Source of the DNA: Asanoa ishikariensis
GTDB lineage: Bacteria > Actinomycetota > Actinomycetes > Mycobacteriales > Micromonosporaceae
NCBI RefSeq assembly: GCF_900107455.1
Contig: NZ_FNQB01000001.1
Span: forward strand, 2,046,001-2,110,000
Direction of reading: 5' to 3'
DNA length: 64,000 nt
Within the stretch, counting starts at the first letter, position 1. Every line of letters starts with the position of its first letter. Made by a program: the position numbers and the translations under genes. The notes under the pieces are model-generated. The model had not been told where the DNA came from, ran no database searches, and saw only the letters and a program-made list of their open reading frames with translations. Below, one piece after another: positions 1-64,000 of this stretch.

Positions 1-2485
1 CGACGAGGAAGAGACCGAAGAGGCCACCACCGAGCCGCTCGACACCGGCGCGGCTGTCGAGGAGCCGGCACCGAGCCGGCGCCGGCGTGTCGTGGCGGCC
101 CCGCTGCTGTTCATGGCACCGCAGCCCGACGACGAGCCGGTTGCGCCGATCCGGCGCACGCGGCGCACCCGAGGCGCTGCCGCTGAGGGCGTCGAGGCTC
201 CGGCCGTGGAAGAGCCGACCGCCGCGCCCGCTGTTGAGGCTGAGGCGGAGACCGAGGTCGCGGAGACCACCAGTCGACGGCGCCGGCGCGGGCGGCGTAC
301 CGGTGAGGAACCGGCCGTGGTCGAGGTCGAGGACACCGACGAGGCCGAGCAGACCGCGAGCGACGAGTCCGACGAATCGGACGACGACGAGCTCGACGAG
401 AACGGCCGCCGCCGTCGGCGCCGCGGCCGCCGAGGCCGGGGTCGGGGCAAGGGCCCGATCGACGAGGCGGACGAGGCCGAGGAGCCCGCGGCCGCCGCTG
501 TGGACGAGGACGGTCAGGACGACGACGGCGACGGCGACGGGGTGACCCGCCGGCGCCGGCGACGCCGCCGCAAGGGCGACACCGACACGAGCGCCGACGA
601 TGGCGTGCACACCGTGGTCCGGATCCGCGAGCCGCGTACCACCTCGGACGAGGTGCAGGGCGTCTCCGGTTCGACCCGGCTGGAGGCCAAGCGGCAGCGC
701 CGCCGCGACGGCCGCGAGCAGCGCCGCACCCGGCCGCCGATCCTGAGCGAGTCGGAGTTCCTGGCACGCCGCGAGGCCGTCGACCGCGTGATGGTGGTCC
801 GCCAGCGCGGCGACCGCACCCAGATCGCGGTGCTCGAAGACGACGTGCTGGTCGAGCACTACGTGACGCGGGCGTCGTCCGGCGCGATGGCCGGCAACGT
901 CTACCTCGGCAAGGTCCAGAACGTGCTGCCTTCGATGGAGGCGGCGTTCGTCGACGTCGGCCGGGGCCGCAACGCGGTGCTCTACGCCGGCGAGGTCAAC
1001 TGGGACGCCTCCGGCCTGGAGGGCCGGGCCCGCTCGATCGAGCAGGCGCTGCGCTCCGGCGACTCGGTGCTGGTGCAGGTCACCAAGGACCCGATTGGCC
1101 ACAAGGGCGCCCGGCTGACCAGCCACATCGCGCTCTCCGGCCGGCACCTGGTCTACGTGCCCGGCGGCAACGCGTCCGGGATCAGCCGCAAGCTGCCCGA
1201 CACCGAGCGCAAGCGGCTCCGCGACGTGCTGAAGAAGCTCATCCCCGAGGGCGCCGGCGTGATCGTCCGGACCGCGGCCGAGGGCGCCTCCGAGGACGAG
1301 CTCGCCCGCGACGTCAAGCGACTCCAGGCGCAGTGGGAGGACATCCAGGAGAAGGCGGCCGCCGGTGGCGCGCCGACACTTCTCTACGAGGAGCCCGACC
1401 TGCTGATCCGGGTCGTCCGCGACCTGTTCAACGAGGACTTCCGCGAGATCATCGTGCAGGGCAACGACGCGTACGAGATGGTCGACACCTATCTCGGCCA
1501 CGTCTCGCCGGACCTCGTGCCTCGCCTGCACCGGCACACCTCGACGGTCGACCTGTTCGCCGAGAAGCGGATCGACGAGCAGATCCTCAAGGGTCTCGAC
1601 CGCAAGGTGTTCCTGCCCTCGGGCGGCCACCTGGTCATCGACCGCACCGAGGCGATGACCGTGGTCGACGTCAACACCGGCAAGTACACCGGTGCGGGCG
1701 GCAACCTCGAAGAGACGGTCACCCGCAACAACCTGGAGGCGGCCGAGGAGATCGTCCGCCAGCTCCGGTTGCGCGACCTCGGCGGCATCGTCGTCATCGA
1801 CTTCATCGACATGGTCCTGGAGAGCAACCGCGAGCTGGTGCTGCGCCGGCTCACCGAGTGCCTGGGCCGGGACCGCACCAAGCACCAGGTCACCGAGATC
1901 ACCTCGCTGGGTCTGGTGCAGATGACCCGCAAGCGGATCGGTGCGGGCCTGCTCGAGGCGTTCTCCGAGACCTGCGAGACCTGCAAGGGTCGCGGCCTGA
2001 TCATCCACACGGAGCCGGTGCCGGTTAAGGGTGGCGTGGCTGGCGGTGGCGCCGGGCATACCCATGGCGCCAACGGCTCGAGTGGCGGCAACGCCGCGAA
2101 CGCTGGCAGCAGCGGTGGCGGCGGTGGCGGCGACAAGGTCAAGGCGGTGGCGTCCGCGCCGGCCGCTACCACCTCGGCGTCGTCGCGGCGGCGCGGCCGC
2201 AAGGCGGCGCCCGCGCAGGCCTCGGCTCCGGACACGGTCGAGCCCACGGTGGTCTCGGAAGACGACACCATGGGGTACGACCTGTCCCGCTACGACGACG
2301 TCGTGCTCGACCCGGTGGACGAGGTCGAGGCACCGACCGACATCGCGCCGGGCACCAACGGCCGGCTGGCTGGCACCGACGACCCGGACGCGGCCGGCGA
2401 CGACGAAGACGGCGAGCTGGCCGAGGCCAGCACCAGCCGTCGGCGTGGCCGCCGGGGTGGCACCCGCCGGCGCACCAGGCCGTAG
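1..2485 (+). CDS. rne: Ribonuclease E/G family endoribonuclease (5' end outside window)
   Basis: Endonuclease of mRNA decay and rRNA processing. The frame is open from base 2, so the N-terminus lies outside the window; about 827 residues are visible. The first ~260 visible residues are acidic stretches alternating with Arg-rich blocks (RRRRRRGRRGRGRGK), typical of the disordered arms of actinobacterial RNase E. Then come an S1 domain (VYLGKVQNVLPSMEAAFVDVG), the catalytic core with the metal-binding Asp motifs VVDVNTGKYTG (near base 1665) and VVIDFIDM (near base 1800), and the Zn-link CETCKGRG (near base 1975). The C-terminal tail is Gly/Ala-rich and ends in an RRRGRRGGTRRRTRP basic patch, probably for RNA binding. 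A strong terminator follows. Confidence 0.95.
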   Translation, partial: DEEETEEATTEPLDTGAAVEEPAPSRRRRVVAAPLLFMAPQPDDEPVAPIRRTRRTRGAAAEGVEAPAVEEPTAAPAVEAEAETEVAETTSRRRRRGRRTGEEPAVVEVEDTDEAEQTASDESDESDDDELDENGRRRRRRGRRGRGRGKGPIDEADEAEEPAAAAVDEDGQDDDGDGDGVTRRRRRRRRKGDTDTSADDGVHTVVRIREPRTTSDEVQGVSGSTRLEAKRQRRRDGREQRRTRPPILSESEFLARREAVDRVMVVRQRGDRTQIAVLEDDVLVEHYVTRASSGAMAGNVYLGKVQNVLPSMEAAFVDVGRGRNAVLYAGEVNWDASGLEGRARSIEQALRSGDSVLVQVTKDPIGHKGARLTSHIALSGRHLVYVPGGNASGISRKLPDTERKRLRDVLKKLIPEGAGVIVRTAAEGASEDELARDVKRLQAQWEDIQEKAAAGGAPTLLYEEPDLLIRVVRDLFNEDFREIIVQGNDAYEMVDTYLGHVSPDLVPRLHRHTSTVDLFAEKRIDEQILKGLDRKVFLPSGGHLVIDRTEAMTVVDVNTGKYTGAGGNLEETVTRNNLEAAEEIVRQLRLRDLGGIVVIDFIDMVLESNRELVLRRLTECLGRDRTKHQVTEITSLGLVQMTRKRIGAGLLEAFSETCETCKGRGLIIHTEPVPVKGGVAGGGAGHTHGANGSSGGNAANAGSSGGGGGGDKVKAVASAPAATTSASSRRRGRKAAPAQASAPDTVEPTVVSEDDTMGYDLSRYDDVVLDPVDEVEAPTDIAPGTNGRLAGTDDPDAAGDDEDGELAEASTSRRRGRRGGTRRRTRP

Positions 2486-2497
2486 TTTTCCGTTTCG

Positions 2498-2532
2498 CGC
2501 TGCCCGGCCACCTTTGTGGAGGCCGGGCAGCG
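2498..2532 (+). terminator. Hairpin terminator of rne
   Basis: A perfect 12-bp stem (CGCTGCCCGGCC at 2498-2509 with GGCCGGGCAGCG at 2521-2532) and an 11-nt loop sit 13 bases after the rne stop. There is no long T tract, as is usual in high-GC actinobacteria. Confidence 0.75.
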
Positions 2533-2655
2533 TCGTGTCCGGGGGTCGGGGCGCGTCCGGGGTCGGCGGCGGGTCCGGGGTCGGCCGAGCGGTGTTTGTG
2601 AATGCGCGTTAGGGTCGCGACAGCGTTCCGCCGCCACCCCCGGAGGACACCCCCC

Positions 2656-3213
2656 ATGCGCCTGCGCCGTCAGCTCGCCGTGCTCGCCGTATCCGTCGCG
2701 TTTGTCGCGGTGGCCGGTTGCTCCGCGGATGTGCAAGGCCGTGGCGACCCGACTCTGGGCACCCCGGGAGCGCCGTCGGCGTCCGGTGTCGCTCCCTCTT
2801 CTTCCACGGGTGCGGCCTTGCCTGACTCCTCCGCGGCACCGCAGCTTTCCCTGGGTCCCGTGCCGACCGGGAGGGCGGGCGGCAACGCGACGCAGGTCTG
2901 CGCCGATGTCACGAAGGCCACCGAGAAGGGCACGGCGGCGTACGTGCAGCAGCTCACCGCCGTCCTCCAGGCGCAGGGTAAGAACGACAAGCCCGGCGAG
3001 CAGGCGGCGGAGAAGCGCCTCGGCGCGGTGATGGCAACCTGGGCCCTCGACCTGCGCCGAGCGTCGGCGACGGCGACGGATCAGCAGCTCAAGACGACGC
3101 TGTCGCAGATGGCCGGCCAGATCGCCAAGATGACCTCCAACGTGGCGACCATCGACGACGCCGCGCTGGGCGCCATCCAGGATCGCCTCGAAACCCTCTG
3201 CCCGACGTCCTAG
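2656..3213 (+). CDS. Predicted lipoprotein of unknown function
   Basis: A 185-residue exported protein. The start is ATG 2656, preceded by GGAGG at 2642-2646; the frame is open upstream (ATG at 2602) but without such a site. Residues 1-20 form a signal peptide (MRLRRQLAVLAVSVAFVAVAGC) with lipobox VAGC, so it should be lipidated and anchored outside the membrane. A Ser/Pro/Ala-rich linker follows, then a mostly helical, Ala/Lys/Gln-rich domain with two Cys residues (VCADVTK and the C-terminal LCPTS) that could form a disulfide. I do not recognise a family. Its last codons and stop are part of a 35-bp tandem repeat shared with the convergent tetR gene. Confidence 0.8.
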   Translation: MRLRRQLAVLAVSVAFVAVAGCSADVQGRGDPTLGTPGAPSASGVAPSSSTGAALPDSSAAPQLSLGPVPTGRAGGNATQVCADVTKATEKGTAAYVQQLTAVLQAQGKNDKPGEQAAEKRLGAVMATWALDLRRASATATDQQLKTTLSQMAGQIAKMTSNVATIDDAALGAIQDRLETLCPTS

Positions 3214-3370
3214 CTCGCCGCGCGGAGTGCGTCTGCCCGACGTCTTTGCTCACCGCGCGGAGTGCGTCTGCCCGACGTCCTAGCTCACCGCGCGGAGTGC
3301 GTCTGCCCGACGTCCTAGCTCACCGCGCGGAGTGCGTCTGCCCGACGTCCTAGCTCACCGCGCGGGGTGC
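3201..3370. repeat. 35-bp tandem repeat (5 copies) at a convergent gene junction
   Basis: Copies begin with CCCGACGTC at 3201, 3236, 3271, 3306 and 3341; period 35 bp. Copies 3 and 4 are identical. Copy 2 changes CCTAG to CTTTG, copy 1 has one base different, and copy 5 drifts into the tetR coding end after about 25 bases. Each intact unit holds the last codons and TAG of the lipoprotein gene on the plus strand and, through the shared CTAG, the last codons and TAG of the tetR gene on the minus strand. The first copy is used by the lipoprotein gene and the last by tetR. Confidence 0.9.
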
Positions 3371-3922
3371 GACCGCGCCGTCGACGGTGCGGACCACCAG
3401 CTCCAGGACCTCGTGCCGGGACGCGCCCTGCTGGGAGACGTAGCTCCACCCGGCGTAGAGCTGTGACCACATCAGACTGGACAGCCACGGCGCGGGCAGG
3501 GCGATGTCGATCGTGCCGTCGCGGTGGCCCCGGTCGATCATCGCGGTGAAGCGGTCGTCGCAGCCGTCGTCAAGGATCGGCGTGGCGCCGCCCAGGCAGT
3601 CCGGGTCGGTGAAGATCAGCGACAGCAGGCTGCCGAGGTCGAAGTATTCCCGGCAGAGGCGCAGCAGCGCGTCGGCACCCGAGCCCTCGCTGAGCTTGGC
3701 ACTGGCGGTGGCCCGGTCGAGCCGGGAGGAACCCTCGGCGGCCACGGCCCGGAGCAGGTCGGACCGTTCCGGGAAGTAGCGGTGCAGCGTCGTGCGGCCG
3801 ACCTCGGCCGCCGCGGCGATCTCGCTCAGCGCGGCCGCCGGGTTCTGCCCCAGCACGTCGATCGCGGCAGACAGGATCGCCTGCCGGGTGCGGGCCCGCG
3901 CACCCCGTTCATTTTCCGGCAC
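3350..3922 (-). CDS. TetR-family transcriptional regulator
   Basis: A 190-residue regulator. Residues ~8-55 give a TetR HTH (TRQAILSAAIDVLG, then SEIAAAAEVGRTTLHRYFPERSDLLRAV). The remainder is a helical ligand/dimerisation domain. The start is GTG at 3922; no strong ribosome site is visible. The gene is divergent from an ABC exporter with only 72 bases between start codons, and that gap holds a perfect inverted repeat, so it probably represses the exporter and perhaps itself. The inducer cannot be read from the sequence. Its 3' end lies in the last unit of the 35-bp tandem repeat. Confidence 0.9.
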   Translation of the reverse strand: MPENERGARARTRQAILSAAIDVLGQNPAAALSEIAAAAEVGRTTLHRYFPERSDLLRAVAAEGSSRLDRATASAKLSEGSGADALLRLCREYFDLGSLLSLIFTDPDCLGGATPILDDGCDDRFTAMIDRGHRDGTIDIALPAPWLSSLMWSQLYAGWSYVSQQGASRHEVLELVVRTVDGAVAPRAVS

Positions 3923-3965
3923 ATCGTGAGGTTAGCAGTCTCAAATCGGATTATCGCTTGACTGA

Positions 3966-3987
3966 AGTGGAACACCTCCGTTCCACT
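3966..3987. promoter_or_regulatory. Inverted repeat, probable TetR operator
   Basis: AGTGGAAC (3966-3973), 6-base spacer ACCTCC, GTTCCACT (3980-3987): perfect 8-bp arms ending 7 bases before the exporter ATG. Position and symmetry fit an operator for the divergent TetR protein. The site would overlap the exporter's ribosome-binding region or leader. Confidence 0.6.
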
Positions 3988-3994
3988 AGAGCGC

Positions 3995-5770
3995 ATGACC
4001 GACCCGCCCCCGCCCCCGCGCCTGGCCCGGCTCCGCACCCTCGTCTCGTTCGTGGCACCGCACCGGCGCGTCCTGATCGCAGGGTTCCTGCTGGGCCTGC
4101 TCGGCAGCGCGGTCGGCCTGGCCCTACCCCTGGTGACCAAGTGGGTGATCGACACCCTCGGCCCGGCCGACACCTCGCTGTGGCGTCCCGTCGGGGTGCT
4201 GCTCGCCCTGGTGGTGGTCGGGGCCGCCATCTCAATGTGGCAGTGGGTCATCATGGGCACGGTCTCCGAGAAGGTGGTCCTCGACGCCCGGGTGTCGATG
4301 ATCAGCCGCTACTTCGCCGCCCGGGTCCGCGAGATCACCGGGCGCCCGAGCGGTGAGCTGGTCACCCGGGTGACCTCAGACGCTGGCCTGCTGCACAACG
4401 CCTCGGCCAGCATCGTCGGCCTGCTCAACAGCACCCTCGCCCTGATCGCCACGCTGATCCTGATGGGCGTGCTCGACATGGTCCTACTCGGCCTGACCCT
4501 GGCCTCGGTGGTGCTGATCGCCGCCGTGATGACCGCGCTGATGCCGGCGATCGCCCGAGCGCAGGAAGCGGCCCAGGAGTCGGTCGGCCGGCTGGGCGGC
4601 GCGCTCGAAGGCACCCTGCGCGCGATCCGCACGGTCAAGGCGAGCCGCGCCGAGCGACGGCAGACCGACCGGATCGTCGCCGACGCCCGCGACTCGGCCG
4701 CACACGCCATCCGCGCGGCCCGGCGCACCGCCACGGTCTGGACCATCTCGTGGACGGGCATCCAACTCGCGATCATCGTGATCCTGGGCGTCGGTGCCTG
4801 GCGGGCCGACCGAGGCCTGATCGAGGTGTCCAGCCTGATCGCGTTCCTCCTCTACGCGTTCCAGTTGATGGGCCCGGTCACCGAGCTCACGCAGAACGTC
4901 ACCAACCTGCAGGCCGGCATGGCCGCCGCGGCCCGGATCCGCCAGGTCGAAGCCATGGAGATCGAGCCCCTGCACCCCGCCGTCCCTTCCCCGGAATCGG
5001 GCTCCTCCGACCTGGCTCCGGTGCTGGAGTTCCGCGGCGTGACCGCCCGCTACGCGCCCGGCACAGAGCCAGCGGTGCGCGGCATCGACCTGGCGGTCCC
5101 ACGCCGCGGCCACACGGCCATCGTCGGCCCGTCCGGCGCGGGCAAGACGACGCTGTTCTCGCTGATCCTGCGCTTCCTGGAGCCGGAGAGCGGAGAGCTG
5201 CTGCTCGACGGGCGGCCCTACCAGTCCTTCACACACGACGAGGTGCGAGCCCGCCTGGCGTACGTGGAGCAGGAGACCCCCGTCGTCCCCGGCACGATCC
5301 GCGACAACCTGCTCTTCACCCACCCCGACGCCACAGAGGCCGAGGTCCTCTCGGTCCTGGCCGCGGTCCGCCTGGACGACAAAATCGATTCGCTGGCGGA
5401 CGGGCTGGACACGTCGCTGACGGAAAACGAGGTGAGCGGCGGCCAACGACAACGGATAGCCCTGGCCCGCGCGATCCTGCGCACACCGGAAGTCCTACTC
5501 CTCGACGAAGCCACAGCCCAGGTGGACGGTCTGACCGAAGCAGCACTGCACGACTGCATCCGAGAGCGAGCGGCCGTCGGCGCGGTAGTCACGATCGCCC
5601 ACCGACTATCAACGGTCCTGGACGCCGACACCATCGTGGTGCTGGACGAGGGCGGCATCCGAGCCCGCGGCACCCACACGGAGCTACTGGCCACAGACGC
5701 CCTCTACCGCAAGCTGGTAGAGGCCCTAAGAATCGCGGAAGCCAAGCCCGAACCCATCGGCGCCGCCTAG
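3995..5770 (+). CDS. ABC exporter half-transporter (permease-ATPase fusion, multidrug type)
   Basis: A 591-residue ABCB-type exporter. Residues ~20-310 form a six-helix membrane domain (starting VSFVAPHRRVLIAGFLLGLLG). The ATPase domain from ~345 carries Walker A GPSGAGKTT (~378), signature VSGGQRQR (~480), Walker B VLLLDEATAQVD (~500) and the switch His in TIAHRLSTV. One membrane and one ATPase domain means it works as a dimer, most likely a homodimer since no second half is adjacent. Divergence from a TetR gene suggests inducible efflux of a toxic or self-made compound; the substrate is unknown. The start is ATG at 3995. Confidence 0.92.
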   Translation: MTDPPPPPRLARLRTLVSFVAPHRRVLIAGFLLGLLGSAVGLALPLVTKWVIDTLGPADTSLWRPVGVLLALVVVGAAISMWQWVIMGTVSEKVVLDARVSMISRYFAARVREITGRPSGELVTRVTSDAGLLHNASASIVGLLNSTLALIATLILMGVLDMVLLGLTLASVVLIAAVMTALMPAIARAQEAAQESVGRLGGALEGTLRAIRTVKASRAERRQTDRIVADARDSAAHAIRAARRTATVWTISWTGIQLAIIVILGVGAWRADRGLIEVSSLIAFLLYAFQLMGPVTELTQNVTNLQAGMAAAARIRQVEAMEIEPLHPAVPSPESGSSDLAPVLEFRGVTARYAPGTEPAVRGIDLAVPRRGHTAIVGPSGAGKTTLFSLILRFLEPESGELLLDGRPYQSFTHDEVRARLAYVEQETPVVPGTIRDNLLFTHPDATEAEVLSVLAAVRLDDKIDSLADGLDTSLTENEVSGGQRQRIALARAILRTPEVLLLDEATAQVDGLTEAALHDCIRERAAVGAVVTIAHRLSTVLDADTIVVLDEGGIRARGTHTELLATDALYRKLVEALRIAEAKPEPIGAA

Positions 5771-5783
5771 CAACCCGGCCGGC

Positions 5784-5807
5784 CGGGTCGGCTCCGCCGC
5801 CGACCCG
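5784..5807 (+). terminator. Hairpin after the ABC exporter
   Basis: CGGGTCGG (5784-5791) pairs with CCGACCCG (5800-5807) across an 8-nt loop, 14 bases after the exporter stop codon. Confidence 0.5.
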
Positions 5808-6110
5808 ACCCGTCCGGCACCGTCCGACGGCTGCCCGTTCGGCCCGGACCCGCGCCGGTCCGCAAAGGCCAGGCGGCGCTACCGCGCGTTCAGGCAGGAG
5901 CGCGCTCCGTGCGGCCCTGAATCGATGCGCCGCCCGGTGAAGCGGGCTGTGGGGGTCGCCTCCGCTTCGCCGGCCGCGGCTTTCTGGCCGCCCTGCGGAA
6001 GCCGGCCATCGGCGCGCGCGAGCGGGCCGTTCTCGGCCGCTAGCGGTAGTGGCGCGCGCCATGCCTGCCCGCGCGACGCGAATGTGCTGTCACCTGTGGC
6101 GGCTTTCGCC

Positions 6111-6178
6111 GCCTCGGGCCGCGCGCCGCCTCGGGCCGCGCGCCGCCTCGGGCCGCGCGCCGCCTCGGGCCGCGCGCG
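6111..6178. repeat. 17-bp tandem repeat, 4 copies
   Basis: The unit GCCTCGGGCCGCGCGCC begins at 6111, 6128, 6145 and 6162 and is essentially identical in each copy. It lies just upstream of the 28-bp array. Confidence 0.85.
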
Positions 6179-6201
6179 ACCCCGCGCCGCGCCGCACCCG
6201 C

Positions 6202-6425
6202 GCCGCCCACCTCGCGCCGCGCCACCCGCGCCGCCCACCTCGCGCCGCGCCACCCGCGCCGCCCACCTCGCGCCGCGCCACCCGCGCCGCCCACCTCGCG
6301 CCGCGCCACCCGCGCCGCCCACCTCGCGCCGCGCCACCCGCGCCGCCCACCTCGCGCCGCGCCACCCGCGCCGCCCACCTCGCGCCGCGCCACCCGCGCC
6401 GCCCACCTCGCGCCGCGCCACACCC
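6202..6425. repeat. 28-bp tandem repeat array, 8 copies
   Basis: Units beginning GCCGCCCACCTCGCGCCGCG start at 6202, 6230, 6258, 6286, 6314, 6342, 6370 and 6398. The copies are nearly identical; the last differs slightly at its end. Because 28 is not a multiple of 3, the same DNA reads as a 28-residue Pro/Ala/Arg repeat in every frame, which explains the spurious long frames on both strands. It is not CRISPR: there are no variable spacers. Confidence 0.9.
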
Positions 6426-6563
6426 GCGCCGCGCTGGGATCCTGGCGGTCTGCGCCCGGGCCTGCTTCCGCGGCTCGCCGCGCGTTTTGGCGGCTTTGGG
6501 TTGGGACGTCGTGGGTTGGGTGAGGTCGTTGTGGTGGGGGCGGTCGGTCTTAGGCTGGGCGGC

Positions 6564-7049
6564 GTGAGTGAGATCGAGAGTCGACTGGCCGAACTCGGGT
6601 TGCGGCTTCCGGAGCCCATGCAGTTGCCGCCGGGTGTGACGTTGCCCTTCCCGTGGGTGCGGGTGCACGGTGGGCGGGTCTTCGTGTCGGGCCACGGGCC
6701 GTTGCTGGCCGACGGGTCGTTGGCCGGGCCGTTCGGCAAGGTCGGTGACCAGGTGACGCCCGAGCAGGCGTATCAGGCGGCCCGGCTGACCGCGTTGGCC
6801 GTTCTGGCCAGCCTGCGCCGCGAGCTCGGAGATCTTGATCGCATCACGGCCTGGCTCCGGGTCTTCGGCATGGTGAACACCGCACCGGGCTTCACGGGCA
6901 CGCCGATGGTGATCAACGGGTTCTCCGACCTCATCCTGGAGTTGTGGGGTGAAAGTGCCGGCAGTCACGCCCGATCCGCGGTTGGGCAGGCTGAGCTGCC
7001 GTTCAGCATTCCGGTCGAGATCGAGGCCGAGGTGGCCATCGACGGCTGA
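6564..7049 (+). CDS. RidA/YjgF-family protein
   Basis: A 161-residue protein of the RidA (YjgF/YER057c/UK114) superfamily, whose best-known members deaminate reactive enamine/imine intermediates. The start is GTG 6564 ([18 protein letters not shown]). The frame stays open upstream through the tandem repeats, but that extension is low-complexity and not credible. Recognisable are the [21 protein letters not shown] segment near residue 35, the helix with [20 protein letters not shown], and the [20 protein letters not shown]...[21 protein letters not shown] end. The form resembles the RidA subgroup with the GHGP motif. Substrate unknown. Confidence 0.85.
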
Positions 7050-7255
7050 CCCCGGCCCGACACCTCGGTAGGGTTGGGGCGGCCCCCGATGGGGTGAGCG
7101 TGGTCCCCGGGGCTGGTTTGGGGAGCCGGGCGGGGATGCCGTACGCTTGCCTGTGGCGCACTCCCGTGCGTCGCGTTCATGTGTGCCCGCCGATTGATCC
7201 GGCGCCGCGTGCAACGCCGAACGACCCGCCACGCAACGACAGGAGTCCGCGTCCC

Positions 7256-7570
7256 ATGTACGCGATCGTCAAGACCGGCGGCAAGCAGTACAAGGTCGCC
7301 GAGGGTGACGTCATCGAGGTCGAGAAGCTCGTCGGCGAGCCCGGCGACGCGGTATCGCTCGCCGCGGTGCTCCTCGTTGACGGCGCCGACCTGGTGACCG
7401 ATGCGGCGCAGCTTGCCAAGGTTTCGGTGTCCGGTGAGATCGCCGCGCACACCAAGGGACCGAAGATCCGGATCCACAAGTTCAAGAACAAGACCGGCTA
7501 CCACAAGCGCCAGGGTCACCGCCAGAAGCTGACCCAGGTGAAGGTCACCGGCATCACCAGCGGGAAGTAG
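7256..7570 (+). CDS. rplU: 50S ribosomal protein bL21
   Basis: A 104-residue ribosomal protein beginning [25 protein letters not shown], the family signature, and ending with the conserved [26 protein letters not shown] block. The start is ATG 7256 with AGGAG at 7241-7245. It is nine bases upstream of rpmA, the universal rplU-rpmA pair, so the two are surely co-transcribed. The ~205-base upstream gap (7050-7255) should hold the promoter; I cannot place it firmly. Confidence 0.98.
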
Positions 7571-7579
7571 GCGTTAGCC

Positions 7580-7837
7580 ATGGCTCACAAAAAGGGTGCG
7601 TCCAGCTCGCGCAACGGTCGCGACTCCGCGGCTCAGCGCCTGGGCGTGAAGCGGTTCGGTGGCCAGGTGGTCAGCGCCGGCGAGATTCTGATCCGCCAGC
7701 GCGGCACCAAGTTCCACCCGGGTGACCTGGTCGGCCGCGGCGGCGACGACACGCTGTTCGCGCTCGCCCACGGTGCGGTCCTGTTCGGCACCAAGCGCGG
7801 TCGCAAGACCGTCAGCATCGTGCCGAGCGAGCACTGA
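7580..7837 (+). CDS. rpmA: 50S ribosomal protein bL27
   Basis: An 85-residue protein with the bL27 N-terminus [29 protein letters not shown] and core [24 protein letters not shown]. The N-terminal tail reaches towards the peptidyl-transferase centre. There is no N-terminal extension that would need Prp cleavage, as expected outside Firmicutes. It lies between rplU and obg. Confidence 0.98.
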
Positions 7838-7866
7838 GACGGGGTAACCCCCACACCAGCAGTCGC

Positions 7867-7904
7867 CGAAGCGGGCCGCGGACCAGGTGTCCCGGCCCGC
7901 TTCG
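7867..7904 (+). terminator. Hairpin terminator after rpmA
   Basis: CGAAGCGGGCCG (7867-7878) and CGGCCCGCTTCG (7893-7904) form a perfect 12-bp stem with a 14-nt loop, 29 bases after the rpmA stop. This suggests obg is read at least partly from its own promoter. Confidence 0.75.
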
Positions 7905-8139
7905 CGTTGCTGCGAACCTGCCGGCGGCGACGTCCGACCTGATGCACGTCACGTCCGTGGCGGGCCTCGGGCGTCCGTTTCGGCCAGATCGGTCGGTCAC
8001 AATGGAAGAGATCGGTGACCGTCGGCGGACCTGGCAGCGAAGCGCAGCGAGCGCTCCCTGGCGGGAGCGACGGTCGCGCCCACGGCGGGCCCGAGCAATG
8101 TGATCGATGAAGCACTGAGCTAGTCGGAAATGAGGAGTC
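7905..8139. other. rpmA-obg intergenic region
   Basis: The rpmA-obg gap is about 300 bases including the terminator. I see no gene. It should hold the obg promoter. Bases 8060-8096 match a second intergenic site at 33963-33999 (dispersed repeat, listed separately). Confidence 0.6.
8060..8096. repeat. Dispersed 37-base intergenic repeat, copy A
   Basis: This segment, beginning GGCGGGAGCGACGGTCGCGC, matches 33963-33999 at 32 of 37 positions by eye. Both copies are intergenic. The second half (GCCCACGGCGGGCCC) can fold back on itself. Confidence 0.6.
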
Positions 8140-9615
8140 GTGGCGACGTTCGTTGACCGGGTCGTCCTGCATCTGCGGGCCGGCGACGGCGGGCACGGCT
8201 GCGTGTCGATCCATCGGGAGAAGTTCAAGCCGCTCGGCGGCCCCGACGGCGGCAATGGCGGGCACGGCGGCGGCGTCTCGTTCACCGTCGACCCGCAGAT
8301 CCACACCCTGCTCGACTTCCACTTCCGGCCGCACGTGAACGCGCCCAACGGGGTGGGCGGCGCCGGTTCGAACCGGGACGGCGCCCAGGGCGACGACCTG
8401 GTGCTGAAGGTGCCGGACGGCACCGTGGTGCTCAGCCCCGACGGCGAGGTGCTGGCCGACCTGGTCGGCGCGGGCACGACCATCGAGGTGGCCCGTGGCG
8501 GCCGTGGCGGCCGGGGCAACGCGTCGCTGGCCAACTCGCGCCGCAAGGCGCCCGGCTTCGCCGAGCTCGGTGAGCCCGGGGAGCGCCTCGACGTCGTACT
8601 CGAGCTCAAGAGCGTCGCGGACGTCGGGCTCGTGGGTTTCCCGTCGGCCGGCAAGTCGTCGCTGATCTCGGTGCTCTCCGCGGCCAAGCCGAAGATCGCC
8701 GATTACCCGTTCACCACGCTGGTGCCGAACCTGGGCGTGGTGCGGCTCGACGAGCACACGTTCACGATCGCCGACGTGCCGGGCCTGATCCCGGGCGCGG
8801 CCACTGGCAAGGGGCTCGGGCTGGAGTTCCTCCGGCACATCGAGCGGACCGCCGTGCTGGTGCACGTGGTCGACGCGGCCACGCTGGAGCCCGGGCGTGA
8901 CCCGGTCTCCGACATCGACGCGATCGAGGCGGAGCTGAGCGCGTACGGCGGCCTCGAGGACCGCCCCCGCCTGGTCGCGATCAACAAGATCGACGTGCCG
9001 GACGGGCGCGACCTCGCGGAGATCGTGCGGCCGGACCTGGAGGAGCGCGGCTACCGCGTGTTCGAGGTCAGCGCCGCCACCCGCGAAGGACTGCGCGAGC
9101 TCACCTACGCGATGGCCGAGCTCGTCAGGCAGGTGCGGGTGACGGTCCCGGACCCCGAGGCGACCCGGATCATCCTGCGGCCCCGGGCGGTCGACGACGC
9201 CGGCTTCGCCATCGAGGAGACGCCGGACGGCACGTTCGTCGTCAGCGGCGCGCAGCCCGAGCGCTGGGTCCGCCAGACGAACTTCGACAACGACGAAGCC
9301 GTGGGCTACCTGGCGGACCGGCTCAACCGGCTCGGCGTCGAGGAGAAGCTCGCCAAGGCCGGCGCAGTCCAGGGCAGCCTGGTGCGGATCGGCGACCGCG
9401 AGTTCGACTGGGAGCCGACCCTGGGCACGGGCATCGACCCGACCGCCGGCCTGCGCGGCACGGACCCGCGGATCACCGAGCGCTCGACCCGGCCCCGTGC
9501 GTCGGACCGGTTGGCCGCCCGCAAGGCGCGCCGGCAGCCGACGCCCGACCTGCCTGACTACGGCAGCGACTTCGATGACGACGGCAGCGGCTCCAAGGAC
9601 GACGACGAGTCGTAA
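8140..9615 (+). CDS. obgE: Obg-family ribosome-assembly GTPase
   Basis: A 491-residue GTPase for late 50S subunit assembly and stress control. Starting at GTG 8140, residues 1-158 are the Gly-rich Obg fold ([18 protein letters not shown]...[12 protein letters not shown]). The G domain follows with G1 GFPSAGKSS (~168), switch region [15 protein letters not shown]3 DVPGLIPGA and G4 NKID. Residues ~345-430 are the OCT domain ([20 protein letters not shown]). The acidic tail ending [15 protein letters not shown] is common in actinobacterial Obg. rplU-rpmA-obg is the conserved order. proBA, which often follows obg in actinobacteria, is not here. Confidence 0.97.
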
Positions 9616-9650
9616 CAGCCCGGAAATCGGACCTCGCTAGCGTTCGGCCG

Positions 9651-10112
9651 GTGAAGGTCGAAAGCCGGCGGGGCGACGAGCCGGACCTGGTCGCGCTGGT
9701 CACCGCCCAACAGGCGGAGCTACGTGCCGCGGAGCGGGCCAGCGCCGCGATCGACGGGTCGTTTCCTCTGCACGACGACATCCGGTATCTCGTGGTCGTC
9801 GTCGACGACGAGGTCGTCGCCTGCGGCGCTCTCCAGGCCATCGACCTGCGAGCCGTCGAGATCAAGCGCATGTTCGTGCGTCCTGAGCGCCGAGGCGACG
9901 GCTTCGGCCGGACGATGCTCGCCGTGCTCGAGGAGCGCGCGGCGGCTGACGGCTTTACCGTCGCGCGGCTGGAGACCGGCAGTTATCTGCCGGCGGCGCT
10001 CGGTCTCTACCGCAAGGCCGGCTACCGCGAGATCCCGACCTACGGCGAGTACGTCACCAACCCGTACAGCCGCTGCTTCGAGAAAGCCCTCAAGGCCTCA
10101 GCTCCGGCCTGA
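9651..10112 (+). CDS. GNAT-family N-acetyltransferase
   Basis: A 153-residue protein with the GNAT core: a beta strand/acetyl-CoA loop around VEIKRMFVRPERRGDGFGRTMLAVLEERA (residues ~73-100, with R-R-G-D-G-F-G in the place of the usual Q/RxxGxG/A loop) and the C-terminal GLYRKAGYREIPTYGEY. It resembles small actinobacterial acetyltransferases acting on small molecules. The start is GTG 9651, 35 bases after obg, so it may be read through from obg. Substrate unknown. Confidence 0.85.
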   Translation: MKVESRRGDEPDLVALVTAQQAELRAAERASAAIDGSFPLHDDIRYLVVVVDDEVVACGALQAIDLRAVEIKRMFVRPERRGDGFGRTMLAVLEERAAADGFTVARLETGSYLPAALGLYRKAGYREIPTYGEYVTNPYSRCFEKALKASAPA

Positions 10113-10151
10113 CCCAGCCAAGCCCGGCCCCGGCCCGCGGCAAGGCTCACG

Positions 10152-11804
10152 TCAGGCTTGAGCCGGCTCCTCTGCTCGCAGCGGGTCGGTCGGTGGTGCG
10201 GTCGGGGTCCGACCGGTGCGCACGAACAGGCAGCTGACCGCCGCGACAGCCAGCACGATCAGCGGCAACAGCAGGGTCGCCTTCATCGCGTTCGTGAAGC
10301 CCTCGTGGAACGTGCGGGTGGCGATGTCGGTCAACGCCTGCCGGTATTGCTCGGGCACATCCGCCGGTAGCGCCGCTCCCGACTGCCCGGCGCCGATGTG
10401 CAGGCTGCCGCCGGTCGCTCCCGCGACCGCGTCGACGAACGGCTGCCGGACGTCGGGTGGCAGGTCGGCGGCGTTGGTCCGCGCCGCCGCGGTCAGCTTG
10501 TCGGTCAGTTGGGCCTGTAGCAGCGCGCCCACTGCGGCCGAGCCGATCACCGCGCCGAGTTGCCGGGCGGTGTTGATCAGGCCGGACGCGGCACCGGCCT
10601 GTTGTGGTGGCACGTGGCGCATCGCGATCGTCTGGAGTGGAGCGAAGACCATGCCGAGGCCGGCTCCCGCGATCAGCAGGCCGGGTAGCAGCCCCCACTG
10701 CCCGGTGCCGACCTCTGCCAGCGCGACGACCGTCGCGTTGCCGGCGCACCAGAGGCTCAGCCCGGCTACGAGCACCCACTTCCCGGCCGCGCGGTCGGAG
10801 AGCCGGCCCGCGAAGGGTGCGATCACCATCGACAGCAGCGACAGCGGCGCGACCGCGATGCCGGCCTGGAGCGCGGTCAGCCCGAGGACCGACTGTAGGT
10901 AGATCACCAGGGGTAGGAACAGGCCCAGCATGCTGAACGCGATCGCCGCGCTCACCCAGCTCATCACGGCGAAGTTGCGGTCCTTGAAGATGGTGAAGGG
11001 GATCAGCGGCTCGCCGGCCCGGCTCAGGTATTGGTGGTAGAGGAACACGGCCAGCACCACCACGCCGGCGCCGATCACCTCGACGATCGTGATCGGACCC
11101 CAGACGCGGCCCCAGTCGTGTGGCTCGCCCTCGATCAGGCCGTAGACCAGGAGGAACAGGCCCACGCTGGCCAGGGCGGTGCCGGTCCAGTCGAGCCGAT
11201 GACGGCGGTTGAGTCGCAGGTCGGGCATCGCGACCACAGCGAGTACGACGGTCACGATGCCGACCGGCACGTTGACGAAGAAGATCCACTCCCACCCGAA
11301 GTCGGTGACCAGGTAGCCGCCCAGAGTAGGGCCGGCGACCGTGGCGATGCCGGCCACCGAACCCCACACTCCGAACGCGACGCCGCGCTTGTCGGCCGGG
11401 AAGATCACCGTGATCGTGGACAGCGTCTGCGGTGTGAGCAGGGCGCCACCCACGCCCTGGATCACGCGGAAGACGATCAGCTGCTCGGGTGTGCTGGCCA
11501 GACCGCACGCGGCCGACGCGGCCGTGAAGACCACCAACCCGAGGATGAACAGCCGCTTGGGTCCGAAGATGTCACCCAGCCGCCCGGCGGTGATCAGGAG
11601 GACCGCGTAGACCAGCACGTACGCGTTGATGATCCAGAGGATCTGGTCCAGTGACGCGTCGAGGCTCGTGCTCATGTCCGGGATGGCTATGTTGACCACA
11701 GTGGTATCGAGCAAGATCATGAAGAAGCCCAGGCAGAGTATTGCCAGGATCAGCCAGGGTTTGGCGGGGCGTTCCTGCTGCGGCGTGCCGGTCGGTGCGG
11801 TCAT
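10152..11804 (-). CDS. MFS drug exporter, DHA2 (EmrB/QacA) type
   Basis: A 550-residue integral membrane protein, consistent with the 14 helices of the DHA2 family. Helix 1 carries ILLDTTVVNIAIPDM (the D1-type motif LDxTVVNVALP) and the loop after helix 2 carries GRLGDIFGPKRLFILGL (motif A). PADKRGVAFGVWGSV and GPTLGGYLVTDFGWEWIFFVNVPVG (motif C region) follow. A soluble segment before the last helix (LTDIATRTFHEGFTNAMKATLL) is typical. The start is ATG 11804 with GAGGGGG upstream; the codon directly before is GTG. Probably a proton-driven exporter of hydrophobic compounds. No regulator gene is adjacent. Confidence 0.92.
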   Translation of the reverse strand: MTAPTGTPQQERPAKPWLILAILCLGFFMILLDTTVVNIAIPDMSTSLDASLDQILWIINAYVLVYAVLLITAGRLGDIFGPKRLFILGLVVFTAASAACGLASTPEQLIVFRVIQGVGGALLTPQTLSTITVIFPADKRGVAFGVWGSVAGIATVAGPTLGGYLVTDFGWEWIFFVNVPVGIVTVVLAVVAMPDLRLNRRHRLDWTGTALASVGLFLLVYGLIEGEPHDWGRVWGPITIVEVIGAGVVVLAVFLYHQYLSRAGEPLIPFTIFKDRNFAVMSWVSAAIAFSMLGLFLPLVIYLQSVLGLTALQAGIAVAPLSLLSMVIAPFAGRLSDRAAGKWVLVAGLSLWCAGNATVVALAEVGTGQWGLLPGLLIAGAGLGMVFAPLQTIAMRHVPPQQAGAASGLINTARQLGAVIGSAAVGALLQAQLTDKLTAAARTNAADLPPDVRQPFVDAVAGATGGSLHIGAGQSGAALPADVPEQYRQALTDIATRTFHEGFTNAMKATLLLPLIVLAVAAVSCLFVRTGRTPTAPPTDPLRAEEPAQA

Positions 11805-11867
11805 CACATGACCCCCTCGGACGTGGATGTGCGTCCATAGGTCTAACACGTGCGTACGACACGTTGG

Positions 11868-12860
11868 TCACGTCAGTACTCCGATCGCGCGCTTCGCACG
11901 GAAGACCGTCTCAGCGGTCCGGGTCCGCGCCCGATCGGCCCCCTCGGCGAGCACCTGGCGGACGTACCCGGGGTCGCGGGCCAACGTCGCGAAGCGTGAC
12001 CGCAGCGGCCGCAGCAGACCCAGCACCGCCTCGGTGGTGGCGCTCTTGAGCTCGCCGTACCCGTGCAGTCCCGATCCGACCTCCGCCGGCGATCCGCCGA
12101 CGCACGCCGCCATGATCTCCAGCAGGTTGCTGACACCGGGTCGCACCGCCGGGTCGTACGCGATGATCCCGTCCGAGTCCGTGACCGCTCGGCTTATCTT
12201 GCGGGCGACCAGGTCAGGCGGGTCGAGTAGGCCGATCGCGCCGGACGCCGACGACGTCGTCTTGCCCATCTTGGCCGTCGGGTTGGCGAGGTCCATCACC
12301 CGTGCCGCGACCGTCGGCGTGACCACCTCGGGCACGACGAAGGTCGGCCCGTACCGCCGGTTGAAGCGGTTCGCGATGTCGCGGGTGAGCTCGACGTGCT
12401 GCCGCTGGTCGTCGCCGACGGGCACCTCGGTCGCGTCGTGCAACAGGATGTCGGACGCCTGCATCACCGGGTACGTCAGCAGGCTCAGCCGGACGTTCTG
12501 CCGGTCGACCGCCTTCTCCCGGAACTGGATCATCCGATGCGCCTCGCCGTACGCCGTCGTGCATTCCAGCAGGTAGTGCAGTTCGGAGTGGTCGGGCACC
12601 TGGGACTGCACGTAGAACAGCGTGCGGTCGGGGTCGAGACCTGCCGCGAGCAGGACGGTCGCCTGGCGCAGGGTGGTCTCCCGCAGCGTGCGCGGCTCGT
12701 GCGCGACGGTCAGTGCGTGCAGGTCGGCGAGGAAGACGGTCGAGTCGGTCGTGTACTGGTCGCGGATCATCGGCGCGATGGCGCCGAGCAGGTTGCCCAG
12801 ATGCAGCTCACCGGTGGGTTGGAGGCCGGTGAGGCGACGGGTCGCGACGGTGGTGGTCAT
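11868..12860 (-). CDS. trpS: Tryptophan--tRNA ligase
   Basis: A 330-residue class Ic synthetase that charges tRNA-Trp. The start is ATG 12860 (MTTTVATRRLTGLQPTGELHLGN) with GGAGG five bases upstream. The HIGH-like motif is ELHLGN at residues ~18-23. The KMSKS-like motif is AKMGKTTSS at ~190-200. Tryptophan-pocket segments such as MIQFREKA and YPVMQASDILLHDATEVPVGDDQRQHVELTRDIA are present. Upstream lies a leader peptide with tandem Trp codons and alternative hairpins, so transcription is probably controlled by attenuation in response to charged tRNA-Trp. Confidence 0.97.
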   Translation of the reverse strand: MTTTVATRRLTGLQPTGELHLGNLLGAIAPMIRDQYTTDSTVFLADLHALTVAHEPRTLRETTLRQATVLLAAGLDPDRTLFYVQSQVPDHSELHYLLECTTAYGEAHRMIQFREKAVDRQNVRLSLLTYPVMQASDILLHDATEVPVGDDQRQHVELTRDIANRFNRRYGPTFVVPEVVTPTVAARVMDLANPTAKMGKTTSSASGAIGLLDPPDLVARKISRAVTDSDGIIAYDPAVRPGVSNLLEIMAACVGGSPAEVGSGLHGYGELKSATTEAVLGLLRPLRSRFATLARDPGYVRQVLAEGADRARTRTAETVFRAKRAIGVLT

Positions 12861-12905
12861 GGCTGCCTCCATGGTTCGAGAGGAGCCGCGCGAGCCGGGT
12901 GAAGG

Positions 12906-12941
12906 CATAAAGAAACGGCCACCCGAACTCGGGCGGCCGTT
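12906..12941 (-). terminator. Attenuator terminator in the trpS leader
   Basis: On the minus strand a 13-bp stem (12941-12929 with 12926-12914; one G-U pair, 3-nt loop) is followed directly by TCTTTATG. The stem with its T-rich tail is a canonical intrinsic terminator, placed about 55 bases before the trpS start codon and therefore upstream of the coding region it would control. Confidence 0.85.
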
Positions 12942-13012
12942 GACGTGGGCACGCGGATGCGGGGCCGCCCTTAGGGCGACCACCAGCCGAGGAAACTCAG
13001 CGTCCGCATCCC
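12929..13012 (-). promoter_or_regulatory. Tryptophan attenuator leader of trpS (alternative hairpins)
   Basis: Four pairing segments can be read in order on the minus strand. Segment 1: GGATGCGG (13011-13004) over the leader start. Segment 2a: CCGCATCC (12962-12955), which pairs with segment 1. Segment 2b: GGGCGGCC (12970-12963), which pairs with GGCCGCCC (12938-12931), the 5' arm of the terminator. Segment 4 is the terminator's 3' arm. A ribosome stalled on the Trp codons would cover segment 1 and free segment 2 to break the terminator. This is the classic 1:2, 2:3, 3:4 attenuator arrangement. Confidence 0.8.
12971..13009 (-). CDS. Leader peptide with tandem Trp codons (trpS attenuator)
   Basis: ATG at 13009 opens a 12-codon frame, MRTLSFLGWWSP, ended by TAA at 12971-12973. 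Two adjacent TGG codons lie at 12980-12985. An in-frame TAG lies just upstream, so this ATG is the natural start; only a weak purine run (CAAGGG) precedes it. The frame sits 110 bases before trpS and overlaps the pairing segments of the attenuator. Two Trp in 12 residues is far above chance for such a short frame in this position. Confidence 0.82.
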   Translation of the reverse strand: MRTLSFLGWWSP

Positions 13013-13026
13013 TTGAGACTAGCAGC

Positions 13027-13048
13027 CGGTACGCGGCCGACGGTACCG
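13027..13048. promoter_or_regulatory. Inverted repeat between trpS leader and the HTH gene
   Basis: CGGTAC (13027-13032) and GTACCG (13043-13048) with a 10-base spacer lie between the divergent trpS leader and the HTH gene. It could be an operator; the evidence is only the symmetry and position. The rest of 13049-13155 shows nothing else I can name. Confidence 0.3.
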
Positions 13049-13155
13049 CCGAGGCGCGGTCGCTGGCCCCCTCCGCTGGCTCCTCCCCGGGAGCCGGATG
13101 GCGGCCAGAGTCGACCACGAGCGGGTGCACGGGGCATCCGGCGGGGGAGGCGGCG

Positions 13156-13677
13156 ATGCGGGTCCAACATTTCCTTCTGGTGGTCGACCGGGCGCCCGGC
13201 CTCACCCAACGGCGCGGGTTGGCCACGCTGCCGGCGCCGCCGCTGCCCCAGGCCGGCGACGACGGCACGCACCGGCTGGCCTTCGACCGTCCCGCCGACG
13301 CGCTGGCCGACGCCATCGCGACCGCGATCAACGAGGTCGAGACCAGGACCGATCTCCACGTGGTACGGGTGGCCGACCGCGACTGGCTGACGCTGGCCGA
13401 GATCGGGGCGCGGATCGGTCGCTCCCGCGAGATCGTCCGGCTCTGGGCGCTGGGCCGGCGTGGTCCGGGCGGGTTCCCGGCGCCGCTCGAACCCGACCGG
13501 GACACCAGCTACTACAGCTGGGCGCAGGTGTCGCCGTGGCTGCGCGAGCGGATGGGCTACGACCTGCCCGACGACGAGCCGATCCTGGCGGCCACCAACC
13601 TGGCGTTGCAACTGCGCGCGCTGGCGCCCCGGATCCGCGACATGCGGCTCATCCGCGACCTGCTGGCCGCGGCATGA
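13156..13677 (+). CDS. HTH-domain protein of unknown role
   Basis: A 173-residue protein. The start is ATG 13156 (MRVQHFLLVVDRAPGL) with GGGGGAGG ending five bases upstream. The N-terminal half is not recognisable. Residues ~75-100 (DWLTLAEIGARIGRSREIVRLWALGRRGPGGFPAP) look like a helix-turn-helix of the MerR/excisionase-like kind found in small actinobacterial DNA-binding proteins, followed by an SYYSWAQVSPWL wing-like segment. It is divergent from trpS. Possible roles are a local regulator or a remnant of an accessory element; the sequence does not decide. Confidence 0.6.
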   Translation: MRVQHFLLVVDRAPGLTQRRGLATLPAPPLPQAGDDGTHRLAFDRPADALADAIATAINEVETRTDLHVVRVADRDWLTLAEIGARIGRSREIVRLWALGRRGPGGFPAPLEPDRDTSYYSWAQVSPWLRERMGYDLPDDEPILAATNLALQLRALAPRIRDMRLIRDLLAAA

Positions 13678-13718
13678 GCATTGTTCGTCGTCGGCCCAGT
13701 GTCGTCAGGCCGGCGTCG

Positions 13719-13940
13719 TCAGGCCAGGTCGAACTCGCCGTCGCGGGCACCGGCGACGAACGCGTCCCACTCGGCCTGCGTGAAGACCAGCACCGCGCCC
13801 TGCGGGTCGGCCGAGTTGCGCAACCCGATGAGGTCGTCGACGAACGCGACCTCGACCGCGCCGCGCTCCGCCGAGGCGTCGCCGTAGCGTTGCCAGTTGG
13901 CGCGCGTCAGGTCGAAGTCTCCCTTGGGATGGTGTGCCAT
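13719..13940 (-). CDS. DUF397 domain protein
   Basis: A 73-residue protein matching the DUF397 pattern: an N-terminal DLTRANWQRYGDAS, a central VEVAFVDDLIGLRNSADPQGAVLVFT and the end EWDAFVAGARDGEFDLA. The start is ATG 13940 with GGAG seven bases upstream. DUF397 proteins are abundant in filamentous actinomycetes, usually beside an XRE-family regulator and linked to development (BldB/WhiJ-like systems). No such regulator is adjacent here, so this is an orphan; the neighbouring HTH protein at 13156 is convergent and of a different type. Confidence 0.85.
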   Translation of the reverse strand: MAHHPKGDFDLTRANWQRYGDASAERGAVEVAFVDDLIGLRNSADPQGAVLVFTQAEWDAFVAGARDGEFDLA

Positions 13941-14042
13941 CACGCTGCTCCTCGGTTGCTCGGGCCGCGGGGGCGGACAGTTAGGCTATACCGCAGCAGG
14001 GTGGGGTCGCCCGGTCCGCACACGTTCGTGCACGATAGGCGG

Positions 14043-16526
<2,484 letters not shown>

Positions 16527-16544
16527 CAGGCATACGATCCGGTC

Positions 16545-17156
16545 ATGAACGCTGACGACGATCTCGGTGTCCGCCGGGTCGGGATCATGGGTGGCACGTT
16601 CGATCCGATCCACCACGGCCACCTCGTCGCGGCGAGCGAGGTCGCGGACAATTTCGCGCTCGACGAGGTGGTCTTCGTACCCACCGGCAACCCCTGGCAG
16701 AAGGACCGCCGTGAGGTGTCGCCGGCCGAGGACCGCTACCTGATGACGGTGATCGCGACGGCGTCCAACCCGCGGTTCCACGTCAGCCGGGTCGACATCG
16801 ACCGCGAGGGCCCCACCTACACCGTCGACACCTTGCGCGACATCCGTGCCATGTACGGACCCAAGACACAGCTCTTCTTCATCACCGGCGCTGACGCGCT
16901 CCAGCGCATCCTGTCGTGGAAAGACACCGACCAGATGTTCGAGCTCGCGCACTTCGTCGCGGTCACCCGGCCCGGTTTCACCCTCCGCACCGACCATCTG
17001 CCGGCCGACGCGGTGTCGATGATCCAGGTGCCGGCGATGGCGATCTCCTCCACGGACTGCCGCACCCGGGTGGCCGCCGACAAGCCCGTTTGGTACCTGG
17101 TGCCGGACGGAGTCGTCCAGTACATCGCCAAAAGGCACCTTTACCGCGTCGCCTGA
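16545..17156 (+). CDS. nadD: Nicotinate-nucleotide adenylyltransferase
   Basis: A 203-residue enzyme forming deamido-NAD from nicotinate mononucleotide and ATP. The nucleotidyl-transfer motif [15 protein letters not shown] is at residues ~12-26; the second signature [28 protein letters not shown] (the ISSTxxR motif) lies near the C-terminus. It is 18 bases downstream of pepN. In many bacteria nadD is next to rsfS, as here. Confidence 0.97.
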
Positions 17157-17361
17157 CCCGGCCCTTGAGCGTCGGTTGAGCACCTCGAAGTCGGGGTCGT
17201 AAGGCCGTCGGGGCGGTGGTGTCGGGCGTGACGATTGTGGCTGGCTGGACCGTCGATAGGTGCCGCGGTGCGGGGGTGTTGCCCCGGCCGAGGACGCTTG
17301 AGCGGACCACGGTGCGGCATGTGAGAGGCTTGAAGGGAATGTCGTCAACCAGAGGAGCACG
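17157..17361. other. nadD-rsfS intergenic region
   Basis: About 205 bases without a gene. The last bases contain AGAGGAG, the rsfS ribosome-binding site. The promoter of rsfS is presumably here; I could not place -35/-10 boxes or a hairpin with confidence. Confidence 0.4.
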
Positions 17362-17784
17362 GTGACCGCTTCCGACCGCACGCGCGAGTTGGCGCTCGCC
17401 GCCGCGCAGGCCGCAGCCGACAAGAAGGCGCAAGACATCGTCATCATCGATGTCGCCGACCAGTTGGTGATCACAGATGCCTTCCTCATCGCCTCCGCGC
17501 CCAACGAGCGCCAGGTTCTTGCCATCGTGGACGCGATCGAGGAGCAGCTGCTCAACCTGCCCGAGAAGGCCAAGCCCGTCCGCCGCGAGGGTGAGCGGGC
17601 CGGCCGCTGGGTGCTGCTCGACTACATCGACCTGGTAGTGCACGTCCAACACACCGAGGAGCGCGAGTTCTACTCGCTCGACCGGTTGTGGAAGGACTGC
17701 CCGACCATCCCGTTCGTCGACCGCGATCTGGTGCCGGCCGCCCCCGCCGCCGCTACCGGCGACGAGGCGAGCCCGGCCGAATGA
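17362..17784 (+). CDS. rsfS: Ribosomal silencing factor RsfS
   Basis: A 140-residue Iojap/RsfS protein, which binds uL14 on the 50S subunit and blocks subunit joining in starvation. Core motifs are KKAQDIVIIDVADQLVITDAFLIASAPNERQV and the GERAGRWVLLDYIDLVVHVQHTEEREFYSLDRLWKDCPTIPF end, which carries the family's signature. The start is GTG 17362 with AGAGGAG upstream. The stop overlaps the ATG of the next gene by four bases (ATGA), so the genes are translationally coupled. Confidence 0.97.
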   Translation: MTASDRTRELALAAAQAAADKKAQDIVIIDVADQLVITDAFLIASAPNERQVLAIVDAIEEQLLNLPEKAKPVRREGERAGRWVLLDYIDLVVHVQHTEEREFYSLDRLWKDCPTIPFVDRDLVPAAPAAATGDEASPAE

Positions 17785-18404
17785 CCAGACTGCTCGTCTG
17801 GCGGCACGGCAACACCGATTACAACGCGGGCGGCCGCGTCCAGGGTCAGACGGACGCGCCGTTGAACGCCCGTGGCCGCGACCAGGCCGCGGCGGCGGCC
17901 GCCCTGTTGGCCTCCTTTCATCCCGATGTCCTGGTCAGCAGTGATCTGTCGCGGGCGCACGACACGGCATCGGCGCTCGCGTCGCTGACGGGTCTGTCGA
18001 TCACGCCGGATCCGCGCCTGCGTGAACGCCACTTCGGCGAGTGGCAGGGCGCCCTGCTGACCGACATCGAGTCGCGGCACCCCACCGAGTACGCCCGCTG
18101 GCGCGCCGGCAACCCATCACCCGGCTGCGGCATCGAGAGCCTGGACGACCTGGCCAAGCGGGTCGTCGAGGCCCTCCAGGACGCCGCCGACCTCGCGCCC
18201 GGCGGGACGGTCGTGGTGACCACGCACGGCGGTGCGGCCCGGCAGGGTTGCGGAGCGCTGCTCGGTTGGCCCAACGAGGCGACCCGGACGCTGGGATCGC
18301 TGCGCAACTGTCATTGGACGGAGCTGACCGACCGCTCACGCCGCGTAGGCGGAACCGGTTGGCAGTTGACCGCGCACAACGTGGGCGTCCCGAGCCAGAA
18401 CTGA
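17781..18404 (+). CDS. Histidine phosphatase family protein
   Basis: A 207-residue member of the phosphoglycerate-mutase-like (branch 1) histidine phosphatases. The catalytic RHGNT motif is at residues ~8-12 (LLVWRHGNTDYNAGGRVQGQTDAPLN), SSDLSRAHDTA gives the second Arg, and VVTTHGG carries the second His. This phosphatase commonly follows rsfS in actinobacteria, where related proteins have been called glucosyl-3-phosphoglycerate phosphatase or phosphoglycerate mutase-like. The substrate cannot be fixed from sequence alone. Confidence 0.92.
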   Translation: MTRLLVWRHGNTDYNAGGRVQGQTDAPLNARGRDQAAAAAALLASFHPDVLVSSDLSRAHDTASALASLTGLSITPDPRLRERHFGEWQGALLTDIESRHPTEYARWRAGNPSPGCGIESLDDLAKRVVEALQDAADLAPGGTVVVTTHGGAARQGCGALLGWPNEATRTLGSLRNCHWTELTDRSRRVGGTGWQLTAHNVGVPSQN

Positions 18405-18545
18405 CCGCCCGCCGGGCACGTGCTCGGCGTCCGCGTCTGCGGTTAGTCAGGGTGGTTGAGCTTTGTCGGATTCGTCTTCGGTCACAGCTGAACCTTCTTC
18501 CTGGCATCGTCGGCGTGGCCGGCTGATCTCGGCTAACGTGCCGGC

Positions 18546-19388
18546 ATGTCCGTAGCGGTCGTCACCGACTCCACCGCCTACCTGCCACCGTCCGTGAAGG
18601 CGGCGTTGTCGGTGGTGCCGTTGACCGTCGTGATCAATGGCGTCGAGGGTTCGGAAGGCGTGGACGTCACGCCCGCCCAGGTGGCCCGCGCCCTCGGCGG
18701 CCGCCGGGTCTCGGTCAGCACCTCCCGTCCGTCACCGGCCGCCTTTGCCGCCGTGTATCAGCGTCTGCTCGACCACGGCGCCTCCGCCGTGGTCTCGGTG
18801 CACCTCTCGGCACACCTGTCCGGCACGATCGAGGCCGCCCGGCTGGCCGCGGCCGAGCTCGGACCCGCCGTATCGGTCGTCGACGCGAAGTCGACCGGCA
18901 TGGGCCTGGGCTTCCCCGCCCTGGCGGCGAGCGCGGCGGCTGACGCCGGCGCCGGCGCCGACGAGGTCGCTCGCGCCGCCGTCGAGACCGCGGAACGCAC
19001 CTCGACGCTGTTCTACGTCGACACCCTGGAGTTCCTCCGTCGAGGCGGTCGCATCAACGCCGCGTCGGCGTTGCTCGGCACCGCTCTGTCGGTGAAGCCG
19101 ATCCTCCACATGGTCGACGGCAGCATCGTGCTGCGCGACAAGGTCCGCACCGCCAGCCGCGGGCTCGCCCGCCTGATCGACCTGGCTGTAGAAGCCGCCG
19201 GCGACGCCGATGTAGACCTGGCCGTGCACCACCTCGACCGGGCCGAGCGCGCCGAAGAGCTCGCCGCGACCCTCACGGAGCGGCTCGGCGACCGCCTGCA
19301 CGACTGCTATGTGACGGAGGTCGGCGCCGCGGTGGCCGCGCACGTCGGCCCCGGCCTGGCCTCCGTGGTCGTGCACCGCCGCCCGTAG
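18546..19388 (+). CDS. DegV family fatty-acid-binding protein
   Basis: A 280-residue DegV-fold protein. DegV proteins bind fatty acids; in Firmicutes the FakB members present the fatty acid to FakA for phosphorylation. Typical features are the N-terminal VAVVTDSTAYLP, the SRPSPAAFAAVYQRL segment, the VVSVHLSAHLSGTIEAARLAA motif, VVDAKSTGMGLGF and the EFLRRGGRINAASALLGTALSVKPIL block. No FakA kinase gene is adjacent, so the pathway role here is open. Confidence 0.93.
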   Translation: MSVAVVTDSTAYLPPSVKAALSVVPLTVVINGVEGSEGVDVTPAQVARALGGRRVSVSTSRPSPAAFAAVYQRLLDHGASAVVSVHLSAHLSGTIEAARLAAAELGPAVSVVDAKSTGMGLGFPALAASAAADAGAGADEVARAAVETAERTSTLFYVDTLEFLRRGGRINAASALLGTALSVKPILHMVDGSIVLRDKVRTASRGLARLIDLAVEAAGDADVDLAVHHLDRAERAEELAATLTERLGDRLHDCYVTEVGAAVAAHVGPGLASVVVHRRP

Positions 19389-19508
19389 CCGCCGCCCCGC
19401 GGTCGCCGGTCAGCCGGCCCTGCGGTATCGATCGAGACCATGACCTGGCTCCTCCCTCTCGTTCGCACTGGAGACCCAGTGTCGACGAAGCCGACCAAGA
19501 TTTTTTGG

Positions 19509-19534
19509 TTGTCCACAGGACGGAGTTATCCACA
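19509..19534 (+). promoter_or_regulatory. Two DnaA-box matches upstream of comEA
   Basis: TTGTCCACA (19509-19517) and TTATCCACA (19526-19534) are direct repeats 17 bases apart, within the 199-base degV-comEA gap. The second is the perfect DnaA-box consensus; the first is the variant common in high-GC actinobacteria. An upstream T6 run (19501-19506) is unusual for this genome. Confidence 0.6.
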
Positions 19535-19587
19535 GGCTGCGATGGATGGCACACATCGGGTGACTCGATCGTCCTAGCGTCGCCCGC

Positions 19588-20436
19588 GTGTCCGATGACG
19601 AGACGCTCGTACGCCAACGGTTGGCACGGCTCCGTGCCGAGCCGAACCCTGCCGACCCCTACACGGCACTGACCCGGCCGCTACGGTCGCCGTTCGAGGG
19701 CCTCGACGACCCGGCGACGTTCGAGACCACGTTCCCGCACCCCGCGCCGCCGCCGAGCCCGCAGCCGGAGAGTCCACGGCCGGAGGGATTTGGTCCGGAC
19801 CCACAGCCGCGGGTGCTCGGCGGCGCTGGTCACTTCGACCCCGGCCGGCGCGGCGTCAAGGCCTTGGCCGTCGTGGCCGCGGTGGTGGCGCTGGTGGCGG
19901 CCTTCTTCGCCTACCGAGCGCGCCCCAAGGTCGAGCCCGTCGCATCCGTCTCCCAGCCGCCGGCGGCCGATGTCGTCGCCGCGGCGACCAGCGGCGCCAC
20001 CGAGATCGTGGTCTCGGTGGCGGGCAAGGTCCGAAATCCGGGCCTCGTGCGCCTACCGGCCGGCGCGAGAGTGGCCGACGCGGTGGAGGCGGCCGGCGGC
20101 ACGACGCCCGGCACCGACCTGGCTTCAATCAACCTCGCCCGCCACCTGACCGACGGCGAGCTCGTCCTCATCGGGGTCACGCCGCCACCCGGCGTGGTGG
20201 GCGCCGCGCCCGCCGGCGGCACCAGCTCCGACAGCGCGGCAGACGGCAAGGTCAACCTCAACACCGCGACGCTGGCCGAACTGGACGGCCTGCCCGGCGT
20301 AGGTCCCGTCCTGGCCCAACGCATCCTCGACCACCGCACGGCCAAAGGCGGCTTCAAGTCGGTCGGCGACCTACGCAATGTCGACGGCATCGGAGCCAGC
20401 CGCTACGAGGACCTCAAAGAGCTGGTGACGGTGTGA
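19588..20436 (+). CDS. comEA: ComEA-type DNA-binding competence protein
   Basis: A 282-residue membrane-anchored DNA receptor. Residues 1-85 are a cytoplasmic Pro-rich region. One transmembrane helix lies at ~90-110 (ALAVVAAVVALVAAFFAY). An SLBB-type domain follows at ~130-195 (IVVSVAGKVRNPGLVRLPAGARVADAVEAAGG) and a helix-hairpin-helix domain at ~214-282 (KVNLNTATLAELDGLPGVGPVLAQRILDHR). It binds incoming double-stranded DNA outside the membrane and hands it to ComEC. The stop overlaps the comEC start by four bases (GTGA). Confidence 0.95.
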   Translation: MSDDETLVRQRLARLRAEPNPADPYTALTRPLRSPFEGLDDPATFETTFPHPAPPPSPQPESPRPEGFGPDPQPRVLGGAGHFDPGRRGVKALAVVAAVVALVAAFFAYRARPKVEPVASVSQPPAADVVAAATSGATEIVVSVAGKVRNPGLVRLPAGARVADAVEAAGGTTPGTDLASINLARHLTDGELVLIGVTPPPGVVGAAPAGGTSSDSAADGKVNLNTATLAELDGLPGVGPVLAQRILDHRTAKGGFKSVGDLRNVDGIGASRYEDLKELVTV

Positions 20437-23240
20437 CCAGCCGCCCGGATGACCCGCGGGCCCGGGACGAGCGCCCGCCTCCGGACCTGCGCCTGGCCGG
20501 TATGGCCCTGGGGACGTGGCTGACGGCCCTCGCCGCGCTTTACCTGAGCGCGCGGACCGGCGCTCTCGTCGCGGTCGCAGCGGCGGTGCTCGCGGCGTTG
20601 TTGTACCTAACTCGGGGCGGCTTTCACCGCCCGTGGATCCGTGGCAGCGACCGCGGCGTCAGCTCTGGCTACTCGGCGGACGGCCGCGACGACCCGGCGG
20701 AGGCTGCCGCGCGCGCCGGAGCGGGCGCCGGGCCTTGGCGGCTCGGGACCGGTCTGCGGTCGACGTCGGCAGGGAGAGCCGACTGGCTTGAGCGACTCTC
20801 GGGGCTGCTACGCGTCGCGGGAGAAGGGTCGGTGGATCGGTCGACCGCTGCGGTGGGTGCGGGCCGGCGTGGGCGGTTCTCGCGGCAGCTAGGCGTCGCG
20901 GGGGACGGGTCGGTGGATCGGTCGACCGCTGTGCTGAGTGCCTCCTGGCCCAAGCGGTTCTCGCGGAGGCCACGCGGCGCGGTGAAGGGGTCGGTGGATC
21001 GGGCGACCGCTGCGTCGAGGGCTGGCCGGCTTGGGCGTCCGTTGCGCGGTGCGGGGGACGGGCCGGTGCGGCGGCGGATCGCGATCGCTGTCCTACTGGG
21101 AGCCGTCTGTGGGGCGGGCTCGACCGCGGCGCGCGTTGCCGTCCGTGACGCGCCGGCCCTCACGGCGCTCGCCGACGAGCGGACGTCGGTGGTCGCCGAA
21201 GTCGTCGTGCGCGACGATCCGCGGCTCGTCGGTGGGGCGAACAGACCGATGTACGTCGTCGCCGCGGAGCTACGTCGGCTGCGGCCGATCACCGACGACC
21301 AACGCCAGGTCGAGGTCCGCGCCCACGTGCTCGTGCTCGCCACCAACGGGGCGTGGGGTGAGCCGTTGCCGGGTCAGCGGGTACGCGTCGAGGGCAGACT
21401 CGACCGCCCACGAGGCGGTGACCTGACCGCGGCGGTCATCTCCAGCGGTGCCGCCCCCGAGCTGGTCGGGCGACCGTCGTGGGCGCAGCGGGCAGCGGGT
21501 TCCCTGCGGGCCGGTCTTCAACGCGCCTGCGCCACCCTGCCGGCCGAAGCGGGCGGTCTCCTACCTGGCCTGGTCCTCGGCGACACCAGCCGACTCGACC
21601 CCGCGGTGGCTGACGCCTTCAAGACCACGGGCCTTACGCATCTGACCGCCGTTTCAGGTGCCAACGTCGCGATCATCATCGGCTTCGTGCTGCTCGTCAC
21701 CCGCTGGTGCCGTGCCGGTCGGTGGACCTCCGCGATCCTGTGCGGAGTCGCGCTGGTGGGCTTCGTGATCCTGGTACGTCCGTCGCCGAGCGTGGTGCGG
21801 GCTGCGACCATGGGCGCGATCGGGCTGATGGCGTTGGCGAGCGGACGGTCCCGTGCGGCGGTGCCGGCGCTGGCGGCCGCGATCGTCGTGCTGGTCGTGG
21901 TCGACCCCGAGCTCGCCGGCGACGCCGGCTTCGCGCTGTCGGTCCTCGCCACCGGCGGCCTGCTCCTGCTCGCGCCGAAGATGCGCGACTGGCTACGGCG
22001 CCGGCGGGTGCCGCCGGGCTTCGCGGAGGCGCTCGCGATCCCCGCCGCCGCCCAGGTGACGTGCGGTCCGGTCGTCGCCGGGCTGTCCAGCGCGGTCAGC
22101 CTGGTGTCGATCCCGGCCAACCTTCTCGCCGCCCCGGCCGTGGCGCCGGCGACCGTCCTCGGCGTCTTCGCCACCATCTGCTCGGCGGTGTGGCCGGCGG
22201 GTGCCGGCTTCCTCGCCTGGGTCGCGCACTGGCCCGCGCGGTGGCTGGTGCTGATCGCCCGTCACGGTGCGAGCACTCCGATGGGCAGCCTGCCCTGGCC
22301 GGGTGGCGTGGGCGGCGGGCTGCTGCTGGGTGCCTTGACCGTTGTCTTGCTGATCGCCCTGCGTCGCCGCCTGGCCCGGCGGCTGGTCGCCGTCGCGGTG
22401 GTCGCGGCCGTCGTCGGCGCTCTGCCGGTGCGGGTGCTCACCAGCACCTGGCCGCCCGCCGGCTGGGTGATCGTGGCGTGCGACATCGGTCAGGGCGACA
22501 TGGCGGTGCTGGCCGCGGGTTCGGCCACGGCCGTGGTGATCGACGCCGGGCCGGATCCGGCGTCGGCCGACGGCTGCCTCGACCGGCTCGGCGTGCGCAC
22601 GGTGCGCCTGTTCGTCGTCAGTCACTTCCACGCGGACCACATCGGTGGCATCGAGGGGATCGGTCGGGGCCGGCGGATCGAGGCAGTCGCCACGCCACGG
22701 CACGCGGAACCGGCCGCCGGGCGGGACCAGGTCCTTAGCGCCGCGGCGGAGGCCGGTGCGACCGTCACCGTCGTCGACGCGGGGCGGCGACTATCGGTGG
22801 GCGCCGTGGACCTCGTGGTGTTCGGGCCGCCGGTGGAGATGGCCGGAACACGGTCCGACCCCAACAACAACTCACTCGTTCTCCGGGCGACCGTCGACGG
22901 GGTGGGCGTCATGCTTCCCGGCGACGCCGAAGAGGAGGAGCAGCGGGTGATCATCGACCACTTGGGCGGTGCCGCGCTGCGCGCGCAGGTGCTCAAGGTC
23001 GCCCACCATGGATCCGCCTACCAGGAGGCGTCGTTCGTCGACGCGGTCGATCCGGTGGTGGCCCTCGTGTCGGTCGGCGTCGACAACGGTTACGGCCATC
23101 CAAACCCGGCGCTGCTGGCCCGGCTGACGCGTGGTGGCGCTCGGGTAATGCGTACCGACCTGGCCGGTGACCTGGCAGTCGTCCGGAGGGGAGGTGGTCT
23201 GGCGGTCGTGGCATCCGGTGGGCCTCGCGGGAAGCACTGA
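20433..23240 (+). CDS. comEC: ComEC-type DNA uptake channel with metallo-beta-lactamase-like domain
   Basis: A 935-residue membrane channel for single-stranded DNA import. The first ~60 residues contain two helices, then comes an unusual Arg/Gly/Ser-rich insert (residues ~75-215) with a 27-residue imperfect repeat. An OB-like region follows, then the multi-helix competence domain (AGGLLPGLVLGDTSRLDPAVADAFKTTGLTHLTAVSGANVAI from ~370). A C-terminal metallo-beta-lactamase-like domain begins around residue 685 (CDIGQGDMAVLAAG), with SHFHADHIGG at ~730, LPGDAEEEEQ and KVAHHGS. The intact metal motif suggests an active nuclease-like domain. Start GTG 20433, coupled to comEA. Confidence 0.93.
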   Translation: MTSRPDDPRARDERPPPDLRLAGMALGTWLTALAALYLSARTGALVAVAAAVLAALLYLTRGGFHRPWIRGSDRGVSSGYSADGRDDPAEAAARAGAGAGPWRLGTGLRSTSAGRADWLERLSGLLRVAGEGSVDRSTAAVGAGRRGRFSRQLGVAGDGSVDRSTAVLSASWPKRFSRRPRGAVKGSVDRATAASRAGRLGRPLRGAGDGPVRRRIAIAVLLGAVCGAGSTAARVAVRDAPALTALADERTSVVAEVVVRDDPRLVGGANRPMYVVAAELRRLRPITDDQRQVEVRAHVLVLATNGAWGEPLPGQRVRVEGRLDRPRGGDLTAAVISSGAAPELVGRPSWAQRAAGSLRAGLQRACATLPAEAGGLLPGLVLGDTSRLDPAVADAFKTTGLTHLTAVSGANVAIIIGFVLLVTRWCRAGRWTSAILCGVALVGFVILVRPSPSVVRAATMGAIGLMALASGRSRAAVPALAAAIVVLVVVDPELAGDAGFALSVLATGGLLLLAPKMRDWLRRRRVPPGFAEALAIPAAAQVTCGPVVAGLSSAVSLVSIPANLLAAPAVAPATVLGVFATICSAVWPAGAGFLAWVAHWPARWLVLIARHGASTPMGSLPWPGGVGGGLLLGALTVVLLIALRRRLARRLVAVAVVAAVVGALPVRVLTSTWPPAGWVIVACDIGQGDMAVLAAGSATAVVIDAGPDPASADGCLDRLGVRTVRLFVVSHFHADHIGGIEGIGRGRRIEAVATPRHAEPAAGRDQVLSAAAEAGATVTVVDAGRRLSVGAVDLVVFGPPVEMAGTRSDPNNNSLVLRATVDGVGVMLPGDAEEEEQRVIIDHLGGAALRAQVLKVAHHGSAYQEASFVDAVDPVVALVSVGVDNGYGHPNPALLARLTRGGARVMRTDLAGDLAVVRRGGGLAVVASGGPRGKH
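20828..21063 (+). repeat. 81-bp imperfect tandem repeat inside comEC
   Basis: GTCGGTGGATCGGTCGACCG recurs at 20828, 20909 and (one base changed) 20990, spacing 81 bp, in frame: 27-residue units starting GSVDRSTA, GSVDRSTA and GSVDRATA; a degenerate fourth (GPVRRR) follows. The units differ by many substitutions between the conserved starts. Confidence 0.75.
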
Positions 23241-23381
23241 TCCCGTGTACGGGATGATCGGCGCAAGGTGGCACAGCTCATGTCGCACAGTAATTTGTCG
23301 TGATTTGCGGTTGATGAGTGATCGACAACTCATATGGGTGAGGACGTTCGGTCCGTCAGGGGCGCATGCGAGTATGGCCCG

Positions 23382-24569
23382 GTGACCGGCGGCCTTCCCT
23401 CAACTCAACTCGTGCTCGGCGACGAGGAACTGCTGGTGACGCGTGCCGTCGAGAAGGCGATCGAAGCCGCCCGGGCGGCTGACGCGTCGACCGATGTCCG
23501 GCAGTACGAGGCCAACGCGCTCGCAGCCGGTGAGCTGGACGAGATGATCAGCCCGTCGTTGTTCGGCGGCCGCCGCCTCCTGATCGTGCGGGGCGGCCAG
23601 GACGCCCGCAAGGACGTCGTGGCGGCGCTTCTCGACTACGTGAAGCACCCGGATCCCGAGGTGACCCTCGTCGTCACCCACACCGGTGGCGGCCGGGCGA
23701 AGGCGCTCGCCGAGGGGCTTCGCAGCGCCGGCGCCGACGTGGTGACCGCGGCCAAGCTCAAGTCACATCGCGACCGGGTGGCGTTCGTCCGCGAGGAGCT
23801 TCGGCGGGGCAGCACGCGCGGCTCCGAGGAAGCGGCCGAGGCGTTGCTCGCCTCCGTCGGCAACGACCTGCGGGACCTGTCGGCCGCCTGTTCGCAGTTG
23901 CTGGCCGACGTCGAAGGCCGGATCGACGCCGCGACCGTGGCCCGTTACTACCGCGGGCGGGCCGAGGTGAGCGGCTTCACGGTGGCAGACGCCGCGATGG
24001 TCGGCGACGTGCCCGGCGCGCTCGAGGCGCTGCGCTGGGCGCTGCACGTCGGCGTCGATCCCGTGCCGATCGCCGACGCCATCGCCGACGGCATTCGCAC
24101 GGTCGCGCGGGTCGCCTCGGCGGGGCGTGGCAACTCTTACCAGATGGCGAGCACGCTGGGCATGCCCGCGTGGAAGATCGAACGCGCGCAGCGCCAGGGC
24201 CGCGGCTGGACCCCGGAGGGCCTGGTCGTCGCCATGCGCGCCGCCGCCGACTGCAACGCCGCGGTCAAGGGTGGCGCCGACGACCGGGGGTACGCGCTGG
24301 AACGCGCTGTCTTCGCCGTGGTCGCCGCCCGGTCCGCGGAATCCGGCGGCAGCGGCAGCGGCTCCGGGTTCGACGCCGAGGGCGGCCCAGGCCGCCGACC
24401 CGACCCGTCGGGCCGGTCAGGCGGAGACTCGGGCCGGTCAGGCGGAGACTCGGGCCGGTCAGGCGGAGACTCGGGGCGGCCGATGGACGGTCGCGCCGCC
24501 GCCCGCGCGGTGGCCGCGGGTCGGGGCGGTTCCGTGGCGGACGGCCGACGGCCGGGCGGTGGCCGATGA
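23382..24569 (+). CDS. holA: DNA polymerase III subunit delta
   Basis: The clamp-loader subunit that opens the beta clamp. About 395 residues from GTG 23382 (VTGGLPSTQLVLGDEELLVTRAVEKAI); an in-frame ATG at 23334 is an alternative and neither has a strong ribosome site. Family segments are LFGGRRLLIVRGG, VTLVVTHTGGGRAKALAEGLR, LLASVGNDLRDLSAACSQLLAD and VARYYRGRAEVSGFTVADAAMVGDVPGALEALRWAL. After residue ~325 it has a disordered Gly/Ser/Arg tail with a seven-residue repeat (SGRSGGD), not part of the usual fold. It follows comEC as in most actinobacteria. Confidence 0.93.
   Translation: MTGGLPSTQLVLGDEELLVTRAVEKAIEAARAADASTDVRQYEANALAAGELDEMISPSLFGGRRLLIVRGGQDARKDVVAALLDYVKHPDPEVTLVVTHTGGGRAKALAEGLRSAGADVVTAAKLKSHRDRVAFVREELRRGSTRGSEEAAEALLASVGNDLRDLSAACSQLLADVEGRIDAATVARYYRGRAEVSGFTVADAAMVGDVPGALEALRWALHVGVDPVPIADAIADGIRTVARVASAGRGNSYQMASTLGMPAWKIERAQRQGRGWTPEGLVVAMRAAADCNAAVKGGADDRGYALERAVFAVVAARSAESGGSGSGSGFDAEGGPGRRPDPSGRSGGDSGRSGGDSGRSGGDSGRPMDGRAAARAVAAGRGGSVADGRRPGGGR
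24415..24480 (+). repeat. 21-bp tandem repeat in the 3' end of holA
   Basis: Three consecutive 21-bp units containing TCAGGCGGAGACTCGGGCC encode GRSGGDS repeats in the HolA tail. The first two copies are identical; the third ends GGGGCGG. Confidence 0.8.
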
Positions 24570-25258
24570 TCGCGCGGCGGCTCACGGCCCAGTTCGCGCC
24601 GGCCGGTGGGGAGAGCGGGCGCCCGTTCTACGCCCGCGCGTTGCGCCTGCGGCACCTCAACCCGAGTTCCACGGTGTGCTTCGTCTTCCTGGAGGGCGCG
24701 ACCGCGTTCGCGGTCATCCTGGCGCTGGCCGAGCTGATCCCGATGTGGGGCGTCGTCCTGCTGCCGATCTGCATCGCCGCGATGGTCAAAATCAACGACC
24801 TGGTCGCCGGCGCCGCGGTCAAGGCCGCGGCGACCCGCACCGGCGGCGCGTCCACCCGGCGCCCGATGCGCCCCTTCCGCACGATCGGCCGCGCCACCGT
24901 CCCGGGCGGTGCGGGCACCGATAACGTCGGCCGCGTCTACCGCTCCACTGTGCCGGAGACCGCAGCCACCCCCGACGCGGCAACCGCCAGCAAGGAGAGC
25001 CGAAGCCGCCCGGCCCCTTTTGACGACGATGACGACTGGGACGACGAACCCGAGCCCACGGAAGCCCGTCGCCGGCCGCACGGCGGCGTCATCCCCGCGG
25101 CCCGCCCCGCCAACCCGGCCGCGGCCGTCAACTCGCCACCCGTCGACCTCGACCACGGCAAGGCGGCCCGCACCGCCACGGCCCGCGAGTGGGCGGCAGA
25201 CGTCTTCGACACGCCAACCCAACGCGCCCGCCACTCCGCGACCCGCCGCTACGAATAA
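24566..25258 (+). CDS. Small membrane protein of unknown function
   Basis: A 230-residue protein, ATG 24566 overlapping the holA stop (ATGA), so coupled to holA. Residues ~30-75 hold two closely spaced hydrophobic helices (STVCFVFLEGATAFAVILALAEL and MWGVVLLPICIAAMVKI). The rest is a long hydrophilic, Ala/Arg/Pro-rich tail with an acidic patch (FDDDDDWDDEPEP), probably cytoplasmic and disordered. I do not recognise a family. In this lineage rpsT often follows holA; here this gene and the sugar transporter operon stand between them. Confidence 0.75.
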   Translation: MIARRLTAQFAPAGGESGRPFYARALRLRHLNPSSTVCFVFLEGATAFAVILALAELIPMWGVVLLPICIAAMVKINDLVAGAAVKAAATRTGGASTRRPMRPFRTIGRATVPGGAGTDNVGRVYRSTVPETAATPDAATASKESRSRPAPFDDDDDWDDEPEPTEARRRPHGGVIPAARPANPAAAVNSPPVDLDHGKAARTATAREWAADVFDTPTQRARHSATRRYE

Positions 25259-25367
25259 CGCCGGCCGCGAGGCCTGACGTAGATACCGCCTGGCGACCCA
25301 AGGTCCGGCATACACGTCAGCGTGCCGAAAAGCGTGGCTGAACCCACCAGCCGCGTACCCCGACGGC

Positions 25368-26198
25368 TCAGCCCTTGATCGCCCCCGCGGCCAACCCACT
25401 GACCATCCGTCGCTGAACCACAAGGAAGAAGATCAGCACCGGGATCGTCAGGATCGTCGACGCGGCCATCACCGGGCCCCAGGCCGTGTCGTCGCGGCCG
25501 AAGAAGAAGGTCATCGCGACCGGCAACGTGTACCGCGTCTGGTCATTGAGGAACGTCAGCGCGAAGATCAATTCGTTCCAGGCCACGATGAACGAGAAGA
25601 TGCTCGTCGCCGCCAGACCAGGTGCTACCAGCGGCAGCAGGATCCGGCGGAAGATCTGTGCCCGGCTGGCGCCGTCGATCGCCGCCGCTTCCTCCAGCTC
25701 GACGGGCACGGCGGCCACGAAACCGCGCAGCATCCAGACCGCGAACGGTAGCGAGAATCCCACATAGGTCAGCACCAGGCTGGCCAGCGTGTCGTAGAGC
25801 CCCAGCCGCTGGATCATCAGGAACAACGGGATGACCAGCGCCTCCAGCGGGATCATCTGCACGACCAACAGCATCACCAGGATGCTGGTACGGAAACGGA
25901 ACTTGAACCGGGCCACCGCCGTCGCCGCCAGCAGGGCGATCAGGCCGCTGATCACGACCGTCGCGAAAGCCACCAGGACGCTGTTGCGGAAGAAGTCCAC
26001 GAAGGTCACGCCGGGGATGAGGTCGCCCGTCAGGATCGTTCGGTAGTGGACCAGCGTCGGATGCCGGGGGAACGGCACCGGGCCGCCGGAGAAGATCTCC
26101 GGTGTTGACTTGAACGAGGTCGCGACCATCCACACGACGGGGAACACGGCGAACGCCGCGACGAGCAGACCGAGCAGGTTGACCGTCGACCGTCTCAC
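25368..26198 (-). CDS. Carbohydrate ABC transporter permease (MalG type)
   Basis: A 276-residue inner-membrane permease with six predicted helices. The EAA loop that docks the ATPase is EEAAAIDGASRAQIFRRILLPLVAPG (residues ~185-210). The start is GTG 26198, overlapping the stop of the upstream permease (GTGA). It is the last gene of a binding protein-permease-permease operon. No ATPase gene is nearby; actinobacteria commonly share one MsiK-type ATPase among such importers. Confidence 0.93.
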   Translation of the reverse strand: MRRSTVNLLGLLVAAFAVFPVVWMVATSFKSTPEIFSGGPVPFPRHPTLVHYRTILTGDLIPGVTFVDFFRNSVLVAFATVVISGLIALLAATAVARFKFRFRTSILVMLLVVQMIPLEALVIPLFLMIQRLGLYDTLASLVLTYVGFSLPFAVWMLRGFVAAVPVELEEAAAIDGASRAQIFRRILLPLVAPGLAATSIFSFIVAWNELIFALTFLNDQTRYTLPVAMTFFFGRDDTAWGPVMAASTILTIPVLIFFLVVQRRMVSGLAAGAIKG

Positions 26199-27184
26199 AG
26201 TTCCTCCTGCTTGAGCAGGGACCGCACGTACACGCCGGTCACGATCAACAGGATCGCCGTCAGCACGACCGCGATCGTCGCGCCCAGGCCGTACTTCGGG
26301 GGTGGCGAGAAGGCCGTCGCGTACGAGTAGATGGAGAGCATGAAGGTCGGGCGGTCCTGCGTGCCCCCGGCCAGCACGTACTGCTGCGTGAAGACCTTGA
26401 AGTCCCAGATCGTCGAGAGCACCACCAGGATCCCGAACACCGGCCGCAGCAGCGGGAACGTGATCGACCAGAACGACCGCCACGGTCCGGCGCCGTCCAC
26501 CCGGGCGGCCTCCAGCAGCTCACCGGGCAGGCTCTTCAGACCCGCCAGCACCGACACCGCGATGAACGGGAACGAGTGCCAGACGATTACCAAGGTCAAG
26601 ATGGAGAAGAACGACAGCGGCGCGTTGAACCACCCGTAGCCGGTCCAGTCGGACCGTCCGAACAGAGCAGACGACAGACCGTCAGGCAGCGCGTTGAACA
26701 GCCACGTAACAAGCCCGTTCGTGTCGTCGAAGATCCACTTCCAGGTGATCGTGCCGGTCAGCGCGGGCGTCGCCCAGGCCAACAGGACGCAACCGCCGAC
26801 GAAAGAAGCCATCCGGCGACCCAGCCGATGCAGCAACAACCCGACGAGCGTCCCCAGCACCATGGTCAGGACCACATTGGCCACCGCGAACAACACCGTA
26901 TTGCGCAGGACGGTATGGAAGAACGGGTCTGTCAGGATCTCGCGGTAGTTCGCGAGCCCGGCGAACGGCCACGGTCGCTGGCCGCGCACCTGGCGCACGC
27001 TGTCGAGGTCGTACAGCGACATCACCACGACCTGGCCCAGCGGCCAGAGCAACAGCGCGGCGATGACCACCAGACAGGGGAGCAGCAGGAGGTACGGAAC
27101 CCGGCCCGCCCCCCGGCGGAAGGAGCGAGCCGGGGGAGCGGGCCGGGCCGGTGCGTCAGGGGCGACGCGGGTCGACGTCGTCAC
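26195..27184 (-). CDS. Carbohydrate ABC transporter permease (MalF type)
   Basis: A 329-residue permease. GTG 27184 (VTTSTRVAPDAPARP) overlaps the stop of the binding-protein gene; longer upstream frames run into that gene and are not credible. An N-terminal tail of ~45 residues precedes helix 1 (VPYLLLLPCLVVIAALLLWPL). The EAA-loop motif ELLEAARVDGAGPWRSFWSITFPLLRP is at ~215-245. Its partners are the MalG-type permease and the lipoprotein encoded next to it; sugar specificity is unknown. Confidence 0.93.
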   Translation of the reverse strand: MTTSTRVAPDAPARPAPPARSFRRGAGRVPYLLLLPCLVVIAALLLWPLGQVVVMSLYDLDSVRQVRGQRPWPFAGLANYREILTDPFFHTVLRNTVLFAVANVVLTMVLGTLVGLLLHRLGRRMASFVGGCVLLAWATPALTGTITWKWIFDDTNGLVTWLFNALPDGLSSALFGRSDWTGYGWFNAPLSFFSILTLVIVWHSFPFIAVSVLAGLKSLPGELLEAARVDGAGPWRSFWSITFPLLRPVFGILVVLSTIWDFKVFTQQYVLAGGTQDRPTFMLSIYSYATAFSPPPKYGLGATIAVVLTAILLIVTGVYVRSLLKQEEL

Positions 27185-28476
27185 TTGGCGTTGAGAATGC
27201 TCTCGATCTCGGCGGCCGCGTCGGTCGTCGCCTGGTCGACCGTCTTCTGGCCCTTCATGACCGCGCTGTTCATCGCCTGTGTCACCGTCTTGGTGCGGCT
27301 GACCTCGACCCACTTCGGCGTCATCGGCGTGAGCTTGGTGCTCTTCATGCTCGCCGCGAAGGCCGCCATGATCTTGTCGTCGTTGTAGCCGCTGCCGACC
27401 AGGTCGGAGTAGACGGGGAAGAACTTCAGGCTGTCGGCGTACTTCTTGTTGTTCTGCTTGTCGAGCAGCACCGTCATGTAGTCCCAGGCCACGTCCTTGA
27501 CCTTGCTGTCCTCCCAGATCGCGATGTCGGACCCGCCGGCGAACGCGGGCGACTCACCACCGGTCGGCCCGGGGATCGGGAACGTGCCCCAGACCTTGTC
27601 CAGGTTGGGGTCGGCCTCCAGCATCGCCGCCTGCTGCCAGCTTCCGCCGAACGCCATGGCCGCCTTGCCGGTGGCGAACTGGGTACGCGCGTCGACCTCG
27701 TTCCAGGCCGCCGCCGCGGAGGGCGCCACCTTGTGCACGGTGACCAGGTCGGTCCAGAACTTGACCGCCTGGCGCGCCTCCGCCGAGGTGTAGCCGGACT
27801 TCCACGTGCCGCCGTTGTCGGTCGCGATCTCGCCGCCCGCTCCCCAGAGGAACGAGTAGAACGGCAGCTCGGAGTTGCCCGGCACGGCGATGCCGTAGGT
27901 GCCCGGCTTCTTCGCCTGCACGGCCTTGGCCACCGTCACGAGCTCGTCCCAGGTCTTCGGCGGCTGTACGCCCGCCGCCTGGAACCAGTCGGTCCGGTAG
28001 TAGATCGCGCGCACGCCGGCGTACCAGGGAATGCCGTACTGCTTGCCGTCGAGCTGGGCGTTCTTCACCAGGTCCGGCAGGATGTCCTTGCCCGGTGCCC
28101 AGCCGGCGAGCCGGTCGGTCACGTCGCTGAGTGCCTCTTGCTGCGCCCAGCCCTGCGTCTCGGTGTTGCCGAGCTCTGTGACGTCGGGGCCTTCGCCGCC
28201 GGCGAGCGCCGCCTGGAACTTCTTCGGTGCCTCGAGCCACGGGATGTACTGCACGACCACGTCGGTGCTCGGGTGCTTCTGCTTGAACTCCTGCTCGACG
28301 CCGTCGAGGAAGGTGTTCTGCGCGTCGCCGCCCTCACCCATCATCCAGACGGTGAGCTTGGCCGGGTCTGCCGCCTTGTCATCATTGCCGCTATCGTCGC
28401 TGCCGCAAGCGCTCGCGAGCATCGCGGCCGTCAGGATCACCGTGACAACCTGGAACGGTTTCCGCCTCGTCTTCAC
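27181..28476 (-). CDS. Sugar-binding lipoprotein of ABC importer
   Basis: A 431-residue extracellular solute-binding protein (family 1). GTG 28476 with GGAAGGGAA upstream begins VKTRRKPFQVVTVILTAAMLASAC; the lipobox is ASAC at the signal-peptide end. The start of the mature domain (KLTVWMMGEGGDAQNTFLDGVEQEFKQKHPSTDVVVQYIPW) is typical of oligosaccharide-binding proteins. TAKMAFGG-like FATGKAAMAFGGSWQ is the family signature. First gene of the importer operon. The promoter region contains an A/T-rich palindrome. Confidence 0.93.
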   Translation of the reverse strand: MKTRRKPFQVVTVILTAAMLASACGSDDSGNDDKAADPAKLTVWMMGEGGDAQNTFLDGVEQEFKQKHPSTDVVVQYIPWLEAPKKFQAALAGGEGPDVTELGNTETQGWAQQEALSDVTDRLAGWAPGKDILPDLVKNAQLDGKQYGIPWYAGVRAIYYRTDWFQAAGVQPPKTWDELVTVAKAVQAKKPGTYGIAVPGNSELPFYSFLWGAGGEIATDNGGTWKSGYTSAEARQAVKFWTDLVTVHKVAPSAAAAWNEVDARTQFATGKAAMAFGGSWQQAAMLEADPNLDKVWGTFPIPGPTGGESPAFAGGSDIAIWEDSKVKDVAWDYMTVLLDKQNNKKYADSLKFFPVYSDLVGSGYNDDKIMAAFAASMKSTKLTPMTPKWVEVSRTKTVTQAMNSAVMKGQKTVDQATTDAAAEIESILNAK

Positions 28477-28538
28477 GACGCATTCCCTTCCGCGATGGGG
28501 GTTCGGGGGATGTAGGTAACCTTCTTCGCGGCAGACTA

Positions 28539-28557
28539 GTACGAAAATTTCTTTTAC
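28539..28557. promoter_or_regulatory. A/T-rich palindrome upstream of sugar importer operon
   Basis: The stretch 28539-28557 is A/T-rich, exceptional for this genome. Its core CGAAAATTTC (28542-28551) is nearly symmetric (GAAA-A-TTTC) with looser outer arms GTA/TAC. It lies ~63-81 bases upstream of the binding-protein start, suiting an operator or promoter element. The regulator is unknown; no LacI or ROK gene is adjacent. Confidence 0.45.
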
Positions 28558-28604
28558 GACAGTGGTGTACGTCGTTTCCTGGTCACCAAGGTCGCACACA
28601 CGAA

Positions 28605-28628
28605 ACGGGCGCCCCGAAGGGCGCCCGT
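28605..28628 (-). terminator. Terminator after glsB-like gene
   Basis: ACGGGCGCCC (28605-28614) and GGGCGCCCGT (28619-28628) form a perfect 10-bp stem with a 4-nt loop; on the minus strand the loop is TTCG and the stem is followed by TTCGT. It ends the glsB-like transcript before the importer operon. Confidence 0.8.
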
Positions 28629-28644
28629 CTTCAGTTACCGTGCG

Positions 28645-28929
28645 TCAGTGGCGGACCCGACGGCGGCCACGGCCGTACATGCTCACGGTCAGCAGCACGC
28701 CGACGGCGGCGAGAGCGATCTGCAGGAGCAGCTCGCGCCAGTCGATGAAGCCCCCGGTGTCGGCGAAGCCGCCGGCGCGGGCGATCGCGGAGCCCAGCAG
28801 TGCGGCTACGACACCGATGACCAGCGTCAGCCAGATCGGGATGTTCTGGCGGCCGGGCACGACCAGTCGGCCCAGCGCACCGATGATCAGACCGACGATG
28901 ATTGCGGTGATGATTCCACCTGGGGTCAT
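28645..28929 (-). CDS. GlsB/YeaQ/YmgE family stress-response membrane protein
   Basis: A 94-residue transglycosylase-associated-type (YeaQ/YmgE) protein with three hydrophobic helices. The signature is GGIITAIIVGLIIGALGRLVVPGRQNIP near the N-terminus (the IxxGxxxGxLA/GR motif). The C-terminus is the Arg-rich GRGRRRVRH. The start is ATG 28929 preceded by GGAGGAAGGG. Members are often induced by general stress, and a sigma-B-like promoter can be read upstream. Biochemical function unknown for the family. Confidence 0.9.
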   Translation of the reverse strand: MTPGGIITAIIVGLIIGALGRLVVPGRQNIPIWLTLVIGVVAALLGSAIARAGGFADTGGFIDWRELLLQIALAAVGVLLTVSMYGRGRRRVRH

Positions 28930-28969
28930 GGCCCTTCCTCCTCCTCGGGGGGTGTGTGACAACCCGTGA

Positions 28970-28996
28970 ATTCCCGAGGCGGTCGAACGCCAAACC
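28970..28996 (-). promoter_or_regulatory. Possible sigma-B-type stress promoter of glsB-like gene
   Basis: On the minus strand, GGTTTG (around 28996-28991) and GGGAAT (28975-28970) are separated by about 15 bases, resembling the actinobacterial sigma-B pattern GTTT-N14-16-GGGTAT with one mismatch. The -10-like box is about 40 bases before the start codon. Confidence 0.45.
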
Positions 28997-29020
28997 GGAT
29001 CCATCCTCCTGACGGAAGGT

Positions 29021-29704
29021 TTATTTCACCGACGGCAAAGATTCGGGTGCGGCAGCGCGCCGGAGCCGGGCCGCGTCGACCAGGGCAGCGTCCATTGTCG
29101 AGAACGCCATCTTCGGCGGGTCGGCCAGATCGAACCAGGTCAGGTCGGTCGACTCGGCCGGGTCGAGCCGGATCGCCGACACGTCCAGGGTCGCGAAGTA
29201 GAAGCAGTCCAACACCGGCAGGAGCTCGTTCTGGAACTCGTACGCGCCGACGTACATGCCGATGAAGCCCGTGATCTGGACCTCGACACCGAGTTCCTCG
29301 CGCCCTTCGCGGACCGCCGCGGCCAGTGGGTGCTCGAAGCCGTCGCAGAACCCGCCCGGCACCTCCCACAGCCCGGCCATCGGGTCGATCGCCCGGCGCA
29401 ACGCCAGGAACCGGCCCGCGTCGTCGACCACGATCAGGCTCGCCGTCGGGCGCGCGTTGACGTAGAGCTGGTAGCCGCAGGACGGGCACGCGGTCGGCGG
29501 GCGGCCGGCCAGCGGCGAGCCACACCGTGCGCAGAAACCGGCGGACGGCCCGGACGCGAGCGGCGCGGGCGCCGAACCGGAAACCGGCGGCGCGGCCGCC
29601 GAGCCGGTCACCGAAGGCGCGGCCGCCGAGCCGGTCACCGAAGGCGCGGCTGCCGAGTTCGACAAATGCGGCGCGAGTGCCGAGTCCGAGGACTCGGCGG
29701 TCAC
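29021..29704 (-). CDS. NUDIX hydrolase with N-terminal zinc ribbon
   Basis: A 227-residue protein. Residues 1-55 are a low-complexity tail with repeated SVTGSAAAP units. A zinc ribbon follows ([21 protein letters not shown], ~57-77). The NUDIX domain has the box [24 protein letters not shown] (~117-140; G-x5-E-x7-REExxEEL/GV-like with REGREELGV). The ribbon-NUDIX arrangement resembles the NudC/ADP-ribose pyrophosphatase-like actinobacterial proteins; the substrate is not determined. GTG 29704 overlaps the lepA stop, so it is translationally coupled to lepA. Confidence 0.9.
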
Positions 29705-31581
29705 TTCTTCGCGGCCTTGATCTCGGCGGGCGAGTCCGAGGTGGACAGGGCGGCGATGAAGGCCTCCTGCGGCACCTCCACGCGGCCGACCATCTTCATC
29801 CGCTTCTTGCCTTCCTTCTGCTTCTCCAGCAGCTTGCGCTTACGGGTGATGTCACCGCCGTAGCACTTGGCCAGCACGTCCTTGCGGATCGCCCTGATCG
29901 TCTCGCGGGCGATCACCCGGCTGCCGATCGCGGCCTGGATCGGCACCTCGAACTGCTGCCGGGGGATCAGCTTCTGCAGCTTCGACGCGATGTTGACGCC
30001 GTAGTTGTAGGCCTTGTCCTTGTGGACGATCGCGCTGAACGCGTCGACCGCCTCGCCGTGCAGCAGGATGTCGACCTTGACAAGGTCGGAGTGCTGCTCG
30101 CCGGAGGGCTCGTAGTCGAGGCTCGCGTAGCCCTTCGTGCGGCTCTTGAGCTGGTCGAAGAAGTCGTAGATGATCTCGGCCAGCGGCAGCGTGTAACGCA
30201 GCTCGACGCGGTCGGTCGAGAGGTAGTCCATGCCGAGCAGCGAGCCCCGGCGGCCCTGGCACAGCTCCATGACCGCGCCGACGTAGTCGTTGGGCGTCAG
30301 GACCGTCGCCCGTACCACCGGCTCGTAGATCTCGGCGACCCGGCCGACCGGGAACTCGCTCGGGTTGGTCACCGTGAGCTCGGAGGCGTCGTCCATCGTG
30401 ACCCGGTAGACCACGTTGGGCGCGGTGGAGATCAGGTCGAGCGCGAACTCGCGCTCCAGCCGCTCGCGGATGATCTCCAGGTGGAGCAGGCCGAGGAAGC
30501 CGACACGGAAGCCGAAGCCGAGCGCGGCACTCGTCTCGGGCTCGTAGACCAGCGCGGCGTCGTTGAGCTTGAGCCGGTCGAGGGCGTCGCGCAGCGCCGG
30601 GTAGTCGGAGCCGTCGATCGGGTAGAGACCCGAGTAGACCATCGGCCGCGGGTCCTTGTAGCCACCCAGCGCCTTCGTGGCCGCCCGACCGTTGATCGTG
30701 ACGGTGTCACCGACCCGGGACTGCCGGACGTCCTTCACGCCGGTGATCAGGTAGCCCACCTCGCCGACACCGAGCGCCGGCGACTTGACCATCTCGGGCG
30801 AGATGACGCCGATCTCCAGGAGCTCGTGCACGGCACCGGTGGACATCATCTTGATCCGGTCGCGGGCTTCGATCTTTCCGTCGATCACCCGGACGTACGT
30901 GATCACGCCGCGGTAGATGTCGTACACGGAGTCGAAGATCATCGCTCGGGCGGGCGCCGCCGCGTCGCCGACCGGCGGGGTGAACTGCCGGACGATCTCG
31001 TCGAGCAGGTGCGCCACGCCCTCGCCGGTCTTGCCGGAGACCCGCAGGCAGTCCTCCGGCCGGCCGCCGATCAGGTGGGCGAGCTCCTCGGCGTACTTGT
31101 CGGGCTGCGCCGCCGGCAGGTCGATCTTGTTGAGCACCGGGATGATGTGCAGGTCGTTCTCGAGCGCCAGGTAGAGGTTGGCGAGCGTCTGCGCCTCGAT
31201 GCCCTGCGCGGCGTCGACCAGCAGCACGGCGCCCTCGCAGGCGGCCAGGCTGCGCGACACCTCGTACGTGAAGTCGACGTGCCCCGGAGTGTCGATCATG
31301 TTGAGGACGGCCTGCTCGCCGGTCTGCTCACCCTGGCGCACGGTCCACGGCATCCGGACCGCCTGCGACTTGATCGTGATGCCGCGCTCGCGCTCGATGT
31401 CCATGCGGTCCAGGTACTGGGCACGCATCTGGCGCGGGTCGACCACCTCGGTCAACTGCAGCATCCGGTCGGCCAGCGTCGACTTGCCATGGTCGATGTG
31501 GGCGATGATGCAGAAGTTGCGGATGCGCGCCGGGTCGGAGGAGCCAGGCTGGTTGGCGCCGGGGTCGAGCGTCGGTGGCAC
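29701..31581 (-). CDS. lepA: Elongation factor 4 (LepA)
   Basis: A 626-residue translational GTPase involved in ribosome biogenesis and back-translocation. The start is GTG 31581 ([22 protein letters not shown]); the frame is open to 31680, but that extension would overlap the divergent gene's start. G1 is [13 protein letters not shown], the switch is [15 protein letters not shown]3 DTPGHVDF and G4 NKIDLP. The C-terminal LepA-specific domain ([37 protein letters not shown]...[31 protein letters not shown]) is intact. Its 3' end overlaps the NUDIX gene by four bases. Confidence 0.97.
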
Positions 31582-31678
31582 GGTGGTCCGTTCTGGTCGG
31601 CAGCGGTCAAGGTCGCTCTCTATGCTCCCATGTCCAATTGGGTTGGCCGGCAGGGCGCGGTCCGGCAGCATGCTGGCC

Positions 31679-32662
31679 ATGCTCGCGCCACCGCCGTTCG
31701 CCTACGACGAGACCGCCCGCCGGCCGTCCTGGGCGGCGCTGTCCGCCGACCTGCGTGCCGCGATCGAGGGCCGGCTCGGCGCGCCAGTGGTCGCCGACTG
31801 GCCGGCCGGGGCCGGCTTCACCAGCGGCTTCGCCGCGCTGCTCGAAACGGCCGCGGGGGACCGGGTATTCGTCAAGGCCGCTCGCTCCGCCGACCAGCGG
31901 CATCTTTGCGACTGGTACGCCCACGAGGTGCTGGTCTCGGCCGTCCTCCCGGCGGCCGTGCGGGCACCCCGGCCGCTCTGGACCCTGGCGACGTCGGACT
32001 TCTTCGTGCTGTGCGCGGAGGCGGTCCCGGGCCACACCCCGGCGCTGCCCTGGTCGCCCGCGGAGCTCACGGCGACCCTGGACACGTGGGCCGAGGCGGC
32101 CGCCGCCCTGGCCGACCCGCCCCAGGCCCTGCTCGACCTGCGCCTGCCCGCGCTGGCGACGATGCTCGCCGACGAGTTCGGCGGCTGGCGCTGGATGGTC
32201 GAGGGCCGGGTGCCGTTGCCGCCGTCGGCCGAGCCGGCCCGTGACCGCATGCCCGCGCTGGCCGCCCTGGAGGCGGAGGCGCCGGCGTTGGCCGCTCCCG
32301 TCGGCCGCGAGTTGATGCACTGCGACCTGCGCCTCGACAACGTCATCATCGACGGCGCCGGCCGGGCCTGGCTGTGCGACTGGAACTGGCTCTGCCACGG
32401 ACCCGCCTGGTTCGACACGGCCGTCCTGCTGATCACCGCCCACGCGGGCGGCCTCGACGCCGACAAGCTCTGGTCCGACCACCCGACGTCGGCCGACGCC
32501 CCTGAGGGCGCCCTGGACGCGGCGTTGGCGGCGCTGTCCGGCTACTTCCTGACGCGTGGGGCCGCCCCACCCAACGACGCGGCGCCCACGGTCCGCGCCC
32601 ACCAGACCTGGCATGGCGAGGTGGCGCTGGACTGGCTCTACGCCCGGCAGGGCTGGACGTAA
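31679..32662 (+). CDS. Aminoglycoside phosphotransferase-like kinase
   Basis: A 327-residue protein of the APH/choline kinase fold. The catalytic loop is [35 protein letters not shown] (residues ~213-248), with the HxDLRLDN Brenner motif and the D-W-N metal-binding Asp. The N-terminal lobe has [23 protein letters not shown] with the ATP-binding Lys. It is divergent from lepA with about 100 bases between starts; ATG 31670, in frame, is an alternative start. Substrate unknown; not evidence of antibiotic resistance. Confidence 0.87.
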
Positions 32663-32877
32663 CCCACCCGAGGGGATATGTGCCGATTGGTGGCCGGCGG
32701 CGGGCTCGGGCGTGGGCTGTGGGCACGTGGTTGCGTACTGTTGTGGGGTTCGTGGGGGCAGTGGCCGGCCAAGGGGCGTTTTGGCCCGTCAATGGGTTGC
32801 TGGTAGGCTGGCTTTTCGCGTGTGGCGACGTTCGCCTGCGCCCCATTCATTCAGAGAAGCAAGGACGAGGCTGTCGC
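32663..32877. other. Leader region of rpsT
   Basis: A 215-base gap without a gene. It should hold the rpsT promoter and 5' leader. The end has AAGGACGAGG, the ribosome-binding region for rpsT. No other signal is firm. Confidence 0.4.
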
Positions 32878-33144
32878 GTGGCGAACATCAAGTCCCAGAT
32901 CAAGCGCAACCGGCAGAACGAGAAGCGCCGTCTGCGTAACAAGTCGGTCAAGTCGTCGCTGAAGACCGCGATCCGCAAGTTCCACGAGGCGACCGCGGCC
33001 GGCGACACCGAGAAGGCCGCTGTGCTGATGCGTGACGCAACGCGCAAGCTGGACAAGGCTGTCAGCAAGGGCGTCATCCACAAGAACCAGGCGGCGAACC
33101 GCAAGTCGGCCATCGCCAAGAAGGCCACCCCGGCTGCCGCCTGA
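32878..33144 (+). CDS. rpsT: 30S ribosomal protein bS20
   Basis: An 88-residue protein beginning [35 protein letters not shown], the bS20 signature, from GTG 32878, and ending in the Lys/Ala-rich [22 protein letters not shown] helix. It binds 16S rRNA. Monocistronic here, with an imperfect terminator downstream. Confidence 0.97.
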
Positions 33145-33161
33145 GCTGTCGGATCAGCTTT

Positions 33162-33202
33162 CGCCGAGGGTCGGCCGCGCTAGCGGTCCGGCCCTCGCGG
33201 CG
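33162..33202 (+). terminator. Imperfect terminator after rpsT
   Basis: CGCCGAGGGTCGG pairs imperfectly with CCGGCCCTCGCGGCG (about 33162-33202), followed by TTTCC. Two mismatches interrupt the stem. Confidence 0.45.
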
Positions 33203-33250
33203 TTTCCGGCCGGGGTCGGCAGGCCAGCGCCGGCAACGTAGCGTGGGCGC

Positions 33251-33886
33251 ATGACAGGGCGCCTTCTCTCGGTCAACACCGGTAGCCGCAAGATCACGGA
33301 CTACGCCGACGGGCCTGGTGGGCAGACCGGCATCAACAAGCAGCCGACCATCGACCGGGTCACGGTGTCGGATGCTGGGGTCGATGGTGACTACATCGGC
33401 AATCGCCGTGTGCACGGGGGTCCGGACCAGGCCGTTTATGCCTATGCCGTCGAGGATGCTCGTTGGTGGGCCGACGAGCTCGGGCGTGAGTTGTGGGCCG
33501 GTGCGTTTGGGGAAAACCTCACCACCGAAGGCGTTGACGTCACCGACGCGCTGATCGGGGAGCGCTGGGCGATCGGGTCCGCGGTCCTCCAGGTGACCAA
33601 GCCGCGCGAGCCCTGCATGACGTTCGCTGGTTTTTGGGGTGTGCCTGACCTGATCAAGCGCTTCAGCAACCACGGCGCGCCTGGCGCTTATCTACGGGTG
33701 CTGACGCCCGGTCAGGTCGGTGTCGATGACACCGTCGAGGTGGTCCACCGGCCCGACCACGACGTCACCATCGGCCAGATGTTCCGCGCCTTCAACGGCC
33801 ACCCGGAGCTGCTGCCGAGCCTGCTGGCCGCGACAGACATCCCGGAACCCCTGCTGTCGAGGATCCGCCGCCGCGTCGGCGCCTGA
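33251..33886 (+). CDS. MOSC domain protein (YiiM type)
   Basis: A 211-residue MOSC protein, related to the domain of molybdenum cofactor sulfurases and to YiiM, which acts on N-hydroxylated compounds. Key segments are VDGDYIGNRRVHGGPDQAVYAYAVEDARWW (~47-75), AFGENLTTEGVDVTDALIGERW (GENLTTEG motif) and the conserved Cys in KPREPCMTFAGFWG. No molybdoenzyme or electron-transfer partner gene is adjacent. ATG 33251. Confidence 0.9.
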   Translation: MTGRLLSVNTGSRKITDYADGPGGQTGINKQPTIDRVTVSDAGVDGDYIGNRRVHGGPDQAVYAYAVEDARWWADELGRELWAGAFGENLTTEGVDVTDALIGERWAIGSAVLQVTKPREPCMTFAGFWGVPDLIKRFSNHGAPGAYLRVLTPGQVGVDDTVEVVHRPDHDVTIGQMFRAFNGHPELLPSLLAATDIPEPLLSRIRRRVGA

Positions 33887-33929
33887 TCGGCGCTCCAACG
33901 CTCTGCGCCGGCCCACCGCGGACGTGGCA

Positions 33930-33955
33930 GGGCCGGGCCCCCAAGGGCCTGGCCC
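33930..33955. terminator. Bidirectional hairpin between MOSC and PhyH genes
   Basis: GGGCCGGGCCC (33930-33940) and GGGCCTGGCCC (33945-33955) pair with one mismatch across a 4-nt loop. It lies between convergent genes and can serve both. Confidence 0.55.
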
Positions 33956-33962
33956 GGTGTCC

Positions 33963-33999
33963 GGCGGGAGCAACGGTCGTGCCCCCGGCGGACCCGGGC
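33963..33999. repeat. Dispersed 37-base intergenic repeat, copy B
   Basis: This copy begins GGCGGGAGCAACGGTCGTGC and matches 8060-8096 at 32 of 37 positions by eye. It lies just beyond the MOSC/PhyH terminator hairpin. Confidence 0.6.
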
Positions 34000-34020
34000 C
34001 AGGTTGATGTTCCTAATGAA

Positions 34021-34923
34021 CTAGCGGAGCCAGGGGACGTTGCGGTCGAGGAGGCCGCGCGTCTTGAGCTCCTTGCGCAGCGGGATCTCGTCGTCGATGT
34101 AGCCGTCCCAGTTGATGCCCCAGTAGTTCGCCGTGTGGGTGCCCTCGCCCAGCAGCTGGCGCTGCACCGGCGTGCGGTTCTGCCACCACTGCGACGCCAG
34201 GTCGGGGTGCAGTTCGTCCAGCGGGCGGATCCACCGGTACGTGTAGCCGACGAACAGCATCTTCCGCGTGATGGTCGACAGGTTCGTCGAGCGCGAGTGC
34301 CACTGGCGGCGGTCGAAGATGAACGCGTCGCCGGGGTTCGCGGTGATCTCGACCGTGCCCTCAGGGTCCGGGTTCTGCACCGTCAGGTCGGCCGGGCGCG
34401 GCAGCGAGTTCAGCAGGTGGCTGCCCGGGATGACCTTGGTCGCGCCGCGGCCGTTCTCCGAGAGGTCGGAGAGGACGTACGCCACCTTCAGCGAGAACAT
34501 CGGGCGCGGGAGGTTCGGGTCCATCGTCTCCGGGTCGGAGTTCTGGCGGTACCCGTCCTGGTGCCAGCCCCAGTACGGCTTCTCCGGCTCGAGCGCCGGC
34601 GGAGTGACGTCGAGGTGGTTGTGGTGCGTGTAGATGTTCCAGCCCGCGAGGCCCCACATGTACGGGAACGCGACCGGGTGGGTCAGCAGCTCACCGAACA
34701 GTTCGTCGCGGTCGAGGAAGCCGAGCAGGTGGAGGGTGCCGTCCTTGGTGGTGTTGCCGGCGGCCTTCTCCTCGGCGTACACCCGGTCGACCGCCTCTTC
34801 GAGCGCGGCCCGGTGGTCCTCGGTCAGGACGTTGCGCAGGAGCATGAAGCCCTGCTCGTGGAACTCCTTGCGGTCGACCTCGCTGATCGGCTCATAGCCG
34901 GTGCGGCCTCCGTAGTCGAACAC
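34021..34923 (-). CDS. Phytanoyl-CoA dioxygenase family protein
   Basis: A 300-residue Fe(II)/2-oxoglutarate dioxygenase. The start is GTG 34923 (VFDYGGRTGYEPISEVDRKEF) with GGAGGAAA upstream. Iron ligands are read as the H-x-D of GWHQDGYRQNS (~135) and the later His of RRQWHSRSTNLS (~215), with an Arg that can bind 2-oxoglutarate nearby. The PhyH family covers hydroxylases of fatty acyl-CoA, ectoine and secondary metabolites. With no biosynthetic gene adjacent, the substrate is unknown. Confidence 0.87.
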   Translation of the reverse strand: MFDYGGRTGYEPISEVDRKEFHEQGFMLLRNVLTEDHRAALEEAVDRVYAEEKAAGNTTKDGTLHLLGFLDRDELFGELLTHPVAFPYMWGLAGWNIYTHHNHLDVTPPALEPEKPYWGWHQDGYRQNSDPETMDPNLPRPMFSLKVAYVLSDLSENGRGATKVIPGSHLLNSLPRPADLTVQNPDPEGTVEITANPGDAFIFDRRQWHSRSTNLSTITRKMLFVGYTYRWIRPLDELHPDLASQWWQNRTPVQRQLLGEGTHTANYWGINWDGYIDDEIPLRKELKTRGLLDRNVPWLR

Positions 34924-34997
34924 GTGATTTCCTCCTCGTGACGTCGCTCGGGCCGTCACCTCGACCGGTCGTTCGGGCCGTCTTCGGCCCTGCATAA

Positions 34998-35021
34998 CGC
35001 AAAATCTGAAGAGATTTCGCG
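34998..35021. promoter_or_regulatory. Inverted repeat in the PhyH promoter region
   Basis: CGC-A-AAATCT (34998-35007), spacer GAAG, AGATTT-C-GCG (35012-35021): a 24-base near-perfect dyad with one mismatched pair, ~75 bases upstream of the PhyH start. Its A/T-rich core stands out. Operator candidate; regulator unknown. Confidence 0.45.
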
Positions 35022-35231
35022 CACCCCGGCGATGCTAGAGGGGTCCGTCACGCCGACAACACTTCTCTCGGCCGGAGATTCACGGCGATCGGCGGATCGG
35101 CACGATATGGAGGGGCGTCATTACGGCGGGCGATGGTAGGTCACCCTAAATGCGCGTAAATCAGGCGCAAGATCGTACGGAAAGTGAGATAGAACTCAGT
35201 TCGCACGTGGTGAACGATCGGCGATTCGCGG
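35022..35231. other. Intergenic region between PhyH and the secreted protein gene
   Basis: The whole gap between 34924 and 35231 is 308 bases. Apart from the inverted repeat at 34998-35021 I see no gene or clear hairpin. The section 35140-35225 is less GC-rich than its surroundings. Confidence 0.4.
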
Positions 35232-36095
35232 TCAGGCGTCCGCGAAGACCTCGGCCTGGACCTGGCTCGTGCCCGCGCCGTCGACCTTCGACCAGCGGCC
35301 GCCGTCGGCTGACCATTCCAGGCCGGCGAACCGGACCGTCTTGACCCCGTGGTCGGTGGCGTGCGAGACCAGCCAGTGCGCGTAGCGCCAGCCTGCGGTC
35401 GCGTCAACGGCGGCCACCGCGAACCCGGCGCCCTCGGGCACCGTCTCGACCCTGCCCCAGTCCAGGTTGAGCACCTTGGTCAGTGAGGTCGCGGCCAGTA
35501 CGCCGCGCATCAGCGGCTCGCCGGGGACCGTGCAGGCGACCGCGCCGGTCGCCCGGCCGAGCAGCGCCGCGGCCAGCACGCCGGCCTCGTCGGACCACTT
35601 CTCGTAGGCCTCCGGGTACGCCGACCGCTGCACCGCCTGGGCCGCGTCGGTGACCCGCATGTCCTGCCAGCCGCGCACCTTCTTGAGGCCGGTGTAGAAC
35701 TTGCCCGCCGCGTACCGCGGATCGCGGATCTGCTCCGGCTTGCCCCAGCCCTGGCTCGGCCGTTGCTGGAAGAGCCCGAGCGAGTCACGGTCGCCGCCGG
35801 GCAGGTTCTCCAGCTTCGACTCCTGGAGGGCCGTCGCCAGCGCCACCACGACGCCGCGCTCCGGGACCTTCCGGCGTACGCCCACCGCGGTGATCGTGGC
35901 GGCGTTGGCCATCTGGGCGGCGTCGAGGGTGACCGGCGGGCTGTCGTCGCCGGCGCGCACGGTGCAGTCGCGGGACGGCGCGGGCAGCGAGATGTCAGGC
36001 GCCTTGAAGTCCTGCTTGCTCAGCCAGACTGCGAACGCCGCGACCAGGAAGAGCGCGACGATCCCGACAACAACGCCACGACCTCGCACCGACAC
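35232..36095 (-). CDS. Secreted or membrane-anchored protein with lysozyme-like segment
   Basis: A 287-residue protein. One hydrophobic N-terminal helix (VVVGIVALFLVAAFAVWL, residues ~8-25) anchors or exports it. Residues ~60-160 (MANAATITAVGVRRKVPERGVVVALATALQESKLENLPGGDRDSLGLFQQRPSQGWG) match the actinobacterial lytic-transglycosylase-like pattern: a Glu after ALATALQ and SLGLFQQR. This supports a peptidoglycan-related role, not proven. The start is GTG 36095; GTG 36089 is also possible. The two Cys (DCTVRAG, VACTVPGE) could form a disulfide outside the cell. Confidence 0.75.
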   Translation of the reverse strand: MSVRGRGVVVGIVALFLVAAFAVWLSKQDFKAPDISLPAPSRDCTVRAGDDSPPVTLDAAQMANAATITAVGVRRKVPERGVVVALATALQESKLENLPGGDRDSLGLFQQRPSQGWGKPEQIRDPRYAAGKFYTGLKKVRGWQDMRVTDAAQAVQRSAYPEAYEKWSDEAGVLAAALLGRATGAVACTVPGEPLMRGVLAATSLTKVLNLDWGRVETVPEGAGFAVAAVDATAGWRYAHWLVSHATDHGVKTVRFAGLEWSADGGRWSKVDGAGTSQVQAEVFADA

Positions 36096-36168
36096 CTCCG
36101 CGCTCCTGTTGTGGCAAAGGTTACGACGACAGCGCGAAACCGGGAAACGACGACGCGGCTATGTGGCC

Positions 36169-36936
36169 TTAACCGGGGATCCAGGCGGGGTCGCGCTTCT
36201 CCCGGAAGGCGGCCACGCCCTCGCGGCCTTCTTCGGAGAGGAAGTAACCGACGGAGCGCGCGCCGAGCTCCGCCGCGTCCTCCCGGACCGAGGCCAGGGG
36301 CGCGCGGGTCAGCAGCTCTTTCGTGCCGGCGAGAGCTCCGGGCGCGCCGCGCACCAGGGCGGCGCAGTACGAGCGCACCGTGGCGTCCAGCTCCTCGGCG
36401 CCCACGGCGGCGGTGGCCAGCCCGATCTCGACCGCCCGTGCGCCGTCGAACAGCTCGCCCGTCAGGTAGAGCGCCTGTGCGGCCCGCGGAGAGAGCCGGC
36501 GGAGCACCGTCGACGAGATCACCGCCGGGATCACCCCGAGCCGGACCTCCGTGAAGGCGAACGTCGCCTCCGTCGCGCAGATCGCGATGTCGGCCGCGGC
36601 GACCAGGCCGAGCCCGCCGGCCCGGGCGGGGCCGCCGATCCGGGCGACGACCGGCTTCGGGCACTCGACCACGGCGGCCAGCACGTCGCCGAGCATCCCG
36701 ACCGGGACCTGTCCGGACGCGTACGCGGCCGCGGTCTCCTTGAGGTCGGCACCTGAGCAGAACACCGGCCCGGTGTGCGACAGCACCACCACCCGCACCG
36801 CGGGGTCGGCCACGGCCGCCGCCAGGGCGTCCAGCAGCTCGGTCATCAACGGCGTGGAGAGCGCGTTGCGGTTGTGCGGGCTGTCGAGGGTGAGGGTGGT
36901 TACCCCACGGTCGGTGTCGACCCGGACGAGAGTCAT
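36169..36936 (-). CDS. Enoyl-CoA hydratase/isomerase family protein
   Basis: A 255-residue crotonase-fold enzyme. The start is ATG 36936 (MTLVRVDTDRGVTTLTLDSPHNRNALS); longer frames reach into the divergent hemW gene and are spurious. The oxyanion-hole segments are VFCSGADLKE and GGPARAGGLGLVAAADIAI; a Glu lies in AFTEVRLGVIPAVIS, the usual catalytic position. It likely acts on an acyl-CoA in fatty acid or branched-chain degradation. hemW starts 18 bases away on the other strand. Confidence 0.92.
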   Translation of the reverse strand: MTLVRVDTDRGVTTLTLDSPHNRNALSTPLMTELLDALAAAVADPAVRVVVLSHTGPVFCSGADLKETAAAYASGQVPVGMLGDVLAAVVECPKPVVARIGGPARAGGLGLVAAADIAICATEATFAFTEVRLGVIPAVISSTVLRRLSPRAAQALYLTGELFDGARAVEIGLATAAVGAEELDATVRSYCAALVRGAPGALAGTKELLTRAPLASVREDAAELGARSVGYFLSEEGREGVAAFREKRDPAWIPG

Positions 36937-36954
36937 GTGGCGCACACTAGTGGA

Positions 36955-38160
36955 ATGCCCGGTCCACTTCCCGACGGCGAAGCCGTGCCGTCCGACGGCG
37001 CGCTGCCCGACTCCGCGTTGCGTGCGGTCGGCGCGCGCGGCTTCGGCGTCTACGTGCACGTCCCGTTCTGCACCTCGCGGTGCGGCTACTGCGACTTCAA
37101 CACGTACGCGCCGGGTGACCTGCCGGGCTGGCGCACCGACGGCTACGCCGACACCGTGCTGGCGGAGCTCGAGCTCGCGGCCCGGACGCTGGGCACCGCA
37201 CCCGCGGTCGACACGGTCTTCGTCGGAGGTGGCACACCCACCCTGCTGCCCACCGACGACCTGGCCCGCATCCTGGAGGCGATCGACAAGACCTGGGGGC
37301 TCGCGCCGGACGCCGAGGTGACCACCGAGGCCAACCCGGAGTCGGTCACGCCGGAGAGCCTGCGCGCGCTGCGGGCCGCCGGCTACACCCGGATCTCGCT
37401 GGGCATGCAGTCGGTGGCGCCGGGGGTGCTGCGCGTCCTCGACCGCAAGCACTCGCCGGGGCGGGCGGCCCAGGCCGCCACGGAGGCGCGCGCGGCCGGC
37501 TTCGACCACGTCAACCTGGACCTGATCTACGGGACGCCGGGTGAGACCGCCGATGACTTCGCGGCCTCGCTGGCCACCGCGATCGGTGCTGGTGTCGACC
37601 ACGTCAGCGCGTACGCCCTGATCGTCGAGGACGGCACCCGGCTGGCCACCCGGATCCGTCGTGGCGAGCTGTCGCAGCCGTCCGACGACGTGGCCGCGGA
37701 CCGCTACCTGGCCGCGGAGGCGGCACTGAGCGCGGCCGGATTCGGCTGGTACGAGGTGTCGAACTGGGCCACCACGGCGGCCGGGCGATGCCGGCACAAC
37801 CTGCTCTACTGGACCGGCGGCGACTGGTGGGGCGTCGGCCCGGGCGCGCACAGCCACGTCGGCGGCGTGCGGTGGTGGAACGTCAAACATCCCGCCGGGT
37901 ACGCGCAGCGCCTGGCCGAGGGCCACTCGCCAGGCGCCGGCCGGGAGATGCTGACCGCGCAGGACCAGCACACGGAAGACGTCATGCTGCGGCTGCGACT
38001 GGCCTCGGGGTTGCCGCTGGACGTGCTCGACCCGGCCGGCCGGCTGGCCGCGGAGCGGGCCCAGGCCGACGGCCTGCTGGAGCTCGACGGCGGGGTCGCG
38101 GTGCTGACCCTGCGCGGCCGCCTGCTCGCCGACGCCGTGGTCCGTGACCTGCTCGGCTAG
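36955..38160 (+). CDS. hemW: HemW-type radical SAM haem chaperone
   Basis: A 401-residue radical SAM protein, formerly annotated as oxygen-independent coproporphyrinogen oxidase. The cluster motif is CTSRCGYCDF (C-x3-C-x2-C, ~residues 36-45, in VHVPFCTSRCGYCDFNTY). TVFVGGGTPTLLP is the second signature, and the C-terminal HemN-like domain contains HNLLYWTGGDWWGVGPGAHSH. Lack of the fourth HemN-type Cys favours HemW, a haem-trafficking protein. The order lepA...hemW-hrcA is typical of actinobacteria. Confidence 0.95.
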   Translation: MPGPLPDGEAVPSDGALPDSALRAVGARGFGVYVHVPFCTSRCGYCDFNTYAPGDLPGWRTDGYADTVLAELELAARTLGTAPAVDTVFVGGGTPTLLPTDDLARILEAIDKTWGLAPDAEVTTEANPESVTPESLRALRAAGYTRISLGMQSVAPGVLRVLDRKHSPGRAAQAATEARAAGFDHVNLDLIYGTPGETADDFAASLATAIGAGVDHVSAYALIVEDGTRLATRIRRGELSQPSDDVAADRYLAAEAALSAAGFGWYEVSNWATTAAGRCRHNLLYWTGGDWWGVGPGAHSHVGGVRWWNVKHPAGYAQRLAEGHSPGAGREMLTAQDQHTEDVMLRLRLASGLPLDVLDPAGRLAAERAQADGLLELDGGVAVLTLRGRLLADAVVRDLLG

Positions 38161-38180
38161 AACGCGCCGAGCAGGTCACG
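38143..38180. terminator. Bidirectional terminator between hemW and DUF4870 gene
   Basis: A perfect 15-bp stem, CGTGACCTGCTCGGC (38143-38157) with GCCGAGCAGGTCACG (38166-38180), 8-nt loop. The loop contains the hemW stop codon (TAG at 38158-38160), so the stem includes the last codons of hemW. Convergent with the following gene. Confidence 0.85.
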
Positions 38181-38190
38181 AAACCGGGTA

Positions 38191-38817
38191 CTACTTGATC
38201 ATGTTGACGGACATCGGGTAGCGGTAGAGGTGACCCTCGTTGGCCTTGACACCCGCCACGATGCCGAAGATCACCTGGAGCACCAGCACGATGACGCTCG
38301 GGATGAAGAGCAGGCACCAGCTCACGAAAACCAGCACGAACGCGATGATCGACCACAGCAACTGGAAGTTGAGCGCCGCGACGGCGTGCGCCCGAACGGC
38401 CGGCGACTGCTGGCCCTTCGCCAGGTAGGCGACCAGCGGGCCCACGAAACCGAGGACGCCGAGGCTGACGAAAGCGCCGAGCGCGCCGCCGAGGTGCGCG
38501 ACCAGTGCCCAGGTCTTCTCTTCACTGTTGGCGAAGCCCGCGGGGGCCGCGCCACCGTAGTAGCCGCCCTGCTGGGGCGGGTAGCCCCCGCCCTGGGGCG
38601 GGTAGCCGCCCTGCTGCGGCGGGTAGCCACCACCCTGCGGGGGATAGCCACCGCCCTGGGGTGGGTAGCCACCACCCGGCGGCGGGTAACCACCGGCGGG
38701 CGGGTAGGCGCCGCCACCGGAGGTGGGCGGCGGGTAAGCGCCGCCGCCCGAGGTGGGGGGCGGTGCGGAGTTGGGATCCGGGTAGCCCTCGCCGGGCGGC
38801 CGGGGTGGCTCAGTCAT
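38191..38817 (-). CDS. DUF4870 membrane protein with Gly-Tyr-Pro-Pro repeats
   Basis: A 208-residue protein. Residues 1-95 are a Pro/Gly/Tyr-rich tail with seven or more GGGYPPQ/GGYPP-type repeats. The C-terminal half is the DUF4870 (Tic20-like) membrane domain with three or four helices, starting EEKTWALVAHLGGALGAFVSLGVLGFVGPLVAYLAKG. ATG 38817. Function unknown; such Pro-rich tails in actinobacteria often mediate protein-protein contacts or condensates, which is inference only. Confidence 0.88.
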   Translation of the reverse strand: MTEPPRPPGEGYPDPNSAPPPTSGGGAYPPPTSGGGAYPPAGGYPPPGGGYPPQGGGYPPQGGGYPPQQGGYPPQGGGYPPQQGGYYGGAAPAGFANSEEKTWALVAHLGGALGAFVSLGVLGFVGPLVAYLAKGQQSPAVRAHAVAALNFQLLWSIIAFVLVFVSWCLLFIPSVIVLVLQVIFGIVAGVKANEGHLYRYPMSVNMIK

Positions 38818-38931
38818 GCCTGCACCGTAGGGGTATCGATCAACCCGCGCCAGATGGGAGTTCTGACTTGTTCTGGACAGCTTGGCCACGGCAAACACCG
38901 ATCATCGCCAGGTAGGCGGGTGCGTCGTAGA

Positions 38932-38958
38932 CTGGCACTCGCTACAGTCGAGTGCCAA
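38932..38958. promoter_or_regulatory. CIRCE element upstream of hrcA
   Basis: CTGGCACTC (38932-38940), N9, GAGTGCCAA (38950-38958): matches the CIRCE consensus TTAGCACTC-N9-GAGTGCTAA with symmetric changes in both arms. It lies 21 bases before the hrcA start, the expected place for HrcA autorepression. Confidence 0.88.
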
Positions 38959-38978
38959 AGGGCTGGAGGGGGTGACGC

Positions 38979-39998
38979 ATGACTCTCGATGACCGCAAGC
39001 TCGATGTGCTGCGGGCGATCGTCGAGGACTACGTCGCCACCCAGGAACCGGTCGGCAGCAAAGCCCTCGTCGAGCGCCACCAGCTGGGCGTTTCCCCCGC
39101 CACCGTGCGCAACGACATGGCGGTGCTCGAGGAAGAGGGCTACATCCGGCAGCCGCACACCAGCGCCGGGCGGGTGCCGACCGACCGGGGCTACCGGCTG
39201 TTCGTCGACCGCCTGTCGACGGTCAAGCCGCTGAGTCCGGCCGAGCGCCGGGCGATCGAGCGGTTCCTGGTCGGCGCGGTCGACCTCGACGACGTGGTGC
39301 ACCGCACAGTGCGGCTGCTCGCGCAGATCACCCGCCAGGTCGCGGTCGTGCAATACCCCAGCCTGGCCCGCTCGACGGTCCGCCACCTGGAGCTGGTGCC
39401 GATCTCCACCACCCGGGTGATGGTGGTGATGATCGCCAACACCGGTCGGGTCGAGCAGCGCCAGGTGGAGTTGCCGACACCGCTCGACGAGACGCAGGTC
39501 ACCACCCTGCGCCGGCTGACCAACGAGAAGCTCTGCGGCAGCAAGCTCTCCGACACTCCGCCGCTGGTGCAGGCGCTGGTCGACGAGGCTCCGGTGGAGC
39601 TGCGCGCGGCCACCGTGGCGCTCTCCACGACGCTGCTGGAGACGCTGGTCGAGCGGCACGAGGAGCGGGTGGCGCTGGCCGGCACGGCCAACCTGACCCG
39701 CGGTGGGCTGCTCGACTTCCAGGGCTCGCTGCGCCCGATCCTCGAGGCGCTGGAGGAAGAGGTCATCCTGCTCAAGCTGATCGGCGAGGTGGAGCCGATC
39801 ACGCGGGTCCGGATCGGTGACGAGAACGAGATCGACAACCTGCGCGCCACGTCGATCGTGAGCGCCGGTTACGGCCCCGGTGTCACCATTGTCGGTGGTC
39901 TTGGTGTGCTCGGACCCACCCGGATGGACTACCCCGGCACCATCGCGACCGTGCGCGCCGTGGCACGCTACGTAGGCGAGATGCTGGCCCAGAACTGA
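38979..39998 (+). CDS. hrcA: Heat-inducible transcription repressor HrcA
   Basis: A 339-residue repressor of chaperonin genes that binds CIRCE and is stabilised by GroEL. The N-terminal winged helix reads [70 protein letters not shown], a full family signature. The C-terminal end carries [24 protein letters not shown]. The ATG is at 38979, downstream of a CIRCE. It forms an operon with dnaJ. Confidence 0.97.
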
Positions 39999-40062
39999 CA
40001 CCACCCCCCACCTGATCACCGGCGGCCGGCACAAGCGAGACGACATGAGGACTCAGAACACA

Positions 40063-41196
40063 GTGGCCAGGGATTACTACGGGATTCTCGGCGTCGCCCG
40101 AGACGCCAGCGACGACGAGATCAAGCGCGCCTACCGCAAGCTGGCGCGTCAGTTCCACCCGGACGTCAACCCCGATCCCGCGGCGGCCGAGCGGTTCAAG
40201 GAGATCAACGCCGCGTACGAGGTGCTCTCCGACGACCAGAAGCGCCAGATGGTCGACCTGGGCGGCGACCCGCTCGCGCCGGGCGGCGGCGGGCCGGGCG
40301 GTGGCGCGGGCGGCAGCCCGTTCGTCGGGTTCCAGGACATCATGGACGCGTTCTTCGGCGCGGCCGGCGGCGGCGCGCGTGGCCCACGCCCGCGCACCCG
40401 GCCGGGCGCCGACGCGATCCTGCGGCTCGAGCTCGACCTGCTGGAGACCGCGTTCGGCGTCGAGGCGCCGATCACCGTCGACACCGCGGTGCTCTGCACC
40501 ACCTGTGCCGGCGCCGGCACCGCGGCCGGCACCCACCTGGCCACCTGCGAGACCTGTGGCGGCCGTGGTGAGGTGCAGTCGGTCCAGCGCACCTTCCTCG
40601 GCCAGGTCGTCTCGTCCCGCCCGTGCACGGTCTGCCAGGGCTACGGCACGGTCATCCCGCACGCGTGCCCGACCTGCGCCGGTGACGGCCGCGTCCGCAC
40701 CCGCCGCTCGCTGACCGTGAAGATCCCGGCCGGCGTCGAGGACGGCATGCGGATCCGGCTGGCCCAGCAGGGCGAGGTCGGCCCCGGTGGCGGCACGGCC
40801 GGCGACCTCTACGTCGAGATCCACGAGCGTCCGCACGACGTCTACTCCCGCAAGGCCGACGACCTGCACTGCCGGGTGACGGTGCCGATGACGGCGGCGG
40901 CGCTCGGCACCCGGCTGACCATCAAGACGCTCGACAGCGAGGAGACGGTCGACGTCAAGCCGGGCACCCAGCCCAACTCGACCCTGCGCCTGCGCGCCCG
41001 CGGCGTGCCGCACCTGCGCGGCGCCGGGCGCGGCGACCTCTACGTGCACCTCGACGTGCGCACCCCGGCCAAGCTGACCGCCGACCAGGAGCGCGTGCTG
41101 CGCGAGTTCTCCCGGTCCCGGGGCGAAGAGGTGGCCGAGCTGACCAAGCAGGGCGGCTTCTTCTCGCGCGTGCGCGACGCGTTCAACGGGCACTGA
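40063..41196 (+). CDS. dnaJ: Chaperone protein DnaJ (DnaJ2 type)
   Basis: A 377-residue Hsp40. GTG 40063 ([37 protein letters not shown]) gives the usual DnaJ2 start; ATG 40045 is in frame but adds six untypical residues. The J domain has HPD at ~32-34, then a Gly-rich linker. Four zinc CxxCxGxG-type motifs follow ([32 protein letters not shown], ~140-215), then the two substrate-binding beta domains. hrcA-dnaJ2-rsmE is the standard actinobacterial order; dnaK and grpE are elsewhere with dnaJ1. Confidence 0.97.
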
Positions 41197-41217
41197 CGCT
41201 TTGCGTCCGGCGTTGCA

Positions 41218-41958
41218 GTGAGCCGATCTCAGTTTTTGGTGGACGCGCTCCCTGCGGGCGACGAGTTCCTGCTTGACGGCCCCGAGGGGCGGCATGCCGC
41301 CGCCGTGCAGCGGATCGGCCCAGGCGAGGAGTTGCTTCTCGCCGACGGTCGGGGCGCGACGGCCGAAGCGGTGGTCACGGCCGCGGGCAAGAACGCGCTG
41401 ACCCTGACGATCCGATCCCGGGCGTACGAGCCGGCCCCCGACCCCCGCCTCGTCGTGGTGCAGGGCATCGCGAAGGGCGACCGGGGCGAGCTGGCCGTGC
41501 AGGCCATGACCGAGGTCGGCGTCGACGAGATCGTGCCCTGGGCCGCGACCCGATCGGTGAGCCGGTGGCGGTCCGAGCGCGGCGACAAGGCCCGCGACCG
41601 GTGGATCGCGACCGCTCGCGAGGCGGCCAAGCAGTCCCGGCGCGCCTGGTGCCCGGCGATCGCCGGCGACCCCGACGAGTCGACCCGCACCGTCGCCGCC
41701 CGGCTGGGTGCCGCCGCGGCCGCGTTCGTGCTGCACGAGGAGGCCGCCACCGCGCTGGCGACGGCCGCGCTGCCGGCGCGCGGCGACGTGCTGCTCGTGG
41801 TCGGGCCCGAGGGTGGCATCGCGCCGGAAGAGGTCGCCGCGTTCGAGGAAGCGGGTGCGACACCGGTGCGGCTCGGGCCGACGGTGCTGCGCACCTCGAC
41901 GGCCGGCGTGGCCGCGTTGTCGGTGCTGAGCGCCCGACTCGGCCGATGGGGTCCATAG
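41218..41958 (+). CDS. rsmE: 16S rRNA m3U1498 methyltransferase RsmE
   Basis: A 246-residue SPOUT-class methyltransferase for U1498 of 16S rRNA. N-terminal PUA-like domain (FLVDALPAGDEFLLDGPEGRHAAAVQRIGPGEELLLADG), then the trefoil-knot domain with QGIAKGDRGELAVQAMTEVGVDEIVPW, REAAKQSRRAWCP, LLVVGPEGGIAPEEVAAFEEAGATPVRLGPTVLRTSTAGVAALSVL, the RsmE signature. The start is GTG 41218, 21 bases after dnaJ. Confidence 0.96.
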   Translation: MSRSQFLVDALPAGDEFLLDGPEGRHAAAVQRIGPGEELLLADGRGATAEAVVTAAGKNALTLTIRSRAYEPAPDPRLVVVQGIAKGDRGELAVQAMTEVGVDEIVPWAATRSVSRWRSERGDKARDRWIATAREAAKQSRRAWCPAIAGDPDESTRTVAARLGAAAAAFVLHEEAATALATAALPARGDVLLVVGPEGGIAPEEVAAFEEAGATPVRLGPTVLRTSTAGVAALSVLSARLGRWGP

Positions 41959-41967
41959 ATATGAGTT

Positions 41968-42003
41968 GACGGCCGGCACCCACGGGGGAAGGCGCCGGCC
42001 GTC
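41968..42003. terminator. Terminator after rsmE
   Basis: GACGGCCGGC (41968-41977) and GCCGGCCGTC (41994-42003) form a perfect 10-bp stem with a 16-nt loop, followed by CCCATATACG. It can also face the convergent GH3 gene. Confidence 0.65.
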
Positions 42004-42108
42004 CCATATACGAGACCACATCACCCGGTCTTCAGCAAGTCCGCCCTCCCCGTTCGGGCGAACGTCGAACGTGCGCCATTTGCCGACCAGGGCAAGATCG
42101 TCCTTAGC

Positions 42109-44535
42109 TCACAGATCGACCGTGGCGGTCAACTTCGGATCGGTCACCGAGGCCGCCGCCTCCACCCGGTATCCGCCCGGGACGGTCTGCCAGCCGCCGT
42201 CCGCCCAGACCTGGAACGTGCGCTCCGGCAACGGGATCCGCACGGTCACGGCCTCGCCAGGCTCGGCGGTCACGCCCGCGAAGCCGGCGAGCCAGCGGGC
42301 CGGCCGCACCGGGCCGCCGGCGGTGGTCGGGCCCACGTACACCTGGACGACCTCGCGGCCCGCCCGCGCTCCCGTGTTGCGGACGGTGACCACCGCGGAG
42401 CCGTCCTCGACCGTCAGCGAGTCCCAGGACCAGGTGGTGTAGCCGAGCCCGTGGCCGAACGGGAAGAGTGGCTCGGCGGTCCAGCCGCGGTAGCCGATCA
42501 GCACGTCCTCGGCATAGGTCAGCGTGCCGTCGGTCGGCGTGGTGGACAGCACCGGCAGGTCGGCCATCGCCCGCGGCCAGGTGGTGGGCAGCCGGCCGCC
42601 CGGCTCGGCGACCCCGAGCAGCACGTCTGCCAACGCGGCACCGGCCTCCTGCCCGGGGAACCAGGTGAGCAGCACCGCGGCCACGTCGTCGACCCAGGGC
42701 ATCAGCACCGGCGAGCCGGCGTTGACCACGACCACCGTGCGCGGGTTGGCCGCCGCGACCCGGGCGACGAGCTCGTCCTGCCGACCGGGCAGGGCCAGCG
42801 TGGTGCGGTCGAAGCCTTCCGACTCGACCTCCTCCGTGGTGCCGACGACCACGACCGCGACGTCGGCCTCCGCCGCGACGCGGGCCGCCTCGGCCAGCAG
42901 CGTCTCGTCGTCGGCGACCGGGCGACCGTGTCCGAGGGTCAGCGTCACGAAGCCGTGCCGGCCCGGGTAGATCCGGTGCGTCAGCACGACCTCGACCGGC
43001 TTGCCGGCGACCGCCTCGATCGGGAAGCGCCGCTCCACCGGGGTGAGGAACGCCGTCGTCAGCGGGTCGTCGCCGGTCCAGTAGACGGGCTCGTCCAGGA
43101 GCGTCTCGCCGCCGACCTGGAACACCAGGTCGCCGAAGCCGTTGGCGGCGAGCTGGTGGGTGCCGGTGACCGACGGGGTGAACGTCGCGGAGATCTCGAC
43201 GGTGGCGGCCGCGGCCGGGTCGACGCCGTCCGGCAACTCGCCCATCCAGCGCACGTCGGCGGCGTCGATCGACGACTCGTAGAGCGCGGTGCCGGCGGCG
43301 TCGCGCAGCGTGGTGGTGACCGGGGTCCACTCCAGACCGGTGGCGGCGGCGAGCTCCGGGCGCGGGTCGGCGCCGACGGCGTAGACCACCTCGGTGTCCG
43401 GCAGCGCGGCGGTCAGCCCCGCCAGCGGGGAGATGATGTGCCTCGGCAGCACCCGGGCCGAGCCGCCGCCCTGGATCCGGGCGTCGTCGGCGAGGGCGCC
43501 GAACACCGCGACCCGGCGCAGCGCACCGGCGTCCAGCGGGAGCACGTCGGCGTTGCGGGCCAGCACGAACGAGCGGGTGGCGATCTCCCGGGCCGCGCCG
43601 TCGAGGTCGAGGCCGGTGGTCACCTCCGAGTCCGGCACGGCCGGCGCCACCCGGTCCCAGGCGCCGACGCGGCCGGCGAGCAGCAGGATCCGGCGGACCT
43701 TGTCGTCGATCAGCTCCTCCGCCACGTCTCCGGCGCGGACGGCCGCGAGCAGCTTGTCGCCCCACGGCGCGGCGAACGCCGGCATCACCACGTCGAGGCC
43801 GCCGTTCGCGGTCGGCACCGTGGTGCGCGCGGCGGTCCAGTCGGAGACGACCGCGCCGTCGAAGCCCCACTCGCCCTTGAGCAACCCGTTGACCAGGTCG
43901 TCCTGCTCGGTCATCGGTGCGCCGTTGACGCCGTTGTAGGCGGCCATCAGGCTCCACACGCCGGCGGCGACGATCCGCTCGAACGGCACGAGGTAGAGCT
44001 CACGCAGCGCGCGCTCCGAGACCCGGACGTCGACGGTGAACCGCTCGGTCTCGGAGTCGTTGGCGACGTAGTGCTTGACCTGCGCGCCGACGCCCTGCTG
44101 CTGGAGCCCGGCCACGTAGCCGAGGCCGATCTCGGCGGTCAGCAGCGGATCCTCCGAGTAGCACTCGAAGTGCCGGCCGGCCAGCGGGCTGCGGTGCAGG
44201 TTGACGGTCGGCGCGAGCAGGATGTGGATGCCCCGGGCGCGGCACTCCTGGCCGAGCACCCGGCCGGCCAGCAGGGACAGCGCGGGATCCCAGGTCGCGG
44301 CGAGCGCGGTCGGGCTGGGCAGCGCGATCGATGGGTGATCCGGCGACCAGCGCACGCCGCGGACGCCGATCGGGCCGTCCGACATCGTGAGGTTGGCCAG
44401 GCCGATCTCGGGCACGGCCGGCAGTCGCCAATAGTCCTGACCAGTGAGAAGTCGGACTTTGGTCTCGAGGTCGAGGGTCGCGAGAGCGCTCTCTATCGCG
44501 GCCCGATGCGTCGTGTCCACCACGCCGGACATCAT
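42109..44535 (-). CDS. Glycoside hydrolase family 3 beta-glucosidase-like enzyme with PA14 domain
   Basis: An 808-residue GH3 enzyme. No signal peptide, so probably cytoplasmic. The N-terminal TIM-barrel domain includes LAPTVNLHRSPLAGRHFECYSEDPLLTAEIG and GVGAQVKHYVANDSETERF; the nucleophile Asp lies in GAVVSDWTA (~226). A PA14 insertion interrupts the second domain at ~380-520 (FTPSVTGTHQLAANGFGDLVFQVGGE). A C-terminal Fn3-like domain follows (TWSWDSLTVEDGSAVVTVRNTG). The layout matches intracellular beta-glucosidases. A GAGAGCGCTCTC palindrome lies in its first codons. ATG 44535 or 44532. Confidence 0.94.
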   Translation of the reverse strand: MMSGVVDTTHRAAIESALATLDLETKVRLLTGQDYWRLPAVPEIGLANLTMSDGPIGVRGVRWSPDHPSIALPSPTALAATWDPALSLLAGRVLGQECRARGIHILLAPTVNLHRSPLAGRHFECYSEDPLLTAEIGLGYVAGLQQQGVGAQVKHYVANDSETERFTVDVRVSERALRELYLVPFERIVAAGVWSLMAAYNGVNGAPMTEQDDLVNGLLKGEWGFDGAVVSDWTAARTTVPTANGGLDVVMPAFAAPWGDKLLAAVRAGDVAEELIDDKVRRILLLAGRVGAWDRVAPAVPDSEVTTGLDLDGAAREIATRSFVLARNADVLPLDAGALRRVAVFGALADDARIQGGGSARVLPRHIISPLAGLTAALPDTEVVYAVGADPRPELAAATGLEWTPVTTTLRDAAGTALYESSIDAADVRWMGELPDGVDPAAAATVEISATFTPSVTGTHQLAANGFGDLVFQVGGETLLDEPVYWTGDDPLTTAFLTPVERRFPIEAVAGKPVEVVLTHRIYPGRHGFVTLTLGHGRPVADDETLLAEAARVAAEADVAVVVVGTTEEVESEGFDRTTLALPGRQDELVARVAAANPRTVVVVNAGSPVLMPWVDDVAAVLLTWFPGQEAGAALADVLLGVAEPGGRLPTTWPRAMADLPVLSTTPTDGTLTYAEDVLIGYRGWTAEPLFPFGHGLGYTTWSWDSLTVEDGSAVVTVRNTGARAGREVVQVYVGPTTAGGPVRPARWLAGFAGVTAEPGEAVTVRIPLPERTFQVWADGGWQTVPGGYRVEAAASVTDPKLTATVDL
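44482..44493. promoter_or_regulatory. CebR-like palindrome inside the GH3 gene start
   Basis: GAGAGCGCTCTC is a perfect 12-base palindrome about 40-55 bases into the GH3 coding sequence. It matches the inner bases of the CebR (LacI family) operator TGGGAGCGCTCCCA except for one symmetric change in each arm. Confidence 0.5.
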
Positions 44536-44566
44536 GCCCTATCCCTCGCGCCCTACGATCGCCCTC

Positions 44567-44914
44567 GTGACTGACTGCCTGTTCTGCCGCATCGTGGCCG
44601 GTGACATCCCCGCGACCGTGGTCCGCGAGACGGACACCACCCTGGCCTTCCGCGACATCGACCCGAAGGCCGCGGTGCACGTGCTCGTCGTGACCAAGGA
44701 GCACTTCGTCGACATCGCCAGCCTCGCGCAGGCCGACCCCGAGCTCACCGGTGACCTGATGGAGACGGCCGCGGTCGTCGCCGAGACCGAGGGCCTGCTC
44801 GCCGACGGCTTCCGACTGATCTTCAACACCGGCGCGTACGGCGGCCAGGAGGTCGACCACGTGCACGCGCACGTGCTGGGCGGCGAACCGCTCGGCCCGA
44901 TGGTCTGCAAGTGA
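44567..44914 (+). CDS. HIT family protein (HINT type)
   Basis: A 115-residue histidine-triad nucleotide hydrolase/transferase. The start is GTG 44567 (VTDCLFCRIVAGDIPATVV). The triad is VDHVHAHVLGGEPLG near the C-terminus (HVHAHV). Two N-terminal Cys (CLFC) suggest a zinc site, as in HINT proteins. HINT enzymes cleave adenosine phosphoramidates. It is divergent from the GH3 gene; its stop overlaps the next gene's GTG by four bases. Confidence 0.95.
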   Translation: MTDCLFCRIVAGDIPATVVRETDTTLAFRDIDPKAAVHVLVVTKEHFVDIASLAQADPELTGDLMETAAVVAETEGLLADGFRLIFNTGAYGGQEVDHVHAHVLGGEPLGPMVCK

Positions 44915-46257
44915 AGGCGCTCGACCGACTGGTCCGCCAGGCGCAGGTGCGCGGCCGCATCCCGGCGCTGTCGGCCGCCGTGCACCGCGCCGACCGTCCG
45001 CTGTGGACCCTCGCGGTCGGCGCGGAGCCCGAGGCCGCCTTCCGGATCGGCTCGGTCACCAAGACGTTCACCGCGGTGCTGGTCATGCGGGCCCGCGACG
45101 ACGGCCTGCTCGACCTCGACGACCCGATCGGCCGGCACCTCGACGTGCCCGCGCACGGCGACCTGACCATCCGCCGGCTGCTCTCGCACACCAGCGGCAT
45201 CCAGCGCGAGCCGTACGGCGACGTCTGGGACACCCTGGTCGCCCCGGACGCCTCTCGGCTCGTCGCCGACCTGGAGCGGGCCGAGCGGGTGCTGCCGCCG
45301 GCCCGCCGCTACCACTACTCCAACCTGGGTGTGGCCCTGCTCGGCCTGATGGTGGCCCGGCTGCGCGGCGGCACCTGGGGCGAGGTGCTCGCCGCCGAGG
45401 TGCTCCGGCCGCTCGGCCTCTCCGGCACCTCGGTCGCCCGTCCGGTCAGCGCGACCACCGGCTACCTGGTCGACGCCTACTCCGACGCGGCCCGGCCCGA
45501 GTCGCCGCTGGACTTCGGTGCCGTCGGCCCGGCCGCGCAGCTCTGGAGCACCGCCGCAGACATGGCCAAGTGGGCGGCGTTCCTGGCCGACCCGGCCACC
45601 GTCGACCCGGCGGGCGCGGTGCTGCGGCCCGCGACGATCGACGAGATGAGCTGGCCGGTGACCACCACCGACCAGGGGCTCTGGGCGGTCGGCTTCGGGC
45701 TCGGGCTCATCCTTGTGCCGCGCGGCGACCGCGTGGTGCACGTGGGGCACGACGGCGCGATGCCCGGCTTCCTGGCCGGCGTCTACGGGCGGCCCCGGGC
45801 CCTGGCCGGCCAGTCCGGCCCGGCGGGCTTCGGCGCCGCGGTGCTGGGCGCGTCGGGCACGGCCCTGGAGACCGTCGAGCTGCCGCACCAGTTGCTCACG
45901 GCCGCCGCCGACGGCGACCCGGCGGAGATCGCGCCGTGGACGCCGGGCGAGCCGGCCCCGGAGCAGTACCGGTCGGTGCTCGGCCGGTGGTGGGGCGAGG
46001 GCTTCGAGCACATCTTCAGTTGGCACGACGGTGCGCTGCGCGCCCGCGGCGCCGGTGACCCGGTCGGCCGGCCGTCGGCGGCGTTCCGGCCGTCGGCCGA
46101 CAATCCGGACATTCTCCGTACCGTGTCCGGTCGTGAGGTCGGGGAGTTGCTCCGGTTGACCCGCGACGCCGACGGGCGCGTGGTCCGGATGCACTGGGCC
46201 ACCTACCGGTTCACCCGGGACCAGCAGACGTTCGAGGGGCAGTCGTTCACCGTGTGA
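44911..46257 (+). CDS. Serine hydrolase, beta-lactamase class C-like
   Basis: A 448-residue penicillin-binding-protein-fold hydrolase. The SxxK motif is SVTK at ~48-51 (RIGSVTKTFTAVLVMRARDDG), the Y-x-N is YSN at ~136 (RRYHYSNLGVALLG), and the third motif is HVGHDGAMPG (H-x-G type). There is no signal peptide or membrane helix, so it is probably cytoplasmic, as many actinobacterial members are; the C-terminal ~100 residues form an extra beta-domain (lipocalin-like). Likely an esterase or D-aminopeptidase. Coupled to the HIT gene (GTGA overlap). Confidence 0.9.
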   Translation: MKALDRLVRQAQVRGRIPALSAAVHRADRPLWTLAVGAEPEAAFRIGSVTKTFTAVLVMRARDDGLLDLDDPIGRHLDVPAHGDLTIRRLLSHTSGIQREPYGDVWDTLVAPDASRLVADLERAERVLPPARRYHYSNLGVALLGLMVARLRGGTWGEVLAAEVLRPLGLSGTSVARPVSATTGYLVDAYSDAARPESPLDFGAVGPAAQLWSTAADMAKWAAFLADPATVDPAGAVLRPATIDEMSWPVTTTDQGLWAVGFGLGLILVPRGDRVVHVGHDGAMPGFLAGVYGRPRALAGQSGPAGFGAAVLGASGTALETVELPHQLLTAAADGDPAEIAPWTPGEPAPEQYRSVLGRWWGEGFEHIFSWHDGALRARGAGDPVGRPSAAFRPSADNPDILRTVSGREVGELLRLTRDADGRVVRMHWATYRFTRDQQTFEGQSFTV

Positions 46258-46352
46258 GCACGTGCCCTGTGTGACGCGGCAGAAATGCACGCGGTGGCCA
46301 CGGGGTTGAACCGATACGATTGACGCCTAACGACCGCGCGAGATGAGAGCAG

Positions 46353-47447
<1,095 letters not shown>

Positions 47448-47467
47448 CTTTTCTTCCGAAAGAGGCA

Positions 47468-47938
47468 GTGTTGTCCATCGAGATCGCCAACGAGTCCGGC
47501 GTCACCGTCGACACCGACGCGGTGCTCGCCGTAGCCCGTCACGCCCTCGACGAGATGGGTGTCAACCCGCTCGCCGAGCTGTCCGTGCTGCTCGTCGACG
47601 TCGACTACATGACCGAGCTCAACCACCGGTGGATGGGCGGCGACGGTCCCACCGACGTGCTCGCCTTCCCCATGGACGAGGGCAGTGTCGACCACGGGCC
47701 GGGCGAGGTCAGCGGCAACGAGCCGGCGCTGCTCGGCGACATCGTGCTCTGCCCCGAGGTGGCGGCCAAGCAGGCGACGACCGCCGGCCACACGTCGGCC
47801 GACGAGCTGCACCTGCTCACCGTGCACGGGGTCCTCCACCTGCTGGGCTACGACCACGCGGAGCCCGACGAGGAGCGGGAGATGTTCGAGCTGCAGGCGC
47901 GGCTCCTGACCGGCTGGCGGGCGGCGCGGGCACGGTGA
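47468..47938 (+). CDS. ybeY: Endoribonuclease YbeY
   Basis: A 156-residue metal-dependent RNase for 16S rRNA maturation. The zinc site is [11 protein letters not shown] (H-x3-H-x5-H, ~119-129). The start is GTG 47468 with GAAAGAGG close upstream; TTG 47471 is the next codon. [12 protein letters not shown] is the conserved substrate-side motif. The stop overlaps the GTG of the following CorC-like gene. Confidence 0.96.
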
Positions 47939-49284
47939 TCCACTTAGCCGCCACCGCTGCCGCGATCCAACCGGGGCTGCCCGACATTCAGCTCCTCCTG
48001 ATCGCCGCGGGGTTGGTCGTCCTGGGCGGGTTCTTCGCGATGACGGACGCCGCGCTCGGCGCGGTGTCCCCGGCCCGGGCCGGTGAGCTGGCGCGGGAGG
48101 GCGTGCGCGGTGCGCGCACCCTCCAGATCGTCGCCTCCGACGCGGTGCGCCACATCAACCTCCTGCTGCTCCTGCGGCTGCTCTGCGAGCTGACCGCCAC
48201 CACACTGGCCGCACTGGTCGCGGTCGACACCTGGGGTGCCGGCTGGCGGGCGGCGCTGGTCACCGCCAGCGCGATGACCGTGGTCAGCTTCGTCGTGGTC
48301 GGCGTCGCGCCACGCACCATCGGGCGGCAGAACGCGTACGCCGTCGGTCGGGCCACCGCGCCCCTGGTGCGCTGGCTCGGCCGGGCGCTCAACCCGCTCG
48401 CCTCGCTGCTGATCCTGATCGGCAACGCGGTGACGCCGGGGCGCGGCTTCCGGGAAGGCCCGTTCGCCACCCAGGTCGAGCTGCGCGAGCTGGTCGACCT
48501 GGCCGAGCAACGTGGCGTCGTGGAGAGCGGCGAGCGCCAGATGATCCACTCGGTGTTCGCGCTCGGCGACACCATCGCCCGCGAGGTGATGGTCCCGCGC
48601 ACGGACATGGTCTGGATAGAGGGCACCAAGACGCTGAGCCAGGCGCTGGCGCTGTTCCTGCGCTCCGGCTTCTCGCGCATCCCGGTGATCGGCGAGAACG
48701 TCGACGACGTGCTCGGCATCCTCTATCTCAAGGACGTGATCCGGCGGCTGGACGGCGAGGACGAGGAGGACGTCCCGGTCGCGGACGTGATGCGCGACGC
48801 CACCTTCGTGCCCGAGTCCAAGCCGGTCGACGACCTGCTCTCCGAGATGCAGGCGGCGCGTACCCACCTCGTGGTCGTGGTCGACGAGTACGGCGGCACC
48901 GCCGGCCTGGTCACCATCGAAGACATCCTGGAAGAGATCGTCGGCGAGATCACCGACGAGTACGACAACGAGCGCCCCCCGATCGAGCACCTCGACGACG
49001 GCGCGGTCCGGGTCGCCGCCCGCGTGCCGGTCGAGGACCTCAGCGAGCTGTTCGACGTCGACCTGCCCACCGACGAGGTGGAGACGGTCGGTGGCCTGCT
49101 CGCCCAGGCGCTCGGCCGGGTGCCGATCCCGGGCGCCGAGGCGACCGTCGATGGCCTGCACATGGTGGCCGAGGGCGTGGTCGGCCGCCGCAACCGGATC
49201 GATACCGTACTGGTCCGACGGGCCCACCAGGACCCGGACGGAGCCAACGATGACAGTGACGAGAGGCAACACGCGGATGTTTGA
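47935..49284 (+). CDS. CNNM/CorC (HlyC) family membrane protein with CBS domains
   Basis: A 449-residue protein. Residues ~15-180 form the CNNM-type membrane domain with about four helices ([29 protein letters not shown]). The acidic-helix/CBS region follows ([69 protein letters not shown]), then the CorC-HlyC C-terminal domain ([34 protein letters not shown]). The family is linked to Mg2+/Co2+ efflux and resistance. Actinobacteria keep it between ybeY and era. Confidence 0.95.
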
Positions 49285-49642
49285 GTCGCCCGACCTCGGG
49301 CCCCCCGCCCACCTAGACGCCGAGGACACCAAGCTGGTCACGCTGGCGCGTGGTGCCCGGGCGCGGGCCGGTGCGGTGGAGGGCGCCGCGGTGCGCGACC
49401 AGGACGGCCGCACGTACGCTGCCGCGACCGTCGCCCTGCCGTCGCTGACCATGACCGCGCTCCAGTTGGCGGTCGCCTCGGCGGCCGCCGCCGGCGCCAC
49501 CAAGCTCGAGGCGGCCGCGGTGGTCACCGAGGCCAGCACGCTCGACGGCCCTGGCCACGCCGTGGTCCGCGACCTGTCCGCCGACGCGCCGATCCACGTC
49601 GCCGCCCCGGACGGCACCGTGCTCGGCACGGTCGCCGCATGA
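49250..49642 (+). CDS. Cytidine deaminase-like protein lacking the zinc motif
   Basis: A 130-residue protein from ATG 49250, overlapping the CorC-like gene by 35 bases; ATG 49277 (MFESPDLGP) is an alternative. The body ([57 protein letters not shown]) follows the fold pattern of cytidine deaminases in the CorC-era interval of actinobacteria. However, it has no Cys and lacks the HAE and PCxxC zinc motifs, so it cannot be a normal zinc deaminase. The stop overlaps the era start by four bases. Role unknown. Confidence 0.8.
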
Positions 49643-50523
49643 GCCCCGTGTACCGCGCCGGGTTCGGCTGCTTCGTCGGCCGTCCCAACGCCGGCAAGTC
49701 GACGCTGACCAACGCGATCGTCGGCCAGAAGATCGCGATCACGTCGAGCAAGCCGCAGACCACCCGGCACGTGATCCGGGCCGTCCTGCACCGCCCGGAC
49801 TCCCAGCTCGTCCTGGTCGACACCCCGGGCCTGCACCGGCCGCGGACCCTGCTCGGCGAGCGGCTCAACGACCTGGTCCGGTCGACCTGGAGCGAGGTCG
49901 ACGTGATCGGCCTCTGCATCCCGGCCAACGAGGAGGTCGGCCGCGGCGACCGGTTCATCACCGGCGAGCTGGCCGAGCTGAAGGCCACCGTGCTGGCCGT
50001 GGTCACCAAGACCGACCTGGTCGACAAGGCCACGCTGGCCCGGCAGTTGGCCGCGGTCGGCGAGCTGGCCGACTTCGCCGCGGTGGTGCCGGTCAGCGCC
50101 ACCACCGGTGCTCAGATCGACACCCTGGTCGAGGTGATGACCGACTTCCTGCCGGAGTCGCCGCAGCTCTACCCCGACGACATGATCACCGACGAGCCGG
50201 AGGCGATCCTGATCGCCGAGCTGGTCCGCGAGGCCGCCCTGGAAGGCGTCCGCGACGAGCTGCCCCACTCGATCGCGGTCGTGGTCGAGGAGATGTTCGA
50301 CGAAGGCTCCCTGACCAAGATCTTTGCCGACGTCTACGTCGAGCGGCAGAGCCAGAAAGCTATCGTGATCGGGGCGCAGGCGAGCCGGCTCAAGGACATC
50401 GGCATCCGCTCGCGCCAGGAGATCGAGGCACTCCTGGGTCGCCGGGTCTACCTCGACCTGCACGTCCGCGTCGCCAAGGAATGGCAGCGCGACCCCAAGC
50501 AGCTGCGCAAGCTGGGGTTCTGA
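49639..50523 (+). CDS. era: GTPase Era
   Basis: A 294-residue GTPase binding the 3' end of 16S rRNA during 30S assembly. ATG 49639 ([29 protein letters not shown]): G1 GRPNAGKST at ~14, G2 region SSKPQTTRHVI, G3 DTPGLH, G4 TKTD. The C-terminal KH domain carries EEMFDEGSLTKIFADVYVERQSQKAIVIG...IGIRSRQEIEALLGRRVYLDLHVRVAKEWQ. It closes the phoH-ybeY-CorC-CDA-like-era run of coupled genes. Confidence 0.97.
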   Translation: MSPVYRAGFGCFVGRPNAGKSTLTNAIVGQKIAITSSKPQTTRHVIRAVLHRPDSQLVLVDTPGLHRPRTLLGERLNDLVRSTWSEVDVIGLCIPANEEVGRGDRFITGELAELKATVLAVVTKTDLVDKATLARQLAAVGELADFAAVVPVSATTGAQIDTLVEVMTDFLPESPQLYPDDMITDEPEAILIAELVREAALEGVRDELPHSIAVVVEEMFDEGSLTKIFADVYVERQSQKAIVIGAQASRLKDIGIRSRQEIEALLGRRVYLDLHVRVAKEWQRDPKQLRKLGF

Positions 50524-50536
50524 GCTGGGAGGTCCG

Positions 50537-51310
50537 ATGCGGCGGGTGCTGATCACGGGAGGCGCCGGCCGCATCGGCGGGTTGCTCAAGACCCGGTTGG
50601 CCGGCGACTACGCGGTGCGCTCGTTCGATGTCGCCGTCCAGGAGCCGGTGCCGGGCGTCGAGGCGATCCGCGGCGTGGTCGGCGACCTGGACGCGCTGGT
50701 CGAGGCGTGCGCCGGCGTCGACGTGGTGATCCACCTGGCCGGCATCGCGAGCGAGGCGCTCTGGGAGGACCTGGTCCGGGTCAACCTCGACGGCACGCGC
50801 ACCGTGCTGGAGGCCGCGCGGTTGGCCGGCGTACCCAAGGTGGTCCTGGCCTCCTCGATCCACGCGTCCGGCTTCCAGCCGCCCACCACGACGCCGCTGC
50901 CGGCGACGTCCGCGCCCCGGCCGGACACCTACTACGGCTGGACCAAGGCGGCCATGGAGTCGCTCGGCAGCCTCTACAGCGACCGGTACGACCTGACCGT
51001 GTTCGCGGTCCGGATCGGCGCGTTCCAGCAGACACCCTGGTCGGAGGTCGACGTGCCGATCTGGCTGTCGCCCGACGACTGCGTGCGGCTGTTCCGCGCC
51101 CTGGTCGACACGCCCGTCACCGGCTTCCGGGTGGTCTGGGGCGTGAGCGCCAACTCCACGGGCTGGCTGGAGCTCGACGCTGAGGTCGGCTACGCGCCCA
51201 CGGACGACTCCGACACCGTCGCCCACCTGGCCGCACCCAGCGACGATGCCGCGCACGCACACCTCGGTGGGGTGTTCTGCGCTGTCCCGCTCGGCAAGCC
51301 ACTCTGGTGA
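50537..51310 (+). CDS. NAD-dependent epimerase/dehydratase (extended SDR)
   Basis: A 257-residue Rossmann-fold enzyme. NAD-binding GGAGRIGG is at residues ~8-15 (MRRVLITGGAGRIGGLLKTRLAGDY), the catalytic YxxxK lies in TYYGWTKAAMESLG (~135), and SSIHASGF places the catalytic Ser region. Size and motifs resemble uronate dehydrogenase-like SDRs, which oxidise hexuronic acids; this is only a family-level guess. It starts 14 bases after era, possibly in the same transcript. Confidence 0.88.
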   Translation: MRRVLITGGAGRIGGLLKTRLAGDYAVRSFDVAVQEPVPGVEAIRGVVGDLDALVEACAGVDVVIHLAGIASEALWEDLVRVNLDGTRTVLEAARLAGVPKVVLASSIHASGFQPPTTTPLPATSAPRPDTYYGWTKAAMESLGSLYSDRYDLTVFAVRIGAFQQTPWSEVDVPIWLSPDDCVRLFRALVDTPVTGFRVVWGVSANSTGWLELDAEVGYAPTDDSDTVAHLAAPSDDAAHAHLGGVFCAVPLGKPLW

Positions 51311-51344
51311 TGTGGGATTGCTCACCGGTGCCTGAGGTTTGATC

Positions 51345-52535
51345 GTGAAAGGCCTTGGGGTACGGCTTGACCCGATGCGGAACCGTTACATAGACCTGCT
51401 GCGCGCGGTGGCCATCGCGCGGGTCGTCGTCTACCACACGTCCGGCTGGACGCTGCTCTCGTTCGTACCCGCGATGTCGTTGATGTTCGCCCTCGGCGGT
51501 TCGCTGATGGCGTCCTCACTGGACCGGGCAGGGGTACGCGCGGTCGGTCGCCGGCTCCGCCGCCTGCTGCCGTCGCTGTGGGTGGTGTCCGCCATCTTCG
51601 TGCCGGCGATGTGGCTGACCGGCCTGGACGCGCACTGGAAGCTGCTGCTGTGGGTGGTGCCGCTGGCCGACCCGCCGGCCAACCACTGGGGCGCGCTGGC
51701 CCTGAGCACGATCTGGTACCTGCGCGACTACCTGTGGTTCGTGCTCGTCTCCCCGCTCGCGCTGTGGCTGTTCCGCCGCTCGCCGGTGCCGATGCTGATC
51801 GCGCCGTACCTGCTGCTGCTCGTCTTCGAGCTCGGCCTGCTGTCGGGCCCGCCGGTGCTGCGCGACTTCGGCCTCTACCTGGGCGCCTGGCTGCTCGGCT
51901 TCGCACACCACGACGGCCTGCTGCGCCGCTGGTCGCGCCGGACGCTGATGGTCGCGGCGGCGGTGTTCTGCGGCGTGGGCCTGGCCTGGATCCTGACCCA
52001 CCCGGGCTTCCGGGGGTACGACCTCAACGACATCCCGCTCGGCAACGCGCTGTGGTCAGCGGGCGTGATCCTGGTGGCGCTGGGCTTCCTGCCCGCGACG
52101 GCCGACTGGATCACCCGCTGGGCCTGGTTCGACCGGTTGGTGACGCTGCTCAACTCTCGCGCGCTGACCATCTACCTGTGGCACATGCCAGTGGTCATCC
52201 TGGTCGCCGCGGTCGCGGCGCCGCTGGGGTACGAGGGCCTGCAGGCGGACCGGGTGGCAGTCCGGCTGGTCTTCGTGGTGCTGTTGGTCGCCGTCGCGGT
52301 GGCGGCGTTCGGCTGGGTCGAGGACCTGGCCGCGCGGCGCAGCCCGGTGCTCCTGCCCGGCGCCCGCCGCCGTCCTCCGCTCCCGATCCCGGTCTCGCCG
52401 GCACCGGCCCAGGCAGCGGCCCTCGCCGACCGCCCGGTGTTGGTCTGGCGCTGGGAGCAGACCGACACACTCGAGGAGCGCCGCCACGTCGCGGTGGTCT
52501 CCCGGTGGACCTCGGCGTCCGGCCCGCACGTCTGA
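51345..52535 (+). CDS. Acyltransferase 3 family membrane protein
   Basis: A 396-residue integral membrane protein with about ten helices. GTG 51345 has GAGG seven bases upstream; ATG 51375 (MRNRYIDLLRAVAIARVVVYH) is the next start, and no clear site precedes it. The RYIDLLRAVAIARVVVYHTSGW opening with its conserved His is the AT3 signature. LHN/HMP-type motifs (LYLWHMPVVIL) lie near the C-terminus. AT3 proteins transfer acyl groups to cell-wall sugars, lipids or secondary metabolites; the target is unknown. Confidence 0.9.
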   Translation: MKGLGVRLDPMRNRYIDLLRAVAIARVVVYHTSGWTLLSFVPAMSLMFALGGSLMASSLDRAGVRAVGRRLRRLLPSLWVVSAIFVPAMWLTGLDAHWKLLLWVVPLADPPANHWGALALSTIWYLRDYLWFVLVSPLALWLFRRSPVPMLIAPYLLLLVFELGLLSGPPVLRDFGLYLGAWLLGFAHHDGLLRRWSRRTLMVAAAVFCGVGLAWILTHPGFRGYDLNDIPLGNALWSAGVILVALGFLPATADWITRWAWFDRLVTLLNSRALTIYLWHMPVVILVAAVAAPLGYEGLQADRVAVRLVFVVLLVAVAVAAFGWVEDLAARRSPVLLPGARRRPPLPIPVSPAPAQAAALADRPVLVWRWEQTDTLEERRHVAVVSRWTSASGPHV

Positions 52536-52589
52536 GGAATGCCGGCTAGCAGGGATGCCACCGTCGCTCGGCGGGGTCATGGTGGTGGG

Positions 52590-52937
52590 GTGAACCTGCT
52601 CATCGTTGACGACAGCGAACGCTTCGTCCGGTCCGCTCGGCGGCTGCTGGAGCGGGAGGGCGCGGTGGTCGCGACGGCGGCGACGGGCGCCGAGGCGATC
52701 GCGGTCGCTGCGGCCCTTTCAGTCGATGTCTCCTTGGTCGACGTCCAGCTCGGCACCGAAAGCGGCCCCCGGGTCGCCGACGCGCTGGCCGCCCGAGGCC
52801 TGGGCGGCCGGATCCTGCTCATCTCGACCCGTGGCGCCGACGACCTGGCCGATCTGCTGGCCGGTTCCGCGGCGGTGGGCTTCGTGCCGAAGTCGGACCT
52901 GTCGGTGGCCGCGATCCGCGCTCAGGCCTGGAGGTAG
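52590..52937 (+). CDS. Single-domain response regulator (receiver only)
   Basis: A 115-residue receiver domain with no output domain. GTG 52590 (VNLLIVDDSERFVRSARRLLEREG). The acidic pair is VDDS, the phospho-acceptor Asp lies in VSLVDVQLG (~48), Thr in LLISTRGADD (~80), and Lys in FVPKSDL (~101). It converges with a LuxR-type regulator, their 3' ends overlapping by 16 bases. The divergent kinase at 53604 is a possible partner. It could act as a phosphate sink. Confidence 0.85.
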   Translation: MNLLIVDDSERFVRSARRLLEREGAVVATAATGAEAIAVAAALSVDVSLVDVQLGTESGPRVADALAARGLGGRILLISTRGADDLADLLAGSAAVGFVPKSDLSVAAIRAQAWR

Positions 52938-53566
52938 CGGACCACGGCCAGCACCCGCCGGTGGTCGGCCGTGGTCTCCGGCAGCTCGAGCTTGGTCAGG
53001 ATGCTGCGCACGTGCTTCTCGACGGTCCCCTCGGCCAGCCAGAGCCGCTCCGCGATGCCGGCGTTGGACCGCCCCTCGGCCATCAACGCGAGCACCTCGC
53101 GCTCGCGCGGGCTCAGCGGCGCCAGCGGGTCGACCCGGCGTCGGGTGTTGACGAGCTCGCGGACCAGGTCGGGGTCGACGACCGAGCCGCCGGCGGCCAC
53201 CCGCTGCACCGCCTCGACGAAGCTCGCCACGTCGGTCACCCGGTTCTTGAGCAGATAGCCGACGCCGCCCTCGGCGCTGAGCAACTGGAGGGCGTGCTCG
53301 ACGGCGACGTGCGCCGACAGCACGAGGACGCCGGTGCCGGGGTGCCGGGCGCGGATCGTCTCGGCCGCGGTCAGGCCGGCGGTGCGGTCGGGCGGCATCC
53401 GGACGTCGAGGATGGCGATGTCGGGCTTGGTCTCGGCCACGAGGTCGACGGCGCCGGGTCCGTCGCCGGCCGTGCCCGCGACCTCGATGCCGGCCCGCTC
53501 CAGCAGCCCGGCCAGCCCTTCCCGGAGCAGCACGTCGTCGTCGGCGAGCACCGCCCGGATCACCAT
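52922..53566 (-). CDS. NarL/LuxR-family response regulator
   Basis: A 214-residue two-component regulator. ATG 53566 (MVIRAVLADDDVLLREGLAGLLERAG) with AGGGGC upstream. The receiver phospho-acceptor lies in IAILDVRMPPD (~52). The LuxR HTH is at ~145-205 (LSPREREVLALMAEGRSNAGIAERLWLAEGTVEKHVRSILTKLEL). It is divergent from the kinase at 53604 with 37 bases between starts, a pair by position. The 3' end overlaps the receiver-only gene. Confidence 0.94.
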   Translation of the reverse strand: MVIRAVLADDDVLLREGLAGLLERAGIEVAGTAGDGPGAVDLVAETKPDIAILDVRMPPDRTAGLTAAETIRARHPGTGVLVLSAHVAVEHALQLLSAEGGVGYLLKNRVTDVASFVEAVQRVAAGGSVVDPDLVRELVNTRRRVDPLAPLSPREREVLALMAEGRSNAGIAERLWLAEGTVEKHVRSILTKLELPETTADHRRVLAVVRYLQA

Positions 53567-53603
53567 GATTGCCCCTGTTGTCGGACCGCGTACAGGCCGC
53601 ACC

Positions 53604-54962
53604 ATGGTACGCGTGCGAATGGGACTGCTCGGGCGCGTGCTCGTGGGCGCCGGTGTGCCCACGCTGGTCGCCGCCGCCGCGTTCGTGACGATGCTCGGCT
53701 CGATCTCCGACGTGCGCGACGCGCAGGGCCGGGTCGCCACCTCGCAGGAGGCGGTGATCGCGGCTGAGGGGCTGTCTCGAGCGGTCGGCGACGTCGCGCT
53801 GGCCCAACGCGGCCGGCTGCTCGGCGTCGCGGACAGCGCGTCGGCCGAGCTGGCCGCCGCCGACCGGGTGCGCGCACAGGCATCGGCGCTCGCGGAGTTG
53901 GCGCTCGAGGGCCCGGGGGAGCAGAGCCGGGTCGCCGACCTGACCGCCGCGTCCGACGCGTACCTCCGCCGTTCGCAGCGCGGTGCGGACCCGGCGGCGG
54001 TGCTGCTCGCCGCCGTCGACCACCGGCTCGACGCATTCCTCGCCCAGGAGCGGGCGGTCGCGGCCGAACAGGAGCGCGAGGCCTCGGCCGCGACCGCCCG
54101 CGCTGTCACCGCCGCCGGCATCGGGCTGGCCGCGTCGCTGGTCGCGTTGCTGCTGGTCGCCATCTACCTGACGCGTACCGTCTCGCTGCCGATCCGCCGC
54201 GCCGGCGTGGTGGCCGGCCGCTTCGCCGGGGGAGACCTCGACGCCCGGCTCCGCGTGACCGGCGTGGGCGAGGTCGGCGACCTGCAACGCGCACTCAACG
54301 CGATGGCCGCCGGGCTCGCCTCGGCCCGCGCGGAGCTCACCGCCTCACGGACCCGCATCGTCGCCGCCGACTTCCGGGCGCGGAGGTCGATCGAGCGCGA
54401 CCTGCACGACGGTCTCCAGCAGCGGCTGGTGGCGCTGGCACTGGACCTGCGGGCGCTGAGCGCCGACACGCCGTCGGCGTTGCGGCCGCAGGTCGACGAG
54501 GTGACCGAGGGGCTCGTCGAGGCGACCGAGGAACTGCGCGACTTCGTGCACGGCATCCAGCCCGCCGCGCTGACCGACAGCGGCCTCGGCGCGGCGCTGC
54601 GGACGCTGGCCCGCCGGGCCGCCCTACCGGTCGAGGTGCGCGCCGACCTGGCCGACAGGTTGCCGGCCGACGTGGAGTCGGCCGCGTACTACTTCGTCTC
54701 GGAAGCCTTGACCAACGCGACGAAGCACGCCTCCGCGTCCTATGTGGAGGTCTCGGTGACCGTGGTCGCCGGCCTGCTGGAGGTGGTCGTCCGTGACGAC
54801 GGTGTCGGGGGTGCGGATCGGTCGGCCGGCACGGGCCTGGTCGGCCTGGCGGACCGGATCGAGGCCCTCGGCGGGCGATTCACGCTGGTCAGTCCGCCGG
54901 GCGAGGGCACGACGCTGACCGCGACGATGCCTGGCCAGCGGGGTGGACCCGCTACCGGCTAG
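53604..54962 (+). CDS. NarX-type sensor histidine kinase
   Basis: A 452-residue membrane kinase. TM1 is at ~8-30 and TM2 at ~170-190, enclosing a helical extracellular sensor of about 140 residues (SISDVRDAQGRVATSQEAVIAAEG...). A HAMP domain follows (RTVSLPIRRAGVVAGRFAGGDLDARLRV). The HisKA_3 site is RSIERDLHDGLQQRLVALALDLR with the phospho-His at ~266. The HATPase has the N-box EALTNATKHA and the GTGLVGLADRIEALGG segment. Divergent from its probable partner regulator. Its cue is unknown. Confidence 0.93.
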   Translation: MVRVRMGLLGRVLVGAGVPTLVAAAAFVTMLGSISDVRDAQGRVATSQEAVIAAEGLSRAVGDVALAQRGRLLGVADSASAELAAADRVRAQASALAELALEGPGEQSRVADLTAASDAYLRRSQRGADPAAVLLAAVDHRLDAFLAQERAVAAEQEREASAATARAVTAAGIGLAASLVALLLVAIYLTRTVSLPIRRAGVVAGRFAGGDLDARLRVTGVGEVGDLQRALNAMAAGLASARAELTASRTRIVAADFRARRSIERDLHDGLQQRLVALALDLRALSADTPSALRPQVDEVTEGLVEATEELRDFVHGIQPAALTDSGLGAALRTLARRAALPVEVRADLADRLPADVESAAYYFVSEALTNATKHASASYVEVSVTVVAGLLEVVVRDDGVGGADRSAGTGLVGLADRIEALGGRFTLVSPPGEGTTLTATMPGQRGGPATG

Positions 54963-55026
54963 CCGGTAACGCGGATGGCGGCTGGCGTCGAAGCGTCGAG
55001 GGGGCCATCGGCGGGACGCTCTATCC

Positions 55027-55959
55027 ATGACGACGCAGACGCTCCCGTACCCCATCGCATCGACTGCCCGACGTCACCGCGAGGTGCCCCCGTGGGCCCG
55101 GATCCTGCTCGGCGGCGGCGCGCTGTGGCTGGCCACCGTGGTCATCACGTTCGTCACGGGCAACGTCAACCTGGTGCCGACCATCATCCTGGTCGGCGCG
55201 TTCCTGGTCCCGGTCGCGTTCGTGGCGTGGGCCTTCAACCGCGCGGACGCGATCCTGACCCCGTCGAAGATCTTCACCGCCTTCCTGTACGGCGGCGTGC
55301 TGGGCGTCCTCGGCGCCTCGGTCCTGGAAGCGGCCTTCGTGCACAACACCTCGATGACCGGCTTCGTGGGCGTGGGCCTCATCGAAGAGGGCGTCAAGCT
55401 GCTCGTCCTGTTCCTGATGGCCCGCCACCTGGGCCGCTGGACGATGCGCGACGGCCTGGTGCTCGGTGCCACGGTCGGCTTCGGCTTCGCCGCCTTCGAG
55501 AGCGCCGGGTACGCGTTCCAGGCCCTGTTCAACGGCCAGCACGGCCTGTCCCTGCTCGGCGTGGTCGAGACGGAGCTGCTGCGCGGCATCCTGACCCCGT
55601 TCGGCCACGGCCTGTGGACCGCGATCGCCGGTGCGGCCCTGTTCGCGGTGGCCGCCCGCCGCGGCCGGGCGACGCTGTGGGCCCGCCCGGTCGCGTTGGC
55701 CTACCTGGCGGTGACGGCGCTGCACGCGCTGTGGGACGCGGCCGGCCTGGCGGCGGCGTGGCTCACCCTGCACCTGACCGGCACGCCGCAGCAGTGGACC
55801 CAGGCGCGGCAGGGGATCGCGGTAACCGCGACCCCGGCCCAACTCCACCTCGACGCGGTCCTGAGCTTCGCCCTCCCGGCCGTGGACGCCCTGATCGGCC
55901 TGGCGCTGGTGATCGTCCTGACCCTCCGGGTTCGCCGCCAGGAACGAGCCATGTTCTGA
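55027..55959 (+). CDS. PrsW-family intramembrane metalloprotease
   Basis: A 310-residue protein with about eight to nine helices. PrsW motifs: GLIEEGVKLLVLFL (EExxK), GFGFAAFESAGYAFQ (FxxxE), FGHGLWTAIAGA (H-x-x-W) and ALHALWDA (H-x-x-x-D). PrsW in Bacillus cleaves an anti-sigma factor; the substrate here is unknown. ATG 55027, 64 bases after the kinase. It converges with the membrane protein at 56012. Confidence 0.88.
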   Translation: MTTQTLPYPIASTARRHREVPPWARILLGGGALWLATVVITFVTGNVNLVPTIILVGAFLVPVAFVAWAFNRADAILTPSKIFTAFLYGGVLGVLGASVLEAAFVHNTSMTGFVGVGLIEEGVKLLVLFLMARHLGRWTMRDGLVLGATVGFGFAAFESAGYAFQALFNGQHGLSLLGVVETELLRGILTPFGHGLWTAIAGAALFAVAARRGRATLWARPVALAYLAVTALHALWDAAGLAAAWLTLHLTGTPQQWTQARQGIAVTATPAQLHLDAVLSFALPAVDALIGLALVIVLTLRVRRQERAMF

Positions 55960-55971
55960 CCGGCTTCGCCT

Positions 55972-56003
55972 AGCGCACCACCTCGTCGCGGGGGTGGTGC
56001 GCT
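55972..56003. terminator. Bidirectional terminator
   Basis: AGCGCACCACC (55972-55982) and GGTGGTGCGCT (55993-56003) form a perfect 11-bp stem with a 10-nt loop between convergent genes; TTCC follows on the plus strand. Confidence 0.8.
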
Positions 56004-56011
56004 TCCGGCCG

Positions 56012-58090
56012 TCAGCCCGCCTCTGGGGCGGGCAGGCCCCGGGCGGCATCGACCGACACGTGACGTGCCGGTCCTGGCCCTGCCACCAGCAGGCTGAGCG
56101 CCCACGCTGCCGGCACGACGAGCAGCACCGCACCCGGCAGGAACGTGATGCCGTCGGCGGGATAGCTGGTGCCCCCCAACGCGAACAGAATTGACGCCGC
56201 GAACTGGGACAGCACGATCGAAACGAAGAAGACAACGACCGAGACGGGCAGGCCCGCGACGAGGATGGCCGTCCGGACCGCCGCGTTGCGGCCCCTACGA
56301 CGCGACCGAGGGTTGAACAACACGGCCACGACCGCGGCCGCGAAAGGCCCCGCGAGCGCGATGGGCACAAGCTGTGTCACCGCGAGATCTATGCCGCTGC
56401 CGGTAGCCGCACCACCGAGGCCGAGGAGCACGGTGGGTACGCCAATGAGCACGGCAACCCACCACCGGGAGAGCCGTCGGTCGACCGCCGCGGCCGCCGC
56501 AAGCCCTGACAGGACAGCGAACAGTGCGGGAACCATCGCCGTGGCGACGACGAGGCCCGGCGGCAGGAACGGGTGGTTGACCGTTGGCGTGCCCTGAAAC
56601 AGCAGGAGCGGCCCACAGCACGCTCCCGTTATCGCGACGACAGCAAGCCGCCGCCGTGCCCGCACCACGTCGGCACGACCGCCCCCCATCCCGGGCTCGC
56701 TGCTGATCCACCACGCGACGGCAGCCGAGAGGGCCGCGACCACCAGAGCCACGCGAAGGTCAGGACTCGCGTCGCGCCCCAGAACCGAATCGCCACCGAT
56801 GAGGAGGAGTACGAGAACGAAGGCCGCGAGCGGTGAGGCGTGCCGGTCGGCCGCCGCCAGCAGCAAGCTGGCCGCGGCGAGCAGGATGGCGCCCCAGCGG
56901 AGCTCGGCAACCCAGACAAAGAGCTCTCCGTCACCGCCCGGCATCGGTGCGGTCTGGCTGACCTTCGTCATCGCCGGCGTGAGCACCGCGACCGAATAGG
57001 CCCACGCGATCAAAGCGAGCGACATGCTCGTCAGCGCGCAGGCGAACAGGCCCCTCGACAGCGACACAGGCCTGGCGGGGTCCGCTGATGTCGGCAGGAC
57101 GGGTTCGGTAGACGAAGCGTCGACGCGCGCACGACTCCCCGCGACCCCGTAGACGATGACGAGCACGGAGAGGAGGACGAACATCTCCGGATAAGGTCCG
57201 AGGATATTGGACACCACCCAGTTCTCTTCAGCCACGTACCGGTTCACCTCTGTGCCCGAGGTCTGCCCAGACAGGATGGCCGGCGCCCACTCGAAGGCCA
57301 TGCCTAGATCGCCTCCGATGTGGAGGATCGATGGCACGGCGGCGATCGCCGTCGCAAGCTCGACCGTCACGAGGACGCCGAACACGGCCAACACCCAGGC
57401 ACTTCGCCGGGCGACTCGGTGCCGGGACATCGTCATTCGCACGACCGCCAGCGTGCAGACCGCCGAGAGGATCGCCCAGCTCAACCCGCCCGTGACGGCC
57501 GATCCGACGCGCAGCGCGTACATCTCGCCGACCTGGGCGGCGAAAGCCGTCTGCTGCAGGGTGAATGCCGCCGTGAGCGACAAGGAGGCGGCCGACACCA
57601 GACCGACGACCCCGAAACGTGGCGCGCGTGCGGCCCGCCGGCCAAGCCACCATCCGGCGCCGACCATGACCAACGCGGTGAAGACGTCGGCGAAACCGAA
57701 ACCGCCACCGAAGCCGGACGGGTCCGTCACACCGACGACGCTCGCGATCCACCTGACAATCCCGTCGGCGTACGACGAGAGTGGACCGGACACGACCAAT
57801 GCGACGACGAACAGGAGCGCGTACGGCCCCACGGTTTTCCCGAGGCCGGGCAACAGTTCCCGCCAGCCACGTGGAACGCCGTGCTCGTCGAGTACCGGCG
57901 GCGAGATCGCGAGACTGACAGCGAAACGCAGCGGCCCGATCACCCGGGCAAGGCGCGTCTGGTGCGACTCACGCGCGATGGCGTCCAACTCCGCGGCCCA
58001 CTCGCGTGCGTGCTCGTCGCGCACCTCCGCCGGCCACCGACGGACGGCGACCCTCAGACACCATCGAGCGATCGCCAGCGCTGCGTTCAC
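56012..58090 (-). CDS. Large multi-pass membrane protein of unknown function
   Basis: A 692-residue protein. Residues ~1-60 are a soluble helical segment (RRWPAEVRDEHAREWAAELDAIARESHQTRLARVIGPLRFAVSLA), a pattern seen in PadR-associated actinobacterial membrane proteins. After that come about fourteen or more hydrophobic helices in several groups. No catalytic or transport motif is recognised. Its start overlaps the PadR gene stop (ATGA), so the pair is coupled and PadR probably controls it. Confidence 0.8.
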   Translation of the reverse strand: MNAALAIARWCLRVAVRRWPAEVRDEHAREWAAELDAIARESHQTRLARVIGPLRFAVSLAISPPVLDEHGVPRGWRELLPGLGKTVGPYALLFVVALVVSGPLSSYADGIVRWIASVVGVTDPSGFGGGFGFADVFTALVMVGAGWWLGRRAARAPRFGVVGLVSAASLSLTAAFTLQQTAFAAQVGEMYALRVGSAVTGGLSWAILSAVCTLAVVRMTMSRHRVARRSAWVLAVFGVLVTVELATAIAAVPSILHIGGDLGMAFEWAPAILSGQTSGTEVNRYVAEENWVVSNILGPYPEMFVLLSVLVIVYGVAGSRARVDASSTEPVLPTSADPARPVSLSRGLFACALTSMSLALIAWAYSVAVLTPAMTKVSQTAPMPGGDGELFVWVAELRWGAILLAAASLLLAAADRHASPLAAFVLVLLLIGGDSVLGRDASPDLRVALVVAALSAAVAWWISSEPGMGGGRADVVRARRRLAVVAITGACCGPLLLFQGTPTVNHPFLPPGLVVATAMVPALFAVLSGLAAAAAVDRRLSRWWVAVLIGVPTVLLGLGGAATGSGIDLAVTQLVPIALAGPFAAAVVAVLFNPRSRRRGRNAAVRTAILVAGLPVSVVVFFVSIVLSQFAASILFALGGTSYPADGITFLPGAVLLVVPAAWALSLLVAGPGPARHVSVDAARGLPAPEAG

Positions 58091-58419
58091 GCGATCCTCG
58101 GCTTCGCCGCGCCACCACGTTGGGCCCTCGACAGCCGGCCGTAGAGCTCAGCGACCGCCGCACGTGCTTCCGTCAAGCCGCTGGGCGTCAGCCGGTAATA
58201 GCGACGCGGTGGCCGGCCGGCCGCCACCGGGTCGAGCTCCTCCCACTCGGCCACAACCCATCCCGCGCGTTGAAGTCGGGCGAGGATCGGATACAGCGTG
58301 CCGCTGGGCTGGTCGGTCGCGCGCATGAGGTCGAGCCCGTACCGATCAGCGGACGGATCCTCGAGGAACGCGGCCAGCACTGTGGCGACCGCGGCGGTCA
58401 CCCGTACATCCGGAGCCAT
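58087..58419 (-). CDS. PadR-family transcriptional regulator
   Basis: A 110-residue winged-helix regulator. The signature is AAFLEDPSADRYGLDLMRATDQPSGTLYPILARLQRAGWVVAEWEELDPVAAGRPPRRYYRLTPSG, with the conserved GTLYPIL and RRYYRLT. It lacks the long C-terminal dimerisation helices of the larger subgroup (PadR-s2 type). It is first in an operon with the large membrane protein. A dyad overlaps its start codon (58418-58434) and could be its own operator. Confidence 0.93.
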   Translation of the reverse strand: MAPDVRVTAAVATVLAAFLEDPSADRYGLDLMRATDQPSGTLYPILARLQRAGWVVAEWEELDPVAAGRPPRRYYRLTPSGLTEARAAVAELYGRLSRAQRGGAAKPRIA

Positions 58420-58434
58420 GTCGGAATCCTACAT
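58418..58434. promoter_or_regulatory. PadR-type operator over the padR start codon
   Basis: ATGT (58418-58421), 9 bases, ACAT (58431-58434): the ATGT-N-ACAT dyad typical of PadR sites (often N8). The dyad includes the start codon, so binding would block transcription or initiation directly. Confidence 0.5.
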
Positions 58435-58444
58435 AGGGGGGTGG

Positions 58445-59461
58445 CTACGCGCTCTGTTCCTGACGGTCGGCTCGCGGTAGGGGCACGACCGCGACCGTGG
58501 ATTCGGTGAGGCTGCCCAGGTAGAGGCGGCCGTCGTGTTCGCGTACGCCGGTCACCATGTGGTAGTCGGCGCCGTCGCGTTGTAGGTCCGTTACCACTGT
58601 GCCGGTCTTGTCCACCGCCTGCACCCAGATGGTGCGGGCCGGCGCCGGTTGCAGGGCCAGCGGGAGTGCCCAGACCACCTTGCGCAGCGCCGGCGGTCGG
58701 GGGAGCAGCCGGTCCAACTGCGGGTTGCGTGGCGTCGCCAGGGCGATCCAGATGCGGCCGTCGGTGCCGGTCGACAGGTTGTCCGGGAAGCCCGGCAGGT
58801 TGTCGACCAGGATGTCGTGCTGCCCGGCCCGCGGTCCGGTGAGCCACACCCGGCTGATCCGGTAGGCGCCCGTCTCCGCCACCGCGACGAACGACTCGTC
58901 GGCCGCGAGCGCGACCCCGTTCGCGAACTGCAGGCCCTCCAGCACGACCTCCACGGAGCCGGACGGGTCGCGGCGGAGCAGGCGGCCCGTGCCCGTGTGC
59001 TCCAGGATGTCCGCCCGCCAGTGGGCCAGGTCGTGCCGCTGCGAGGAGTCGCTGAACCAGATCGTGCCGTCGCGGGCTACCGCGGCGTTGTCGCACAGCC
59101 GGAAGCCGTCGGCCAGCACGTCGACGGCGCCGCTGGTGGGGTCGATCCGGAGCACGCCCCGGTACGCGTCGCTGACCACCAGGTCGCCGTCCGGGCCGAC
59201 CTCGACGCCGAGGGGGCGCCCGCCCGTCGACGCGACCTCTTTCGGTGGGCCGCCGGCCAGACCGAGGCGCAGGATCCGGCCGTCGGCCACGCCCGTGTAG
59301 AGGTGGCCGTCGGGGTGGATCACTACGTCTTCCGGGCCGGCCGCGCCGACCGGCCGGAACTCCGGCAGCGGCATCGGCGGGTCGCTGGCGTGCAGGCGCG
59401 CGCGGGGTGACGGGACCGGTGGTTGCCAGACGACCGGGTCGATCCGGGGACGGCGACTCAT
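58445..59461 (-). CDS. SMP-30/gluconolactonase or strictosidine-synthase-like beta-propeller
   Basis: A 338-residue six-bladed beta-propeller. The N-terminal tail of ~35 residues is followed by GPEDVVIHPDGHLYTGVADGRILRL, DGDLVVSDAYRGVLRID, FRLCDNAAVARDGTIWFSDSS, GLQFANGVALAADESFVAVAETGAYRISR and NLPGFPDNLSTGTDGRIWIALATPRNP, the order seen in the strictosidine synthase-like family (YDxxN/metal-site positions present). Such proteins are usually lactonases or of unknown activity; substrate not decided. No signal peptide. Confidence 0.88.
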   Translation of the reverse strand: MSRRPRIDPVVWQPPVPSPRARLHASDPPMPLPEFRPVGAAGPEDVVIHPDGHLYTGVADGRILRLGLAGGPPKEVASTGGRPLGVEVGPDGDLVVSDAYRGVLRIDPTSGAVDVLADGFRLCDNAAVARDGTIWFSDSSQRHDLAHWRADILEHTGTGRLLRRDPSGSVEVVLEGLQFANGVALAADESFVAVAETGAYRISRVWLTGPRAGQHDILVDNLPGFPDNLSTGTDGRIWIALATPRNPQLDRLLPRPPALRKVVWALPLALQPAPARTIWVQAVDKTGTVVTDLQRDGADYHMVTGVREHDGRLYLGSLTESTVAVVPLPRADRQEQSA

Positions 59462-59537
59462 GTCCGCACACTAACGCATATCGATCTTCACAGAACCCGC
59501 CGAGACGTACCCGGAAAACAGGGACCACAATTGGCGG

Positions 59538-60314
59538 ATGCCCGGATATCGCCGACAGCTCTACCGCGACGACGCGGTGGTGCTGCGTGTGCAGAAGCTG
59601 GGCGAGTCCGATCGGATCATCACGCTGCTCAGCCGCCGGCATGGTCGGCTGCGCGCGGTGGCCCGGGGAGTCCGGCGGACCATGTCGCGGTTCGGTGCCC
59701 GGCTGGAGCCGTTCGGCCACGTCGACCTCCAGCTCGCCGGTGACCCCAACGGCGGCGACGGCCTGCACACGGTCAGCCAGGTCGAGGCGATCGAGCTCTA
59801 CGGGAAGCGGGTCCTCGACGACTACCCCCGCTACACGGCGGCCAGCGCGATCGCGGAGACCGCGGAGCGGCTCTCGCCCGTCGAGCAGGAGCCTTCGCTG
59901 CGGTTGTTCCAGCTCACACTCGGCGCGTTCCGGGCGTTGGCCGCCCGCGAGCATGCCGGAACGCTCGTGCTCGATGCCTACCTGCTGCGGGGCATGGGGG
60001 TGGCCGGCTGGGCACCGGCGCTGGTCGAGTGCGCGGTTTGTGGCACCAAGGGGCCGCACAAGGCATTCTCCGTGCCGGCCGGTGGGGCGGTCTGTCCGGA
60101 TTGCCGGCCTCCGGGTGCCGCCCATCCGGCGCCCGCGACGCTCGACCTGATGGTCGCCCTCTCGTCCGGCAACTGGCAGGTCGCCGACGCGGCCGACGCC
60201 GGCCCGCGCCGGGAGTGCAGCGGGCTGGTCGCCGCACACCTCCAGTGGCACCTGGAACGCGGGTTACGCTCGCTGCCGCTGGTTGATCGCACAACGGGGG
60301 AAGAACAGAAATGA
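59538..60314 (+). CDS. recO: DNA repair protein RecO
   Basis: A 258-residue mediator that anneals DNA and loads RecA through RecFOR. The OB-fold N-terminus is MPGYRRQLYRDDAVVLRVQKLGESDRIITLLSRRHGRLRAVARGVRR. The zinc-binding set is CAVCGTKGPHKAFSVPAGGAVCPDC (~169-193). Its stop overlaps the uppS ATG by four bases (ATGA). The recO-uppS pair is conserved in actinobacteria and often follows era; here an ~9-kb insert of accessory genes separates them. Confidence 0.96.
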   Translation: MPGYRRQLYRDDAVVLRVQKLGESDRIITLLSRRHGRLRAVARGVRRTMSRFGARLEPFGHVDLQLAGDPNGGDGLHTVSQVEAIELYGKRVLDDYPRYTAASAIAETAERLSPVEQEPSLRLFQLTLGAFRALAAREHAGTLVLDAYLLRGMGVAGWAPALVECAVCGTKGPHKAFSVPAGGAVCPDCRPPGAAHPAPATLDLMVALSSGNWQVADAADAGPRRECSGLVAAHLQWHLERGLRSLPLVDRTTGEEQK

Positions 60315-61126
60315 TCAGGTCACGCAGTGCGCGCCGCGAGGTGCGGCCGCCTACGCCGCACGTGTCGGGCGCCCGCCCGCCGGAGCTGCCCGCAGGGGCC
60401 CTGCCGAAGCACGTGGCGATCGTGATGGACGGCAATGGCCGCTGGGCCAAGGACCGCGGGCTGGCCCGCACGGCCGGGCACGAGCGCGGAGAGCACTCGC
60501 TCTTCGACACGATCGAAGGCGCCATCGAGATCGGGATCCCTTACCTGACCGCGTACGCCTTCTCCACGGAGAACTGGCGCCGGTCGCCCGAGGAGGTCCG
60601 CTTCCTGATGGGCTTCAACCGCGACGTCATCCGGCGCCGCCGCGACCAGCTCGTCGACCTCGGCGTGCGGGTGGTCTGGTCCGGCCGGGCCGGGCGGCTG
60701 TGGAAGAGCGTCATCTCCGAGCTGCAGACCGCCGAGGAGATGTCGCAGGGCAACTCGAAGCTGACCCTGCAGTTCTGCGTCAACTACGGCGGCCAGGCGG
60801 AGATCGCCGACGCCGCGGCCGCGATCGCGCGGGACGCGATGGCCGGGAAGATCGATCCGGACCGGATCTCCGAGAAGACCATCCAGCGCTACCTCTACCA
60901 CCCCGAAGTGCCCGAAGTGGACATGTTCCTGCGGCCGTCGGGGGAGGAGCGCATCTCGAACTTCATGCTCTGGCAGTCCGCGTACGCCGAGCTGGTCTTC
61001 CTCGACACGCTCTGGCCCGACTTCGACCGGCGCCACCTCTGGTACGCCTGCGAGCTGTTCGCCAAGCGCGACCGCCGCTTCGGTGGGGCGATCCCGAACC
61101 CGATCGCGCCGCCCGCCCCGGAATGA
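60311..61126 (+). CDS. uppS: Polyprenyl diphosphate synthase (UppS, cis-prenyltransferase)
   Basis: A 271-residue cis-prenyltransferase making the lipid carrier for cell-wall precursors. The catalytic Asp lies in HVAIVMDGNGRWAKDRGLARTAGHERGE (~37-65). YAFSTENWRRSPEEV is the second motif, and the C-terminal RPSGEERISNFMLWQSAYAELVF holds the basic diphosphate-binding residues. ATG 60311 is coupled to recO. The chain length (C50 decaprenyl or shorter) cannot be told from sequence by eye. Confidence 0.96.
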   Translation: MIRSRSARREVRPPTPHVSGARPPELPAGALPKHVAIVMDGNGRWAKDRGLARTAGHERGEHSLFDTIEGAIEIGIPYLTAYAFSTENWRRSPEEVRFLMGFNRDVIRRRRDQLVDLGVRVVWSGRAGRLWKSVISELQTAEEMSQGNSKLTLQFCVNYGGQAEIADAAAAIARDAMAGKIDPDRISEKTIQRYLYHPEVPEVDMFLRPSGEERISNFMLWQSAYAELVFLDTLWPDFDRRHLWYACELFAKRDRRFGGAIPNPIAPPAPE

Positions 61127-61164
61127 CCTAGCCAACGCCTGCGAGGGCGGTGTACCGTCGTCGC

Positions 61165-61256
61165 ATGCGTTACTGATGCCCTCAGGGATTTCTGTGTGCC
61201 GGTCCGCCCTTCGTCGGCGGTCATCGAGCGCCCGGGGCGTCATTCCTTTTCTCTGA
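61165..61256 (+). other. Two overlapping very short reading frames upstream of the small gene at 61313
   Basis: ATG 61165 opens MRY followed by TGA (61174-61176). That stop overlaps the ATG at 61176, which opens a 26-residue frame (MPSGISVCRSALRR...) ending at TGA 61254-61256. Such a stop-start couple upstream of a small gene could be a translated leader, but no ribosome site is clear and coding evidence is absent. Confidence 0.25.
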
Positions 61257-61312
61257 TCAATGCGCGCCGCCGGGCATCCGTCTGTCACTTCCAGTTTTCT
61301 GGAGGCCTTCGT

Positions 61313-61507
61313 ATGCCTGCATCCGAAAAGTTCACCGTCGACCTGTCCCCGGGCGGGGTCCCGGACCTCGACCTCGGCGGCAACCGCGCGTCGCGACGGT
61401 CCAAGTCGACGCCGCAGCGCGGCCTCGACCGGGCCGCGCAGTCCACAAAGGGCGGTCGCGGAAAGCCGGCGGCGCAACCGAAGCGCTACGCCTTCCGCCG
61501 CGCCTAA
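61313..61507 (+). CDS. Small basic protein of unknown function
   Basis: A 64-residue protein. ATG 61313 has GGAGG seven bases upstream, a better start than the open frame to 61196. Sequence MPASEKFTVDLSPGGVPDLDLGG is followed by a strongly basic stretch (NRASRRSKSTPQRGLDRAAQSTKGGRGKPAAQPKRYAFRRA). No transmembrane helix or Cys. The basic, probably disordered C-terminus may bind nucleic acid. I do not recognise a family. Confidence 0.6.
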   Translation: MPASEKFTVDLSPGGVPDLDLGGNRASRRSKSTPQRGLDRAAQSTKGGRGKPAAQPKRYAFRRA

Positions 61508-61520
61508 GAGCAGATGCGGT

Positions 61521-61549
61521 CCTGGCCCCGTTTCACAACCGGGGCCAGG
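61521..61549. terminator. Bidirectional terminator over the GNAT stop codon
   Basis: CCTGGCCCCG (61521-61530) and CGGGGCCAGG (61540-61549) form a perfect 10-bp stem; the 9-nt loop contains the GNAT stop codon (61533-61535), and one arm encodes its last residues PWPR. Confidence 0.8.
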
Positions 61550-62132
61550 GCCGCCGCAGGTCGATCGCGTAGAACACCTTGTCGTAGCGCAGGTGCCCGA
61601 CGGCCACGAAGTCGACCAGCCGCCCGTACTCGTTGAAGCCCAGCGTGCGGTAGAGCGCCAACGCGCGCTCGTTGTCGCCGCGCGCGTCGAGGGTCAGCAC
61701 CTCGATGCCGGCCTTGCGGGCGCTGGCCACCAGACCCTCGGTCAGCGCGCGCCCGATCCCGCGTCCCTGGTGGGCCTCGGCGACCGCCACGCGTTCCAGG
61801 TCGGCATGCGGTCGATGGGTCTGCCGGCTGTACCTGCGCCAGTAGCCGAGCCCGGCGACCGTGCTGCCGTCGGCGAGCCGGGTCGTCAACGGGTCCAGTC
61901 CGGCCGGCGGCGGGACGTCGCCGCCCGACGCGTACGCGATCAGCAGCGCCGCCTCGCCCGTCACGGCGCCCTCGACCACGCCGGTCAACAGCTCACGCAC
62001 CTCGTCCGGGCCGGGCGGCACCGCCCAACCCAGCGCCGCACCCCGCGACACCATCTGGAAGATCCGATAGACGTGCGGTACCAACGCCTCGATCTCCGCC
62101 GCGTCCGTCACTTCTTTCAGCACAACGCTCAT
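61533..62132 (-). CDS. GNAT-family N-acetyltransferase
   Basis: A 199-residue acetyltransferase. ATG 62132 (MSVVLKEVTDAAEIEALVPHVYRIF). The acetyl-CoA loop is RVAVAEAHQGRGIGRALTEGLVASARKAG (~115-145, QGRGIG), and the C-terminal GNAT pattern is ARGDNERALALYRTLGFNEYGRLVDFV. Its substrate is unknown. It converges with the small basic-protein gene; the shared terminator overlaps its last codons. Confidence 0.9.
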   Translation of the reverse strand: MSVVLKEVTDAAEIEALVPHVYRIFQMVSRGAALGWAVPPGPDEVRELLTGVVEGAVTGEAALLIAYASGGDVPPPAGLDPLTTRLADGSTVAGLGYWRRYSRQTHRPHADLERVAVAEAHQGRGIGRALTEGLVASARKAGIEVLTLDARGDNERALALYRTLGFNEYGRLVDFVAVGHLRYDKVFYAIDLRRPWPRL

Positions 62133-62163
62133 TCGCCACCGCCTCGAAAACGTGTGGCAGAGA

Positions 62164-62964
62164 CTAGCCGAGAACGGGGCGGAACGTACCTGTAGCGATG
62201 CTCACCGTGAGGATGGCCGCCGTGAGCAGCGCCGCGCCGAGCAGGAACAGCCAGTCGGCCCGGGTGAAATGCTGCTCCCGGGCGTGCGTACGCGGCGTGC
62301 CGCTGTCGAAGCCCCGCGCGTCCATCGCGGTGGCCAGCCGGGTGCCCCGCCGGATCGCGCCGACCAGCAGCGCGAACACCGTCGACGCGAACAGCCGGGC
62401 CGCCGCCACCGGGTTGCCGCCGGAGTCGACGCCGCGGGCCCGCCGGGCCATGCGCAGCGCCTGCCACTCCTGGCCGAGCAGGGGCACGAGCCGGAACGCG
62501 GCCAGCGTGCCGATCGCGAACCGGGCCGGCGCCTTGGCGTTCTGCACCAGCGCGTCGGCGAGGTCGGTCGGGTCCGTGGTGCTGAACACCATGATGCCGG
62601 GCAGCGCGAGCGCGACCAGGCGCAGCGCGAGTCCTAATGCGACAGTCAGCACGCCGGTGGTGACGTCGAGGGGGCCGAGCGCGAAGACGGACGACCCGTC
62701 GCGGTTGGCGCCGAACAGGATCGTGGTCAGCACGACGCCGAACACCGAGAGCAGCACCGGCCAACCTCGGCGCAGCACGGTGCCGTAGCGGACGCCGAAC
62801 AACGGCAGCAGGACCAGTTCCGCGGCGATGGCCAACGCCGGGGTCAGCGGGTCGAGGGTGGCGAGCACGCCGACCGCGAACACGGTGGCGGCCACCAGCT
62901 TGGCGACCGGGTTGCGCCGGGCCAGGGGTGCGGACGAGCGGACCATCACCGCGGACAGCGTCAT
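62164..62964 (-). CDS. ECF transporter transmembrane component (EcfT/CbiQ type)
   Basis: A 266-residue membrane scaffold of an energy-coupling-factor importer. Five or so helices; the two coupling motifs for the ATPases are MARRARG (in ALRMARRARGVDSGG) and MDARGFDSG (in TAMDARGFDSGTPRT), the A-R-G signature of EcfT. ATG 62964 overlaps the stop of the ATPase gene by four bases (ATGA). No substrate-binding S component is next to it on this side; it may lie beyond the window end. Confidence 0.93.
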   Translation of the reverse strand: MTLSAVMVRSSAPLARRNPVAKLVAATVFAVGVLATLDPLTPALAIAAELVLLPLFGVRYGTVLRRGWPVLLSVFGVVLTTILFGANRDGSSVFALGPLDVTTGVLTVALGLALRLVALALPGIMVFSTTDPTDLADALVQNAKAPARFAIGTLAAFRLVPLLGQEWQALRMARRARGVDSGGNPVAAARLFASTVFALLVGAIRRGTRLATAMDARGFDSGTPRTHAREQHFTRADWLFLLGAALLTAAILTVSIATGTFRPVLG

Positions 62965-64000
62965 GGCGCCAGCTCCAGCCGCCGGTCGGCCAGCGCCTCG
63001 ACGAACGCCGGATCGTGGGTCACGGTGAGCACGCCGTGCCCGTCGTCGCGCAGGTCGGCCAGCAGCGCGACCAGCTCGACCCAGGTGCGCCGGTCCTGGC
63101 CGAAGGTCGGCTCGTCGAGCACCAGCAGGCGGGGCGCCGACGCCAGCGCCGTCGCGACGCTGAGCCGCCGTGCCTCACCACCGGAGAGGGTGTACGGGTT
63201 GGCCCGCGCCAGGTGGTCGAGGTGCAGCCGGGTCAGCAACTCGTCGACGACCGCGAGCGACCGGCCCAGCCGGCGTGGGCCGACGGCCAGCTCGGCGTGC
63301 ACGGTCGAGGCCACGAACTGGTGCTCGGGGTTCTGGAACACCGAGCCGATCCGGGCGGTCAGGTCGGCGGCCCGCCACCGGTGCGGTGGTCGGGCCGCGT
63401 CGCCGCCGGCTAGCACCGCGGACGCCACCACCCGGCCGGCGGCCGGCTTCAGGAGGCCGCCGAGCATGAGCGCGAGGGTGGACTTGCCGACGCCGTTGGG
63501 CCCGAGCACCGCGAGCGCCTCGCCGGCGCGTACCGCCAGGTCGGTCGGTGCCAACCGCGGCGCCAGCGCCACCCGGTCGGCGGTGACCAGCACCTCGCCC
63601 GGTGCGGCGACCGCCCGCCGGGGCGGTGGCAGCGGCTGCCCGGGCACCCAGATGCCGTCCGCGGCCAGGGCGGCGCCGTGCGCGCCGAAGACGCGTTCCG
63701 GCGGCCCTTCCGCGACGACACCGGCGCCGGGCGCCAGGACGACGACGCGGTCGACGAACGGGACGACCTCGGCCAGCCGGTGCTCAACCATGATCACCGT
63801 CGTCTCCCGCGACACGGCCGCACGCAGCGACGACCGCACAAGCTCGGCGCCGGCCGGGTCGAGGTTGGCGGTCGGCTCGTCGAGCAGCAGCAGGTCCGGT
63901 CGCAGCGCGAGGACGCCGGCCAGGGCCAGCCGCTGCTGCTCGCCGCCCGACAGCGCGTGGGTCGGCCGGTCCAGCGGGTGAGCGAGACCGACGGCGTCGA
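62961..64000 (-). CDS. ECF transporter ATPase, two ABC domains fused (5' end outside window)
   Basis: The frame is open to the window edge; ~346 residues are visible. The part nearest the edge is the end of a first ABC domain: signature LSGGEQQRLALAGVL, Walker B LLLLDEPTANLD and switch MVEHRL. A second complete domain follows: Walker A GPNGVGKST, Q-loop FQNPEHQF, signature LSGGEARRLSVATAL, Walker B LLVLDEPTFGQD and the TVTHD switch His. Both halves keep active-site residues. EcfA and EcfA' fused in one chain is common in actinobacteria. Coupled to EcfT. Confidence 0.93.
   Translation of the reverse strand, partial: DAVGLAHPLDRPTHALSGGEQQRLALAGVLALRPDLLLLDEPTANLDPAGAELVRSSLRAAVSRETTVIMVEHRLAEVVPFVDRVVVLAPGAGVVAEGPPERVFGAHGAALAADGIWVPGQPLPPPRRAVAAPGEVLVTADRVALAPRLAPTDLAVRAGEALAVLGPNGVGKSTLALMLGGLLKPAAGRVVASAVLAGGDAARPPHRWRAADLTARIGSVFQNPEHQFVASTVHAELAVGPRRLGRSLAVVDELLTRLHLDHLARANPYTLSGGEARRLSVATALASAPRLLVLDEPTFGQDRRTWVELVALLADLRDDGHGVLTVTHDPAFVEALADRRLELAP

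Follow-up and report, generated by a model that had tools for sequence, protein, structure and literature searches.

A probable ribosome-mediated attenuator in the leader of an auxiliary trpS gene of Asanoa ishikariensis

The trpS leader and its proposed switch

The auxiliary tryptophanyl-tRNA synthetase (TrpRS) gene trpS of Asanoa ishikariensis is very probably controlled by a ribosome-mediated transcription attenuator. The gene (11868-12860, minus strand, 330 aa; assigned by TIGR00233 at 286.7 bits and by its place in the trpS tree) and its leader lie in the stretch of 64,000 nucleotides that was analysed as a whole, called the window below. This reading is built on the sequence, the conservation of the leader, the covariation of two of its helices and its geometry, from which we infer the start site, termination, ribosome stalling and the response to Trp-tRNA. 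The switch probably turns the auxiliary trpS on when loaded tryptophan tRNA runs short.

All elements of the leader are on the minus strand. The leader peptide ORF, MRTLSFLGWWSP* (13009-12971), was read from the sequence and has counterparts in relatives; its 12 residues, two of them Trp, are spelled ATG CGG ACG CTG AGT TTC CTC GGC TGG TGG TCG CCC TAA, in keeping with the leader peptide with adjacent TGG codons given in a preliminary description of this DNA. The two TGG codons occupy 12980-12985, the first of them 16 nt before the GGCGG of arm 2. Fold and covariation define a start-of-leader helix, P0, whose 5′ strand (13003-13009) includes the start codon and whose 3′ strand (12951-12957) falls within the linker that separates arms 2 and 3. 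Arm 1 (12974-12981) belongs to the last part of the leader ORF and by the fold makes a protector hairpin with arm 2, with little covariation. Arm 2, GGGCGGCC (12963-12970), follows right after the stop codon and, by sequence and fold simulation, has either arm 1 or arm 3 as its partner. Arm 3, the 5′ arm of the terminator (12930-12941), contains the antiterminator segment GGCCGCCC (12931-12938), which pairs with arm 2. The terminator scan assigned the 3′ arm, arm 4, to 12914-12925 and the tail, TCTTTATG, to 12906-12913. Arm 2 is complementary to the arm 1 end and perfectly complementary to GGCCGCCC, itself also a segment of the terminator; by the window sequence and the folds the 1:2, 2:3 and 3:4 pairings are mutually exclusive, in the order that an attenuator needs and that had been claimed.

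A single terminator-like site was found, at 12941-12914, with 12 pairs (9 G-C) and a loop of 4, where shuffles average 0.1; the hairpin lies 53 nt upstream of trpS, and its stem is 12 bp rather than the 13 bp first reported. Folding of the 104-nt leader gives -59.3 kcal/mol (z -5.5), equalled by 0 of 200 shuffles, and the fold of the free leader is the start-codon helix enclosing the 1:2 hairpin, plus the terminator. The ribosome-binding site of trpS, GGAGG in the sequence at 12866-12870, is outside all leader hairpins, and translational control by masking this site is therefore rejected. The start-of-leader hairpin of the preliminary description fits two structures. One is P0, which is conserved and covaries; the other is a local hairpin of 6 bp within the ORF, which is unsupported as a conserved part, the longest stem there being 2-8 bp across 103 leaders.

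The leaders compared here number 107 and collapse to 103 distinct ones. In the window a predicted -10 box, TAGTCT (13016-13021, minus strand), with an extended TG at 13023-13024, is located 6 nt before the leader ATG. TANNNT ends 6-8 nt ahead of the leader codon in 81 of the 103 leaders, where the choice of start partly used the box; since that choice leaned on the box, the cleaner figure comes from leaders with one possible start, all 20 of which have the -10 box 6-8 nt ahead of it. The extended TGn occurs in 43 of the 81 box-bearing leaders. There is no recognisable -35 element in the window, and nTGACn is present in only 2 of the 81 box-bearing relatives. In S. lividans, according to PMC8079986, transcription starts on average 6.3 nt from the -10 box, whose consensus is TAnnnT. 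From this spacing of the -10 box we predict a leaderless message with a transcription start at ~13009, at the leader codon and not downstream of 12970, where by the preliminary description a start would have told against the attenuator.

In the proposed mechanism, RNA polymerase would start at or next to the leader ATG, and a ribosome would enter the leaderless message and translate MRTLSFLGWWSP. If Trp-tRNA is ample, the ribosome would reach the stop codon and cover arm 2, the 3:4 terminator would form and transcription would end before trpS. If Trp-tRNA is short, through tryptophan starvation or a blocked housekeeping TrpRS, the ribosome would stall at the first Trp codon, at a distance that would just leave arm 2 free; arm 2 would pair with arm 3 while arm 4 is still unmade, letting the polymerase proceed into trpS and perhaps into the efflux gene that follows. 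Should no ribosome begin translation, the start codon and the rest of the 5′ end would pair with the linker, enclosing the 1:2 hairpin, and the terminator would form. Precise predictions follow, namely a leaderless start, a decisive first Trp codon and a start-codon helix.

The distance from the first Trp codon to GGCGG is 16-18 nt in 97 of the 103 leaders and 14-19 nt in all. We simulated the ribosome with an assumed footprint, masking the RNA as far as 12 nt past the point where the A-site codon begins. In these fold simulations the antiterminator is made before arm 4 in 102/103 leaders when the ribosome stalls on the first Trp codon and in 101/103 when it stalls one codon later, as compared to 0/103 with the ribosome at the stop codon and 7/103 for free RNA. 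With arm 4 in place, the terminator dominates every state at equilibrium (median 0.97-0.98; antiterminator 0.00), so the choice must be kinetic, a feature of other attenuators too. The codon after the first Trp is Trp in 85, Arg in 16 and Gln in 1 of the 103 leaders, and a single Trp codon is sufficient in 18. The single-Trp leaders correspond to 9 label changes on the trpS tree, at least 5 of them forced by starred branches; loss of the first Trp with the second kept is seen in one leader only (L105). From this pattern, and with the geometry pointing the same way, we read the first Trp codon as the decisive one.

Conservation and covariation across relatives

The upstream regions of all 76 window-type trpS genes from 150 family genomes were scanned for three features together: a short ORF (5-20 codons) that has Trp close to its stop codon, a GGCGG beyond that stop, and a hairpin of at least 7 bp. 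This architecture is present in 74/76 family upstreams as compared to 2/1875 dinucleotide-shuffled upstreams, and upstreams of other (housekeeping) trpS genes pass in 0 of 14 cases. The scan was written after such leaders had been viewed, and the shuffles and the other-trpS upstreams are therefore the controls that count. The trp attenuator that had been placed before trpS is confirmed in its window features and has its like in these family upstreams. The preliminary description also proposed a check of relatives for conserved tandem TGG codons; peptides with Trp codons are present in the same 74 of 76, and 18 of the 103 leaders have a single Trp codon. Of the two misses, L099 has WW and a hairpin with the stop codon absent at its usual place, and the upstream of L138 is cut by a contig end. 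Among named loci (the best 80 of 484 relatives), 33 pass the scan. The leader is kept over many genera at trpS protein identities of 54-94%, and its frame, Trp codons, stop codon and spacing to arm 2 recur in peptides whose other residues vary.

To measure covariation, leader parts were compared with the parts of other leaders in 2000 permutations of the 103 distinct leaders. For P0 and for the terminator, a leader's own partners beat all 2000 permutations; those of the antiterminator were beaten or matched by 13/2000, and those of the 1:2 hairpin are not clearly better than others (118/2000 as good). Two control stretches gave no signal (1265/2000 and 1947/2000). We also aligned 47 leaders with MAFFT, 8 having been excluded for a doubtful start or segment assignment and others dropped as near-copies. 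In this alignment, 6 of the 8 pairs of P0 are changed on both sides (72.8% of cells paired), as is 1 of 8 in the 1:2 hairpin (72.3%). Double-change cells number 57 as compared to 29.4 in shuffles, a level reached in 0/500; two weaker covariation measures are less striking (28/500 and 41/500). The antiterminator is paired in 93.6% of cells, a percentage reached by 54/500 shuffles, and is without covariation (142/500 shuffles reach its covariation score), which is to be expected of an arm 3 that has two partners to match. By these sequence comparisons the start-of-leader helix and the terminator covary. Compensatory changes, for which a check of three stems had been proposed, are thus seen in two, P0 and the terminator, and the third, the antiterminator, is conserved without them. 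The outcome by which the preliminary description would have been refuted, related leaders lacking both Trp-codon peptides and stem covariation, is not what the family shows.

The base facing nucleotide 1 of the leader tracks the start codon: ATG occurs with T in 25 leaders and with C in 9, GTG with C in 16 and with T in 4 (Fisher 2e-4, kinship uncorrected). This association is drawn from 65 leaders in which nucleotides 2-6 are well paired; 11 others are unpaired. Because the facing base follows the start codon, P0 includes the start codon.

The terminator bears on the alternative that survives best, in which the leader peptide senses Trp, the downstream hairpin is not self-terminating, and Rho or a loss of translation coupling ends transcription. 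We regard this as unlikely. Weak U-tracts are common, with at most 3 T in the 8 nt of the tail in 60 of the 103 leaders, and trpL2 of S. lividans lacks a U-rich stretch in the available part of PMC8079986. Against it, the window tail has 5 T in 8, and across the 103 leaders the 8 nt past the hairpin are 42% T, as compared to 14.5% in the upstreams. The hairpin is the best conserved part of the leader (87.7% of cells paired and 5/12 pairs changed on both sides in the 47-leader alignment), and the trpS ribosome-binding site is outside it.

A T-box, a riboswitch or a protein-bound leader in place of a translated leader is far less probable still. A permissive Rfam search of 12800-13100 returned two sub-threshold matches only, RcsR1 at 12912-12997 on the minus strand (20.2 bits, cut-off 60) and DnaX (11 bits, cut-off 35), and the Rfam search of the whole window yielded no family at its cut-off and no T-box. 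The conserved frame, Trp codons, stop and arm 2 distance, set against varying residues elsewhere in the peptide, are those of a leader that is translated.

That a chance short ORF stands before a terminator with no regulatory meaning has almost no probability left. Taken alone, the pattern TGGTGG..GGCGG..GGCCGCC occurs in the genome about as often as chance allows, with 19 places as compared to 16 for the reversed control, but conservation across so many genera, together with the covariation, refutes such a coincidence by comparison among relatives. Not standing out above the reversed control, the bare pattern was rejected as a finder of leaders. A second match to it in the window (57587-57652, minus strand) is unrelated to the leader, such matches being at chance level genome-wide.

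The auxiliary trpS lineage and known systems

The genome of 9.1 Mb has two trpS genes, the window copy and one on another contig (TIGR00233, 352.8 bits), which are 46% identical. At least one trpS is present in each of the 150 family genomes sampled, and the window type is found in 73 of them (76 genes, all at least 54% identical, with the next group no higher than 48%). A further trpS match occurs in 72 of these 73 genomes, the exception being G063, a genome 77% complete. The window trpS is therefore the second, auxiliary TrpRS of its genome, a point missing from the preliminary description. Of 24 genomes picked from the 80 named loci, 20 belong to leader-bearing lineages and have at least two trpS genes, and the other four, which are Acidimicrobiia-like and include metagenome assemblies, have one each. 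By the window trpS, the closest named relative among the best 80 of 484 is Asanoa hainanensis, at 94% protein identity.

A tree of 170 trpS proteins, made by a quick search with SH-aLRT support only and with 52/164 inner forks left open, places all 107 leader-bearing rows in one 115-row branch (98*). The other eight rows of this branch are L099 and L138, described above; L052, L061, L067 and L076, which have WW leaders missed by the architecture scan; L033, with one TGG and a hairpin but without a near stop; and L017, which is masked. The scan found no leader in the 41 trpS relatives outside the branch. The simplest reading of these sequences is that the leader arose once, together with the auxiliary trpS branch. 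The switch described in Streptomyces belongs to a whole auxiliary-TrpRS lineage, present in about half of the sampled family genomes. The trpS of Nocardia alni (L005) and its leader fall inside a 10-row branch otherwise made up of Micromonosporaceae and Asanoa siamensis (99*), where gene and switch were likely transferred together.

The trp attenuator of Escherichia coli has four arms, Trp codons and a stop codon before arm 2. The window leader follows the same logic, but its ORF is predicted to be leaderless, its arm 1 side reaches the start codon and its target is an aminoacyl-tRNA synthetase. In S. coelicolor, TrpRS1 is inducible and its gene trpRS1 is regulated by attenuation; it is likewise a second trpS, and the window clade is that of the Streptomyces second copies. 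The same clade holds the Streptomyces leaders of trpL2 type (e.g. MTTRTCTQLWWAA). Where Droste 2021 (PMC8079986) treats trpL2-trpS of S. lividans TK24, it reports a message leaderless by RNA-seq, one Trp, hairpins and no U-tract. Common to that system and the window, as far as the accessible text goes, are a leader before trpS, Trp near the stop (MMTRTCTQLWRAA* there) and hairpins behind; the window differs in having two Trp codons in place of one, a T-richer tail and another genus and family.

The consulted part of Seliverstov 2005 (PMC1262725) predicts attenuators before actinobacterial trp operons and before trpS2 of S. avermitilis. These share repeated UGG codons and a GC-rich terminator with the window, and the triple gGCC-rGCy-GGCC given in that part of the paper fits GGCGGCC / GGCCGCC / GGTGGCC of the window; the same part concerns other taxa and mentions neither a start-codon helix nor a leaderless start. 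The earlier appeal to predicted actinobacterial trp attenuators is thus borne out, but the mechanism upstream of trpS had itself already been proposed for Streptomyces. By its sequence the window leader belongs to a kind already described in that genus, a comparison that is solid and from which we infer the regulation. No report of the leader in Micromonosporaceae was found in the open-licence literature searched. The additions made here are the single clade origin, the single-Trp variants, the covarying start-codon helix and the efflux gene behind trpS in a few genera.

Position 9, the efflux neighbour and other Trp-type leaders

Lys9 is said to cause indolmycin resistance, reportedly from work by Kitabatake in 2002. 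Position 9, in the tryptophan pocket, is occupied by Lys in 77 of the 107 leader-bearing rows; the remainder have Thr (17), Gln (11), Ala (1) or Val (1), and all 14 of 14 housekeeping rows have Gln. The window trpS has Gln at this position, unlike three congeners with Lys and unlike the indolmycin-resistant TrpRS1 type, of which Lys9 is reportedly the mark. As Lys9 is missing from some leader-bearing trpS genes, that of the window included, the leader is retained where Lys9 is absent. Second TrpRS copies of Streptomyces are indolmycin-resistant; for TrpRS1 of S. coelicolor the resistance is named in PMC9437257. Three congeners (L113/L086, L118/L156 and L115/L158) each have two auxiliary-type trpS genes, both leader-bearing, with Thr at position 9 in one and Lys in the other.

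A gene for a DHA2-type drug-efflux transporter (10152-11804, minus strand; TIGR00711, 314.1 bits) follows trpS on the same strand after a gap of 63 nt, and no terminator-like site was found in 9900-12000. The efflux gene possibly shares the trpS transcript and is co-regulated by the attenuator. A same-strand efflux homologue is present behind trpS in 11 of the 76 family genes: all six from the genus, three from two other genera (gaps of 28-103 nt) and two at ~660 nt. None was found behind the other family trpS genes, with less than 200 nt of downstream sequence covered for at least L103 and L108, and a transporter search of 44 short downstream pieces found none.

A spare synthetase induced by the shortage of its own substrate is a straightforward way to tolerate TrpRS inhibitors. 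We suggest, as a speculative extension that we hold at rather low confidence, that in some Micromonosporaceae the attenuator drives a single transcript for a spare TrpRS and an efflux pump, an inducible answer to natural TrpRS inhibitors kept even without Lys9, and that the start-codon helix makes the switch sense whether translation starts. The variation at residue 9 and the efflux neighbour make a purpose in inhibitor tolerance testable.

To look for other leaders of this type, we used a covariance model built from the 47 leaders, that of the window included. In its own genome the model finds the trpS leader at 80.5 bits, by construction, and one other site at 42.6 bits (E 4.5e-4); all remaining matches have E of at least 1. 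The second match (L174:1501-1601; G000:C3:1839595-1839695) has the leader VHARLSMWWPADPAAHFRA*, whose stop codon is past arm 2, unlike the trpS leaders. It is followed by a gene for a chorismate-binding protein (PF00425), anthranilate-synthase-like and under every NCBIfam cut-off. The same gene is also found behind the match in two congeners (95% and 89%) and in six phylum-sample loci (~58%), where the leaders are of WWW type. A WWW form is likewise given for trpL1 before trpE of S. lividans in the part of PMC8079986 consulted. Each of six genomes of the genus has 1-2 trpS matches and one match of 42-43 bits, the downstream gene of the latter having been checked in 3 of the 6.

The order sample has model matches in 15 genomes. 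The phylum-sample matches L189-L193 were rejected, as they have no Trp leader and resemble ordinary terminators. At L185:1501-1618, a WWW leader-like ORF with a hairpin precedes a small protein and is divergent from an ORF that by eye resembles selenide water dikinase; this leader-like ORF may be due to chance. In two other actinobacterial genomes (L187:1501-1606 and L188:1501-1604), a WW leader with a hairpin, e.g. MLLITPAAQGWWPH*, is found before a small ORF with PPNLDYY/F and downstream of an ORF resembling an anion transporter.
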